From a virus: a DNA stretch of 45,886 nucleotides. The stretch spans positions 1 through 45,886 of IMG/VR virus record IMGVR_UViG_3300042553_000422; one strand, 5' to 3'. Shown in pieces: positions 1 to 45,886 of the stretch; the stretch's first letter is position 1; the number at the start of each line of letters is the position of its first letter. The notes below the pieces were generated by a model that made no database searches, was not told the origin of the DNA, and worked only from the letters and a program-made list of their open reading frames with translations. The translations under genes were made by a program, and so were the position numbers.

Positions 1-343
1 CGGGATGTCGGCGCATTGGGTGTGGGAAGTGGGAGACGCGGCGTGGACGGACGAGTCTGCGATCCTCAACGGGCGCTACATCTACTCGTTCCGTGGCGGC
101 GCGGGTGCGGTGCTCGACCGCTATGACATCGCGGCGAACACATGGGTGAGTGCGCTCACCTACGCCCCGGCGACCGAAGTCTTCGGCGCGGGCACGAAGT
201 ACACGTACCGCCACAACTCGATCTACGCGCAAAAAGACGCGACGGGCCGATGGATGCGCTACAACGTCGTGACGGGCGCGCAGGACGGGTGGTCCACGAT
301 GACCTACACGCAAGGCGCGGCCATCGCGGGCGACACGGCCTTC
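1..343. repeat. Left copy of the terminal direct repeat
   Basis: These bases align without gaps to 45544-45886 with about ten mismatches by eye, roughly 97% identity. The copies keep the same reading frame, and the fibre gene cut at the right edge is completed by the fragment at the left edge. The simplest reading is that the window is one unit of a circular or circularly permuted genome of about 45,543 bp whose two ends came from slightly different strains. A real tandem duplication of the fibre C-terminus is possible but less economical. Confidence 0.85.
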
Positions 344-436
344 GACGTGCATTACAAGGACGGGAGCACGGAGATCGACTTTATCTACATGCTGCTCAAC
401 ACGAGCACGGTGATGCTCCGCGCCATGGTGATCTAG
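2..436 (+). CDS. C-terminal part of a tail fibre/adhesin (gene continues from the right edge)
   Basis: The frame is open from the first bases and stops at TAG 434-436. The first ATG (base 5) corresponds to 45548 in the right-hand copy, so it is internal and not the true start. Joined across the circular junction with the gene beginning at 44537, the full product would be about 480 residues. The sequence is rich in aromatic, Thr and Gly residues (for example SAHWVWEVGD and YIYSFRGGAG) and looks like blades of a beta-propeller or beta-rich adhesin. It ends the tail-fibre array. I infer a receptor-binding or distal tail role; no catalytic motif is visible. Its codon choice (ACG, GCG) differs from most of the genome. 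Confidence 0.7.
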   Translation, partial: GMSAHWVWEVGDAAWTDESAILNGRYIYSFRGGAGAVLDRYDIAANTWVSALTYAPATEVFGAGTKYTYRHNSIYAQKDATGRWMRYNVVTGAQDGWSTMTYTQGAAIAGDTAFDVHYKDGSTEIDFIYMLLNTSTVMLRAMVI

Positions 437-438
437 CC

Positions 439-606
439 ATGACCATCGCCGCCCTGATCGAACTGCTCGAACGCAAGGTCGTCCACCTGTCGCAGCTCTC
501 CGCGTCCGCGTCTGCGATTGGTGATGTGGCCGCTGTCGAGCGGCTGACGACCGAGATCGAAGAGACGGACCTGACGCTGGCGCAGCTGCGCTCGTTGGCG
601 CCCTGA
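439..606 (+). CDS. Small helical protein (55 aa) after the fibre gene
   Basis: ATG 439 lies two bases after the fibre stop, and the product is 55 residues. A longer in-frame reading from 142 would overlap the fibre extensively, so the short start is preferred. The sequence is Leu/Glu/Ala-rich with heptad-like spacing (LIELLERK, VERLTTEIEE, LTLAQLRSL), which predicts a helical hairpin or coiled coil. Small coiled-coil proteins at the end of fibre clusters can be chaperones or minor tail parts, but no family is recognised. It is followed by a terminator-like stem-loop, which suggests it closes a transcription unit. Confidence 0.6.
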   Translation: MTIAALIELLERKVVHLSQLSASASAIGDVAAVERLTTEIEETDLTLAQLRSLAP

Positions 607-651
607 CGCCACAGTGCCGCTTCTTTCCCCATTGTTGTTGCGCTAGGATTC

Positions 652-700
652 AGACACCGCCGCGTCCGTCAGGACGACCGTGGATTGGTGTCTCGTTTTT
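652..700 (+). terminator. Probable rho-independent terminator
   Basis: Arms AGACACC (652-658) and GGTGTCT (687-693) are perfect 7-bp complements. They enclose a second small hairpin (GTCC 664-667, GGAC 672-675) and are followed by a T-run at 696-700. The element lies in the 110-base gap between the small helical protein and the next gene. It could end fibre transcription, or act as a partial terminator between the tail and internal-protein genes. Confidence 0.6.
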
Positions 701-716
701 CACTGAGGACTGATCC

Positions 717-1439
717 ATGAGCTGGAAGAAAGTCGGCAATGCGCTGAAGAAAGTGGCGGGGGTCGCGGCCCCCATCGTGGGCGGCATCGTCGCCGGGCCA
801 CTGGGTGCTGCGGCGGGCGGCGCATTGGGCGGGGCGCTGCGGGGCGGCGGGGTCAAGGGTGCCCTGACTGGCGCGGCCATCGGCGGCATCGGGGCCGGTG
901 CCCTGAACAAGGTTCCCGGCGTCAGCAGGCTGGGCAGCGCCGCTACCAGCCTCGGCAACAAGACCATCGGCAAGGGTGCCACGACCGCCTTGAGCAATGT
1001 CGCCCTGAACAGGGTTGGCGGTGCCAAGCCTGCGGCGGGCGCAGCCATCGGGCAGCCTTCTGATCTCGACAACATCATGGGCCTGATCGGGAACAACATG
1101 CCCAAACAAGGCGTCATGGACCGGATCAAGGGTGCCCTTGGCAGCATCACCGGCAACCCTGACACCATGCGAACCGCCGTTGGCGCAGCCGGGGCCGGAC
1201 TCGGTGCGCTTCAGCAGCAGCGCCAGTTCGAGGCCGCGCAAAAGTTGCGCGAGCGCCAGCTGAACGACGACATCCTGACCAGCGGTCAGTCCCGACGAGT
1301 CAGCGAGGACGAGCGCCTGCGGAAGGATGCCGAGTTCCAGCGCATGAAGCGTCAGGACCAGATGTACTCCCCGCAGCGTGGCCAGATCGTCTCCAACCTC
1401 ATGTCTCGCCTCGGGATGGGCGGCGGGGGGCTGTCCTGA
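717..1439 (+). CDS. Glycine-zipper membrane-active virion protein candidate (240 aa)
   Basis: ATG 717 is preceded by GAGGAC. The first ~60 residues are an amphipathic basic start (MSWKKVGNALKK) followed by repeated small-residue GxxxG-type segments (VGGIVAGPLGAAAGGALGG). This is typical of glycine-zipper proteins that insert in membranes. The C-terminal third (about residues 165-225) is charged, Gln/Arg-rich and likely helical. It heads a run of four overlapping or adjacent genes ending in the giant protein at 2982, which resembles the ejection-protein clusters of short-tailed phages. I infer that it is carried in the virion and helps form a channel in the host envelope at DNA entry; no family assignment can be made by eye. 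Its stop shares a base with the next start. Confidence 0.7.
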   Translation: MSWKKVGNALKKVAGVAAPIVGGIVAGPLGAAAGGALGGALRGGGVKGALTGAAIGGIGAGALNKVPGVSRLGSAATSLGNKTIGKGATTALSNVALNRVGGAKPAAGAAIGQPSDLDNIMGLIGNNMPKQGVMDRIKGALGSITGNPDTMRTAVGAAGAGLGALQQQRQFEAAQKLRERQLNDDILTSGQSRRVSEDERLRKDAEFQRMKRQDQMYSPQRGQIVSNLMSRLGMGGGGLS

Positions 1440-2347
1440 TGGCCGTCAACCCTCTGGAGTATCTGGGATCAGGCGGGTCCAGCCTTGACTACCGTGGCGG
1501 CATGGGTGGTCAAGGGGAAGACGAGCGCAACGAAATCCGAAGGGGCTACCGCACCGCTGGGGTGGCCAAGTCGGACCAGCTGCCGATGGATGTGGCGGAC
1601 AAGCAGCCCGCCTCGCCGGTCACGCAGCAGAACCCCGGCGTGTCCGTCGATCCGAACAAGAACACCCCGGTCGCGCAGACCCCGACGTTCGCCCAGCTGC
1701 GGAACAGCGGCATGGCCCGCCCGGCTCCCCCGCCGCTGGCCCCGGTGCAGCGTGCGGCCCGTCCGACGATGGCCCAGAACCCGGCCCTCGCGCCGGGGCG
1801 TGCCAAGATCACCCAGTCGTTGCAGTCCCTGCTGGAGACGCCGAGCGGATACGGTGCCCCGCAGATGCAGGACCAGCTGGATCGGTTCAACGCCAACTTG
1901 GATGCCGAGGCACGGCAGGGGCGTCGTCGGGTGGACGAGTCACTGGCCGGTCGAGGCTTTTACGACGGGACGGAGGCAGCGCGTGCGTTGGGCAGCTACG
2001 AGCAGGGACTCGACCGTCAGCGCCGTGACTACGCCGGGAACTTGGCCGTGGATGCGGCTCGCCAGTCCACGCAGGACCGGACGAACGCCATCAACACGGC
2101 ACTGGCCGCGACACAGGGTCTCTCGGGACTTGATCGTGAAGACGCCCGCTTTGCCGAAGACCAGCGCCAGTACGACGACGACTTCGCCTTGAGGGAGCGC
2201 GAAGCGGAACTGCGGCGGGAGCAGATTCTCCGGTCGCTGGGCACCAGCGAGGATCAGATTTACGCAGGCATCTCGGCGGACGAGCGGCGTGACCTGATGG
2301 CACTGCTGGACCGGCTGGGCGAGAACCGCATCGCTGGGCTGGAGTAA
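1439..2347 (+). CDS. Putative internal virion protein, disordered plus coiled coil (302 aa)
   Basis: ATG 1439 overlaps the previous stop by one base (TGATG), so the two are probably translationally coupled. The N-terminal half (about 30-140) is rich in Gly, Pro and Gln and looks disordered. The C-terminal half (about 140-300) is strongly helical with Arg/Glu/Gln heptads (RQGRRRVDESL, LDREDARFAEDQRQ, LREREAELRREQ). No enzyme motif is seen. Its place between a glycine-zipper protein and another coiled-coil gene, upstream of the giant virion protein, fits an ejected or tail-associated structural component. That role is inferred from order and composition only. Confidence 0.6.
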   Translation: MAVNPLEYLGSGGSSLDYRGGMGGQGEDERNEIRRGYRTAGVAKSDQLPMDVADKQPASPVTQQNPGVSVDPNKNTPVAQTPTFAQLRNSGMARPAPPPLAPVQRAARPTMAQNPALAPGRAKITQSLQSLLETPSGYGAPQMQDQLDRFNANLDAEARQGRRRVDESLAGRGFYDGTEAARALGSYEQGLDRQRRDYAGNLAVDAARQSTQDRTNAINTALAATQGLSGLDREDARFAEDQRQYDDDFALREREAELRREQILRSLGTSEDQIYAGISADERRDLMALLDRLGENRIAGLE

Positions 2348-2349
2348 CC

Positions 2350-2982
2350 ATGGGCCTCTTGGATCAAATCTTCGCCGGGGTCGGGGGTGCCGCATCCGGC
2401 GCTGCCGAAGGCATGAACGTCACTGCCGAGTTGCAGCGGCGGCGCGAAGCGTTGGCGGCGCAGCGGGAAGCCGACCTCAATGAACGGCTGTACCGGCAGG
2501 ACCAGCTGGCCCGGCAGGAAGCACGGGACGCGGTGCTGGAGCAGGACGCGGCAGAACGGCGCAGTCAGGGGATGATCGCCCTGAACGCCCGCAACGACGA
2601 GAACGCCCGAGACAACCTCGCCCGCGACCGTCGGTACGAGGCGCTGGAGCGCATCGCCTACGGCAGGCTGGGGCTGGGCGAGGGGCAGCTGGAAGTGGCG
2701 CGGGGCCGACTGGCCAACGACGGAGCGAGAGTCGGGCAGGGTGCGCGGCGGGTGGCGGCGGTCGAAAAGCGGACCAATCAGGGCGAGCGCCGGGTCACGC
2801 TGGCCGAGCAGGCGGCGAAAGACCGGAAGGCGAAGGCGGATGCCAAGCCATCGGCTGCACCGGCAGAGCCGACCGAGGCCCAGAGAATTGATGCCATCGT
2901 GCTGCGGCGGACTGCCGCAGACCCAGCCAACGCCGCTCGCATCCGTGCGTGGGGTGAGGCGCAGAAGAAAGGGAGCAAGTAA
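2350..2982 (+). CDS. Putative coiled-coil virion protein (210 aa)
   Basis: ATG 2350 follows the previous stop by two bases, and the TAA shares a base with the giant gene's ATG at 2982. A short hydrophobic, glycine-rich start (MGLLDQIFAGVGGAASGAA) precedes a long Arg/Glu/Ala-rich helix-forming stretch (about residues 25-165). The C-terminus is basic and Ala/Pro-rich, ending in a charged tail (WGEAQKKGSK). The architecture echoes its two upstream neighbours. I infer one of a set of ejection proteins, comparable in position to the T7 gp14-gp15 set, with no sequence homology claimed. Confidence 0.6.
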   Translation: MGLLDQIFAGVGGAASGAAEGMNVTAELQRRREALAAQREADLNERLYRQDQLARQEARDAVLEQDAAERRSQGMIALNARNDENARDNLARDRRYEALERIAYGRLGLGEGQLEVARGRLANDGARVGQGARRVAAVEKRTNQGERRVTLAEQAAKDRKAKADAKPSAAPAEPTEAQRIDAIVLRRTAADPANAARIRAWGEAQKKGSK

Positions 2983-5900
2983 TGCAGCCACCGCCGAAGA
3001 AGGTCCGCACCGACGCGGAACTGGAAGCCGAACTGGACCGGGAGCTTGAGTCCAGTCTGGACTCCTACCTCGCGGCCCCTGATACCGCGCCCGCGCAGAA
3101 GCCTGCGACGGGCGATGTCAGCCGGGACTTCATGGCGAATCTGGCGGGGCGCGGCATCGGCATGACGCCGGATCGGGTCAAGCCTGTCTCGACCCCGCAG
3201 CGGATCACCAAGAAGCTGGCCAGCTGGTCGTCGATGCCCGAAGAGGGCAGCGTCCTCGACCGGGTGCGCGGCGGTGTCGATGCAGCCAACCGTTGGGCGG
3301 ACCGGCAGCTGGAGTTCCCGACGCTGCCGAATGGCCAGTACGTCCCGCTGCCCCGGCTGGCGGACGACGCCTTGCTGCGAGGCTTGGTTCCCGGTGTGCT
3401 GGGGATTGGGGAGACCCTGTCAAAGGCCCCGACCTTGGGGAAGAACCGAGTCAGCGAAACATTCAGGACGGCCCGTGAAAAGATCACGACCCGAGCGGGC
3501 GAGGACGACGCGACCAGCATGGTCGCGCAGGTCGGCGGCGGCTTGGCAGGTGTCGGCAAGTTGCTTGGCCCGTTCGTGTCTGGCACGCAGCGGGCCATCG
3601 CCGGGTCTGCGGCGGGTGCCCGTGTGCTGGCAGCCACCGCCCCCGGCTCCCGGCTGGCCACCAACTTCCCCAACGTGGCGCGTGCGCTGCGCGGCGCAGT
3701 CGAAGTCGCGCCGCAGTCTACCCGCGCCGGGCAGCTGGGCCGTGCCGCTGCCAATACCGCCATCATCTCGCCACTGCTGGTCGGGGCCGGGTCCGAGCGT
3801 GAGGGTTCGACGGCAGGCATGATCGCGGACGGCGGGTTCGGCGGGCGCATCCCGAAGGCCGAGCCGGGCAGCTTCCGCGACGATCTGGCGAACAGCCCGG
3901 TCGGACGTATGGCTGTCGAAGGTGCGGTGGACCTCACGACCGGCAAGGTCTTTGAGGGCATCAGTGCCCGCATGGACACCCGCGCTCGGATGAAGGCACT
4001 GGACGCCGCGAAGGGGCCTGCCCCCATCGGGCCGGGCCTCCCGCAGCAGAGGCAGTCTCGCCCGCTGTGGCGTGGGTCGATAGAGGATGCCGCCGCGCAG
4101 GCTGATACGCCAGCGGCGTTTCCGCCTGTCGCAGCGGCAAAGGTAACGCCCGCCACAACCCCCGACCCCATCACCACCCCGGCCACCCCAGTCTCGGGCA
4201 GCCCGGCGAATGACGCCACGAAGGCCACTCGTCCTGCCCGCAAGAAGAAAGCAGAGGCAGCGGCGGCAGCCGCGCCTGTGGAAGAGGCCGCCCCTGTAGC
4301 GCCAGCTGAAGACCCTGCCGAACTGCGGCGGGTGCTGCGGAACGCCAAGGCCAAGCGGCTGCGGCTGGCCAGCAAGGGGCAGACGGGCGAAGTGCTGGGT
4401 CCGCAGACCCGAGAGGAATGGATTGCGGCCAGCCGCACCCCGCTGACCCCGTGGCAAAAGGGCCAGATCACCAAGGGCAAAGGACCGTCGTACAATCTGC
4501 CGATCCCGATGCCCGCCGGGATTGACCGCACTCCGATTATTCCTGAGTTCTTGACTGACCCGCCTCGCGTCCGCAATCAGACGCAGAGTCAGGCCCGCTT
4601 TGCCCTGCCTGCGGTGATGCCGCCGTCACCCGGCGCAGAGATTCCCGAGTTCCTGACCCGTCCGCTCCAGAACCAGCTTCAGGGTCCGGCGTGGAGGATG
4701 CTGCCTGCCATCACGGGAGATGCTTCAGGCCGCATCCCCCAGCCGGGCGAGAACATCCGCGCACTACTGGCGTCTGTCACGCAGGAGCGCCCGCCGCGCA
4801 TCCCGCCGCAGCAGCCGGGAGTCAACGTCCTGCCGTCGGGCCAGACACCGATCATCATGCCGGACGATGTGACGCAGCTGCCGTATGTGCAGCAGCCGGG
4901 TCGCACATCGGTAATGCCGGGCAAGACGGCCATCGACCTTGAACGAGAAGACTTGTCGGCGGCAGGCAACGCCGTGCGGGGTCGGGGCTTGCAGCAGCCC
5001 CGCCAGTACCTGCCTGACGATCCGGCCTACGAAGGGTCTGTCATCCCGACCCCGTTCCCTGTGGAGCCGGGGCCGCGTGGCGTGCTGTCGGGCCTTGGTC
5101 TGAACTTCCGCGACAAGCAGGCCGAAGGGATGCCGCAGATCAACGCGCTCCTGTCGAAGATGGTCAGTCCGCTGGACGACGCCGCGACACGCGGTGCCGC
5201 CCTGAGCCGGGTGCCGTCTCTGCTGGAAGGAAGGCGCGACCTGCCAACCAACCCGCTGACCGACGTTCGCCTTGGGCCAGACGGCAGCCCGGCCAACCCG
5301 CAGCTGGGGCCGTACTTCGTGCCGCCGGGTGGACCCACGGGCAGCCCGGTTGGCATCGTGGGTGGCAACGCCGTGCCTGCCCCCCGCAGCAGCTACCCGT
5401 CCCGGCGTGGAGATTATCCGACGCGGGCCGAAAACGGCGAGGCGGCGAGCGCAATCCCCGAGGTGCGAGCGGCAGCTTTCGACCTGATGCAGGTGCAGCA
5501 AAAGATTGCTGATGTTACAGCGAGCAGCGGCAGCCTGACGCAGAAGGCCGATCTGGAAAAGCTGGACATTCAGCAGCGCAATGCGTTCCGGCTCTTGCAG
5601 GGCGAACTGGAGAAGGCGGGCATCACCAACCGCGTCGAGATGCAGAAGGTCTACGACGATGTGACGGGTGAGGTCACCGGCTTCCGTCCGGGTCTCACCC
5701 AGACCCAGTCGTCGCAGATTGCGGGCACGCAAATCCAGAAGGACGGGCGCGTGGTCGGCACCGAGGGAGGGTTGCTCAACGACCCGGACCTGCGGTCGTC
5801 GGCGCGTGGGCTGAAGATCGACCCGGAGTACGAGAACGTCCCGCTGGGTCCGACGGGATGGGATGTCGAAGGCGGCGGGTTCGCCCGCGATGCCGACGGC

Positions 5901-8900
5901 AATCTGATCCTGAACCAGACCGACGCCGGTCAGGTCAAGTACCTGCGCGACCGCGAAGGGAATCTGGTGCTGGACTACTACGGGCAGCGCGTCCCCGTCC
6001 GTCCGCCGCCGAGCGACCCGCGTGTGCGGGAGCCGCAGCGTGCCGTGAAGCGCCCGCCGGATGGACGCGAGACCGAAACCAAGCCGGTGATGCGGGAGAA
6101 GGTGGCCGATGACTTGGCGGCAAGCCAGACGAAGTCGTCGGGCCTGATGACCACGTTTGACCGGGCGCGTGAGCGCAACCTGAGTCCGGCCCCGGGTTCC
6201 GAGTTTGACATCCGCGACCCCGGTCCGCAGAACGACGGCATCATGGGCCGTGTCGCCAACGACCCCCGGCTGGAAGGGCAGGATGCGACGGCAGGGTATG
6301 TGCCCCCGCCGCCGAAGCCGAAGACACTGGATCAGAACTCGGCCAAGAAGGTCCTGCGAGAAGAGATGGGTGCCACCATCACCACCGTCAACACCAACGG
6401 CGGTCAGGTGGCGATGGTCAACTTCGGAGACAACATCGAACACCGCCTGACCCGGTCGGGCAGCAGTGCGGGTGGGTGGAAGTACGAGGCCGGGACCAAT
6501 GGCGACCAGTCGTTGGACGGCAAGGTCATGGGCCGGAGCAAGGAGGAAGGCGCCATCGCGCTGGCCGACGCCTTGGATGACTACAACGGGAAGCTGCCGG
6601 ACGACATCATCGTGGTGTCCGACCGGAGCGGGCAGATTCGGGTGCGGCGGACGCCCCCGGACTACGTCGCGCCCGAGCCTGTCGATCCGAACACGGTGGA
6701 GACGCCGTTCGGGTCGGTCCAGTTCCCGAAGGAGATGAGCCTTGAGGGCCTGACAGGGGAGGCCCTGACCCGGCGCATGATGGAGCGAGGGGACTTCCTC
6801 GCAGATGCGCTGGCCCGTCAGCAGGATGAGGCGTTCCGTCAGGCGCAGCGACAGCCGCTGCCGCCTGAGGCCGGGTCGTCGCCCGCCGCAGAGAAGGCGC
6901 TGCGGGTGCTCGAAGGCCAGTCGTATGACCCGGACGAGGTGGTTGGTCCGACGAAGGACCCGGCCACCTTCAACACCCAGTACCGCCGCCCGGCTGGCCC
7001 GAAGCCTGAGACGCCGAAGGCCCGCGCCGCCAGAGACGCCAGCGAATTGGCGGCGGCGGAAGCCGAACGTCAGTACCTGCGGGACAACCCGCAGCTGGGT
7101 CCAGCCCTGCCTGCCGGGTCGGTCTCGCGCACCCGCGTCACCGCGCCGGTCGCCCCGACCCCGCCGCAGCGCGTGCCCGCCATGATGTCCGAGGCGGACC
7201 GGCTGGCGGCAGAGGCGGCGGACCTGCGGCGGCAGCTGGAAGCCAAGGTGCAGGCCGACGAGCAGGCCGCTGCGCTGCAAGCCCAGCGGGATGAGATCGA
7301 CATGCTGAAGCGACGGCTGGGGATCGCCGTCGAGCCAACTCCTACCGCAGCAGCCCCATCAGTAACACCGCCCGCCGCAGTGGTGGAGCCGCCGCCTGCT
7401 CCCGCCGCAGCACCAGTGTCAGACACCCCTGTTACCACCAAGCCCGCCAAGACAAAGGCGGAACTGGCGGCGAAGAAGAAGGGGCGCGGCGTGATGGCTG
7501 AAGCGTTGGCCCTGCCGTACGACCCGAACTGGGCCGCGAACGCATCGAAGGCGCAGCTGGAGCGCCTGAAGGCGCAGGTTGCGGAAGGCGAACGGCTGGC
7601 CAAGACGGGCACCAAGGGGATGTCGAAGGAGGCGAGGCGGCAGGCCGAACTGACGATTGCCAGAGTGGATGTCACCAAAAAGCAGATCGCCCAGCTGGAA
7701 GAGGAGGCGGCAAAGACTGCCGCACGGAAAGCCAGAGGGCAGAAGGCGAAGGTCGAGCCGGTGACGGAGGCGACACCGGCTCCTGCTCCCCAGCCTCCTG
7801 CCGCAGCCCGGCCTGTCAGCAAGTCCCGCCAGCAGTGGGAAGAAGAAGTCGCATCCGCCGCCACCTCCGAAGCCAAGGCCACCGCCGAGGCCGGGCTGGA
7901 GGCGTGGAAGCAGCGCGTCCGGGCCATGTTCAGCGACACCCCGAAGGATGCCACGGTCGAGAAGCAGGCGCTGGAGAACGATCTGAAGATCGCCGTCGCC
8001 ACCCGCAACGCCGAAGCGGCCAAGCAAATCAAGAAGGAGATCGCCAAGATCGGTGCGGTCGGCGGCGTCTCTGGCCTGACGGCTGGCGTAGCCGAGGCGC
8101 AGCTGCCCGAAGAGGAAGAGGGCGAAGAGTCAGACCGTGGGTTCTGGGCCACAGCAGGAACCGGGGCCACCGTCGGGCTGGGCACCATGATCTTTGCCGC
8201 ATCCCGTGGTCGGCTCAAGGGTCTGCGGGCCGTAGCGCGTGGGGCTGGGCGAGAGGTCGAGATCGCTCGGCAGGTCGCCCGCAACGTAGCGGACGCCGAA
8301 CTGACGGCGGCGGGTGTCGCGCCGAAGATGCGGACCCCGGCAGCCAAGGGGCCGCGCATGGATACCGAGTCGATCAACCCCCGTGAGGTCACTCCGAAGC
8401 GGCAGGACCCCGACAACGTCCGTCGTCTGGGGCTGCCGCCTGTGCTGGCGCAGGAGGCGCAGGAGATCATCAACGCCCAGCGGGCGGCGGGCCGCACCAC
8501 TGTCACCAACGACGAGACGCTGGCGCTGGCCGGTCGCCTGTACGGGATGCCCGCCGACGAGCTGGTGAAGTATGTGGACCGGCAGCGGGTGCCCGACGGC
8601 GAGACGCTGGTCGCGGTGGCCACCATGTTCCGCGAGAAGATCACCGAGATGGCCGTCATCAAGGCCCGGCTGGACGATGTGTCCGTCAACTGGGACGCCA
8701 TGCCGGGGCAGCGCGATGCGCTCAAAGCGTTGCACGCCAAGCTGGGCGAAGAGGCCAACTGGGCGGCGATGGCGGGTGCCCGTGGCAGCAGCGAGCAGGG
8801 CCGGGCGTTGCAGGCCAACAAGATCATGGCCAAGGCTGTGGCAGACCCGTCCTACTGGGTGGCCAAGGCGCACAAGGCGGCGGGTCGTGACCTGACGATG

Positions 8901-11030
8901 GAAGAGATCGACGAGTTGACCCGGCTGGCCAGCAGCAAGGACCCGGCAGACCGGGCCAAGCTGCTGACCCGGCTGAAGGAGTTCGACCATGTGCCTCGCC
9001 TGTTGCAGGCAGCGCGGATCGTGCGGGCCGGGTTCCTGACTCGCCCGGCGGGCCGCGTCAAAGATGTCATCTCCAGCGTCGGCAACATGGTGTTCGTCCA
9101 GAAGGGCGAGAAGCCGTTGCGGGTGATGTTCGACAAGATGTTTGAGTACGGCGCGACCGAAATGCTGGGCCTGACGCAGAAGGGCAACATGCGGACGGAG
9201 CTGTTCCTGCCCTTGAGCAACCTCGCCCGCCGCAGGGACGAGGTGCTGGCCCGGACCAAGCAGGTCCTATCGGAAGATGCGATCCGGCAGGGAATGCAGA
9301 GCGTGGCCAAGAACATTTCGTCCGCCAAGAACGCGCAGGAAGCTGCCGAGCGGTGGGTCGAGGCGATGCGGACACCGGAGGTGGACCCGGTGATGATTGC
9401 GCGTGGGGAGATGCCTGCCCTGTCGCGCATCCGTGGGCTGTTCACCAGCCCCGACGACCCGCGCCACCTGCCCGACCAGCTGGGCAAGATGGGCACGGGC
9501 TTCGGGCCACGGGTGGAGGGGGTGCTCGACCTGTATGTGCAGACGGTCAACAAGGCCACGGGTGTGGCCGACAAGATCGTTCGCAGCATGGCCTACGATG
9601 TCGCGCTCCAGAATCAGGCGACGGCACGGGCGCACCGCGAAGGGCTGCGGGGGGCGCAGCGCGAAGCGCGGGCCAAGGTGATCGCCGCCACGGCCAGCAC
9701 CGACCCGCAGCTGCTGGGCCGGGTGATCGACGATGTCAGCTCCCTCACCTTCATCAACGATGGGGCGCTCGCGGTGTTCGCGGAGAAGGCTCGCCGGGCA
9801 CCGGGCAAGCTGGCGAAGGAGACGGCGCTGACCGTGGGGGCCAGCGAGCAGACGGCCCGCGTCGTGAAGTCTGCGGCGGACGCCGTGATGGAAGGGATCG
9901 TCCTGCCGTTCGCCCGCGTACCTGCCAACCTCGCCAGCAAGGGGATCGACTACTCCCCGCTGGGTGCGCTGCGAGTCGGATACGAAGGCGCACGCTGGGC
10001 CGACGAGGTGCTGAAGGCCCGGAAGCTGGTGACGGCGCAGGGCACCCTCTCCGAGAACGACGCGCTCAACGTCCTGATCCGGCAGCGGAAGGTGGTGGAC
10101 AAGCTGACCAAGGCCACGGTCGGCACGTTCGGCCTGATGGGGCTGGGCATGATGCTGGCCAAGAGCGGGGCCATGACGGGGGCGTACCCGAAGAACGATC
10201 CGAAGCGGAAGGCGGCGCGTGATCTCGACAACGCCCCGGCCAACTCCATCCTGATCGGCGGCAAGTGGCGTCCGATTGCATGGCTGGGTCCGCAGGGCAT
10301 GGCGCTGGCCATGGGGGCCACGCTGGTCGAGACCCACAAGATCGACCCCGACACGGACCTGTTGTCAGACGCAGGCGCTGCGGCGGGTGCGGCAGCGCAG
10401 GTGTTCTTGGATGCGCCGATGATGCAGGGTGCGGCCAAGGTGTTCGATGCGGCAGCCGACCCGGCCCGGAAGGGAGCCACGTTCGTGCAGCAGACGGCAG
10501 CCAGCATCGTGCCGTCAGCAGTGGCGGCGGTGGCGCAGGGTCAGGACGGTATCCGGCGCAAGCCGGAGAATGTGCCGGACGCCGTGATGGCCAAGATTCC
10601 GGGGCTGCAAGACGAAGCCCCGCCAGCCCTCAACGCACTGGGCGATCCGATCAAGGCCCCCGAGGGGGTGTGGAACCAGTTGTTCAGCCCCGTCGCGGGG
10701 CCAGAGGATGGTCGGGGTCGGCGGGGCGTTGGCCTCAAGGGAGAGTTCCCGTTCGTCGGCATCGACATGAAGGTCGGAGATGCCCCGACACAGCGCACCA
10801 TCGACGTTCTCAACACCACCGCAGAACCGGGCGATCCAGCCAAACCGATCACCCCAGCCCCTTCACCCAAGAACAAGACGGAGACCACCGCGCAATACCG
10901 GCTCCGAGTGCAGGAGCGAGGCGCCCGACTGCGGGCCGAGCTTGCTAGATTCGCGGGTGATTCGCTCCGAAATCCTGCGGCGGTCGATAGCGCCGTCACC
11001 CGTGCCACCCGTTCCCCGAGGAAGAAGTAA
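2982..11030 (+). CDS. Giant multidomain virion protein, probably ejected (2682 aa)
   Basis: This is the largest gene, at 18% of the genome. In order there is a charged start, a helical region (~60-330), long Pro/Ala-rich linkers (~340-470, 500-680, ~1420-1500) with two PEFLT segments, a small folded-looking domain (~1120-1230), coiled-coil stretches (~1380-1460, ~1510-1700), a hydrophobic segment near 1725-1745 after an acidic patch (PEEEEGEESD), and a helical C-terminal third. Near 2306 it has PFARVPANLASKGIDYSPLG, like the PF-R-P-N motif seen in giant phage 'polyvalent' proteins. A second hydrophobic segment lies near 2380-2400. I see no lysozyme, transglycosylase, protease or RNA polymerase motif. 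A virion-packaged, DNA-entry role is inferred from size, context and membrane segments. Confidence 0.75.
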   Translation: MQPPPKKVRTDAELEAELDRELESSLDSYLAAPDTAPAQKPATGDVSRDFMANLAGRGIGMTPDRVKPVSTPQRITKKLASWSSMPEEGSVLDRVRGGVDAANRWADRQLEFPTLPNGQYVPLPRLADDALLRGLVPGVLGIGETLSKAPTLGKNRVSETFRTAREKITTRAGEDDATSMVAQVGGGLAGVGKLLGPFVSGTQRAIAGSAAGARVLAATAPGSRLATNFPNVARALRGAVEVAPQSTRAGQLGRAAANTAIISPLLVGAGSEREGSTAGMIADGGFGGRIPKAEPGSFRDDLANSPVGRMAVEGAVDLTTGKVFEGISARMDTRARMKALDAAKGPAPIGPGLPQQRQSRPLWRGSIEDAAAQADTPAAFPPVAAAKVTPATTPDPITTPATPVSGSPANDATKATRPARKKKAEAAAAAAPVEEAAPVAPAEDPAELRRVLRNAKAKRLRLASKGQTGEVLGPQTREEWIAASRTPLTPWQKGQITKGKGPSYNLPIPMPAGIDRTPIIPEFLTDPPRVRNQTQSQARFALPAVMPPSPGAEIPEFLTRPLQNQLQGPAWRMLPAITGDASGRIPQPGENIRALLASVTQERPPRIPPQQPGVNVLPSGQTPIIMPDDVTQLPYVQQPGRTSVMPGKTAIDLEREDLSAAGNAVRGRGLQQPRQYLPDDPAYEGSVIPTPFPVEPGPRGVLSGLGLNFRDKQAEGMPQINALLSKMVSPLDDAATRGAALSRVPSLLEGRRDLPTNPLTDVRLGPDGSPANPQLGPYFVPPGGPTGSPVGIVGGNAVPAPRSSYPSRRGDYPTRAENGEAASAIPEVRAAAFDLMQVQQKIADVTASSGSLTQKADLEKLDIQQRNAFRLLQGELEKAGITNRVEMQKVYDDVTGEVTGFRPGLTQTQSSQIAGTQIQKDGRVVGTEGGLLNDPDLRSSARGLKIDPEYENVPLGPTGWDVEGGGFARDADGNLILNQTDAGQVKYLRDREGNLVLDYYGQRVPVRPPPSDPRVREPQRAVKRPPDGRETETKPVMREKVADDLAASQTKSSGLMTTFDRARERNLSPAPGSEFDIRDPGPQNDGIMGRVANDPRLEGQDATAGYVPPPPKPKTLDQNSAKKVLREEMGATITTVNTNGGQVAMVNFGDNIEHRLTRSGSSAGGWKYEAGTNGDQSLDGKVMGRSKEEGAIALADALDDYNGKLPDDIIVVSDRSGQIRVRRTPPDYVAPEPVDPNTVETPFGSVQFPKEMSLEGLTGEALTRRMMERGDFLADALARQQDEAFRQAQRQPLPPEAGSSPAAEKALRVLEGQSYDPDEVVGPTKDPATFNTQYRRPAGPKPETPKARAARDASELAAAEAERQYLRDNPQLGPALPAGSVSRTRVTAPVAPTPPQRVPAMMSEADRLAAEAADLRRQLEAKVQADEQAAALQAQRDEIDMLKRRLGIAVEPTPTAAAPSVTPPAAVVEPPPAPAAAPVSDTPVTTKPAKTKAELAAKKKGRGVMAEALALPYDPNWAANASKAQLERLKAQVAEGERLAKTGTKGMSKEARRQAELTIARVDVTKKQIAQLEEEAAKTAARKARGQKAKVEPVTEATPAPAPQPPAAARPVSKSRQQWEEEVASAATSEAKATAEAGLEAWKQRVRAMFSDTPKDATVEKQALENDLKIAVATRNAEAAKQIKKEIAKIGAVGGVSGLTAGVAEAQLPEEEEGEESDRGFWATAGTGATVGLGTMIFAASRGRLKGLRAVARGAGREVEIARQVARNVADAELTAAGVAPKMRTPAAKGPRMDTESINPREVTPKRQDPDNVRRLGLPPVLAQEAQEIINAQRAAGRTTVTNDETLALAGRLYGMPADELVKYVDRQRVPDGETLVAVATMFREKITEMAVIKARLDDVSVNWDAMPGQRDALKALHAKLGEEANWAAMAGARGSSEQGRALQANKIMAKAVADPSYWVAKAHKAAGRDLTMEEIDELTRLASSKDPADRAKLLTRLKEFDHVPRLLQAARIVRAGFLTRPAGRVKDVISSVGNMVFVQKGEKPLRVMFDKMFEYGATEMLGLTQKGNMRTELFLPLSNLARRRDEVLARTKQVLSEDAIRQGMQSVAKNISSAKNAQEAAERWVEAMRTPEVDPVMIARGEMPALSRIRGLFTSPDDPRHLPDQLGKMGTGFGPRVEGVLDLYVQTVNKATGVADKIVRSMAYDVALQNQATARAHREGLRGAQREARAKVIAATASTDPQLLGRVIDDVSSLTFINDGALAVFAEKARRAPGKLAKETALTVGASEQTARVVKSAADAVMEGIVLPFARVPANLASKGIDYSPLGALRVGYEGARWADEVLKARKLVTAQGTLSENDALNVLIRQRKVVDKLTKATVGTFGLMGLGMMLAKSGAMTGAYPKNDPKRKAARDLDNAPANSILIGGKWRPIAWLGPQGMALAMGATLVETHKIDPDTDLLSDAGAAAGAAAQVFLDAPMMQGAAKVFDAAADPARKGATFVQQTAASIVPSAVAAVAQGQDGIRRKPENVPDAVMAKIPGLQDEAPPALNALGDPIKAPEGVWNQLFSPVAGPEDGRGRRGVGLKGEFPFVGIDMKVGDAPTQRTIDVLNTTAEPGDPAKPITPAPSPKNKTETTAQYRLRVQERGARLRAELARFAGDSLRNPAAVDSAVTRATRSPRKK

Positions 11031-11371
11031 TGGCCAGCCCTGTGCATACCGGCACCGCACATCCTTCTCCGCCGCATCACGGGCCGGTGCCTTTGTGGGA
11101 AGTCGTCAAGTGGTTGGGCCTTCCAGCTCTCGCCCTTGCTGTCGCATGGGGGTACAACCAAGCCAACCAAAAAAGTATGGCGACCCGCGAGGAAGTCGCG
11201 GCGATCCGGCTTTCACAGGAGGCGCAGAGCAAGCAGATGACGCTGCTGCTCCAGCAAGTTTCTCGTCTCACCTGTCGGCTGTACCCACAGAGTTACGAGT
11301 GCCCGGACCATGCGGTAGACCCGTCCGTCATCCCGTCCCCGCCCACCATTTCCAACAGAGGCCCCCGATGA
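11030..11371 (+). CDS. Single-pass membrane protein of the lysis cassette (113 aa)
   Basis: ATG 11030 overlaps the giant gene's stop by one base. After a His/Pro-rich start there is one hydrophobic segment at about residues 25-42 (VVKWLGLPALALAVAWGY), then a Gln/Glu-rich helical stretch (AAIRLSQEAQSKQMTLLLQQ) and a Pro-rich tail with two cysteines. This membrane-anchor-plus-coil plan resembles an inner-membrane spanin or an accessory holin, and the next genes are a holin and an endolysin. A spanin partner was not recognised. The last bases overlap the holin start (ATGA). Confidence 0.6.
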   Translation: MASPVHTGTAHPSPPHHGPVPLWEVVKWLGLPALALAVAWGYNQANQKSMATREEVAAIRLSQEAQSKQMTLLLQQVSRLTCRLYPQSYECPDHAVDPSVIPSPPTISNRGPR

Positions 11372-11757
11372 AGTCGATTTTGTTTTCTGCCATCTCTCCT
11401 GTCCTGACGCTGGTCATTCCGCTGCTGGCCGGGTTCTTCGCCAACCGCCTGACTGACCTGCTCAAGATGGTGAGCGGGGTGCTCGACAAGGCCCCCGCAG
11501 CAGTGAAGCAGCTGGTCGTGGTGGTGCTGGCTGGTGGGTTGGTCATGGCGGGCAACGTGCTGGGTATCCAGCTGGACCCGAGCGCCGTGGGGTCGGACCT
11601 CTCCATCGACAAGGCCGCACTGGAAGCCCTCATCGCCGCGACGTTGGCCTTCCTGCTGAAGAACGGGCAGCAGACCAAGAAGATCGAAGCCAAGCTGGCG
11701 GGCGTGACGAACAACCCGTTCGACCTGAGCAAGGGCACCTTCGATCCGGGGGCCTGA
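11368..11757 (+). CDS. Putative holin (129 aa, three hydrophobic segments)
   Basis: ATG 11368 overlaps the previous stop in an ATGA arrangement, and longer in-frame readings would run through the upstream gene. Three hydrophobic stretches are visible: about 4-25 (ILFSAISPVLTLVIPLLAGF), 46-66 (QLVVVVLAGGLVMAGNVLGI) and 85-98 (ALIAATLAFLLKNG). A charged C-terminus follows (QQTKKIEAKL). Size, three-segment topology and the endolysin directly behind it fit a class I-like holin that permeabilises the inner membrane at the end of infection. Its stop shares a base with the endolysin start. Confidence 0.7.
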   Translation: MKSILFSAISPVLTLVIPLLAGFFANRLTDLLKMVSGVLDKAPAAVKQLVVVVLAGGLVMAGNVLGIQLDPSAVGSDLSIDKAALEALIAATLAFLLKNGQQTKKIEAKLAGVTNNPFDLSKGTFDPGA

Positions 11758-12299
11758 TGACCGCCATCTCTTCAGCCCGCTGGCTCCCGGACTCGACCCC
11801 GACCCGGATCGCCAACGTGATCCGTCGGGCCGTCGCGGACATCGGCATCTGCGAAATGCCGCTGGGCAGTAATCGGTCCGGGGTCATCGACGAATACTGC
11901 AACCGATCCGGTGCCCCGGTTGGCAGTTTCTGGTGTGCCGCTGCGGTGGGGGCATGGTGGCAGGACGCCGGGCTGGTCACGCCGGGCGGCTACGCCAGCT
12001 GCGACAGCTGGATGCGCTGGGCCATCGCCACCAACCGCTGGGTTCCTGCGGGGGGCACCCCGCCGCTGGGCGGGGCTGTGCTGTATGGGGTGCCGGGCGA
12101 TGCCAAGCACATCGGGCAGATCATCCGGGTCAGCCCGCTGATCTTGTCCGTCGAGGGCAACACCACGGTGGAGGGTGCCGGGTTCGGTGCCAGCCGCAAC
12201 GGGGTGGCGGTCTCGCTCAAGGAAGTCACCGTGGGGAAGGACCCGGTGCTGGGCTACGTCGCCCCGCTGCCCTTGCCCCTGCCAATTCGCGCCGCGTAG
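11757..12299 (+). CDS. Endolysin, CHAP/NlpC-type cysteine peptidase (180 aa)
   Basis: The SFWCAAAVGAWW segment places a candidate catalytic Cys at residue 60. It is followed by His118 in KHIGQI and an acidic or amide residue near 133-135 (VEGNTT). This is the Cys-His-polar layout of CHAP and related peptidoglycan amidases or endopeptidases. Length (180 aa) fits a single-domain endolysin, with no separate wall-binding domain. There is no signal peptide, so export would rely on the holin encoded just upstream (1-base overlap). It closes the late operon: a dyad and the early promoter follow. The exact bond cleaved cannot be told. Confidence 0.75.
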   Translation: MTAISSARWLPDSTPTRIANVIRRAVADIGICEMPLGSNRSGVIDEYCNRSGAPVGSFWCAAAVGAWWQDAGLVTPGGYASCDSWMRWAIATNRWVPAGGTPPLGGAVLYGVPGDAKHIGQIIRVSPLILSVEGNTTVEGAGFGASRNGVAVSLKEVTVGKDPVLGYVAPLPLPLPIRAA

Positions 12300-12316
12300 C
12301 GCACCCCCGTTGCGAC

Positions 12317-12347
12317 CCCGTTGGCCAGCACCAGCAAGGTCAACGGG
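12317..12347 (+). terminator. Dyad after the late operon (possible terminator)
   Basis: CCCGTTG (12317-12323) and CAACGGG (12341-12347) are perfect 7-bp complements with a 17-base loop. The dyad lies between the endolysin stop and the early promoter, where late transcription should end. There is no T-run, so efficient intrinsic termination is not assured. Confidence 0.4.
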
Positions 12348-12386
12348 ACTTGGATCAGGTAGGTACACACCGCATCGTCACACCTC

Positions 12387-12415
12387 TTGACAAGGGGTGG
12401 ACTTGGTGCGATACT
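12387..12415 (+). promoter_or_regulatory. Sigma70-type promoter for the early rightward operon
   Basis: A perfect -35 TTGACA (12387-12392), a 17-base spacer, and GATACT (12410-12415, 4 of 6 matches to TATAAT) sit 65 bases upstream of the first early gene. The CTTGAC core resembles boxes found in the leftward operon's intergenic modules, so a shared regulator is possible. This is the best host-type promoter in the window. Confidence 0.7.
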
Positions 12416-12479
12416 CTGGGGGTGGGCACCTTCGGCCCGCGTGTTCGACATCCCTATCTCCATGCGAGAGGACCTGAGT

Positions 12480-13112
12480 ATGGCATCGGCACCTGATCGG
12501 ATCATGGCCCCGCCCCCCGGCGAGAGCGCGGCCAGCAAGTTCGCCCCCCACACCGAAGGCACCCATGTCTTCGTGTGTGTGGACATCATCGACCTTGGCC
12601 GGAAGCTGGACACCTACCCCGGCAAGGCCCCGACGCTGGTCCACAAGGTGGCAATGGTGTTCGCCAGTGGCGAGCGACAGGAGGAAGACAACTCCCTCGT
12701 CACGGTGCAGCAGGAGTTCACCCTGTCCACCTACGAGACGAGCAAGCTCCGCAAGTTCGTGTCCGATTGGTACGGCAAGGTGTTCACCGACGAGCAGCTG
12801 AAGGACGGGTTCGCCCTGCACAAGCTGGTCGGTCGCCCGCTGCTGCTGACAGTGGGGCACAAGCAGTCCCAGAAGGGCCGGACCTATGCCACGGTGCGCT
12901 CGCCCAGCCCGTTGCCGAAGGGGATGCCCGCGCTGGATGCCAGCGTCCTGACCGACAGCTACACCCGTGGGGAATACTGGAACAAGACGAAGGAGGAGTA
13001 CGCCAAGGAAGCGGCTGAGTTCTCCCGTCACCAGCAGACAACGGCAGAGCACATGGAAGACCCGCGTGACGGGCAGTTCGTGGAAGAAGACGACGACTCG
13101 TTGCCGTTCTGA
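12480..13112 (+). CDS. Single-stranded-DNA-binding-like protein with an SSB-type acidic tail (210 aa)
   Basis: ATG 12480 has AGAGGA seven bases upstream, better than the in-frame ATG at 12462. The body looks like a beta-rich OB-like fold (FVCVDIIDLGR, LVHKVAMVFASG, TVQQEFTLSTYETSKLRKFVSDWYGKVF). Its S-LR--SWYG-F pattern is shared with a widespread phage early-gene family usually left hypothetical or called replication or ssDNA binding. The C-terminus, EEDDDSLPF, closely copies the acidic -PF tip by which bacterial SSBs recruit replication and repair enzymes. As first gene of the early operon that also carries Gp157 and RusA, it probably coats ssDNA during replication or recombination. The tail is seen; the function is inferred. 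Confidence 0.65.
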   Translation: MASAPDRIMAPPPGESAASKFAPHTEGTHVFVCVDIIDLGRKLDTYPGKAPTLVHKVAMVFASGERQEEDNSLVTVQQEFTLSTYETSKLRKFVSDWYGKVFTDEQLKDGFALHKLVGRPLLLTVGHKQSQKGRTYATVRSPSPLPKGMPALDASVLTDSYTRGEYWNKTKEEYAKEAAEFSRHQQTTAEHMEDPRDGQFVEEDDDSLPF

Positions 13113-13122
13113 CCCATGTCAA

Positions 13123-13147
13123 GCCCCGTCGCACCCTGCGGCGGGGC
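13123..13147 (+). other. GC-rich dyad between early genes
   Basis: GCCCCG (13123-13128) and CGGGGC (13142-13147) form a 6-bp stem. One of the iterated 10-mers (13136-13145) overlaps the right arm. It sits between the SSB-like gene and the next Shine-Dalgarno (GGAGGA, 13157). No T-run follows; it may be an attenuator or an RNA-processing hairpin. A GTCAAG box (13119-13124) immediately precedes and overlaps its left arm. Confidence 0.4.
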
Positions 13148-13166
13148 ACCACCCTTGGAGGACACG

Positions 13167-13385
13167 ATGCCCAAGTACACGCAGGTCCGCGCCAACGACC
13201 GCACCGACCTGATCTTCCGCGACCACATCGTCAAGCTCCGCAAGCGTGGGGTGTGGCACCGCTTCCGCAGCTGGGTCAAGCTCCAGATGTTCGGGGAACT
13301 GCGCCGCCACTCTGACCCTGTCACCCACCCCGGAATGGAAGAAGGCCCCCGTTCTGACGGGAGGAGCCATGACCGTGCCGTCTGA
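13167..13385 (+). CDS. Small basic protein of unknown function (72 aa)
   Basis: I chose ATG 13167 because GGAGGA precedes it by four bases; an in-frame ATG at 13116 would translate a hairpin and lacks a ribosome site. The product is basic and aromatic (DHIVKLRKRGVWHRFRSWVKLQMFGELRRH), which could bind nucleic acid or a membrane surface. No family is recognised. It overlaps the next gene's start by 17 bases. Confidence 0.5.
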   Translation: MPKYTQVRANDRTDLIFRDHIVKLRKRGVWHRFRSWVKLQMFGELRRHSDPVTHPGMEEGPRSDGRSHDRAV

Positions 13386-13908
13386 TGTCGCCGTGAGCGC
13401 GCCGAGGGAGGTGCCCGACATCCTGAACGCCCGCCTCACCGCCCGCGCCGGGGCAACTACTAATTCTGCATCGGCTGACAGTTTGGTAGTAGTTCCGTCG
13501 CCCGGTATTCAGACCATTCCGGTAACTGTCGTCCGGCGTCCGGTGGAGACGGGGGCAAGCATCGCGGACCCGCGCAACCAGAACGACGAGGCCGTGCAGT
13601 TGTTTTGCGAGACGGTGAACGGTGACCGGTTCGTCACGACCGCAGGCCAGTGGCCCCCGCAGCGCGAGTGCGCCCGCTGGTCGGCTGACGGCGTGACGTG
13701 GCACCGGCGCACCACGGTGCAGACGGCGCGGGCGTGGACGGCGGGGGATGTGCCGGAGGCTCGTGGGCATGTCCTTGGTTTTGTCGGGGAGCAGCTATTG
13801 CGATGCGGGAATCCACGAGAATCTCGCGAAGAACTCGCGAAGCAGTTCAACCGAATGGGGTGCACTCATATTGTCATCCTCCCCGCCACGCTGGACGTGT
13901 CGCCGTGA
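13369..13908 (+). CDS. Unknown early protein (179 aa)
   Basis: ATG 13369 follows GGGAGGAG. An in-frame GTG at 13393, inside a 28-bp repeat shared with the next gene's start, is an alternative. The N-terminal ~60 residues look disordered and contain an AT-rich stem-loop stretch with atypical codons. The remainder contains a compact region with Trp and Cys (WPPQRECARWSADGVTWHRR) and a C-terminal segment (MGCTHIVILPATLDV) that may be a strand-helix-strand fold. No family is recognised. It lies between basic and acidic small genes in the early operon. Confidence 0.5.
   Translation: MTVPSDVAVSAPREVPDILNARLTARAGATTNSASADSLVVVPSPGIQTIPVTVVRRPVETGASIADPRNQNDEAVQLFCETVNGDRFVTTAGQWPPQRECARWSADGVTWHRRTTVQTARAWTAGDVPEARGHVLGFVGEQLLRCGNPRESREELAKQFNRMGCTHIVILPATLDVSP
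13386..13413 (+). repeat. 28-bp direct repeat, copy 1 (copy 2 at 13898-13925)
   Basis: The 28 bases are identical at 13386-13413 and 13898-13925. Both are read in the same frame as VSAPREV after a GTG. Copy 2 holds the start codon of the gene at 13905; copy 1 lies eight codons into the gene at 13369, with its own in-frame GTG. This suggests duplication of a gene start, and that the upstream gene may also be able to initiate at GTG 13393. Confidence 0.8.
13455..13494 (+). other. AT-rich stem-loop inside a GC-rich gene
   Basis: AACTACTA (13455-13462) and TAGTAGTT (13487-13494) are perfect 8-bp complements with a 24-base loop. The whole block uses codons rare elsewhere here (ACT, AAT, TCT, TTG, GTA, GTT), unlike the flanking sequence. 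It looks like an inserted or selected DNA/RNA structure rather than ordinary coding sequence. Confidence 0.6.
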
Positions 13909-14183
13909 GCGCGCCGAGGGAGGTGCTGAAGGAACTGGCGGCGAAGTGGAAGGACGAAGCGGACATGCCGTATAGCGATTCAGGGGAGCGCATGGCGTTC
14001 AACCAGTGTGCGCGTGAGCTCGAAGCCACCCTCGCCACCCCGCCCGCCGTGGGGGAGGGGAAGCATGGAGACGTGGCGCTCGCCATCGCCTACGACAGCG
14101 GCTATCAGGCCGGTCTGCTCGCCGCCAAGATCGCCATTCGCAACCTGATGACACCGGAGGGCGCGTCCGATGAACAGTCGTGA
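13905..14183 (+). CDS. Small acidic protein of unknown function (92 aa)
   Basis: GTG 13905 overlaps the previous stop (GTGA) and sits in the 28-bp repeat. The longer in-frame reading upstream overlaps another gene and was rejected. The product is mostly helical (EVLKELAAKWKDEADMPYS, ECARELEATL-like segments) with a TPPAV linker that recurs in the next gene. Proteins of this layout are common in early phage operons, but no function can be assigned. It overlaps the next gene by 14 bases. Confidence 0.5.
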   Translation: MSAPREVLKELAAKWKDEADMPYSDSGERMAFNQCARELEATLATPPAVGEGKHGDVALAIAYDSGYQAGLLAAKIAIRNLMTPEGASDEQS

Positions 14184-14538
14184 ACGGATGATCGCACACG
14201 CCGCGTGGGTCGCTGCGTCGTCACAGGCTGGCGCGATCCGCTCGCAGGACGATGCGGTGATCGCGTCGGCAGCGTTCGACGCATGGGCTGAGGATGTGGC
14301 AACCACCCCGCCCGCCGTGTCCGAACCCTTCGAAAAGATCGAACAGTTGCCCGCTGTCCTACCGGAGCAGAACAGTGCGACACAGACAGAACAGGACACG
14401 GAGGCGACGGTGTGGGTGGATGGGGAGACGATGGCGGCGTTGCGGCGGGCAATTCGTCTGGTCGGCTCTACCGACTACGACACGATAAACCGCATCCTCA
14501 CCCGCTGCCGCGTCACGCCGGAGGTGGCGAATGGGTGA
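14170..14538 (+). CDS. Unknown early protein (122 aa)
   Basis: ATG 14170 has GGAGGG nine bases upstream. The N-terminal region is helical (MNSRERMIAHAAWVAASSQ, AAFDAWAEDV). An acidic Thr/Gln-rich linker and a C-terminal helical segment (ETMAALRRAIRLVGSTDYDTINRILTRC) follow. It shares the TPPAV linker with the upstream gene, hinting at a common duplicated origin. No family is recognised. It overlaps both neighbours. Confidence 0.5.
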   Translation: MNSRERMIAHAAWVAASSQAGAIRSQDDAVIASAAFDAWAEDVATTPPAVSEPFEKIEQLPAVLPEQNSATQTEQDTEATVWVDGETMAALRRAIRLVGSTDYDTINRILTRCRVTPEVANG

Positions 14539-14794
14539 CATCGAGACGGTGCGGAACTACGTCGCGTGGCGTCGCAATCCCGGCGTGACAGGCGACACGA
14601 TCGTCACCGACGCCCTCGCGCGGGTGCTGGCGGTGGCGGACGTTGCTGTCCGGTTGCAGAAGAACAGCGCAGCGATGCTCCACACAAAGACCGATGCCGA
14701 GTTCGACCCGCTGGCGCTGGAATCGTCGGCGCTGCTGACTGAACTCGACACCGCCGTCGCCGCCCTGCGCGGCGCGACGGAGGTGGGGGCATGA
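14531..14794 (+). CDS. Small helical protein of unknown function (87 aa)
   Basis: ATG 14531 is well placed after GGAGGTG (14519-14525). The sequence is almost all helix-forming (DALARVLAVADVAVRLQKN, ALLTELDTAVAALRG). It lies directly before the Gp157 gene, overlapping it by four bases, so the two may be made in a fixed ratio. No family is recognised. Confidence 0.5.
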   Translation: MGDIETVRNYVAWRRNPGVTGDTIVTDALARVLAVADVAVRLQKNSAAMLHTKTDAEFDPLALESSALLTELDTAVAALRGATEVGA

Positions 14795-15471
14795 CCAAGA
14801 AGAAGACGCCGGTGGTGGACGAGTCGGCACTCCCGGCCCTGCCGACCAGCCTGTACGACCTGACCACCGAGTATCTCGACCTCGTCAGTACGCTGGAACA
14901 GACCGAGGGGGAGATCACGCAGGAGCAGGAGGACGCGCTGGATGCGCTGGTCGGCGGCAAGGCCATCAAGTTCGACAACTACTACCGCATCCGGCAGCTG
15001 CTACTGCGGCGGGAGGGCGGTCTGGCCGACGAGATCACGCAGCTGCAAGCCCGGAAGAAAGTCACGACCAACGCCATCGACCGGTTGGAACGGCTGATCC
15101 GGCTGGACATGGAGCGGATGCAGCAGGACACCCTGTATGGCACCATCCACACCATCAGCGAAGTCGGGGTCGGCGGCAAGCGGAAGGTCGTGATCGACAC
15201 CACGCCGGACAACCTGCCTCCGGAGCTGCGGAAGGTGACGGTGACCACGGCAGTGGATGCCGACAAGATGCGAGAGTGGCTGGAAGAAGCTGCCGAAGAC
15301 GGCGACCTGATGAAGAAGCAGATCGCCGTCGCGGGCGGCACGTTCGACATGGAGTTCGTGCGGCTGCCAGATGGGACCATCCATCTGTGCGAGCCTGTGC
15401 TGGACCCAGCCTCCCCGCAGATCATCCTTGCCACCCTGCAACCGCGAGGCACCCGCCTCGCATGGAAGTGA
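14791..15471 (+). CDS. Gp157-family protein (226 aa)
   Basis: Residues ~20-160 match the pattern of the siphovirus Gp157 family (PF05565). That pattern comprises an opening SLYDLTTEYLDLVSTLEQ, a KAIKFDNYYRIRQLL segment, a long coiled coil (ADEITQLQARKKVTTNAIDRLERLI) and a closing block with KRKVVIDTTPDNLPPELRKV. Family members sit beside SSB, Erf or Rad52-like recombination genes, and one is linked to phage resistance in Streptococcus. Here it lies in the same operon as an SSB-like protein and a RusA resolvase. The C-terminal ~60 residues form an extra beta-rich extension. The biochemical role of the family is not settled. Confidence 0.75.
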   Translation: MTKKKTPVVDESALPALPTSLYDLTTEYLDLVSTLEQTEGEITQEQEDALDALVGGKAIKFDNYYRIRQLLLRREGGLADEITQLQARKKVTTNAIDRLERLIRLDMERMQQDTLYGTIHTISEVGVGGKRKVVIDTTPDNLPPELRKVTVTTAVDADKMREWLEEAAEDGDLMKKQIAVAGGTFDMEFVRLPDGTIHLCEPVLDPASPQIILATLQPRGTRLAWK

Positions 15472-15478
15472 GGGCACC

Positions 15479-15859
15479 ATGAACGCCAGAGAACAGCTGC
15501 GGGTACTGGCGGTGGAGCACCCCGAGCTGGACCAGAGCGAACTGGCCTCCATCATCGGGGTGTCCCGGCAGCGGGTGCATCAGCTGGTGCATTGCCCCGT
15601 GGACCCCATCCCGGTGGTCCCAAGGAACAACAATCGCCGGGTGGTCTCGCAACAGGCGCTGGTCCGGCTGGTCGAAGCGGTCCAGCGGGTGATGCGGGAA
15701 TCCCCTGAGGCTTGCACATGGAAGGAGGTCGCCCGACTTGCCAAGATCACCGGCAACGTCGGGTCCCTGCTCCGAGGGAAAGAGCCGACCTTCTATCAGG
15801 TCATCAGCCAAACGCTGGATGCCCGCCGCAGTGCCAAGAAGGGGGCACCCCCGCCATGA
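15479..15859 (+). CDS. HTH DNA-binding protein (126 aa)
   Basis: ATG 15479 follows AGGG. Residues ~18-38 (QSELASIIGVSRQRVHQLV) form a clear helix-turn-helix with the usual S-R-V-Q recognition helix. A second helical region (TWKEVARLAKITGNVGSLLRG) may be another winged or HTH element. The C-terminus is short and basic. The position between Gp157 and the replication gene suggests a regulator of early transcription or an origin-binding accessory protein. The four-base overlap with the next gene points to coupled expression. Confidence 0.6.
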   Translation: MNAREQLRVLAVEHPELDQSELASIIGVSRQRVHQLVHCPVDPIPVVPRNNNRRVVSQQALVRLVEAVQRVMRESPEACTWKEVARLAKITGNVGSLLRGKEPTFYQVISQTLDARRSAKKGAPPP

Positions 15860-16128
15860 CCACGCTTGCCACACGCCAGACCGTACTGCATCAGGACCAC
15901 GTTGACCAACTGACCGCCGCCCTCGCCATGCCCACCACCACCCCGATGGAACAGTGGGTGCGGCGGGACGCCCTGCTGGATGCGCTGCCGCCCCTCTTGA
16001 AGAGGCACCTGTTGACGGCCAGCCACGATGTGGTGGCGGGGTGTGCCGAGTTCGTGCTGGGCTTCGGCAAGGGCGCCATGGATGTCGTCCGATTCCTGCT
16101 GAGGCACGAGGGGTGGGTACAGGGCTGA
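15856..16128 (+). CDS. Small protein of unknown function (90 aa)
   Basis: ATG 15856 overlaps the previous stop in an ATGA arrangement; the longer in-frame reading from 15712 would overlap the HTH gene. The product is helical with a moderately hydrophobic C-terminus (DVVAGCAEFVLGFGKGAMDVVRFLLRH). No domain is recognised. It is the last gene before the 236-base gap that precedes the replication gene. Confidence 0.5.
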   Translation: MTTLATRQTVLHQDHVDQLTAALAMPTTTPMEQWVRRDALLDALPPLLKRHLLTASHDVVAGCAEFVLGFGKGAMDVVRFLLRHEGWVQG

Positions 16129-16364
16129 AACCCACAACCCCCGCCGCAGTCGAGGACTGGGCGGGGGAGGGGAGGTGTACTGCGACGAGTAGGCACAACG
16201 AACTGGAGTGGTCGGCTCCGGGGCATACCTTCTGCCCGTCGCCACCGTACTACACCGACCAAGGTAGGTCGGACTTGCGAGAAGTGCAAGCAGGTTGTAG
16301 CGTAGGAAGCAGGCTGGTCGAGGGATCAGCCGACGAGCAGGACAACAATCGAACGGAGACACCA
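16129..16364 (+). other. Non-coding leader upstream of the replication gene, with hairpins
   Basis: No gene is supported here. It contains one copy of the iterated 10-mer (16140-16149), a perfect 6-bp hairpin (CCGACC 16255-16260, GGTCGG 16267-16272) and a second small hairpin (CTTGC 16274-16278, GCAAG 16286-16290). The replication gene's ribosome site follows (GGAG near 16354). A TGACATCAG at 16366-16374, over the start codon, repeats the core of the 22-bp iterons found further into the gene. I see no convincing sigma70 promoter. A regulatory leader or part of the origin is possible. Confidence 0.45.
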
Positions 16365-17174
16365 ATGACATCAGACGCAGTGCGGCTGCTGGTGCAGCTG
16401 GCACAGGCCGAGCAGGATGCCGGTCGCCCCATCCCAGAGTCCATCGCAGCCCAGCTGCTGGCTCTGGTGGCAAGCATGTACGAGTGTACCCCTGCCGCCA
16501 GAAAGCGGCGACACCGCGTGACATCCGCGTCCCGCGAGCGTGACATCAGCGTCCCGCAAGCCGCCGCTTTGGGAAGGGGGGTAGGGGGGATGGGTGTAGT
16601 TGTAGTAGAGGAAGCAGTTCCCAGAGAGAACAGCAACAGCGCAGTACAGAAAGAACCATCACTGGATGATCTCTTGGTTCAGGAAGAGAAGCCTTCGATG
16701 GTGGTGTACCAGACGAACCGAGGGCAGCTGCCGGTTGCAGCACAGGCGCTGCGCGAGTCGGTGATGAAGCGGGTGGAAGGGGTGCGCCGGGGCAACGCCC
16801 GTCGTGAGCGGTACGAGGGGCTGGCCGATGCCGTGTTCATCTACTGGCAGGGCACCTACGAGAAGCCCGCCAGTGTGCGGATGGATGCCCGCCGCCGCAG
16901 CGTGATCGTCCGGTCCCTGACCGAGAACGAGGGGGACCTGAGTGAATTGTTCTACGCCCTCGACGGTGCCCGGAAGAGTGACTTCCACATGGGCCGAGGC
17001 AAGTATGCCGGGGGCAAGAAGTACGACACCCCCGAAGCGATCCTGACTGACCGCAGCCGGATCGAAGGACACGCCGAGATGATGGGCGACTACGCCCGTG
17101 GCGTCCCGCACCCGCAAGCCGAGAAGTTTCTGGCCCTGACCGACCCCCAGCCCCAGTTGCAGGGGGTGGCATGA
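16365..17174 (+). CDS. Putative replication initiator / helicase-loader-like protein (269 aa)
   Basis: ATG 16365 is chosen for its GGAG site; the frame stays open far upstream but no other start is supported. Residues ~1-45 are helical. Residues ~45-115 are a low-complexity linker whose DNA carries repeats. The C-terminal domain (~130-255) contains DARRRSVIVRSLTENEGDL, a WAID-like LFYALDGARKS, then FHMGRGKYAGGKKYDTPEAILTD. That arrangement is typical of the C-terminus of phage replisome-organiser (O/DnaD-like) proteins, which load the host helicase. No polymerase or helicase gene is seen, so this protein would direct the host replisome. Assignment is by pattern, not by search. Confidence 0.55.
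   Translation: MTSDAVRLLVQLAQAEQDAGRPIPESIAAQLLALVASMYECTPAARKRRHRVTSASRERDISVPQAAALGRGVGGMGVVVVEEAVPRENSNSAVQKEPSLDDLLVQEEKPSMVVYQTNRGQLPVAAQALRESVMKRVEGVRRGNARRERYEGLADAVFIYWQGTYEKPASVRMDARRRSVIVRSLTENEGDLSELFYALDGARKSDFHMGRGKYAGGKKYDTPEAILTDRSRIEGHAEMMGDYARGVPHPQAEKFLALTDPQPQLQGVA
16502..16594. other. Candidate replication origin inside the initiator gene
   Basis: Two adjacent 22-bp direct repeats (16516-16537 and 16538-16559) differ at two positions only. Because 22 is not a multiple of three, the copies are read in different frames, so the repeat is kept at the DNA level. A perfect 9-bp inverted repeat brackets them: AAAGCGGCG (16502-16510) and CGCCGCTTT (16562-16570). Next comes a tract with four G-runs of 3-6 separated by two-base loops (16571-16594), a G-quadruplex pattern, then less GC-rich DNA (16595-16680). 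Lambda's origin likewise lies inside its O gene with iterons. Confidence 0.55.
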
Positions 17175-17353
17175 GACAGCCGACGAACGCGGCGGTCCAG
17201 TCGCTGATGGATGTACTGGCCCGGCACAAGAGCCGTCCCGTCTGGACCCTGCTCCCGTCGCAGGACGGGAAGGAGCGGTGGGTGTGGCACATGATCCCGC
17301 TCGACGCGCCGCTGCCCGAGGGCTACGTCGAGAACCCCGAGGTCACGCCATGA
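17171..17353 (+). CDS. Small protein of unknown function (60 aa)
   Basis: ATG 17171 overlaps the previous stop (ATGA) and the stop overlaps the next start, so it is embedded in the coupled operon. It has a helical start (AAVQSLMDVLARHK) and a compact Trp-rich end (PVWTLLPSQDGKERWVWHMIP). Function unknown. Confidence 0.5.
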   Translation: MRQPTNAAVQSLMDVLARHKSRPVWTLLPSQDGKERWVWHMIPLDAPLPEGYVENPEVTP

Positions 17354-17685
17354 CCGCCACGCATCGGGTGCCCCGGTACAACCTGACCCAGACGGTGCAG
17401 GACTTGGCCAGCGGGGTGAAGGCGGGGATGCTGAAGCCGGAGATGGCGGACCACATCCAGTCCGTCGTGAAGAAGCACGACGGGGACGTCCTGCCCTTGC
17501 CGGGGTGCCACATCTGCGGGGCGCAGGTCATGGAGAACGTGGTCACCCTGCGGCTGGAGATCGAACACGACTGGGCCAAGCACAGCCGGGGCGGGCAAGC
17601 GCAGCAGATGGCCAACGCCGCCGACGCGGTCGAGGCAGCGCGGGCTGCGTCCCTGCGGCGGGCGAGAGAGCGGGACGAGGAGTGA
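17350..17685 (+). CDS. Unknown early protein with a CxxC motif (111 aa)
   Basis: ATG 17350 overlaps the previous stop and has GAGGT upstream; the in-frame reading from 17278 would overlap the small gene. The centre holds PGCHICGAQV, a single CxxC that could be half of a zinc site, and the C-terminus is a charged helix (ADAVEAARAASLRRARERDEE). It directly precedes RusA, with a four-base overlap, so a role in DNA metabolism is plausible but not shown. Confidence 0.5.
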   Translation: MTATHRVPRYNLTQTVQDLASGVKAGMLKPEMADHIQSVVKKHDGDVLPLPGCHICGAQVMENVVTLRLEIEHDWAKHSRGGQAQQMANAADAVEAARAASLRRARERDEE

Positions 17686-18053
17686 GTGACGGGGTCTACC
17701 GGGTGCAGCTGCCGTGGCTGGCGCTGTGCCCGGACAACCAGCGGCTGGGTAAAGGCAGCGGTGGGCAGCGCAGCTTCCTCACCAACAAGTACCGGGACGC
17801 GAAGGCATGGTCGGTGCTGCTCATGCGGAAGGCCACCCCGCCCGCCGCAGACCTGCCGTGCCGGGTGGTCGTCAGGTTCTGGGTCCCGAATCGGGCGAGG
17901 CGAGACTGCGCCAACCTGTGGAAGCTGATTTCCGATGCGATGCAGGAAGCCGGGGTGATCGAGGATGACACCCTGTTCTGGGACATCCGACTGATCCGCG
18001 AGGGGATGGACAGGGCAAACCCCCGCGCCGAGATCGAAGTCACCCCGATGTGA
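17682..18053 (+). CDS. rusA: RusA-family Holliday junction resolvase (123 aa)
   Basis: GTG 17682 overlaps the previous stop (GTGA). The product has the RusA (PF05866) core: N-terminal strands, then VVVRFWVPN, then RRDCANLWKLISDAMQ with Asp75, Asn78, Lys81 and Asp85, followed by GVIEDDTLFWD with Asp95/Asp96. These fit the conserved metal-binding acidic residues and Lys of the family, and 123 residues matches its usual length. RusA enzymes are dimeric nucleases that cut four-way junctions. In phages they resolve recombination or replication intermediates before packaging. It is the last gene of the early rightward operon. Confidence 0.85.
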   Translation: MSDGVYRVQLPWLALCPDNQRLGKGSGGQRSFLTNKYRDAKAWSVLLMRKATPPAADLPCRVVVRFWVPNRARRDCANLWKLISDAMQEAGVIEDDTLFWDIRLIREGMDRANPRAEIEVTPM

Positions 18054-18055
18054 AC

Positions 18056-18098
18056 GCAAGAAACCCCGCCGCCCTGTGAAGGACGACGGGGTTCTTGC
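18056..18098. terminator. Strong dyad where the two early operons converge
   Basis: GCAAGAA-A-CCCCG on the left (from 18056) pairs with CGGGG-TTCTTGC on the right (to 18098), leaving one bulged base. The stem is at least 12 bp with a GC core, and begins three bases after the RusA stop. It lies between genes running rightward and leftward, so it can serve both directions. Neither side has a full T-run. The remaining ~100 bases to 18195 hold only a small CCGG-arm hairpin and no convincing gene. Confidence 0.6.
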
Positions 18099-18195
18099 CA
18101 CACACCATGACGTTGCGACGACAGGTTGGCCGGGAAGTCCGGCGACCCTGTCCCTGCGAAGGAGGACCAGTCCCCGACAGTGGGGGGTAGTCTAC

Positions 18196-18447
18196 CTACG
18201 ACCGAGGGGCACGGGCAAGGGACATGACGATGGTCGGGAGCGGGTGGCCGAGGTCCTTGGCCACCGTTTCACACACCAGCGGGGGTGGGTAGCTGGCCCC
18301 CGATTCCCAGCGAGACACGGTCCGGGTACTGACGCCGAAGCGAGTGGCCACGGTGGACTGATACCATCCCCGCCGCAGTCGCCACCCCCTGATGTCCCAA
18401 GGGGTGACGAGCACAGCGCCAGCCGACACGACCTTACGCTTCTTCAT
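18196..18447 (-). CDS. XRE/Cro-like HTH regulator (83 aa)
   Basis: The Lys/Arg-rich start (MKKRKVV) is followed by a helix-turn-helix of the XRE type: DIRGWRLRRGWYQSTVATRFGVSTRTVSRWESGASYP. The STRTVSRWESG recognition helix is the family's hallmark. The C-terminus is short, so this is a minimal Cro-like protein. It is the last gene of the leftward operon, whose intergenic regions carry repeated dyads, so it is a natural candidate to bind them. That pairing is inference. It overlaps the upstream gene by 14 bases. Confidence 0.8.
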   Translation of the reverse strand: MKKRKVVSAGAVLVTPWDIRGWRLRRGWYQSTVATRFGVSTRTVSRWESGASYPPPLVCETVAKDLGHPLPTIVMSLARAPRS

Positions 18448-18835
18448 TGGGCTGCTCCTGCATCTCTGCGTCGATCTCTTCCAGCACCGAGTCGGGGAAC
18501 TGGAACCCCTGCCGCCGCAGGTCCAGCAGTCGGGCCTTGAAGCTGGGCAGGTCGGGATCGTTGTAGGTATCCAGCCCGTCCTCTGTGGCGGGCAGGTCCA
18601 GCCAGTCGTGCGGGGCGCGGCTCACTTCATGGTTGCGGACGATCCACTTCTGCGTCCACGCCATCGCGCTGGCCTCGTCGTGTTCCTTGACCTCGGGCAT
18701 GTCCAGCTTCGGGGGCAGCGGGTTCTTGTATACCCGCCGCCGTCCCGCCACATGGGTGGTGTACCCCCCGCTGACATCCGCGTAGCAGTAGAGGTCGCAC
18801 TGGAAATCGTCGGTACTCCAGCGGCAGTAGCTCAC
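18434..18835 (-). CDS. Conserved phage hypothetical protein, SYCRWS family (133 aa)
   Basis: GTG 18835 overlaps the previous gene's stop (GTGA). The opening SYCRWSTDDFQCDLYCYADV, then GGYTTHVAGRR, is a signature I recognise from many phage hypothetical proteins. Its three cysteines and many aromatic residues suggest a small compact fold, possibly metal-binding. The rest is helical (EASAMAWTQKWIVRNHE) and ends with an acidic tail. It is usually found among small accessory genes, as here. No function is established. Confidence 0.65.
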   Translation of the reverse strand: MSYCRWSTDDFQCDLYCYADVSGGYTTHVAGRRRVYKNPLPPKLDMPEVKEHDEASAMAWTQKWIVRNHEVSRAPHDWLDLPATEDGLDTYNDPDLPSFKARLLDLRRQGFQFPDSVLEEIDAEMQEQPNEEA

Positions 18836-19380
18836 AGTTCCACCGGGGTGAGGGTGGGCAGGTACGCCTGTTCGTCCGCCACCACTTCCCTGCTGCGAGC
18901 GGCTGCCTTGTCTGCTTCCCGCTGGGCATTGCTCCGCTTGACCCCTTCGCTGATGGATGGCCGGAGCATCGGGATCGGGTAGCCTTGCGCCCGCAGCCAG
19001 CCCGCCCGTGCGTTGACCGCCATGGGGGTGCGGCCCAGACGGGCGGCGATCTTGGCCGTCTTCATCTGGCCGTAGTGTTCGATGATGAACAGGTCGTCGT
19101 CGTCGTTGTTCCACCGCTGGTTGAACATCCCCGGCACCGGCTTGGCGCCATTCGTCTTCACCTGTGGAACGGGCCGGACGACTACCTCTGCGGCGGGCAG
19201 CTTCAACCCCGTGAACGGGGCGCGGTCAGGCGTTGTCGGCTGGGGTGTGTTGGTGGGGACGGCGACAGCCGCGAGGATGCGGGCCTCCAGCTGGCCCCCC
19301 TCGGCCAGCGTGATGTCCTTCACCACGATCCTGATGTCCAAGGTGCCGTTGTTGTAGGCACTGGTGTGGGTGAGCTTCAT
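18832..19380 (-). CDS. Myb/SANT-like DNA-binding protein (182 aa)
   Basis: Residues ~92-135 (WNNDDDDLFIIEHYGQMKTA then KIAARLGRTPMAVNARAGWL) have the tryptophan, acidic turn and IA--LGRT--AV--RA--L pattern of Myb/SANT-like phage HTH domains. The first ~40 residues (TLDIRIVVKDITLAEGGQLE) look beta-rich and a Pro-rich linker follows. The C-terminus is a charged helix. It is the second DNA-binding protein of this operon, so it may regulate the phage's own promoters or act on host DNA. The HTH is clear; the target is unknown. Confidence 0.6.
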   Translation of the reverse strand: MKLTHTSAYNNGTLDIRIVVKDITLAEGGQLEARILAAVAVPTNTPQPTTPDRAPFTGLKLPAAEVVVRPVPQVKTNGAKPVPGMFNQRWNNDDDDLFIIEHYGQMKTAKIAARLGRTPMAVNARAGWLRAQGYPIPMLRPSISEGVKRSNAQREADKAAARSREVVADEQAYLPTLTPVEL

Positions 19381-19381
19381 C

Positions 19382-19945
19382 TTACTTGCCCTCCCGGCGC
19401 TGCTTCTTCAGCTGGTTGGTGAACTCTTCGCGGAGCGCAGCGAGCGGGCCAGCCGCGCACTGGCACAGGCTGGGGTAGGGTCTCAGGTTCTCGTCGCCCA
19501 TCCACTTCCGGCCCGCTCTACTCGACGGGTCCATGTACGGGTGCGGTCGGCTCGCGTCGTACCCGGACAGGCTCGCCTCCCGCAGGGCCACGAACCCGAT
19601 GGTCAGGTCGGGCGTACACGTTTCCATTGCGAGGAAGGTGATATTCCCTCCCATACGCGGCCCGACATCGGCCAGCACCCTCATGGTTTCCATAAGCAGC
19701 GGACCCAGCGTCTCGTCGTTCATCAACCCCACCCATGCCGTGGCCACATCCGCCAGCAGCAGCACCTCGTTCGGGGTGATGGGGCACAGGTGTTCGTTCC
19801 CCTTCTGTCGCATCATGGCGATGCGCTCCAGCAGGGGCAGTCCGACATAGTCGGGGTGTGTCGGGTCCGCCATGCGGATAGGGTCCAGTGCCGCACGGGT
19901 GGTGTGCGCGGTGTGCAACTGGGTACAACAGGGATCGTGCGTCAT
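19382..19945 (-). CDS. Unknown protein of the leftward operon (187 aa)
   Basis: ATG 19945 follows GAGGACC and a promoter-like region. The protein is helical in the middle (ITPNEVLLLADVATAWVGLM and LLMETMRVLADVG) with several Cys and His near the N-terminus (DPCCTQLHTAHT) and CQCAAGP near the C-terminus. The basic end is EFTNQLKKQRREGK. The Cys/His clusters could bind metal. No family is recognised. Being first behind a repressor-type operator, it may be a tightly controlled product. Confidence 0.5.
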   Translation of the reverse strand: MTHDPCCTQLHTAHTTRAALDPIRMADPTHPDYVGLPLLERIAMMRQKGNEHLCPITPNEVLLLADVATAWVGLMNDETLGPLLMETMRVLADVGPRMGGNITFLAMETCTPDLTIGFVALREASLSGYDASRPHPYMDPSSRAGRKWMGDENLRPYPSLCQCAAGPLAALREEFTNQLKKQRREGK

Positions 19946-19985
19946 GGTGTGGTCCTCAATGGGTTGGTCCTTCGGTGGTCAAGGC

Positions 19986-20015
19986 ATACTACAACCAGAC
20001 ACGGTGTCTGGTCAA
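19986..20015 (-). promoter_or_regulatory. Leftward promoter with a palindromic operator in its spacer
   Basis: Read leftward: TTGACC (20015-20010), 18 bases, TAGTAT (19991-19986). Bases 19994-20012 form ACCAGACAC-G-GTGTCTGGT, a perfect palindrome with 9-bp arms that fills the spacer and touches the -35. A repressor there would block polymerase. A degenerate version of the same 19 bases occurs at 23316-23334. Confidence 0.6.
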
Positions 20016-20035
20016 GGGGTGGTCAGCCCCCCAGT

Positions 20036-20290
20036 TCAGAGTCCTCGGAGAAAGTTGCGGATGGTCTGCGGCTTCCCATCAGGGAGGCCCAGCTGGTCGG
20101 CGGTCTTGTCGGTCAGGATGGAGCGGGTGATTGGCCAGCCCATCCGCCGCAGGTCGATCCATTCTGCGGCGGTGGCACGGGCGTAGGCGTCGGTGATGTC
20201 CAGCGTCGAATCATTCGGGGCCAGCTCCCTCCGCAGGACCGATGCATACGCATCGGCCCAGAGGGTGGCGCGTTGGGGCGTGACTCGCAT
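20036..20290 (-). CDS. Small protein of unknown function (84 aa)
   Basis: ATG 20290 overlaps the stop of the upstream partner gene by one base; a much longer in-frame reading would lie wholly inside that gene and was rejected. The sequence is helical (RATLWADAYASVLRRELAP, TDAYARATAAEWIDLRRMGW) and ends with GLPDGKPQTIRNFLRGL. It is the third gene of the unit with the AAA+ ATPase, so it may belong to the same complex. No family is recognised. Confidence 0.5.
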   Translation of the reverse strand: MRVTPQRATLWADAYASVLRRELAPNDSTLDITDAYARATAAEWIDLRRMGWPITRSILTDKTADQLGLPDGKPQTIRNFLRGL

Positions 20291-21486
20291 CAGCCCTCCC
20301 GGCCAGCGGCGCGGACTTCCATCAGGTGCCCGCCCGTCGCAGTGCGAATCAGTTCCAGTGCGCTGTCCACCAAGTCCACGGGCACCGTCGCGGCACTCGG
20401 GTTCCGGAAGAAGTCCTGCACTTCCTGCCCCGTCATCTCGGGCAGTCGGCCCACCACTGCCCCGCCCGTGGCTTCCTGCCACAGGCTGCCCAGCTGGGAC
20501 CCCCATGCTTCGTCCTTCACCACCAGCACCACCCCGCCGTGTTCGTGGTTGCCTCTGTGCAGTGCGCCGTTCGCCACCCCGTAGGCCCCGAACTGGAGCT
20601 GCTGCGTGGCACAGGCCGCCGCCAGTACCCGCAGGTCCACTCGGTCGTGGGCTTCCTTCACCGTGATGACGCTGCCTTGGAGCGGCCCGCCGCTGGAGCC
20701 GGTGGATGTGAGCAGCCCGACCTGCACCCGCACCCGCCAGCCCGCCTCTTCCAGCAGGAGTGCCGCCGCCACCATCGGCGCGGCCCACATCAGCAGCTGG
20801 GATGCGTCGGTCACCGGGCAGACCTGCATCATGCACTGCTGGCACCCGCCCGGCGTGACCATCAGCGTGACCACGGGACTGGACACCCGCGCCCGGCGCT
20901 TGGTGCGGCGGAAGGCGTGGTCCCAGTCCCCGTTCATGGCCCGCATCGCATCCAGCGTGTGGCCCTCGGCCCCCCACTCCTGCCGAGGGCGCAGGTCCTC
21001 TGCGGCGGGCAGTCGGCGGCGCAAGGCGTCGGCCACCACCCCCAGCAGGTTCGCGTTCTTGGCAATCACAGGGCCTTCCCCCCGCAGGGCGTTCATCACC
21101 ACCGTCGGGGACCAGACGGGCTTGGAACCCGGACCCCGGTCCTGCTGCGTCCAGTTGTTGAGCCAGCTGGCCCCTCGGGCATGGGTGTACCCGTTCCACG
21201 AGATGTCGGTCGGGGCTGGCCCCCAGCCAGCGGGGCGCGGAGCCAGTGCCTTGTGGTTCATGGCGACCCCCAGCTTCTGGATGTTGCGGAACCCATCCAT
21301 GTCGTAGCAGACCAGCGAGGCGGTCTCCTTCCTCGCAGGGGCGTCGTACTTCACGATGCTGCCGCCGCCGATCTCGCTGGTGTCGTAGCCCGTGATGGTG
21401 ACACGGGCGTCATGGTCCACCTTGGACGTAAGGTAGTGCTCGTAGCGGTGTGCTTCGGGCAGGGTGCTCTTGTTGCGGCCTTTCAT
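20290..21486 (-). CDS. Probable partner of the AAA+ ATPase (398 aa)
   Basis: It lies 31 bases downstream of the ATPase. The N-terminal third is polar (GYDTSEIGGGSIVKYDAPAR, FRNIQKLGVAMNH). The C-terminal two-thirds alternate strands and helices (VSSPVVTLMVTPGG, MVAAALLLEEAGWRVRVQVG, then VITVKEAHDRVDLRVLAAA). This 'value-helix-value-then-VDL' layout resembles phage proteins found next to CobS-type ATPases, which are thought to play the VWA/CobT-like substrate-adaptor part. I do not see a clear MIDAS (DxSxS), so a VWA assignment is not claimed. The neighbourhood is the main evidence. Confidence 0.45.
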   Translation of the reverse strand: MKGRNKSTLPEAHRYEHYLTSKVDHDARVTITGYDTSEIGGGSIVKYDAPARKETASLVCYDMDGFRNIQKLGVAMNHKALAPRPAGWGPAPTDISWNGYTHARGASWLNNWTQQDRGPGSKPVWSPTVVMNALRGEGPVIAKNANLLGVVADALRRRLPAAEDLRPRQEWGAEGHTLDAMRAMNGDWDHAFRRTKRRARVSSPVVTLMVTPGGCQQCMMQVCPVTDASQLLMWAAPMVAAALLLEEAGWRVRVQVGLLTSTGSSGGPLQGSVITVKEAHDRVDLRVLAAACATQQLQFGAYGVANGALHRGNHEHGGVVLVVKDEAWGSQLGSLWQEATGGAVVGRLPEMTGQEVQDFFRNPSAATVPVDLVDSALELIRTATGGHLMEVRAAGREG

Positions 21487-21517
21487 GGGAGAGTCTCAGT
21501 GAAGGGAGAGGGATGGA

Positions 21518-23284
21518 TCAGAACGTGGGTTCGACTTCGGCTTCGACTGCGGCGGGCGCGGTGTCGGCAATGCCACAGGCCAGTCGGTCGTTCTCGGACC
21601 AGTCTTCGGCGCAGATTCGCATGGCTTCGGCCAGCGTCCGGCCCCCCGCCATCAGCTTGGAGCAGCTGACGATCCAGCGGGTGGAGATGATCTCGCGGAT
21701 GCCCGCCTTGGATGCCGCCTTCCGCAGGGCCACCACCGCAGCGTAGAGCCGCTTCGCGTCGTTCTTGTTGCCCACCCCGCCGCAGATCGCCCGTTCGATG
21801 GTCGGGTCGTAGCCCACCGTGATGACACCCCCCTTGTAGCGGTCCTTGGAGGCACCGTCCAGCTGGGCGCGTCCCACATACACCCGATCAGCACCGTTGC
21901 CGTAGGTGTTCATCGCGGAAATCATCACAAAGTCCGCGTGGCGCACGATCCGGCGACCATCGGGCAGGGTGAAGTAGCTGTTTGCCAGCGCCGTGTTGAT
22001 GGCGAGCAGCGAGGCGGGATCGGAGTTGTCCATCTCGTCGGCCAAGAACACGCCGCCGTGCTCGAAGAGGTGGGCGAAGAGCGAGACCCGGTAGTTGTCC
22101 ACCCCGGTGGCGATGTTCGGGACCAGTCGGCCCGTCCAGATGGTCTCCGACATGCCGGGGGAGCAGGTCGCGTCCCCCACTTCCAAGCCCAGTCGGGTGG
22201 CGATGATCGCGGCCATCGTCGTCTTGCCGCAGCCCGCCGGACCCACCCACTGGATGTTCTTGATCCCGCAGCCGATGCGGAACAGGGACTCCACGATCTC
22301 GGGGCGGTCGCCCTTCTCGGTCTGGAAGGTCTGCGTCGGGGTCTGGAAGACATGGATCACGGGTTCCCCTGCGGCGGGCGCTGCGGCAGCCGCTGCCTTG
22401 GCTGCGTCCTTCACCGCTTCGACGAGCGCCGCCTGTATCGCGGCCATGTCTTTCTTCACTTCGTCGAGCGTGGCCCCCGTGGTGCCCATGAAGGTGGCGA
22501 GCGGCCCCGTCAGGATGGCACCGATGGCCGACACCTGCTTCGCCACCGACGGGAACGCATCCCGCACGGGCGTAGTCATGGTGGAGTCGAGTCGTTCCAG
22601 CGTGGCGACACGCTGCTCCAGCGTGGCGTCCTGCTGCTGTGGCGGGGTGGCAGCGGGGGGGGTGCCCATCTGCTGGAGGGCCTTGGCGAGGGCGTCGGCT
22701 GCGTGCTTCTGGTCGTCGGTCATGTCGTCGGTCTCGTCGTCGGAAGTGGTCTCGGCGGAATCCTGCGGGGAACCTGCACCTGCGTCCTGCAACTCGTCGT
22801 ACAATTCCTGAGTGGTCATGTCCTGCGGGTCCTTCTCTGCGGCGGGGTCGGCCTTGCCCCCACCCGTGCCGTCGCCTTCCTCGTCGCTTGTCTCGGGGCT
22901 GGGCGCGTCACCCTTGCCGTGGGCGTGGAGTTCGTCCTTCGCAGCGGTGGACCCCTGCCCAGAGGCATTCAGTGTGGGGCCGTTGCCTTGATCCTGCGGG
23001 CGGACCCCAAGGTCTCGGTCCAGTGGGCCGGGGAACAGTTGCCGTCCGAGCACGGTCTGGGCGTCGGCAAAGTTGAGGCGGACGCTACCCCACCCCCAGT
23101 TGGTGCCCACCCGCTGGGCGTACTTGGCGTGGTAGTTGTTGCCCGACAGGTGGGCCGTGATTTCCACCAGTTCGCCGGGGTTGACCCGGACGGCAGTCTC
23201 GCCATCGGGGTGCAGCCCGTCGCAGGTGGTGGTGAGGCGGACCCGCTGCCCCACATCGAACGCGGTCTTCTTCGGTGTTGCCAT
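21518..23284 (-). CDS. CobS/MoxR-type AAA+ ATPase with SH3-like head (588 aa)
   Basis: Residues ~8-75 look like a small beta-barrel (GQRVRLTTTCDG, GELVEITAHLSGNNYHAKY, GSVRLNFADA). An acidic Ser/Asp/Glu linker and a coiled coil follow. The ATPase domain starts near 335: Walker A GPAGCGKTT (347-355), Walker B GGVFLADEMD with Asp416/Glu417, sensor 1 SAMNTYGNG, and the GRAQLDGASKDRY segment that in CobS/MoxR proteins precedes the arginine finger region. Such ATPases form hexameric rings that remodel a substrate with a partner protein, presumably the next gene. In phages their substrate is unknown. The 40 bases coding Walker B are copied in the gene at 24400. Confidence 0.8.
   Translation of the reverse strand: MATPKKTAFDVGQRVRLTTTCDGLHPDGETAVRVNPGELVEITAHLSGNNYHAKYAQRVGTNWGWGSVRLNFADAQTVLGRQLFPGPLDRDLGVRPQDQGNGPTLNASGQGSTAAKDELHAHGKGDAPSPETSDEEGDGTGGGKADPAAEKDPQDMTTQELYDELQDAGAGSPQDSAETTSDDETDDMTDDQKHAADALAKALQQMGTPPAATPPQQQDATLEQRVATLERLDSTMTTPVRDAFPSVAKQVSAIGAILTGPLATFMGTTGATLDEVKKDMAAIQAALVEAVKDAAKAAAAAAPAAGEPVIHVFQTPTQTFQTEKGDRPEIVESLFRIGCGIKNIQWVGPAGCGKTTMAAIIATRLGLEVGDATCSPGMSETIWTGRLVPNIATGVDNYRVSLFAHLFEHGGVFLADEMDNSDPASLLAINTALANSYFTLPDGRRIVRHADFVMISAMNTYGNGADRVYVGRAQLDGASKDRYKGGVITVGYDPTIERAICGGVGNKNDAKRLYAAVVALRKAASKAGIREIISTRWIVSCSKLMAGGRTLAEAMRICAEDWSENDRLACGIADTAPAAVEAEVEPTF
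22025..22064. repeat. 40-bp exact repeat within the ATPase Walker B (second copy 24604-24643)
   Basis: The 40 bases 22025-22064 are identical to 24604-24643 and are read in the same frame in both genes, giving EHGGVFLADEMDN. The lack of any synonymous change over 40 bases argues for a recent copying event, or for gene conversion keeping the copies equal. Confidence 0.9.
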
Positions 23285-23309
23285 CGGAGTGGTCCCGGTG
23301 GAGTGGAAA

Positions 23310-23386
23310 GGGCCAACCAGACAGGGTGTCCAGTTGACCCGTGAAAGTAACTACCCGTGTCAAGGGGGCAATTACAGAGGGAGAAG
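23310..23386. promoter_or_regulatory. Recurrent intergenic module, copy D
   Basis: One of four aligned ~77-bp modules. On the plus strand it has GGCCAACCAG, the degenerate palindrome 23316-23334, TTGAC, exactly 20 bases, GTCAA, and a closing ATTACAGAGGGAGA. It lies upstream of the AAA+ gene (leftward), and its right end overlaps the 3' end of the gene at 23372, encoding LPL-stop. Confidence 0.7.
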
Positions 23387-23593
23387 CGTCTCGGTCGGCA
23401 TGGTGCCCAGACTCGGGGTAGTGGCGTGAAGCTGGACCCAGTCGATCCCGTGCTTGCGGCAGAAGGTGTGGCCCCGCCGCAGTCCTTCGCGGAATGAGCA
23501 GTGGCGGCGCGTCAGGATGTGGCGGGTGGTGCCGTCGCGCAGGGTGGCCGTGACTTCGACCTGCCAGTGGAGGGGGCGATATTCGCGGGCCAT
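23372..23593 (-). CDS. Small basic protein of unknown function (73 aa)
   Basis: The start at 23593 shares a base with the previous stop. The sequence alternates strands (HWQVEVTATLRDGTTRHILTRR) with a Cys/His-containing helix (CSFREGLRRGHTFCRKHG). It may be a small all-beta or zinc-assisted fold. Its last codons run into intergenic module D. Function unknown. Confidence 0.5.
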   Translation of the reverse strand: MAREYRPLHWQVEVTATLRDGTTRHILTRRHCSFREGLRRGHTFCRKHGIDWVQLHATTPSLGTMPTETLLPL

Positions 23594-24045
23594 CAGCGGA
23601 GACCCGCCGCAGCGAGGGCGTTGTCAGCGGCGTAGCACGCGGACAGTAGGTGGCTGGCGTATTCGGCCAGCGTCTCGCGTCCAATGCCTTGGTCAGCGTC
23701 ACACACTTCTTGCACCAGCGGGGCGCTGTTCGTCAGGCACCAGCGGCGGTGATCCGGGTCATACGCCTTGAGGCACCCCCGCAGTGTCAGGTCGTACCGG
23801 ATGGCGTACTGGTGCTGCGTGGTGGTGACGGAATACTTGGTCATGTTGAGGGCCAGCGCCCGCCGGTCGTCACTGCGGGGGATGCGGCTGGTGGGTTCCG
23901 CGCCCGACACGAACCATGTGCAGAGGGCGGTGTGGTACGACCAGAGGGTCTGGCCATCGGACCAGATGCTGGACCCGTGCAGCGACGGGATGTCAGCCTT
24001 GCCCTTCAGGAAGTTGGTCAGGGCGCGGGCGGTGTTCTTTCGCAT
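23593..24045 (-). CDS. Unknown accessory protein (150 aa)
   Basis: ATG 24045 follows a CACTGAGACC leader that recurs before the gene at 21486. The first half resembles a common phage accessory pattern in which a short helical start (ARALTNFLKGK) is followed by DGQTLWSYHTALCTWF. The second half has polar and Cys/His residues (CLKAYDPDHRRWC) and a helical end. No function is established. It is the first gene behind module C after the small membrane protein. Confidence 0.5.
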   Translation of the reverse strand: MRKNTARALTNFLKGKADIPSLHGSSIWSDGQTLWSYHTALCTWFVSGAEPTSRIPRSDDRRALALNMTKYSVTTTQHQYAIRYDLTLRGCLKAYDPDHRRWCLTNSAPLVQEVCDADQGIGRETLAEYASHLLSACYAADNALAAAGLR

Positions 24046-24071
24046 GGGATGGTCTCAGTGCGGAGTGAAAC

Positions 24072-24148
24072 GGGCCAGCCAGAGGATGTTCTGGCTGACC
24101 CTTGAAGTATCCAGCCCATGTCAAGGGCTGAATCACAGAGGGAGCGGG
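24072..24148. promoter_or_regulatory. Recurrent intergenic module, copy C
   Basis: On the plus strand it begins GGCCAGCCAGAGGATG and contains the dyad AGCCAGA...TCTGGCT (7-bp perfect arms). Then come CTGAC, exactly 20 bases, GTCAAG, and it ends ATCACAGAGGGAG. It fills the gap between the genes ending at 24149 and starting at 24045. No clean -10 box lies 17 bases from either TTGAC-like box. Confidence 0.7.
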
Positions 24149-24397
24149 CTACTTGGTCAGTCGGGTGGCGGCCTCGCCGCAGACATCCGCGATCTCGTGG
24201 TCGCTGGCGGTGCTGTCCTGCCGCATGGCGATCTCACAGCGGTCGTACAGGGCGTTCCAGCGGTCCTGCCGGGAGTCCACGCCGTCCACCCACAAGATCA
24301 CGGCCAGCGCCCCAAGGCTGACGAGGACCGTGACGGCGTTTCGGTTCCACCACAGGCGGATGCTGTGGCGGGTCGGGTTCCATGTGGTGTGTTTCAT
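24149..24397 (-). CDS. Small single-pass membrane protein (82 aa)
   Basis: ATG 24397 (MKHTTW) is favoured; ATG 24412 in frame would overlap the upstream gene. One hydrophobic segment spans about residues 21-38 (AVTVLVSLGALAVILWV), preceded by a basic Arg/His-rich stretch. A polar C-terminal domain has two cysteines (YDRCEIAMRQ, EIADVCGEA). By charge the N-terminus should face the cytoplasm and the Cys-containing part the periplasm or exterior. It could be a superinfection-exclusion or host-modifying protein; no direct evidence. Confidence 0.5.
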   Translation of the reverse strand: MKHTTWNPTRHSIRLWWNRNAVTVLVSLGALAVILWVDGVDSRQDRWNALYDRCEIAMRQDSTASDHEIADVCGEAATRLTK

Positions 24398-24399
24398 GG

Positions 24400-24690
24400 T
24401 CAGGATTCCCATGCGTTGTGCAGCGTGATGAGGTAAGGCAGCGTGTGCAGCCCACGGCCACGGGTTGGATCGCGGAGCGTGTCGGACAGCATCGACGCGA
24501 CATACGGTGAGGACAGCCAGTCGGTGGTGCGTTCGATGGTTCCTGCCCGCCGCATGTGGGCGATCTGCGTGTGGTTGTCGTGGCCAAAGCTGGCGAAACC
24601 CTCGTTGTCCATCTCGTCGGCCAAGAACACGCCGCCGTGCTCGTACAGCGAGGCAAACTCGCGCCCCACCCAAATGCCGTTGATGTTCAT
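24400..24690 (-). CDS. Small chimeric protein carrying a copied AAA+ Walker B segment (96 aa)
   Basis: ATG 24690 has GAGGA eight bases upstream, matching other starts in this operon; ATG 24705 is an in-frame alternative. Residues 17-29 (EHGGVFLADEMDN, with Asp25/Glu26) are identical to residues 408-420 of the ATPase at 21518, encoded by 40 identical bases. Similarity extends weakly upstream (FASLYEHGG versus FAHLFEHGG). There is no Walker A, no sensor motif and too little length for an ATPase. The rest (TDWLSSPYVASMLSDTLRD, LITLHNAWES) is unlike the ATPase. It may be a recombination relic or a modulator that mimics part of the ring. Confidence 0.6.
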   Translation of the reverse strand: MNINGIWVGREFASLYEHGGVFLADEMDNEGFASFGHDNHTQIAHMRRAGTIERTTDWLSSPYVASMLSDTLRDPTRGRGLHTLPYLITLHNAWES

Positions 24691-24719
24691 GGGATTGGTC
24701 CTCATGGTGATGAGACTGC

Positions 24720-24749
24720 GCCGGGCTGCGGCGGATTCCACAGCCCGGC
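24720..24749 (-). terminator. Strong hairpin between leftward genes (attenuator or processing site)
   Basis: Twelve-base arms (24720-24731 and 24738-24749) pair with one mismatch around a six-base loop, built on GCCGGGCTG. It lies 12 bases after the stop of the gene at 24762 and 30 bases before the next start. No T-run follows in the leftward direction, so partial termination or mRNA-end protection is likelier than full termination. Confidence 0.55.
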
Positions 24750-24761
24750 CCCTACGGTGGG

Positions 24762-25127
24762 TCAGCTTTCCTCGGCGTCGGCGTTCGCTTCGGCGTCGGC
24801 GTCGTCCACCGAGTCCATTTCGTGCAGGGCGTCTGCGGCGGACCCGAACAGCCATGCGTACCGGAAGCCCAGCGAATCCTCGGCGTAGATCACGGCTCCC
24901 TCGCCCTCGGCAGGATCGGTGTGCGGGAAGGTGTAGCAGCAGCACCAGTAGCCAGTCGGCCCGTCCACGCTGCCCGCCTCACGGTCGGCGCAGTGCGTGA
25001 TGGACCCAAGGGCGTCGATCAGGTCGTCGTGGTCGGCGTCAGACCACTGGCGAATCTGCGTCATGTCCATCGCCAGAATCAGCGACTCGTCCAGCGCACC
25101 AGTCGTGTCCAGCAGTTCGTGCGTCAT
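24762..25127 (-). CDS. Acidic unknown protein (121 aa)
   Basis: ATG 25127 follows GTGAGGATTTCCCG. The protein is very acidic, especially at the end (SVDDADAEANADAEES). The middle has GYWCCCYTFPHTDPAEGEG, with three adjacent cysteines and His, then YAEDSLGFRYAWLFGSAADA, which looks like an alpha/beta fold. High acidity and small size are features shared by many anti-restriction or DNA-mimic proteins, but that is only a possibility. It is second in the leftward operon, behind module B. Confidence 0.5.
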   Translation of the reverse strand: MTHELLDTTGALDESLILAMDMTQIRQWSDADHDDLIDALGSITHCADREAGSVDGPTGYWCCCYTFPHTDPAEGEGAVIYAEDSLGFRYAWLFGSAADALHEMDSVDDADAEANADAEES

Positions 25128-25162
25128 CGGGAAATCCTCACAAGATGAAATGGTCCTGCGGC

Positions 25163-25240
25163 GGGCCAGCCAGCGGATGTGCTGACTGACCCATGAAACT
25201 TCATGAGCATGTCAAGTGCCGAATCCTAGAGGGAGAGCGG
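25163..25240. promoter_or_regulatory. Recurrent intergenic module, copy B
   Basis: On the plus strand it runs GGCCAGCCAGCGGATGTGCT, then CTGAC, 20 bases including the near-palindrome CATGAAACTTCATG's core, GTCAAG, and CTAGAGGGAGAG. An iterated 10-mer (25156-25165) touches its left edge. It separates the genes at 25245 and 25127. Confidence 0.7.
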
Positions 25241-25244
25241 CGGA

Positions 25245-25538
25245 TCAGAGCATGGCGCCGATCAGCACCCCGTCCTTCCAGATCAGGCCGACGCCGTGTT
25301 CGGTGAAGACGACCTGCTCGCCCACGGCGTCCTCCTGCCGCCGCAGGAGTTCGTCGTCGATGCGCTGAGCTTCGATGCCCTCCCCTTCGCCCAGCCCCTC
25401 AAACAGCCACTTGGCCCGAGCCATCAGCCGGTCGGTGGAAGCCGTCTTCACTGCGCGGGGACCAATCGGCGTCGTCTCGTACCACTCCAGCACCCAGTCG
25501 GCATCCTTGTGGCTGATCTTGCGTTCGGCGTTCGTCAT
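25245..25538 (-). CDS. First gene of the leftward operon, unknown (97 aa)
   Basis: ATG 25538 has GGAG upstream; an in-frame ATG at 25559 is a weaker option. It starts polar (MTNAERKISHKDADWVLEWY) and has a charged helical middle (LMARAKWLFEGLGEGEGIEA, LLRRQEDAV). It ends in strands (QVVFTEHGVGLIWKDGVLIG). No family is recognised. As the first gene after the divergent control region, it is probably made early. Confidence 0.5.
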   Translation of the reverse strand: MTNAERKISHKDADWVLEWYETTPIGPRAVKTASTDRLMARAKWLFEGLGEGEGIEAQRIDDELLRRQEDAVGEQVVFTEHGVGLIWKDGVLIGAML

Positions 25539-25563
25539 GGTGCAGTCTCCAGAAGTCATCGTG

Positions 25564-25640
25564 GATGTCAGACAGGCCATTCCTGCTGACCCATGAAGTA
25601 TCCATAGCACGTCAAGAGGCAATTTACAGAGGGAGAGGAT
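25564..25640. promoter_or_regulatory. Divergent control region with recurrent module, copy A
   Basis: This copy lies between the leftward operon (starting 25538) and the terminase genes (starting 25652). On the plus strand it has GTCAGACAGG...CCTGCTGAC (inverted repeat), CTGAC, exactly 20 bases, GTCAAG, and TTTACAGAGGGAGA. The last bases also form the ribosome site of the gene at 25652. It may control both directions. Confidence 0.65.
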
Positions 25641-25651
25641 AGATACCAGCC

Positions 25652-26059
25652 ATGACTGACGAACCCGTCGCAGAGACCCTCACAGCGCCCATCCAGCAGC
25701 CCGCCGCAGACACGCTGCCGATGATCCCAGCCAAGAACGGCGGACGATTGCTGACTGGCGGGAAGCCCGGACCGCGCAAGGGATACAACAAGAACACGAA
25801 GAATGCGCTGATGCGGGAACTGACAGGCAAGCTGCTGAACCAGATTAGCGTCGGGATTGCGTCTGGCGAGCTGCACGATGGCGTGAAGGCAGGAAAGGTC
25901 CGAGCGTTGGAGGCTGCGACCAAGATTCTGGAGACCGTCCACGACCGAGCCTACGGTAAACCCGTACAGGCCAATCACTTGCCAGCAGGAGAGGAGGATG
26001 GCGAGGGCGGCGTGAATGTCCGGGTGGTGCAGATCGGGAACGTGTCCATCACCTTCTGA
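25652..26059 (+). CDS. Putative small terminase subunit (135 aa)
   Basis: ATG 25652 is preceded by GGGAGAGGA. After a disordered start comes a basic Gly-rich block (GGKPGPRKGYNKNTKNALMR) reminiscent of GRPKGS-type phage terminase-associated proteins. A long helical region (KVRALEAATKILETVHDRAYGKPVQ) and an acidic linker ending in beta strands (VNVRVVQIGNVSITF) follow. It lies just upstream of the large terminase, the usual place of the DNA-recognition subunit. The assignment rests on position and the basic/helical layout; no clear HTH is visible. Confidence 0.5.
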   Translation: MTDEPVAETLTAPIQQPAADTLPMIPAKNGGRLLTGGKPGPRKGYNKNTKNALMRELTGKLLNQISVGIASGELHDGVKAGKVRALEAATKILETVHDRAYGKPVQANHLPAGEEDGEGGVNVRVVQIGNVSITF

Positions 26060-26226
26060 ACGACAGATATGAGGAAGGAATCGCGGAGCGCAGGGGGCAC
26101 GACGGAGGGGTGGGAGGGGGTATCACGGGTCGAGGGTCCCCCAGCGTTGGCCGTCCTGCCTCACCAAATATCCCGCTTTCCCTCTCTTGACACGGCCTGT
26201 ATGATCCGGGGATAGCGACAGTAGGT
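26060..26226 (+). promoter_or_regulatory. Non-coding gap before the large terminase, with a TTGACA box
   Basis: The gap is G-rich in its first half. TTGACA (26187-26192) is followed after seven bases by TATGAT (26200-26205). The 17-base spacing instead gives GGATAG (26210-26215), a poor -10. The CCTCTCTTGACACG context matches the leftward modules read on the other strand. A 48-codon frame from 26069 has no coding character. Confidence 0.4.
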
Positions 26227-27822
26227 GTGATGAAGTCTCGGAAATCACGGGTGGAGACAGGGCTACTGTCGCCTTCCCCCTCACAGATAGCGCCACCATG
26301 GGGACACATGGCATCATCCGCTGCTCCACCTGTCTCGGATACCACTTCAGCGACCACCCCTGCTGGCCCTGCAAGGCCCCCGGACTTCTCGTTCTTTCCG
26401 GCGCAGGTGCGGTTCATCGAAGCCCTGTTGTCGGGGAACTACGACCTGCTGGGGTACGGGGGGGCGATTCAGAACGGGAAGACCAATGCCTGTCTGGGAG
26501 CGATCCTGATTCTGGCGAAGGCGTTTCCGGGGTCGCGGTGGGCGATAGTGCGAAAGGACCTGCCGTCCCTGCGGAAGACGACGTTGCCCAGCTGGGCGAC
26601 GTTGGTCCGGGCGATGTGTCCGAACTTCGTGAGCGAGAAGTTCAATCAGGCGACATGGACGGTGACCTGTAGCAACGGGAGTGAGATCATCCTGTTCCCG
26701 GCCAGCGAAGCGCAGGACCCGACGTTCCAGCGGCTGCGCGGCTTCCAGTGTTCGGGGGCCTACGTCGAGGAAGCCAATGAGGTGAGTCTGGGCTTCCTGA
26801 ACGTGCTTCGCACCCGTGTGGGTAGCTGGCCCACCCCGGCAGGGCAGCAGACCCCGCCGCCCTTGACGTGGTGCAGCTTCAACCCGACGATGGCGTGGCC
26901 CCGGAGTGTGTTCTACGACCCCTTCCACATGGGGACGCTGGGACCCCGCGAGTTCTACATCAACGCCCTGCCGTCGGACAATCCGTTTCTGTCGGAGGAG
27001 TACCGGCGGGTGCTGGAGACGCTGCCGGAAGCGGAGCGGCAGGTGTATGTGCTGGGCAACTGGGACGCCCTGCTGGGCCGGTACTTCGGAGAGGTCAGCC
27101 AGAACACCCACACCGTAGCACGGAGCGATTATGCCGACAGCGAAGGACACCTCCCCCAGTGGTGGACGTACTGGGGCGGGTTCGACTGGGGGTATCACCA
27201 TCCCGCGAGTTTTGTGGCTTTGGCCCGCGACGGCGACGGCGTGGTCCACGTGCTCGACTCTGTGTCCATGTACCAGCATGTGCCGCAGGCACAGCGAGAA
27301 GTCCTCAAGGCCGCTGCCCATGACGGCAAATGGGAGCGGTGCCTGAAGGAGACCTACGCCGGGCATGACTGCTGGAACAAGCAGGTCGCCCGTGGGACCT
27401 CCGCCCCCGCCATTGTCGATGTATTCGGGAGTGAGGTGGTCTTGATCCGGGCCATGATGGACCGGGTGGCGGGGTGGCAGGCCATCCGGGGGCTGGTGGC
27501 GAGTAGCCCGCCGCAGCTGGTCTTCCATGACACGCCCGGTGCCCAAGCCGTCCTGCGGCAGCTGGTCGGCATGGACCGGAATATTCGCAACCCCGAAGAC
27601 GCCCAGAAGGTGGACGCCGTCGGCGGGCTGGGCGGCGACGACTTGGCGGATGCGCTCCGGTATGGGATCGCCACATGGCTGCGGGGGGCGGTGGCTCCGG
27701 TGTTGCTGCCCGAGCACACCCCATGGAGGGGAGAAATCATCTTGCCCCCCGCAGACGAGGGTTTCGCGGGGGAGGATGACGCGGGCGCGTGGGGGGCTGG
27801 CGGGCTGGGGCTGGGGTGGTAG
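26227..27822 (+). CDS. terL: Large terminase subunit (531 aa)
   Basis: ATP-dependent packaging motor and nuclease. The ATPase part shows a Walker A-like GGAIQNGKT (residues 78-86), Walker B SGAYVEE (Glu181/Glu182) and a coupling-type CSFNPT near 216-221. The nuclease part has FDWG with Asp320, Asp381 in GHDCW, and GGDDLADALRYG (471-480), the acidic residues expected of the RNase H-like fold. Length fits the family. The first ~50 residues are Pro/Ser/Ala-rich, so a start at ATG 26308 is also possible. It opens the virion gene set with the putative small subunit upstream. Confidence 0.9.
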   Translation: MMKSRKSRVETGLLSPSPSQIAPPWGHMASSAAPPVSDTTSATTPAGPARPPDFSFFPAQVRFIEALLSGNYDLLGYGGAIQNGKTNACLGAILILAKAFPGSRWAIVRKDLPSLRKTTLPSWATLVRAMCPNFVSEKFNQATWTVTCSNGSEIILFPASEAQDPTFQRLRGFQCSGAYVEEANEVSLGFLNVLRTRVGSWPTPAGQQTPPPLTWCSFNPTMAWPRSVFYDPFHMGTLGPREFYINALPSDNPFLSEEYRRVLETLPEAERQVYVLGNWDALLGRYFGEVSQNTHTVARSDYADSEGHLPQWWTYWGGFDWGYHHPASFVALARDGDGVVHVLDSVSMYQHVPQAQREVLKAAAHDGKWERCLKETYAGHDCWNKQVARGTSAPAIVDVFGSEVVLIRAMMDRVAGWQAIRGLVASSPPQLVFHDTPGAQAVLRQLVGMDRNIRNPEDAQKVDAVGGLGGDDLADALRYGIATWLRGAVAPVLLPEHTPWRGEIILPPADEGFAGEDDAGAWGAGGLGLGW

Positions 27823-27860
27823 ACTTGGGGCATCCTTCCCCACCACAGGAGCTGTGACCG

Positions 27861-28232
27861 ATGGCCCGACTGGAAGAGTTGACCGCAACCCCATTCCTGC
27901 CGACCAGCACAGCGGTCGTGACCAACGCCGCCATCAGCGTGGTCCGCGCCGCCCCGGCCCGGCAGTCCCGCTGGGCGTTCAAGATGGTGCGCCTGACCTA
28001 CTACGGCGCAGCCCCTGCCGTGGCCCCGACCCTGACGATCTCAGGCGGCGGCCTCGCGCAGCCCATCATCATCGTCGGCACCACGACGGGCACGACGGGA
28101 GGTGCGGAACTGCGGATTCCCGACACGGCACTCCTGCTGGCCGAAGCCACCAGCTACCAGATTGATGTCCCGGCGCTCGGCGCAGGCTGCATCGCCACGG
28201 TGCTCCTGCTCGACCGGGTGGTCGCCAGCTGA
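27861..28232 (+). CDS. Small beta-rich virion protein candidate (123 aa)
   Basis: ATG 27861 has AGGAG at 27847. The sequence is Thr/Ala/Val-rich with alternating strands (AAISVVRAAPARQ, PTLTISGGGLAQPIIIVGTT, CIATVLLLDRVV). It resembles a small jelly-roll or decoration-type protein and is alike in style to the protein at 34386. It is the first of four small genes between terminase and portal. A capsid decoration or minor head role is inferred from composition. Confidence 0.5.
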   Translation: MARLEELTATPFLPTSTAVVTNAAISVVRAAPARQSRWAFKMVRLTYYGAAPAVAPTLTISGGGLAQPIIIVGTTTGTTGGAELRIPDTALLLAEATSYQIDVPALGAGCIATVLLLDRVVAS

Positions 28233-28615
28233 TGCCCAAGCCCGCCGCAGGCAAGCTGTTTGTCACGGGCAAGAAGTTCGGCAAGAAGGGCCACGGCTCC
28301 ACCCAGACACTGGCGGTGCGCCTCTCCAGCATGGCGGGCAGCATCCCCAGCGACATCCGCCAGCTGTTCCAGCAGCGGCAGGACGACCGGATCAGCGCCG
28401 CCATGCGGGGGGATCGGTCGGCCATGGAGTACGCCGAAGCCCAGTTGCGGTATCTGCTGTCGAAGGTGCAGGTCCCGCTGACGGCCCGGCTGGGTCCGGG
28501 CATCCGGGTACTGGAAATCGCGGTGGTGACCGACCCCAATGGGGATCTCACCCTCGCCTGCAAATGCTGGGTCGATGCCCAGCTGACCACCACACCAACG
28601 GAGACCATGCTATGA
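28232..28615 (+). CDS. Unknown basic head-region protein (127 aa)
   Basis: The start shares a base with the previous stop. It has a basic Gly/Lys-rich beginning (GKLFVTGKKFGKKGHGS) and a helical middle (IRQLFQQRQDDRISAAMRGD, AQLRYLLSKVQVPL). The end looks like strands with two cysteines (DLTLACKCWVDAQL). The iterated 10-mer overlaps its fourth to seventh codons. No family is recognised. Confidence 0.5.
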   Translation: MPKPAAGKLFVTGKKFGKKGHGSTQTLAVRLSSMAGSIPSDIRQLFQQRQDDRISAAMRGDRSAMEYAEAQLRYLLSKVQVPLTARLGPGIRVLEIAVVTDPNGDLTLACKCWVDAQLTTTPTETML

Positions 28616-28983
28616 CCACCGAGTTTACGATGGAACCGACGACGCCCGCCAACGACATCCCCCACCTGACGACGGTGGACGAGATTCAGGCCGCCACTGC
28701 CGTGCCCACGCTGGTTGGCCCGCCCAGCGAGGCGTCTCGCGCCGCCAGCCAGCAGCCGACGGAGACCCGCGTCGATTCCGACTCGACCGAGCACGCCCTC
28801 TTGACGCTGGCATGGGCCAAGCGCGAGCAGATGATGCGGCAGGCCGAGGAAGGCTTTACGAAGGTCGCCAAGAAAGTGGCCACCGAACTGGTGTCGATGC
28901 CTCGCACCGCCCCGTGGAAGATCGGCGTCGAGCTGGATGAAGTGACGGACGCCCTCCGATTCACCGTGCTGGTGTGGCCGTGA
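28612..28983 (+). CDS. Unknown head-region protein (123 aa)
   Basis: ATG 28612 overlaps the previous stop (ATGA). The first ~60 residues are Thr/Pro/Ala-rich and probably disordered. The rest is a helix (ALLTLAWAKREQMMRQAEEG), then KVAKKVATELVSMP, and a strand end (WKIGVELDEVTDALRFTVLV). It could be a minor structural or assembly protein; function unknown. Confidence 0.5.
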   Translation: MTTEFTMEPTTPANDIPHLTTVDEIQAATAVPTLVGPPSEASRAASQQPTETRVDSDSTEHALLTLAWAKREQMMRQAEEGFTKVAKKVATELVSMPRTAPWKIGVELDEVTDALRFTVLVWP

Positions 28984-29258
28984 ACTGGATCGAAGGCGTC
29001 GTCTCCCTGCTCCAGACCGGAGCGCTGCTCTATGCGGCGCTCCGGCTCTGGAACACGGTGGAGTTGTTCGCCCCCCGCCCGCCGCAGAAGCCCTCGCTGG
29101 ACGCCCAAGTCCCGATGACCCCCAACGCAATCGACTGGGTCAATAGCTGGCCCGAGGGCTGGGAACGTGAGCAGGCCGAAGCCACCCTGCGAGAGCAGAT
29201 GCAGCTGCTGGGTGACTGGGACAAAGCCGTCGCCCGACTGAACCCCTTGGAGAGCTGA
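28980..29258 (+). CDS. Small protein with an N-terminal hydrophobic segment (92 aa)
   Basis: GTG 28980 overlaps the previous stop (GTGA); GTG 28974 is possible. Residues ~5-22 (EGVVSLLQTGALLYAALRLW) are hydrophobic or amphipathic. The rest is a Trp/Glu-rich helix (WPEGWEREQAEATLREQM) ending LNPLES. It lies directly before the portal gene. Membrane association or packing against the portal are both possible; unknown. Confidence 0.5.
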   Translation: MNWIEGVVSLLQTGALLYAALRLWNTVELFAPRPPQKPSLDAQVPMTPNAIDWVNSWPEGWEREQAEATLREQMQLLGDWDKAVARLNPLES

Positions 29259-29261
29259 CCC

Positions 29262-31697
29262 ATGACCAGCCCGTTCCCGCCGCAGGACGACGAGATGCTG
29301 GAGGATGAGGAAGATCCCATCCTCCCCGGCGGGATCGCGTTGTCGGAGCTGGAAGCCGCCGAACCCGACGAGGCACTGGATACGGCGCTGGCCGACCGCA
29401 TCATGGCCGAAGCCATGGGCGAAGAGATGCCCATGGAAGACGAGGTTGCCGAAGACGACTTCGGGAACGTCATGTCAAGCGAGGAGCCGCCCGCCGCAGA
29501 GGAAAGCGAGTCCGGCATCATCCCCGACCTGATGGTGGGTCGGGTGGACCCGAACGACCCCGACGCCGTGGATGGGCAAGAGACATGGCTCCGCGCCATG
29601 TACGGAGCCGACTGCCCCTTCGCCCAGCAGGGTGCGCCGGTCGATCTGGCCACGGGCATGGTCGATACCGACGCCATCGACGACATGGCGTGGGTGGCAT
29701 GGGTGCAGGGGCTGGAGACGCTGACCGAGCCGATGGTCGCCCAGCGGATGCCCGCCGTTACCCGCAACCGCCTGTTCTATTCGGGCAAGCAGTGGATCAC
29801 CCGCCGGGCTGGCCCACAGGGACGCGATGCCGCTGTGCGGTGGATCGAACCGCCGCAGCCCTCTGATGTCTCACGGGTGGTCTTCAACATGGTGAAGCCC
29901 GCCCTCGACCTGCACACGCAGGTCATCTCCGAGCAGCGCCCCGGCTTCAGGACCCAGCCCCGCTCCCGCGACCCCGAGCGCCTGAAGCAGGCCGAGGTGC
30001 AGCAGGACGGGCTGGAGTACCAGTGGACCCAGCAGAAAATGAAGCAGCAGACGGTCGAGGCCCGGCACGCCGCAGGCACCGACGCCGTTGCCTTCTGGCA
30101 CATCTACTGGGATGTCGATGCCGGGCCGCTGGAGCGAATGGAAAGCACCGGCCAGATGGCGCGACTGGGCGACCCCCGGACCAAGACCTACACACTGGAG
30201 CATGTCCGTGTCTCCCCCAACGCCACCGCCAGCCAGAAGCCCTTCTACGTTCTCCTCTTGGATGAGATCAGTCTGGCTGAATCCGCCGCCCGGTACGGTC
30301 GGGAGGTGGCTGCTGAACTGGGTATGTCAGGCCCTCAGTCCAGTGGCACACTGTCAGCTGGACTGGGTACGCTTGGGACTGGTTCGGTCTGGGGATCAGG
30401 AGCCGCCCAGAACCCGATGCAGTCCGCATGGGGCGGCGGGGAGCCAGTCCAGACGGTGATGCGCCGGACGCTCTACTGCGAGCCGAGTGACGCCCTGCCC
30501 AACGGGCTGATGATGGTCACGGTGGGGGATGTCGTCGTGAGCGTGTCGGGCCTGCCGATCCCCCGCATCCCGGTGGTGCGGGTGCCGGACGGGACGCCCG
30601 ACCCCCGCTACTTCCCCGAAGGCCGACTTGACGACGCACTGGAACACCAGATGCGCGTCAATGCCGTGCTGTCAAAGTGGGTGGACAACGTCCGCCTCAA
30701 CGCTGGCCCCAAGCTGATGGGGCGGGCGGGCAGCCTGAAGAAAGAATCCATGGCCGTCGGCACCATGACCATTCTGGATGTCGAGGGTGACGCCAACGCG
30801 CTGAAGGTGCTGCCGGGGATGAGCCTCGCCCCGGACGCCAAGGAATTGTTCCAGCTGGAGCGGGACGCCTTTGAGGCCAAGATGGGGTGGAACGACTCGA
30901 CCCGTGGGAACTTCTCTGCGGGATCATCGGGTCGTGCCATCTTGGCCCAGCGCGAGCAGGTCGAGCGGGTCTTCCTGCCGGGCGTCATTGCCATGTCGGA
31001 AGCCATGGTCGAGTGGGCCGAGATCACGCTGGAGTTCATGCGGTGGGGGTACGACCTCCCCCGGACCATCGCCCTGACCGGCGAGTCCCGTGTCGACCTC
31101 GCCCGGCAGCTGACCCGTGACGATTTCAACGGGATTGCGGATGTGCAGCTGGACCCGGAGACGCTGGTGCCCATGCCCCGCGCCCTCCGGCTGTTCCTGC
31201 TGGAGCAGAATCTGGAAAAAGGCGTGATTTCCCCCGAAGAGTTCCGTCGCAGGCAGCCCTTTGCCTTCACCGGCAGCTTTGAGACCGCCGATGACGCCCA
31301 AGAAGCGCGTGCGTTGCGCCTCGCAGAGCGAATTGCCCGTGGTGATCCCGAGTTTTCCGCCGATCCGGGCTTCGGCATCCGCTGGCAGGACGATGAAGCC
31401 ATCCATCAGACCGTGCTGGAGCGGCAAATCCTGCTGCGGGACGACTTGGAGGAGCAAATCATCCAGATCGCGGACGCCCGATGGAAGAAACTGGCCGATC
31501 AGGCCATGCTCAAGCAGGGCGGGCAGCCTGCCGCGCCCGGCGAAGAGGAAATGGGCACCGTCGAGGGCGAGAATCTCCCTGCCGGGCAGCAGCCGCTGCT
31601 TGGGGCGCTCCCCGGCATGGCGGCGGCGGGCACGGAAATGATGATGCCCGACTCTGACGCCGAAATCCAAGGCAACATTCCCCTGATGTCCGCATGA
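29262..31697 (+). CDS. Portal protein, P22-like (811 aa)
   Basis: After a ~150-residue acidic N-terminal arm, RNRLFYSGKQW starts the portal core. VSRVVFNMVKPALDLHTQVI and the SEQRPGFRTQPRS turn follow, then a long coiled segment (EVQQDGLEYQWTQQKMKQQT) and AFWHIYWDVDAG. These are hallmarks of P22-type portal proteins. Portals form the dodecameric channel at one capsid vertex through which DNA is packaged and released. The acidic extension and a Gly/Ser-rich loop (~350-395) make it longer than average. It is followed by the scaffold candidate and capsid genes as usual. Confidence 0.85.
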   Translation: MTSPFPPQDDEMLEDEEDPILPGGIALSELEAAEPDEALDTALADRIMAEAMGEEMPMEDEVAEDDFGNVMSSEEPPAAEESESGIIPDLMVGRVDPNDPDAVDGQETWLRAMYGADCPFAQQGAPVDLATGMVDTDAIDDMAWVAWVQGLETLTEPMVAQRMPAVTRNRLFYSGKQWITRRAGPQGRDAAVRWIEPPQPSDVSRVVFNMVKPALDLHTQVISEQRPGFRTQPRSRDPERLKQAEVQQDGLEYQWTQQKMKQQTVEARHAAGTDAVAFWHIYWDVDAGPLERMESTGQMARLGDPRTKTYTLEHVRVSPNATASQKPFYVLLLDEISLAESAARYGREVAAELGMSGPQSSGTLSAGLGTLGTGSVWGSGAAQNPMQSAWGGGEPVQTVMRRTLYCEPSDALPNGLMMVTVGDVVVSVSGLPIPRIPVVRVPDGTPDPRYFPEGRLDDALEHQMRVNAVLSKWVDNVRLNAGPKLMGRAGSLKKESMAVGTMTILDVEGDANALKVLPGMSLAPDAKELFQLERDAFEAKMGWNDSTRGNFSAGSSGRAILAQREQVERVFLPGVIAMSEAMVEWAEITLEFMRWGYDLPRTIALTGESRVDLARQLTRDDFNGIADVQLDPETLVPMPRALRLFLLEQNLEKGVISPEEFRRRQPFAFTGSFETADDAQEARALRLAERIARGDPEFSADPGFGIRWQDDEAIHQTVLERQILLRDDLEEQIIQIADARWKKLADQAMLKQGGQPAAPGEEEMGTVEGENLPAGQQPLLGALPGMAAAGTEMMMPDSDAEIQGNIPLMSA

Positions 31698-31725
31698 CCC
31701 CCACCCCACGACCGGAGCCTGCCAT

Positions 31726-32919
31726 ATGACAGCCCCCAACGCCTTCGACTTCGACAGCATGGCTGCCGAAATCATCTCGGACCTCAACGGCGGCAGTGCC
31801 GAGGAGGCCGCTGTTGCAGAACAGCCACAGGTGGTGGACGGACTGGTAATGCCGCCTGCTGATCCGCCCGCCGCAGGGGTCAAGATCGTGGCCGACGCGC
31901 CCGTCGTTGCGCCCAAGGCCCCGGTCGCCGTGACTTCGGACACGCTGGTGGACGAGCCGTCCGAAGACGAAGAGGGCGAAGAGTCGGACGAAGCTGCCGA
32001 GGCAACACCTGCCGAGCAGAAGCTGCCGGTGCCGGACCCGAAGTTCCCGAACGTCCAGTACGAAATCCGCGATGCCGAAGGCGAAGCACTCCAGCCGCCC
32101 GAGGGGTTGTCGTTCACCTTCAAGGCCGACGGCGGCAAGGTGTTTGAGAACATCCCGCTGCCGCATGTCATCCAGTTGGCGCAGCGCGGCATCTACAACC
32201 AGCGGGTCCACGACGAAGTGCAGGAGTTCCGGGCGGCAGTGCCTGAGATTCGGGCCACCCTTGCCGACTACGAGACCACGATCACATCTTTGCAGCAGCA
32301 AGTCGAACGGCTACTCGGAGATGACGAGTACCTGTTTGAGCAGCGAGAAGCCCTTGAACGCGCCAACACCCCCGAAGCCCGACTGGAACGGGCCGAGCGT
32401 GCCTTGCGTGAACGGGATGCCGCCGCCGAAGGTCAATCCACCCAGCAGGCGATCTCGTCGTATGTAGACGAGCAGATCGCCCCCCAGTTTGAGACGATCC
32501 TTGCCCAGCACGGCGAGCACGTTTCGTGGGAAGAAGTCTGGGGGAAGTACGACCAGATGCTCATGCCATTCAAGCGCAATGGCATCGTCCCGCCGGAGAA
32601 AATCGGCATCATGGGCCATGTCTTGGTCAATGAACTGATCCCGTGGGTCGAGGCCACCGTCGAGAAGCGGCAGAGCAAGGCACAGGCGGCAACGGCTACC
32701 AAGGCGAGCGACGCAGCCCGCATCTTGGCAGCCGAAGGCGCAGCGAAGCGGAAGGCAGCGGAAGCCGCCACCCTCCAGCGCCGTCAGTTTGTTCGTCGGA
32801 CCGCCGTGGCCCCAACGTCAGGCACGCCCGCCGCAGGGATGCGCCCGCCGCAGGGACCCGTGGACTACACGAACGTGCTGGATTCCATCATGCAGGACGC
32901 CGCCAACTATGGCCGGTAG
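31726..32919 (+). CDS. Putative scaffolding protein (397 aa)
   Basis: Between portal and capsid, where scaffold genes lie. The first ~115 residues are acidic and Pro/Ala-rich (EPSEDEEGEESDEAAEATPA). Residues ~170-250 are strongly coiled coil (LADYETTITSLQQQVERLLG, ARLERAERALRERDAAAE). The C-terminus is basic (KRKAAEAATLQRRQFVRRTA), as in scaffold tails that dock on the capsid protein. An internal chaperone for procapsid assembly, not kept in mature virions, is inferred. Two iterated 10-mers lie 17 bases apart at its 3' end. Confidence 0.65.
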   Translation: MTAPNAFDFDSMAAEIISDLNGGSAEEAAVAEQPQVVDGLVMPPADPPAAGVKIVADAPVVAPKAPVAVTSDTLVDEPSEDEEGEESDEAAEATPAEQKLPVPDPKFPNVQYEIRDAEGEALQPPEGLSFTFKADGGKVFENIPLPHVIQLAQRGIYNQRVHDEVQEFRAAVPEIRATLADYETTITSLQQQVERLLGDDEYLFEQREALERANTPEARLERAERALRERDAAAEGQSTQQAISSYVDEQIAPQFETILAQHGEHVSWEEVWGKYDQMLMPFKRNGIVPPEKIGIMGHVLVNELIPWVEATVEKRQSKAQAATATKASDAARILAAEGAAKRKAAEAATLQRRQFVRRTAVAPTSGTPAAGMRPPQGPVDYTNVLDSIMQDAANYGR

Positions 32920-32953
32920 TTCACGCCACTTCTCTCTCTCGTAGGGTATTCTC

Positions 32954-34300
32954 ATGGGCGCAACAGTCGTCCCCGTGTCACAGATCACGGCAACGGAGTT
33001 CGATGGCCTGCTGAAGCAGGTCCACTCCAGTTTCCGCATGAAGTTCTTCCCGATTGCCGACCCGGTGCTTGCCCAGATCAAGAAGGGCACCCGTGGCATG
33101 AAGGGTCTCCGCTGGTCCGGTCGCGGTGTCGCCTTCGACACGGTGATGAACCGCCCGGTCGGCGTCGTCTCCAACCAAGAGGGCTGGTTCCCGAAGTCGG
33201 CGCAGACGACGGAAGTGCAGGGCAACATGGACATCAAGCGGATGTATGTGACCCGCGTCCTCGACGGTCTGGCCGACATCGGCACGACCACGAAGGAAGG
33301 GGCGTACATCGGCATCGCCAAGAAGCTGGTGCAGGAAGCGATGGATGCGACCAAGCTGGCTCTCAGCGAGGTGATCCACGGCGACGGTCGCGGTGTGAAG
33401 GGCATCATCCGCAATGCGGTGACGAACACGTTCAACGTGGACTCCCCGTATGGCTACACCAACGCGGGTCCGGGTGCCCTGCTGCTGGATCGCGGGCAGG
33501 ACATCGCCATCCTCTCGGCGGACGGCCTGACGCTGCGTGGTCGCTCGACCATCGCCAGCATCACGCAGAATGCCTCGACCGACACCGCCGTGCTGGTGCT
33601 GGACACCGCCCTTGCGTCTGCTGCCACCATCGGTGACATCATCGTCGCGGCCACAAACGCCCCGTCGGGTGGCACCATCGGCAGCATGACGGGCTTCAAC
33701 CAGTCCCCGAACGGACTGGGCAACCTGCTCAACCGCGACGGCACCAGCTACAACTCGCTGCACGGGATCAGCGCCGCAACGCACGCCCGCTGGGACGCGC
33801 TGCGCCTGACGGCGTCGGGCGTGATCGACCCGAACAACCCGAACGAGATGGATGTCTGGGAGCTGGCCACGAAGATCGGGATGCGCTCCGGCATGTCCCC
33901 GCGTGAGCGGCCCGGCGACTTCATGATGATGGGCACCTACGGCATCGAACGGAAGCTGGCCGAGTCGTTCCTCGGCGCACGCCGCTTCATGCCGGAAGGC
34001 CAGATGAAGATCAACGGCGGGTACTCTGCCGTGAACATCCTCGGGATGCCGTACATCTCGTCCGGCTGGGCACCGGCTGGCGAGTTCAAGATGGTCCACA
34101 CCCCGTCGCTGGTCTGGATCGACGGCAAGGACTGGGGCGTGGCCGAAGTCGGCAACAACAACGGCGAGCGCCCGGTGGATGGCCGTGACGCGAAGATGAT
34201 GAACTGGGGGACCTACTGGAACCTCGGCCTCGTCCAGCGCAACTCGCACGGCATGATCTCTGGCTACACGGATACGTCGCGCTACACCCCGGTGAACTGA
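32954..34300 (+). CDS. Major capsid protein, HK97 fold (448 aa)
   Basis: The order of elements fits an HK97-fold coat protein: a helical N-arm (SSFRMKFFPIADPVLAQIKK), an E-loop-like strand region (GLRWSGRGVAFDTVM, GWFPKSAQTTEVQG), a spine helix (GIAKKLVQEAMDATKLALSE) and a C-terminal A-domain ending LVWIDGKDWGVAEVG. An inserted beta-rich domain lies at ~150-240. It lies after portal and scaffold candidate, and its composition (Gly, Thr, Asn-rich) is typical. It should form the icosahedral shell. The ribosome site is weak (AGGGTATT), unusual for the most abundant virion protein. Confidence 0.85.
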   Translation: MGATVVPVSQITATEFDGLLKQVHSSFRMKFFPIADPVLAQIKKGTRGMKGLRWSGRGVAFDTVMNRPVGVVSNQEGWFPKSAQTTEVQGNMDIKRMYVTRVLDGLADIGTTTKEGAYIGIAKKLVQEAMDATKLALSEVIHGDGRGVKGIIRNAVTNTFNVDSPYGYTNAGPGALLLDRGQDIAILSADGLTLRGRSTIASITQNASTDTAVLVLDTALASAATIGDIIVAATNAPSGGTIGSMTGFNQSPNGLGNLLNRDGTSYNSLHGISAATHARWDALRLTASGVIDPNNPNEMDVWELATKIGMRSGMSPRERPGDFMMMGTYGIERKLAESFLGARRFMPEGQMKINGGYSAVNILGMPYISSGWAPAGEFKMVHTPSLVWIDGKDWGVAEVGNNNGERPVDGRDAKMMNWGTYWNLGLVQRNSHGMISGYTDTSRYTPVN

Positions 34301-34321
34301 GCCGGATGAAGTCCATGCTGC

Positions 34322-34350
34322 GGGGGGCTGGGGATTCGCTCCAGTCCCCC
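34322..34350 (+). terminator. GC-rich hairpin after the capsid gene
   Basis: GGGGG-CTGG (34323-34331) pairs with CCAG-T-CCCCC (34341-34350), with one bulge and a nine-base loop. It lies 22 bases after the capsid stop. No T-run follows. It may be a partial terminator that gives more capsid mRNA than downstream mRNA. Confidence 0.55.
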
Positions 34351-34385
34351 GTTGGCGTGTCACGGGTTCCTTGTGAGGGGGGTCT

Positions 34386-34850
34386 ATGCTGCTGCCGTCG
34401 ATCAAGAATGGTGTGTTCCGTGCGCGTCCCGCGTACCGCTCCGATTTCCGGTTCGATTCAACGTCGTCGCCCCTCATCGGGACGAACGGCATCGCCGCCA
34501 CTGGCAACCTCCGGGTCATCATCCCGAAGGGCCGCAACAAGGTCATCGTGGCGGACGCTTCGCTGGTGGCGCTGGTTGCCGCTTCGGCGGCGACCTACAC
34601 CATCACCGTCGGCAAGCGCACGGCGGCAGGGGTGGACGTTCCGCTGACCACGGCGCAGTCGGTGCTGGCCGCTGGCATCACGGCGCTGGGCGGCGTAGGC
34701 AAGACGAACACCCTGCCGCAGGTCACGACGCTGACCGACGAGCAGCGCACGGTGATGCCGGACGACATCCTGTATGTCGATCTCGCTATCACGACCCTGA
34801 CGGTCCAGCCGACGATGCAGGTGTCGGTCGATCTGTTCGTTCAGGAATGA
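34386..34850 (+). CDS. Beta-rich head decoration candidate (154 aa)
   Basis: ATG 34386 follows GTGAGGGGGG. The protein is Thr/Val/Ala-rich and almost all strand (GNLRVIIPKGRNKVIVADAS, AATYTITVGKRTAAGVDVPL, PTMQVSVDLFVQE). It is similar in size and style to the protein at 27861. Directly after the capsid gene, a decoration or cement protein is a fair inference; no sequence family is recognised. Confidence 0.55.
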   Translation: MLLPSIKNGVFRARPAYRSDFRFDSTSSPLIGTNGIAATGNLRVIIPKGRNKVIVADASLVALVAASAATYTITVGKRTAAGVDVPLTTAQSVLAAGITALGGVGKTNTLPQVTTLTDEQRTVMPDDILYVDLAITTLTVQPTMQVSVDLFVQE

Positions 34851-35368
34851 TGCAGAGTCCTGAGATTGAGCCACTGGTGCTGGCCGGGTTGCGGGAGATC
34901 GACCCCAACCTCGGCCTGCGCTGGCACCCGATGCTGAACCAGTGGATGGTGATGTATGCGTGGTCGGAAGACGACCCCCGCCGCAGCGCCATCCGCGCCC
35001 AGCTGGTGCCCGAGTCGGAAGCGTGGGATGTGCTGGACTACTGCCCGGCGGGTGCCACCATCGAAGAGACGTATTCGCATGTGACGAATACCTTCAAGCG
35101 CATCGGTTCTCGGGCGGACGGAAAGCTGGAGGTCCAGCGGTTGCTGGAGCGGGTGCATCACTTCAACCGCGCCATCGACGCCAAGAACCACGACGAAGCG
35201 TTCGGGGATGTGTTGAACTACGCGGCGGTCATGCCGACCGAAGCGCGACCAAAGTTCGGGTTCGTCGATGGGCAGACGGCCAACACCGTCGTCCAGAAAG
35301 GCAAGCTGAAGCGGGCTGACCGCGTGCTGCTCGCGGCCCAGCAGGCCAAGGATTCTTCCAAGGAGTAA
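34850..35368 (+). CDS. Unknown head-region protein (172 aa)
   Basis: The second of two adjacent ATGs (34847, 34850); both overlap the previous stop. It begins with a mixed alpha/beta part (LVLAGLREIDPNLGLRWHPM, WMVMYAWSEDDPR). A helical part follows (LEVQRLLERVHHFNRAIDAK). It ends with a basic tail. This 'L--W-----Y-V' front is shared by small phage proteins of unknown role found near capsid genes. Function not assigned. Confidence 0.5.
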   Translation: MQSPEIEPLVLAGLREIDPNLGLRWHPMLNQWMVMYAWSEDDPRRSAIRAQLVPESEAWDVLDYCPAGATIEETYSHVTNTFKRIGSRADGKLEVQRLLERVHHFNRAIDAKNHDEAFGDVLNYAAVMPTEARPKFGFVDGQTANTVVQKGKLKRADRVLLAAQQAKDSSKE

Positions 35369-35374
35369 GTCGGG

Positions 35375-36025
35375 ATGCCGTGGACGCGGGCGAACTATCT
35401 CACGGAAGCCCGCCGGGCTGCCGAGAAGGAAGATGACCTCGACCGCTACCCGGACGAGTCCCTGAACCGGCTGTTTGCCATCGTCCTCCGCAGCGAGTGG
35501 CGACGGCTGCTGGACTTGGCCCCGCGCCACCGTGTTGTTACGGTCGGCGTGCAGCTGGGGCTGGGCCTGTCGGTGTCTCAGCCAACGCTGGCTGGGATCG
35601 GCAGTGTTCATCGCATCCTGTCGGTCATGGTCAACGGGCAAGAGCTTCCCGAAGTCCCTGATCGCGGCACTGACCTGACTGGCGTCTCTCCTGCGCCCCG
35701 GCCCGGTTGGGTCTGGGAGAACGAGACGCTGCTGATTCGCGGCCTGCCCGTTGGCACTCAGCTGGTGATCCGGGCCAGCGTGGTCCCGGCGCTGGACGAG
35801 ACGCTGGCCACCGTGGACTGGCCCGACGAGTTTGCCTTCGTGCTGGTGTACGAACTGGCGGGGCGTATGCTCATCAAGGGCAGCGTCGAGTCGGGCGAAG
35901 CTGCCGACCAGTTCCGCATGGCCGACGCCGAACGCCAAAAAATGATGGCGGTCCTGCGGCGGGCGGGGATGACCCCCGAAAGTGTCCGCCCCATGGACGA
36001 TGCGTCTGACTGGGGTGGCTCCTGA
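35375..36025 (+). CDS. Head-to-tail adaptor / gp4-like candidate (216 aa)
   Basis: ATG 35375 follows AGGAG. A helical N-terminal part (ANYLTEARRAAEKEDDLDRY then ESLNRLFAIVLRSEWRRLL) precedes a beta-rich centre (VHRILSVMVNGQELPEVPDR, NETLLIRGLPVGTQLVIRAS) and a C-terminal helical region (AGRMLIKGSVESGEAADQF). This layout and the place between capsid and tail hub match phage head-completion proteins that extend the portal in podoviruses. The assignment is by layout and order. Confidence 0.55.
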   Translation: MPWTRANYLTEARRAAEKEDDLDRYPDESLNRLFAIVLRSEWRRLLDLAPRHRVVTVGVQLGLGLSVSQPTLAGIGSVHRILSVMVNGQELPEVPDRGTDLTGVSPAPRPGWVWENETLLIRGLPVGTQLVIRASVVPALDETLATVDWPDEFAFVLVYELAGRMLIKGSVESGEAADQFRMADAERQKMMAVLRRAGMTPESVRPMDDASDWGGS

Positions 36026-37677
36026 TGCGCGAACTCCGCAAAGACACGGCAGCCGGGTTCGGCGGTGGGTTGGACCTGACCAGCGATGCGCTGTCGCTGC
36101 CCGAAGACCGGCTGCGGTGGGCTGAGAACGCCCGCCTGACGCAGCGCGGAGCCATCCAAAAGCGCGGGGGCCTCCTGCGCCGCCATGTCACCGCCTTGCC
36201 CGCCGCAGTGCGTGCTCTATTCACATGGTCCCGCCCAAGCGGCGTGCTGCTGCTGGCCGTGGCGGGCGGTTCGCTTTACAGCGCCCCGTTGGTTGCTGGT
36301 GCCCTGACATGGACGCTGCAAGGGACCGGCCTGTCGGCCACCGCCACGCCCAGCTTTGCCGTCTTCCGCGATGCCGGGGCGGTCGAAGCTGTCTACATCG
36401 CAGACGGGGTCGCCCTGCGAAAGTTCAACGGCACCACCTTGTCGTCTGTGGCGGGTGCGCCGTCCGGCGTGACGGTCTTGCGGGTCTACAACCAGCGACT
36501 GCTGGCGGTGGACGGCTTGACCGAACGCCTCTACTTCTCGGCGCTCAACAACGGCGACACGTTGGGCAACGCCGGGGCGTTCGGCGGGTTCGGCGTCGTC
36601 CGCACGTTCGGGGACCAGCAGCTGGAGTCGCTGGAGGTGCTGGCCGACCGGCTGCTCCTGTTCCATGTGTCCGGCATCTCCAGCTTCACCGGGCTGGGGC
36701 AAGACGACATCGCCATTCAAGCGGGCACACAGGGCATCACGCCCGATGTCGGCACCAGCGCCCCGTTCAGCGTTGTGAAGGCCGAGCAGAGCGTCTACTT
36801 CCTGTCTGACCGTGGGTTCTACCGGGTCGCGCAGGACGGCATGGACGCCATCGGAGAAATCATCCAGCCGTTGTTGCAGGACCTTGACGACGCCGTGCTG
36901 GCACAGGTGGTCGGGGTGCATGATCGCCGCCTTCGCACGGTGCTGTGGCACATCCCGACGGTGGGGGTGGTGTGCTACGACTACCGCCTTCGCGCATGGA
37001 CCGGCCCCTTCACGGGCGGGTTTCTGACGGTAGCCACGACCGCCATGGCCGAATCGCAGAACGCCGACGGGGTCAGCATCGTGTTGCGGGGGGATACCCT
37101 CGGATTCGTCACGCAGCTGGATGCGCCGGGTGTGTTTCGGGACAATGCCTCTGCGGCGGGCACGGGTGGTGAACGCTACACGATGCGTCTGACACTGCGG
37201 CGCTTCTACCACAACGACGTCGCAATGGAAAAGCTGTACCGCCGCGCCTACGTCGTGGCCGACATCCGGTCTGATCCCGCCCCTGTCATTGGGTGGCGGA
37301 CCAGCACGCAGGCCGGGCAGCGCCCGATCACAGGCGACACGCTCGGCCTGATTACGGGATACGATGCCAACGCGGCCTACGACGACCCGGACTACGCCTA
37401 CGACTCTGGCGGGGTGCAGACGTTCGCCGTTCCGGTGAGCGGACGCGGGGCCAGCATCGACATTGACTTCGACGATGTCGGGGAAGCGGCCACCATTATC
37501 TCTGCCGTTGTCGTCGAAGCCACGGCAATGGGCACGCGCCCGCTGTACCGTCCGGTTCCGCCGCCGTTTATCCCCGCACCTGCGCTGCCTGCTGTCGCCA
37601 TGCAGCTGGCCATCGACATTGGTGGGACACTCCCGCTGCCGGTCGTTGGCATGGCCGTCGTCACCCAACCCGGATAA
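36025..37677 (+). CDS. P22 gp10-like tail-hub / stabilisation protein (550 aa)
   Basis: The opening (GFGGGLDLTSDALSLPEDRL then RWAENARLTQRGAIQKRGG) is the signature of P22 gp10-type stabilisation proteins. Repeated four-strand blades follow (GVLLLAVAGGSLYSAPL, VEAVYIADGVALRKFNG, SVYFLSDRGFYRVAQ, GVVCYDYRLRAWTGP), as expected of a beta-propeller. In podoviruses six copies close the portal channel and join it to the tail needle and spikes. The C-terminal ~150 residues are a separate beta domain and a Pro-rich tail. It starts one base into the previous stop. Confidence 0.75.
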   Translation: MRELRKDTAAGFGGGLDLTSDALSLPEDRLRWAENARLTQRGAIQKRGGLLRRHVTALPAAVRALFTWSRPSGVLLLAVAGGSLYSAPLVAGALTWTLQGTGLSATATPSFAVFRDAGAVEAVYIADGVALRKFNGTTLSSVAGAPSGVTVLRVYNQRLLAVDGLTERLYFSALNNGDTLGNAGAFGGFGVVRTFGDQQLESLEVLADRLLLFHVSGISSFTGLGQDDIAIQAGTQGITPDVGTSAPFSVVKAEQSVYFLSDRGFYRVAQDGMDAIGEIIQPLLQDLDDAVLAQVVGVHDRRLRTVLWHIPTVGVVCYDYRLRAWTGPFTGGFLTVATTAMAESQNADGVSIVLRGDTLGFVTQLDAPGVFRDNASAAGTGGERYTMRLTLRRFYHNDVAMEKLYRRAYVVADIRSDPAPVIGWRTSTQAGQRPITGDTLGLITGYDANAAYDDPDYAYDSGGVQTFAVPVSGRGASIDIDFDDVGEAATIISAVVVEATAMGTRPLYRPVPPPFIPAPALPAVAMQLAIDIGGTLPLPVVGMAVVTQPG

Positions 37678-37681
37678 CCCC

Positions 37682-38227
37682 ATGGCCGTCCAAAGTGGAA
37701 TCCCGTTCCCGCAGCAGCCAGCGGTGGACTTGGTCGATGTCAACGGCGAGCGCGTCTTTGGTGCCACCGGCACTGTGACGGCGGCACTCGCCTCTGGAGT
37801 GGGCACCCTGTCAGGGACGCTTACCGCAGCCGCTGCGGCGGGACGAGCCACCTTCGTCGGGCTGGCGGTCACCGTGCCGCCCGGCTCTCCTGACCCTTCC
37901 CCCCACCAGATTCGGTTTACCAGTCCGGGGTTGCCGGATGTCTTGTCGAACGTTTTCGATGTCGTGCCTGCGGTCACGTTGGTCCCGACCCGGCTGGCTT
38001 TTGGCAGCACGCCGGTCGCCGTCAACGAGAACGCTGTCATGTCCTCGGTGCAGGTGCGAGTCGAAACGGCGGACGGCACACTGGCCCCGTCGTATGTCGG
38101 CACGATCACGCTGTCTATCTTCTCCGTCGTCTACATCAGCGGCACGGAACGCGATGTCGTACTGCGAGCCACTGCGCCGGGATTGACGACGGCCTTCAGC
38201 ACCTCCATCCGGGTGACTCTCGTATGA
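37682..38227 (+). CDS. Ig-like tail protein (181 aa)
   Basis: Two bacterial Ig-like (BIG-type) domains: VDLVDVNGERVFGATGTVTA...RATFVGLAV (~15-65) and a second starting near LVPTRLAFGSTPVAVNENAV (~100-175). QIRFTSPG near residue 77 recurs at the start of the next gene, which suggests domain shuffling between them. Ig-like domains are common accessory parts of phage tails and bind weakly to cell surfaces. It overlaps the next gene by four bases. Confidence 0.65.
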   Translation: MAVQSGIPFPQQPAVDLVDVNGERVFGATGTVTAALASGVGTLSGTLTAAAAAGRATFVGLAVTVPPGSPDPSPHQIRFTSPGLPDVLSNVFDVVPAVTLVPTRLAFGSTPVAVNENAVMSSVQVRVETADGTLAPSYVGTITLSIFSVVYISGTERDVVLRATAPGLTTAFSTSIRVTLV

Positions 38228-40200
38228 CGTTCCAGATTCGCTTTACCTCTCCCGGTGCGACCCCGCTGGTCGGGGCCACCACTGGGTTTAGTGTAATTCC
38301 GCCAAGCGGTCCGCCGCTGTATCCCGGCGAATCTGCTCGGTACGCTCCGACGCAGCGCGGTGCGCTGACGGTCGAGTACAACACGACGACAAAGCGGCAT
38401 CAGCCAACTGCGACAACGGCCGCGTGGCTGGCCTACGCGACAAACGAGCCGACCTCCTCGGTCACCATTACAGAACAAGGGTCGCCCGCTCTCAATCGTG
38501 CAGCATTGGTCGCCGCGATTGCTGGCAGAGGAACAACAGGCCCATGCAAGATTCGGATTGCCAACGGCATCCGTATCACTGGGGAAGAAATCGACATTCC
38601 GCCTGTGTATACGTCGGGCGGGATTCTGCGTTGGACGTACATCGAATCGGTGTCAGTCGGCGCAGGGACGCTGCGTGGTGAAGGGCAGCGTGTGTCGCTG
38701 GCAGATGATGCGTCGTTGATGGCAAAAATGGAGATGCAAACCTACAACCAGCGCATCTTCAATTTTACAAACCAGACCAACGGCGTTCGCCTCACAGGGC
38801 TGCACTTCCGAGTGGACACTGATCTTGTCGCAAGTATCCGGGCGAGCCAATTCGGCCAGAATGCAACAGTTGGCGGCCCCGGTGGCGGCAATTCAACGTG
38901 GACGTACATGGGGTATCTTGGATGGGACGTTGGCAATTATAGTACGTCACCGTTGACTCGTCAGACTGGCGAGCCGCAAAACATCATCGTGGATCGCTGT
39001 ATTCTTGAAGGCGACGATCAGATTCGATTCCGCCGACTGCTTCTTGCCAATTTCCATCGGTTCGCGCTCATCAATTCGTGGGCCGAAAATGCTGGTGACA
39101 GCAACAACGGTGACGCGCAAGTCATCGCGGTGTTGTCCTGCACGGGCGACCACTACATCTGGAACAACGAGATGGCGTGTGCATGGGGCGAACATGTCAT
39201 TTACGGTGGCGGCAATGCGTGGGCAGAGCAATATGTGCCAAAAGACATGGTGGTTGGCTACAACCGGCTCACGTTCCGTCCGCGCTGGCATACGCAGGGG
39301 CGGCTGCACAAGAACATGCTGGAAACCAAGATCGGTCAGCGGATCACATGGGAAGGCAACCTGATCGAAAACTACTACGGCTTCAATCGGTTGGGGTCGC
39401 AGTTGTATGCCATTGTTGCCAAGTCGTCTGACCAAGGCACCGGAGAGGTCTTCGCTAGTGCCTCGGATATTGTGATCCGACTTAACAAGCTAGTCCGGTC
39501 GTCTGGCTTCTTCGTCATTCAGGGGGGTGACTACTTTGGTGGCGGAGATTATCGCGCTACGCACAAGGTCGATTTCTCGCACAACGTTCAGTTGCCGTGG
39601 AACCCCGCCGACCTTGGCATTGCCGAAGAAATTACAACGCTTCATGGCCTCCGTATTGGCGGGGAACGCACTGGAACATTTTTTGGGTCGGACGAATGGA
39701 AGCGTGTCACAGACATCGCCATCCGGCATAACGCATGGTACTGCGCGACTCGTATCCAGCCGACAGAGAACTACAAGTGGGCGATGAGCTTTGGAAATGC
39801 CGGAAACCCTCCAGAAATGCGCCGATGGGACATCAGCAACAACGTTTTGGCTGGGTTGGATATTGCTGGGGGGTGGGGGATCATTGCCAACTATGAAGAT
39901 TCGCCAAACACTACAGTCCCACTGCCGGTCAGTTGGACGTTTCCAGTCAAAACTGCTGTGGTGTCTGAAGGCAATCTGGTGACAGGTATCAGCGACCAAG
40001 CCGCACAGCTTTTTGCAACACTTGGCAGCACTAACCGAGGCGCTCTTACTTTGGCCGCTGCGGGCATCAACAGTACGACGCTGACTCTTGGCACCGGCAC
40101 GATTGGGAAAGGGATTGCACAAGACGGTGGCGATCCGGGGCCAGATTACGACTTGATTGCGGCGTGCATGGTGACCACCGAAACCGGACGAGGCTATTAA
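38224..40200 (+). CDS. Right-handed beta-helix tailspike candidate (658 aa)
   Basis: After an Ig-like leader (QIRFTSPGATPLVG) the body shows many short N-rich coils (RIFNFTNQTNGVRLTGLHF, NIIVDRCILEGDDQIRF, HYIWNNEMACAWGEHVIYGG). It also has the LHKNMLETKIGQRITWEGNL then IENYYGFNR pattern typical of parallel beta-helix (pectate-lyase-like) proteins. Such proteins serve as receptor-binding spikes that often cut or deacetylate surface sugars. Acidic residues that could be catalytic are many, but none can be singled out. From about 38500 the DNA is clearly poorer in GC with different codons (AAT, ATT, GCA, ACA), and the iterated 10-mer is absent, both signs of recent transfer. Confidence 0.65.
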   Translation: MTFQIRFTSPGATPLVGATTGFSVIPPSGPPLYPGESARYAPTQRGALTVEYNTTTKRHQPTATTAAWLAYATNEPTSSVTITEQGSPALNRAALVAAIAGRGTTGPCKIRIANGIRITGEEIDIPPVYTSGGILRWTYIESVSVGAGTLRGEGQRVSLADDASLMAKMEMQTYNQRIFNFTNQTNGVRLTGLHFRVDTDLVASIRASQFGQNATVGGPGGGNSTWTYMGYLGWDVGNYSTSPLTRQTGEPQNIIVDRCILEGDDQIRFRRLLLANFHRFALINSWAENAGDSNNGDAQVIAVLSCTGDHYIWNNEMACAWGEHVIYGGGNAWAEQYVPKDMVVGYNRLTFRPRWHTQGRLHKNMLETKIGQRITWEGNLIENYYGFNRLGSQLYAIVAKSSDQGTGEVFASASDIVIRLNKLVRSSGFFVIQGGDYFGGGDYRATHKVDFSHNVQLPWNPADLGIAEEITTLHGLRIGGERTGTFFGSDEWKRVTDIAIRHNAWYCATRIQPTENYKWAMSFGNAGNPPEMRRWDISNNVLAGLDIAGGWGIIANYEDSPNTTVPLPVSWTFPVKTAVVSEGNLVTGISDQAAQLFATLGSTNRGALTLAAAGINSTTLTLGTGTIGKGIAQDGGDPGPDYDLIAACMVTTETGRGY

Positions 40201-41394
40201 ATGGCATACACAATTATCCGGTTTGGCAACGATTACCCTGCGGCGACAGGAGAAGTTGTTGGAGACGTAATTGGCGCACGCTGGGGTACGGATGCTTTGA
40301 TGTATCCGTACACCCTTGGAGGCGTTACGCTGGGAGCGGGCGTTGATGAGTTTGGAGGTTCTGCCGCAATCGGAACAAACACAACAGTTCCGTGGACTTC
40401 AGGTGACGACCTTGCGCTACGAGGGCGGTGGCGGCTGACAAACTCAATCGCAGCCCGGACGTTTCGTATTAACCTCCCCGCCGCGGGACAGTATCGTGTC
40501 ATTGTCGGCTGCTCTGCAACAAGCTATCAGCGAAGCCGCTGGCGTATTAACGATGGTGTTGGCGGCACAAACCGGCTCGACTACTCGTGGTCTTCCCCTG
40601 TTGTTTTTGGCGACGGCGATGAAACGCTGAATCAGGATCAGTGGGTTGACCAGAACGGAGTAGCCCGCGCTATTGCAACAAATGCTCTGACGGCAACCCC
40701 CTCTGTTTTAACGTTCAGCACAGGGGTTCTGGAGTTTGTGCTCGGCGGGCACGCGGGCGGTGTTTTTGCGTCAGATGTCAGTTTCATTGCGTTTGAGCCA
40801 GTTGCCGCTTCCGGCCCGACTGTCTCCAGCATCAGCCCAACGAGCGGGCCTGTCGGAACGCAAGTCACGTTCACCGGCACGAACCTCGGTGGTACGTCTC
40901 TCGCAAACGTGAACGGCACGGCGATGACCGGCATCCTCAACGACAGCGCCACGCAGGTTCGGGCGACGGTGGGTGCTGGCTCGACGACGGGCGCAACGGG
41001 CCTCACTGCCACAGGTGGCAGTGTCACGGGTGGCCCGACGTTCACCGTCACGACACCCCCGCCGACTCGCACCGGGTTCCGGGTCGTGTCTGGCTACCCT
41101 GCGCTGGGGTCTATCCCTATCAACGCCGTGCTGACGCCGCCGCTGGTCTTGCAGGCGACTGCGGCGGGTCCGGTAGACACCACCGACGGGGACGGCACCA
41201 CCGTCACCATCGGCATCGACATCGTCTTGACCGGGGCCGAAGTCGTCAGCGGAGGAACTGCCGTGCAGAGCGGCGGTCTGGTAACATTCTCCAGCTTGGT
41301 CCTGCGGCCTGTCACCAGCCTGCTCGGAACACTGGCAGTTCCTGCCGCCATCGGCTTTGCGACGTTCGCGGGCCTGCGGATTCGGTTCCAGTAA
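40201..41394 (+). CDS. Multidomain adhesin with sugar-binding-like and IPT/TIG domains (397 aa)
   Basis: It starts directly after the previous stop. Residues ~1-195 form a beta-sandwich-like domain (GRWRLTNSIAARTFRINLPA, AGQYRVIVGCSATSYQRSRW). They are followed by an IPT/TIG domain (PTVSSISPTSGPVGTQVTFT and GTNLGG, ~205-285) and a last BIG-like domain. The first ~600 bases share the lower GC of the beta-helix gene, while the TIG and BIG parts return to the phage's own composition, so the join between foreign and native DNA lies near 40800. A tail adhesin role is inferred. Confidence 0.6.
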   Translation: MAYTIIRFGNDYPAATGEVVGDVIGARWGTDALMYPYTLGGVTLGAGVDEFGGSAAIGTNTTVPWTSGDDLALRGRWRLTNSIAARTFRINLPAAGQYRVIVGCSATSYQRSRWRINDGVGGTNRLDYSWSSPVVFGDGDETLNQDQWVDQNGVARAIATNALTATPSVLTFSTGVLEFVLGGHAGGVFASDVSFIAFEPVAASGPTVSSISPTSGPVGTQVTFTGTNLGGTSLANVNGTAMTGILNDSATQVRATVGAGSTTGATGLTATGGSVTGGPTFTVTTPPPTRTGFRVVSGYPALGSIPINAVLTPPLVLQATAAGPVDTTDGDGTTVTIGIDIVLTGAEVVSGGTAVQSGGLVTFSSLVLRPVTSLLGTLAVPAAIGFATFAGLRIRFQ

Positions 41395-41415
41395 TCCTTT
41401 GGCCGTGAGACTCTG

Positions 41416-42801
41416 ATGCCGCTGCTTGTCAGTCAGTACCAGCTGGCCCCGTTTACTCGCCCCTCGCAGAACGAGCGGCCCATTACTTCGTCGATTGTCC
41501 GGGGGCTGGGCAACACTGTCGCGGCGGCGTTCAACCAGCACGACGCCGACGCCAGCATCCATGTGCAAAGCGGCCTGCTGGCGGACCGCCCTGCGGCGGG
41601 CATACTGGGCCGGGTGTTTGTCACTTACGACACCGCGTCTCAGCCGTTGCTGTGGCTGGACAATGGCGTCAGCTGGGTCTCGCAGAGTTTCGCGTGGGAG
41701 TCGCTGTCGGGGCGTCCGGCGACGTTCCCGCCCTCGGCGCACAGCGCCGTGCTGCTGACCAGCGGCACGCTGGACGTTGCCCGGTTCCCGTCGTCGGTCG
41801 TGCTGGCCAACCAGAGCAACGGGTTCACGCAGGAACAGGTGTTCGTCGAGGGGCTGCGTGCAGGGCCGTCGGCCAACGCCGGAGTCCAGACGGGGTTCCT
41901 CGGGCTGTACTCCGTAACGGCAACCCCGACGGTCCGCAGCGGGGCTGTCGGGTTCTTGGGCCTGTCTTCTGCGATGACGGTCCAGAACGACCGGAACGGG
42001 GACATCCTGCTTTCGACGGCCAGCACCCTGCTGGCGTTGCGGGCCAGTGGGCGGCTCGACACGCCCCGCACGCTCCAGATTGGCGGGGTGAACTACACCT
42101 TCCCCGCCGCAGACGGCACGACGGGGCAGGCGCTTCGCACTGACGGCGCGGGCAATCTGGCGTGGGCCACCGTTTCCGGTTCCGGTGGCGGCGGGACGGT
42201 GGCGTGGGTCGATGTGACAGGTCGGCCTTTGGTTTTCCCGCCGGACGCCCATACGCATCCCGCCACGCAAATCACAGCAGGGGCGCTTGGCGCTGGGGTG
42301 ACGTTGTCTGCTACGCAGATCACGCCGGGGGCTATCCCATCAAGCGTGACACTGCCATACAACCAGCTGACGGGTGTGCCCAGCAGCTTCACCCCGGCGG
42401 CACACAATCAGGCGTGGTCCACCATCACGGGGGTCCCGGCGTTCCTGCCTGCCGACTGGAACACGACGGTGGCCAACCGCCCCAGCACGTTTGCGCCGTC
42501 GTCGCACCGGCATCCGTGGTCGGACCTTGACAACGTCCCGGCGACTTTTGCGCCCAGCGCCCACACCCACCTTTGGGCGCATATCACTGATAGGCCGGAC
42601 AGCTTTACTCCGTCGGCGCACTCCCATGTCATTGCTGATGTGACAGGGTTGGCGTCGGCTCTGAGCACCAAGACGACGCAAGGTGGGACCGGCACTTTTT
42701 CAGACGGAACAGTCGGGGGCAACCCCTTGCCGGGTATCATCGTGTCAACGTCGGCCCCCAGCGGCTCTGCCATCGCCGGAACCATCTGGGCGCGGGTGTA
42801 G
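41416..42801 (+). CDS. Tail fibre with H-x-H repeats (461 aa)
   Basis: The C-terminal half repeats the classic phage fibre unit W-D-V-G-P---PP-AH-H: WVDVTGRPLVFPPDAHTH, WSDLDNVPATFAPSAHTH and HITDRPDSFTPSAHSH are examples, with FPPSAHS near residue 105 as an outlier. In known fibres such HxH motifs coordinate iron along a trimeric needle. The N-terminal part (~1-100) may attach to the tail. It ends in a short domain (IIVSTSAPSGSAIAGTIWAR) common at fibre C-termini. It is likely a trimeric receptor-binding fibre. Confidence 0.75.
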   Translation: MPLLVSQYQLAPFTRPSQNERPITSSIVRGLGNTVAAAFNQHDADASIHVQSGLLADRPAAGILGRVFVTYDTASQPLLWLDNGVSWVSQSFAWESLSGRPATFPPSAHSAVLLTSGTLDVARFPSSVVLANQSNGFTQEQVFVEGLRAGPSANAGVQTGFLGLYSVTATPTVRSGAVGFLGLSSAMTVQNDRNGDILLSTASTLLALRASGRLDTPRTLQIGGVNYTFPAADGTTGQALRTDGAGNLAWATVSGSGGGGTVAWVDVTGRPLVFPPDAHTHPATQITAGALGAGVTLSATQITPGAIPSSVTLPYNQLTGVPSSFTPAAHNQAWSTITGVPAFLPADWNTTVANRPSTFAPSSHRHPWSDLDNVPATFAPSAHTHLWAHITDRPDSFTPSAHSHVIADVTGLASALSTKTTQGGTGTFSDGTVGGNPLPGIIVSTSAPSGSAIAGTIWARV

Positions 42802-42803
42802 CG

Positions 42804-43265
42804 ATGCCACTGCATGTGTGGGATACCGCCACGGTGCCCCTTACCCCGGCATGGTCCCCGCCGGTCCAGACAGGGTATGTCTGGGTCCGCGACGGCGGTG
42901 CGTGGAAAGGGGCGAGCGGTCTCTGGGTCAGCGATGGGGTGGGGGGGTGGAATCAGTTTTACGCAGGCTTCGCGTCTTTTCCCCCCGCAGTCGCACCGAC
43001 CGGCAGTATGTCGGTCAACGGCAGCACAACGGTGACGTTGAACCTGTCAAACCGCCAGCCGCAGTGGCGGGTGCGCGGGACGCAGCGCATCTACAACTCC
43101 GGCGTGTTACTGGCGACAACGACGCTGGACGAGTTGACCGACGGGCCGTTCACGCAGCCGCAGCTGGGCATCAGCACGACCGGCGAAGTGCGCTGGGACA
43201 TCTACTACCACGACCCAGTCAGCATGACCGACGGGCCAACTGCCGTACTCAACATCTTCTTCTGA
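42804..43265 (+). CDS. Small tail protein, beta-rich (153 aa)
   Basis: The stop of the fibre gene precedes ATG 42804 by two bases. The first ~60 residues are Trp/Gly-rich (VQTGYVWVRDGGAWKGASGL, WVSDGVGGWNQFYAGF), a style found in fibre-tip or carbohydrate-binding segments. The rest is an Ig-like fold (GSMSVNGSTTVTLNLSNRQP, EVRWDIYYHDPVSM). It is part of the adhesin cluster. Function inferred from composition and place. Confidence 0.5.
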   Translation: MPLHVWDTATVPLTPAWSPPVQTGYVWVRDGGAWKGASGLWVSDGVGGWNQFYAGFASFPPAVAPTGSMSVNGSTTVTLNLSNRQPQWRVRGTQRIYNSGVLLATTTLDELTDGPFTQPQLGISTTGEVRWDIYYHDPVSMTDGPTAVLNIFF

Positions 43266-43534
43266 TGGCTACCGTCCTGCCGCTGCGCCCGATCCCGCTG
43301 CCGACCCGAGAGGCTGCTATCCTCTCGGACATAGCACAGGCGTTCGCGGCGGGGGAGCTTGGGGTAGACCCGGCGCTAGAGGCTCGCGTTGTGGCGCTGG
43401 AAAACACGGTGTCTATCATTCTGGCCTCACTGGCTGCGGCGGGCATCCCGCTGGTGACGCCGCCCGGCACGCTGGACTTCTCGAACGCCAACAACTCTGG
43501 GCTGCTGGCGCTGTTCACTATTGGAGGGTTCTGA
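43265..43534 (+). CDS. Small protein of the fibre cluster (89 aa)
   Basis: ATG 43265 shares a base with the previous stop. A Pro-rich start (LPLRPIPLPTREAAILSDIA) leads to a helix (ALEARVVALENTVSIILASL) that looks like a trimeric coiled coil. A Gly/Asn-rich end (DFSNANNSGLLALFTIGGF) follows. It could be a trimerisation module or chaperone for the adjoining fibres. An iterated 10-mer lies at 43434-43443. Confidence 0.5.
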   Translation: MATVLPLRPIPLPTREAAILSDIAQAFAAGELGVDPALEARVVALENTVSIILASLAAAGIPLVTPPGTLDFSNANNSGLLALFTIGGF

Positions 43535-44529
43535 TGGGAACAATCAATGTTCGGGATTCTGCGGGCACGGTCGTGGCGGTGGCCCGCATCCCCGATACCG
43601 GCAACGCAGTGGCGGATGCCGACAGGATGCCCGTCATTGGGCCGTTGACCAACGACCAGCTGCGGGCAACGGCAGTCCCAGTCTCGGGGACCTTTTGGCA
43701 GGCCACGCAGCCCGTCAGCATCGCCTCGTCTATCGTCGTTACCGGGCCAGCCACAGACGCCCAGCTGCGAGCCACCCCACTGCCGGTCAGCGGCACGATT
43801 GCGGTCAGCAACATGGTTGCGGCAGGGCTGACTGATACCCAGCTGCGGGCGGCAGCGGTCCCGGTCACTGCCGCAGCCCTGCCGCTGCCATCGGGTGCCG
43901 CCACAGCTGCCGCGCAGACCACCGGCAACGCCTCGCTGTCGAGCATGGACGCAAAGCTCCCCGCGCTCTCCGGTGGTCGCATCCCGGTGGTGCTCCCGGC
44001 GGGCGGCTCGGGGCTGACAGACGCTGAGTTGCGGGCAACGCCTGTGCCGGTGAGCGCGGCGGCGCTCCCGTTGCCGACAGGGGCCGCGACGGCTGCCGCG
44101 CAGACCAGCGGCAACGCCTCACTGTCGAGCATGGATGGCAAGCTGCCTGCGCTCAGTGGTGGCCGGATTCCCGTGGTGTTGCCAGCAGGCGGCGGCGGGT
44201 TGACGGATGCCGAATTGCGTGCCGCGCCGGTGCCGGTGGAGGCCATCGGTGAACTGATCGAAGCCATCGAAGCGCAGCGGATGGCGCTGCAAGCCCTCGT
44301 CCGCACCATCGGCCAGTCGATGCCCGACACCGCTGGGCGCTTGCGCGTGCTGGTCGATTCGATCTCGGCGTCGTTGACGCTTGCGACGATCACGACGGTC
44401 GGCACCGTCACGACGGTGTCCACGTTGACGAACCAGACGCAGATCGGTGGCCTCGCCGCGACCGAGCAGATCCCCTCGCTGATGCGCCTCGGCGCAGACA
44501 GCGCCCGCCGCAACATTTCCGTCACCTGA
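43534..44529 (+). CDS. Fibre protein with two 62-residue repeats (331 aa)
   Basis: ATG 43534 follows GGAGGG. Recurrent LTD-QLRA--VPV units appear through the N-terminal half. Then two 62-residue units in tandem start at 43825 and 44011 (GLTDTQLRAA and GLTDAELRAT), each with AAQT-GNASLSSMD and RIPVVLPAGG, and a third partial unit begins at 44197. The C-terminal ~110 residues switch to helices (IEAIEAQRMALQALVRTIGQ) and end with strands. This repeat style is common in long thin tail or baseplate fibres. Repeat number probably changes by recombination. Confidence 0.65.
   Translation: MGTINVRDSAGTVVAVARIPDTGNAVADADRMPVIGPLTNDQLRATAVPVSGTFWQATQPVSIASSIVVTGPATDAQLRATPLPVSGTIAVSNMVAAGLTDTQLRAAAVPVTAAALPLPSGAATAAAQTTGNASLSSMDAKLPALSGGRIPVVLPAGGSGLTDAELRATPVPVSAAALPLPTGAATAAAQTSGNASLSSMDGKLPALSGGRIPVVLPAGGGGLTDAELRAAPVPVEAIGELIEAIEAQRMALQALVRTIGQSMPDTAGRLRVLVDSISASLTLATITTVGTVTTVSTLTNQTQIGGLAATEQIPSLMRLGADSARRNISVT
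43825..44196 (+). repeat. Two tandem 186-bp coding repeats
   Basis: Units 43825-44010 and 44011-44196 are in frame and differ at scattered third positions and a few residues; a third begins at 44197 and stops after about 14 codons. They extend or shorten the fibre by 62 residues per unit. Confidence 0.8.
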
Positions 44530-44536
44530 GCCGACT

Positions 44537-45886
44537 ATGCCAACGACCAACGGCAACCGAAAGATCCTCGATTTGAAGCGGTGGGAGTTCTGCACACCCG
44601 CCCCTGCCGCCACCGTCGCGGGCGCGTTCATTGCATCGTCACGGCACCATCGCCAGCAGCAGTTATATGTCGTGAGCGCGACGGTGCAGTACCTCTACAG
44701 CCCGATGGAAGATGCGTGGGTGCAGATCCCGTCCGGCGCACTCGCGGGCACGTTCGCGGTCGGCGCGTGTGGGACGGCCACGTCAATCGGCCCCTCGGGC
44801 ACGGCGACGGCGGGCACCACGTCCACGATCACCACGAACCTGACGCTGGCCCGCGACCTGCGCGGCTACTCGATCCACATCACGGGCGGGCCGAACGCTG
44901 GCGTGACGCTGGCGATTGTGTCCAACACCGTCGGCACGAACGCCATCATCACGGTCGCCGCTCAGGCGTCAGCGTTCACCGCATCGACGACGTTCCGGCT
45001 CTTGACGCCGCGCTGGTACGTCTTGAACGCCATCACGGCAGCGGGCACGACGACGGCCAACGTCTTCAGGTTTTACGACTTTGCGCTCAATACATGGTCG
45101 AGCGCCGAGACGGGCGCGACGGACGGTATCGCACCGGCAGCGGTGATCGGCACCGACTCCAAGCTGATTGCCACCCCGTCGTGGATGGGTGATGGCTACG
45201 CGGCGTTTGCGACCGGCACGGCGACGGCGGGCGGCGCATCGACGCTCACGAACAGCGGCAAGGCGTGGGCGACGAACCAGTGGGCCAACTCACAGGTCCG
45301 CATCGTGTCGGGCACGGGCGCGGGGCAGATTCGCACCATCGCCAGCAACACCGGCACGGTGCTGACGACCTCGGCGGCGTGGACGACGCAGCCCGATGCC
45401 ACGAGCGTGTACAACATTGAAGGGAACGACGACTTCATCTACTACATGGGGTCGAACGCCGTGACGCTGTTCCGCTACAGCATTAGCGCGGGGACGTGGA
45501 CGACGCTGTCGCCGACCGCCGCCCGTGCCGCTGCGCCGGGTGTGGGAATGTCGGCACATTGGGTGTGGGAAGTGGGAGACGACGCGTGGACGAACGAGTC
45601 TGCGATCCTCAACGGGCGCTACATCTACTCGTTCCGTGGCGGCGCGGGTGCGGTGCTGGACCGCTATGACATCGCGGCGAACACATGGGTGAGTGCGCTC
45701 ACCTACGCCCCGGCGACTGAAGTCTTCGGCGTGGGCACGAAGTACACGTACCGCCACAATTCGATCTACGCGCAAAAAGACGCGACGGGCCGATGGATGC
45801 GCTACAACGTCGTGACGGGCGCGCAGGACGGGTGGTCCACGATGACCTACACGCAAGGCGCGGCCATCGCGGGCGACACGGCCTTC
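44537..45886 (+). CDS. Tail fibre/adhesin, N-terminal part (runs off the right edge)
   Basis: ATG 44537 lies seven bases after the previous stop, and the frame stays open for all 450 codons to the window end. It starts NGNRKILDLKRWEFCTPAPA. Thr/Ala/Gly-rich beta units follow, each with a G-A-TAG-TSTITTN-L or GTATAGGASTLTNSGKAW pattern (about residues 95-130 and 230-260). The last ~110 residues are the segment repeated at the left edge. Joined across the junction the protein is about 480 residues. The iterated 10-mer is absent and codons favour ACG/GCG, which suggests a separate origin from the other tail genes. Confidence 0.75.
   Translation, partial: MPTTNGNRKILDLKRWEFCTPAPAATVAGAFIASSRHHRQQQLYVVSATVQYLYSPMEDAWVQIPSGALAGTFAVGACGTATSIGPSGTATAGTTSTITTNLTLARDLRGYSIHITGGPNAGVTLAIVSNTVGTNAIITVAAQASAFTASTTFRLLTPRWYVLNAITAAGTTTANVFRFYDFALNTWSSAETGATDGIAPAAVIGTDSKLIATPSWMGDGYAAFATGTATAGGASTLTNSGKAWATNQWANSQVRIVSGTGAGQIRTIASNTGTVLTTSAAWTTQPDATSVYNIEGNDDFIYYMGSNAVTLFRYSISAGTWTTLSPTAARAAAPGVGMSAHWVWEVGDDAWTNESAILNGRYIYSFRGGAGAVLDRYDIAANTWVSALTYAPATEVFGVGTKYTYRHNSIYAQKDATGRWMRYNVVTGAQDGWSTMTYTQGAAIAGDTAF
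45544..45886. repeat. Right copy of the terminal direct repeat
   Basis: This matches bases 1-343 with about ten substitutions and no gaps. Several of the differences lie within the first 50 bases and three change residues (Ala/Asp, Asp/Asn, Ala/Val). It is best explained as assembly overlap between near-identical strains of one circular or permuted genome. Confidence 0.85.

Follow-up and report, generated by a model that had tools for sequence, protein, structure and literature searches.

The DNA analysed here is the whole of a 45,886-bp virus contig that carries terminase, portal and head genes, and we refer to this entire stretch as the window. Its rightward early gene run includes a gene for a putative O-type replication initiator and a gene for a RusA-like resolvase. 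The features at this locus are as follows.

14791-15471, plus strand: upstream gene for a Mu Gam-like end-protection protein (PHROG 253, E=1.1e-16).
16129-16364, plus strand: non-coding stretch upstream of the initiator gene, with a hairpin at 16138-16167.
16365-17174, plus strand: putative O-type replication initiator gene, 269 aa (from the translation; C-terminal domain, 48.5 bits).
16365-16529, plus strand: small helical N-terminal piece, residues 1-55, as predicted by AlphaFold2; no winged helix recognised.
16502-16510, plus strand: left arm of a perfect 9-bp inverted repeat.
16516-16537, plus strand: putative iteron 1, 22 bp.
16538-16559, plus strand: putative iteron 2, 22 bp, 20/22 identical to iteron 1.
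16562-16570, plus strand: right arm of the perfect 9-bp inverted repeat.
16571-16594, plus strand: four-run G-tract with the top G4Hunter score of the window; a possible G-quadruplex of doubtful function.
16590-16724, plus strand: probable DNA-unwinding element, which includes the least stable 100 bp of the record.
16809-17087, plus strand: conserved C-terminal domain, residues 149-241 (family profile).
17685-18053, plus strand: RusA-like Holliday junction resolvase gene (Pfam RusA, E=1.5e-10; PHROG 34, E=1.2e-19).

No sigma-70 promoter match was found in the non-coding stretch that precedes the initiator gene. The hairpin within it is strong and G+C-rich, lacks a T-run, and falls just downstream of a gene that ends at 16128, ahead of the initiator gene. 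No P-like helicase loader was recognised in the genes that separate the initiator from the RusA-like resolvase; relatives often have one. A preliminary description of this DNA had proposed cumulative GC skew as a check on an origin near 16.5 kb. The curve has no turning point there, a result that we read as uninformative in either direction, and cumulative AT skew has none there either.

The two adjoining repeats within the initiator gene span 16516-16559 and differ at two positions, as previously described. They form the sole adjacent repeat of 15-40 bp at 90% identity or above in the window, and tandems of 18-40 bp appeared in none of 300 simulated windows (Markov-2). The 22-bp period moves the reading frame, from codon phase 1 in the first copy to 2 in the second, so that the encoded peptides differ. 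As a coding control, the gene was resampled synonymously 5000 times with the peptide fixed and the codon usage of the record. The best period-22 match among these resamplings was 18, and the observed 20/22 was never reached, so that protein and codon usage do not explain the repeats, which is in keeping with the earlier claim that they are kept as DNA. Each repeat contains a dyad, GCGTGAC-n6-GTCCCGC, with 6/7 pairs, which is not significant against shuffles. Elsewhere in the window the repeat core recurs about as often as chance predicts (6 matches against 3.9 expected), and a scan of viral contigs with a 17-base iteron pattern returned two contigs with one match each, about chance by our estimate. 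A 9-base piece, TGACATCAG, does overlap the ATG at 16365, being located at 16366-16374, but this overlap carries little weight.

Directly 3' of the repeats and the G-tract, and within 30 bp of the repeats, lies the stability minimum of the record: in terms of nearest-neighbour energies, no other 100 bp among the 45,886 bp is as unstable as 16590-16689. What had been described as a less GC-rich stretch is thus a stronger feature than was claimed. The G+C content of 16595-16724 is 50%, against about 66% overall, and 100 bp as unstable as this arose in none of the 5000 synonymous resamplings. Synonymous codon choice in the stretch favours low G+C (z=-5.6, rank 24 of 8143 40-codon windows); the dozen lowest-ranking all fall in an A+T-richer block near 40 kb. 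Since the synonymous resamplings never match them, the repeats and the A+T-richer stretch both look as though they are kept as DNA. In a control, the same calculation placed the least stable 40 bp of lambda gene O just 3' of iteron 4.

Whole-protein searches of Pfam, NCBIfam and phage records with the 269-residue product gave no match. The AlphaFold2 model has confident helices at residues 2-18, 25-40 and 43-54, a low-confidence and mostly unstructured part from about residue 56 to 122, then helices again towards the C terminus. The predicted disordered linker is the stretch encoded by the iterons, the G-tract and the A+T-richer DNA and, given this predicted disorder, its residues would be free to follow a requirement of the DNA. 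A fold search of the PDB with the model found nothing significant; a library of predicted viral structures returned a few matches with probabilities of 0.99-1.00, but with E>0.001 and uninformative names. No winged-helix or comparable N-terminal DNA-binding domain was found, either with Pfam or in the model, which has only about 55 helical residues there. We take this absence, judged in part from a predicted structure, as a caution on how the protein might bind DNA, and not on the homology of its C-terminal domain.

It was this C-terminal domain that linked the protein to a family. A tblastn search matched residues 153-242 to a gene on a Pseudomonas psychrotolerans plasmid (P0002; E=2e-6) that sits near a phage recombination gene. 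Alignments grown from the plasmid match recovered viral loci (66 and 80) along with 14 in genomes, and a search with one family member reached 47 phage records. All eight alignment members match PHROG 16167 ('replication initiation protein') and seven of the eight match PHROG 18020 ('replication initiation O-like'). The window's domain scores 48.5 bits against a family profile built without it and carries the motif of the C-terminal domain of O-like initiators (F.xW ... SxxHMG ... LI.R); the direct match of the domain alone to PHROG 16167 is weak (E=0.0058). In several named phages of the family, the next gene encodes a replication P, DnaC-like or DnaB-like protein. These comparisons support placing the C-terminal domain of the window's gene in the phage O-like initiator family (PHROG 16167/18020), in keeping with its earlier description as replication-initiator-like. 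We claim membership for the C-terminal-domain family only and not kinship with lambda O, whose own C-terminal domain scores 0.5 bits against the family's profile, that is, no match.

Neither by DNA nor by whole protein were close relatives found among phages, viral contigs and genome contigs. One near-identical contig (L004, with a 100% identical terminase) ends at about 20.5 kb of the window, short of the segment. The comparison, with distant relatives, is accordingly one of architecture. Homologous C-terminal domains occur in Vibrio phage VvAW1, Marinomonas phage P12026, Xanthomonas phage PBR31, Acinetobacter phage Ab9 and the P. psychrotolerans plasmid gene, and most of these O-like genes have tandem arrays before the domain. 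Their N-terminal parts are longer than the roughly 51 residues that precede the repeats in the window, and are varied, with DUF1376, Phage_rep_O, HTH_36 and others where a domain was recognised.

We examined the position of such arrays across 63 non-redundant family members, counting 35 of them, the window among these, as full-length. In each full-length gene the search covered the 300 bp that precede the C-terminal domain, with 286 coding tiles from the same loci as the control. Tandem arrays precede the domain in 28/35 genes compared with 24/286 control tiles (8%; Fisher p=1e-19, a value that treats the relatives as independent, which they are not, and that includes some purine-rich, low-complexity arrays). 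The array count may be a lower bound, because the repeat finder misses lambda's own, unevenly spaced iterons. Seventeen arrays have a period of at least 18, and in 16 of these it is 20-24 bp. The frame-breaking 22-bp period of the window recurs in Acinetobacter phage Ab9 (L187), in L098 and in L067, where there are 3.8 identical copies; some other relatives have periods that are multiples of three. The linker is the most unstable part of the locus in 14 of the 35, against 6.6 expected, which is moderately above control, and this holds in 6/7 loci with a G+C of at least 0.53.

Two further observations concern the same family. Twenty-eight non-redundant short genes (L016, L042, L060, L101, L110 and others) encode the C-terminal domain only; most of the products have about 120-145 residues, they lack a winged helix, and almost no arrays lie nearby. 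In the tree these genes make up one side of a branch; the window's own place there is unsure on account of its long branch. The short proteins possibly recruit helicase without iterons. The deposited record of Vibrio phage 1.183.O (L177) marks 2342-2371, within the homologous gene, as a CRISPR spacer, an annotation that probably arose from flanking intragenic repeats.

From these computed features we infer that the segment is very probably a phage replication origin of the iteron type, lying within its own O-type initiator gene. The suggestion of a lambdoid-type intragenic origin made in the preliminary description thereby gains support from the C-terminal family, the family-wide position of the repeats and the adjacent stability minimum. 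Under this interpretation, the initiator, or a complex containing it, would bind the two 22-bp iterons, and bending and torsion would then melt the A+T-richer stretch at 16590-16724. The conserved C-terminal domain would recruit the replicative helicase or a helicase loader, and theta replication would start with the host replisome. Counting against an origin are the presence of only two repeats, a dyad that is not significant, a loader and a winged helix that were not recognised, the lack of a skew turning point, and a linker instability that in relatives exceeds the control only moderately.

Known systems offer close parallels. In lambda, two iterons and the adjoining AT-rich region are enough for unwinding (PMC7466680). 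The window resembles both ori-lambda, within gene O, and the origins of Stx phages in that its iterons fall where the initiator gene encodes the linker, and in lambda the A+T-rich melting region likewise follows just 3' of the iterons. However, lambda has four iterons and Stx phages six, as opposed to two repeats in the window; their iterons are inverted repeats, which dimers bind in the lambda type, and no G-tract is present, whereas the window has a G-tract and no recognised winged helix. In Bacillus phage SPP1, gene 38 encodes the origin-binding protein and also contains oriL, with its direct repeats and AT-rich unwinding element (PMC6316719). The likeness to the window lies in this architecture of repeats and an AT-rich element within the gene. 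SPP1 has a second origin, oriR, elsewhere, whereas no second copy of the repeats was found elsewhere in the window's record.

For a phage that has hardly any relatives by sequence, the segment provides a probable origin. The analysis also points to a broad and mostly unannotated initiator family, from Vibrio, Acinetobacter, Legionella, Pseudomonas, Xanthomonas and environmental phages or prophages, that keeps tandem repeats in the DNA of a protein linker, even though no homology is detectable between its C-terminal domain and that of lambda O. With such a linker-repeat rule, origins would become predictable in many phages that are still uncharacterised.

Because no winged helix is recognised, what reads the iterons is a testable question, and a weakly matching HTH-like protein encoded at 15371-15859 is one candidate. 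A further possibility is a variant of the lambda-type origin. In this variant, the winged helix would have been lost and the helical piece of about 55 residues, or a separate partner, would read the iterons. A strong G-quadruplex motif between the iterons and the melting region would hold the displaced strand open or set the direction of unwinding. The G-tract is indeed present at 16571-16594, where it had been described, and its G4Hunter score of 2.64 is the highest in the window and was reached in none of 60 simulations. As a quadruplex element, however, it is borderline: 199/5000 synonymous resamplings (4%) reach the observed score, and it may largely follow from the Gly-rich linker. No G-tract was found in the linkers of relatives, where G4Hunter scores are at most 1.6, and the comparison with relatives does not support the quadruplex reading. 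On quadruplexes at iteron origins, the single paper matched in the collection searched concerns yeast ORC. We consider this variant improbable.

Two-copy sites are common for regulators, and the repeats might instead be an operator, bound by the initiator in autorepression or by the HTH-like protein encoded just upstream (a weak match), with the A+T-richer stretch incidental. Yet the repeats are some 150 bp into the gene and not at its promoter, relatives have their arrays in the corresponding place ahead of the C-terminal domain, and the adjoining stability minimum is the strongest in the record and is not driven by coding, all of which makes an operator unlikely. Another explanation would be a recent slippage duplication, neutral as DNA, in a linker that is predicted to be disordered and, like linkers generally, tolerant of duplications; the array periods divisible by three in some relatives would fit this. 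It is hard to reconcile, however, with a 22-bp period that shifts the frame so that the copies encode different peptides, and that recurs in three relatives, with the rarity of arrays in control coding tiles, or with the neighbouring A+T-richer stretch being likewise constrained as DNA, and we regard slippage as very unlikely.

The 9-bp inverted repeat brackets the repeats as previously noted, and was rejected as a separate signal, being one among 40 like pairs with a loop of at most 60 in the window. That this inverted repeat and two hairpins, or a quadruplex in the mRNA, act in RNA to tune translation of the initiator seems highly improbable: the RNA fold of 16502-16570 is stable (z=-3.0; 1/200 shuffles equally stable) and the G4Hunter maximum of the window sits in the G-tract, but about 9.5% of the record's 69-nt windows fold as well or better, the same stretch, which was picked after being seen, folds as DNA with z=-1.75, and the G-tract is both attainable from the peptide via codon usage (4%) and absent in relatives.

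Elsewhere in the window, three features were recorded apart from the initiator locus. G+C drops to 0.545-0.594 across the structural ORFs at 38000-41000, a block that was perhaps acquired recently. On the minus strand, a CobS-like AAA ATPase gene (21518-23284; PHROG 249, E=4e-41) stands beside a gene with a DUF7192 match (20290-21486). Finally, a 186-bp tandem unit, whose length is a multiple of three, is present in about 1.8 copies at 43897-44238, inside the ORF at 43534-44529 near the tail genes.
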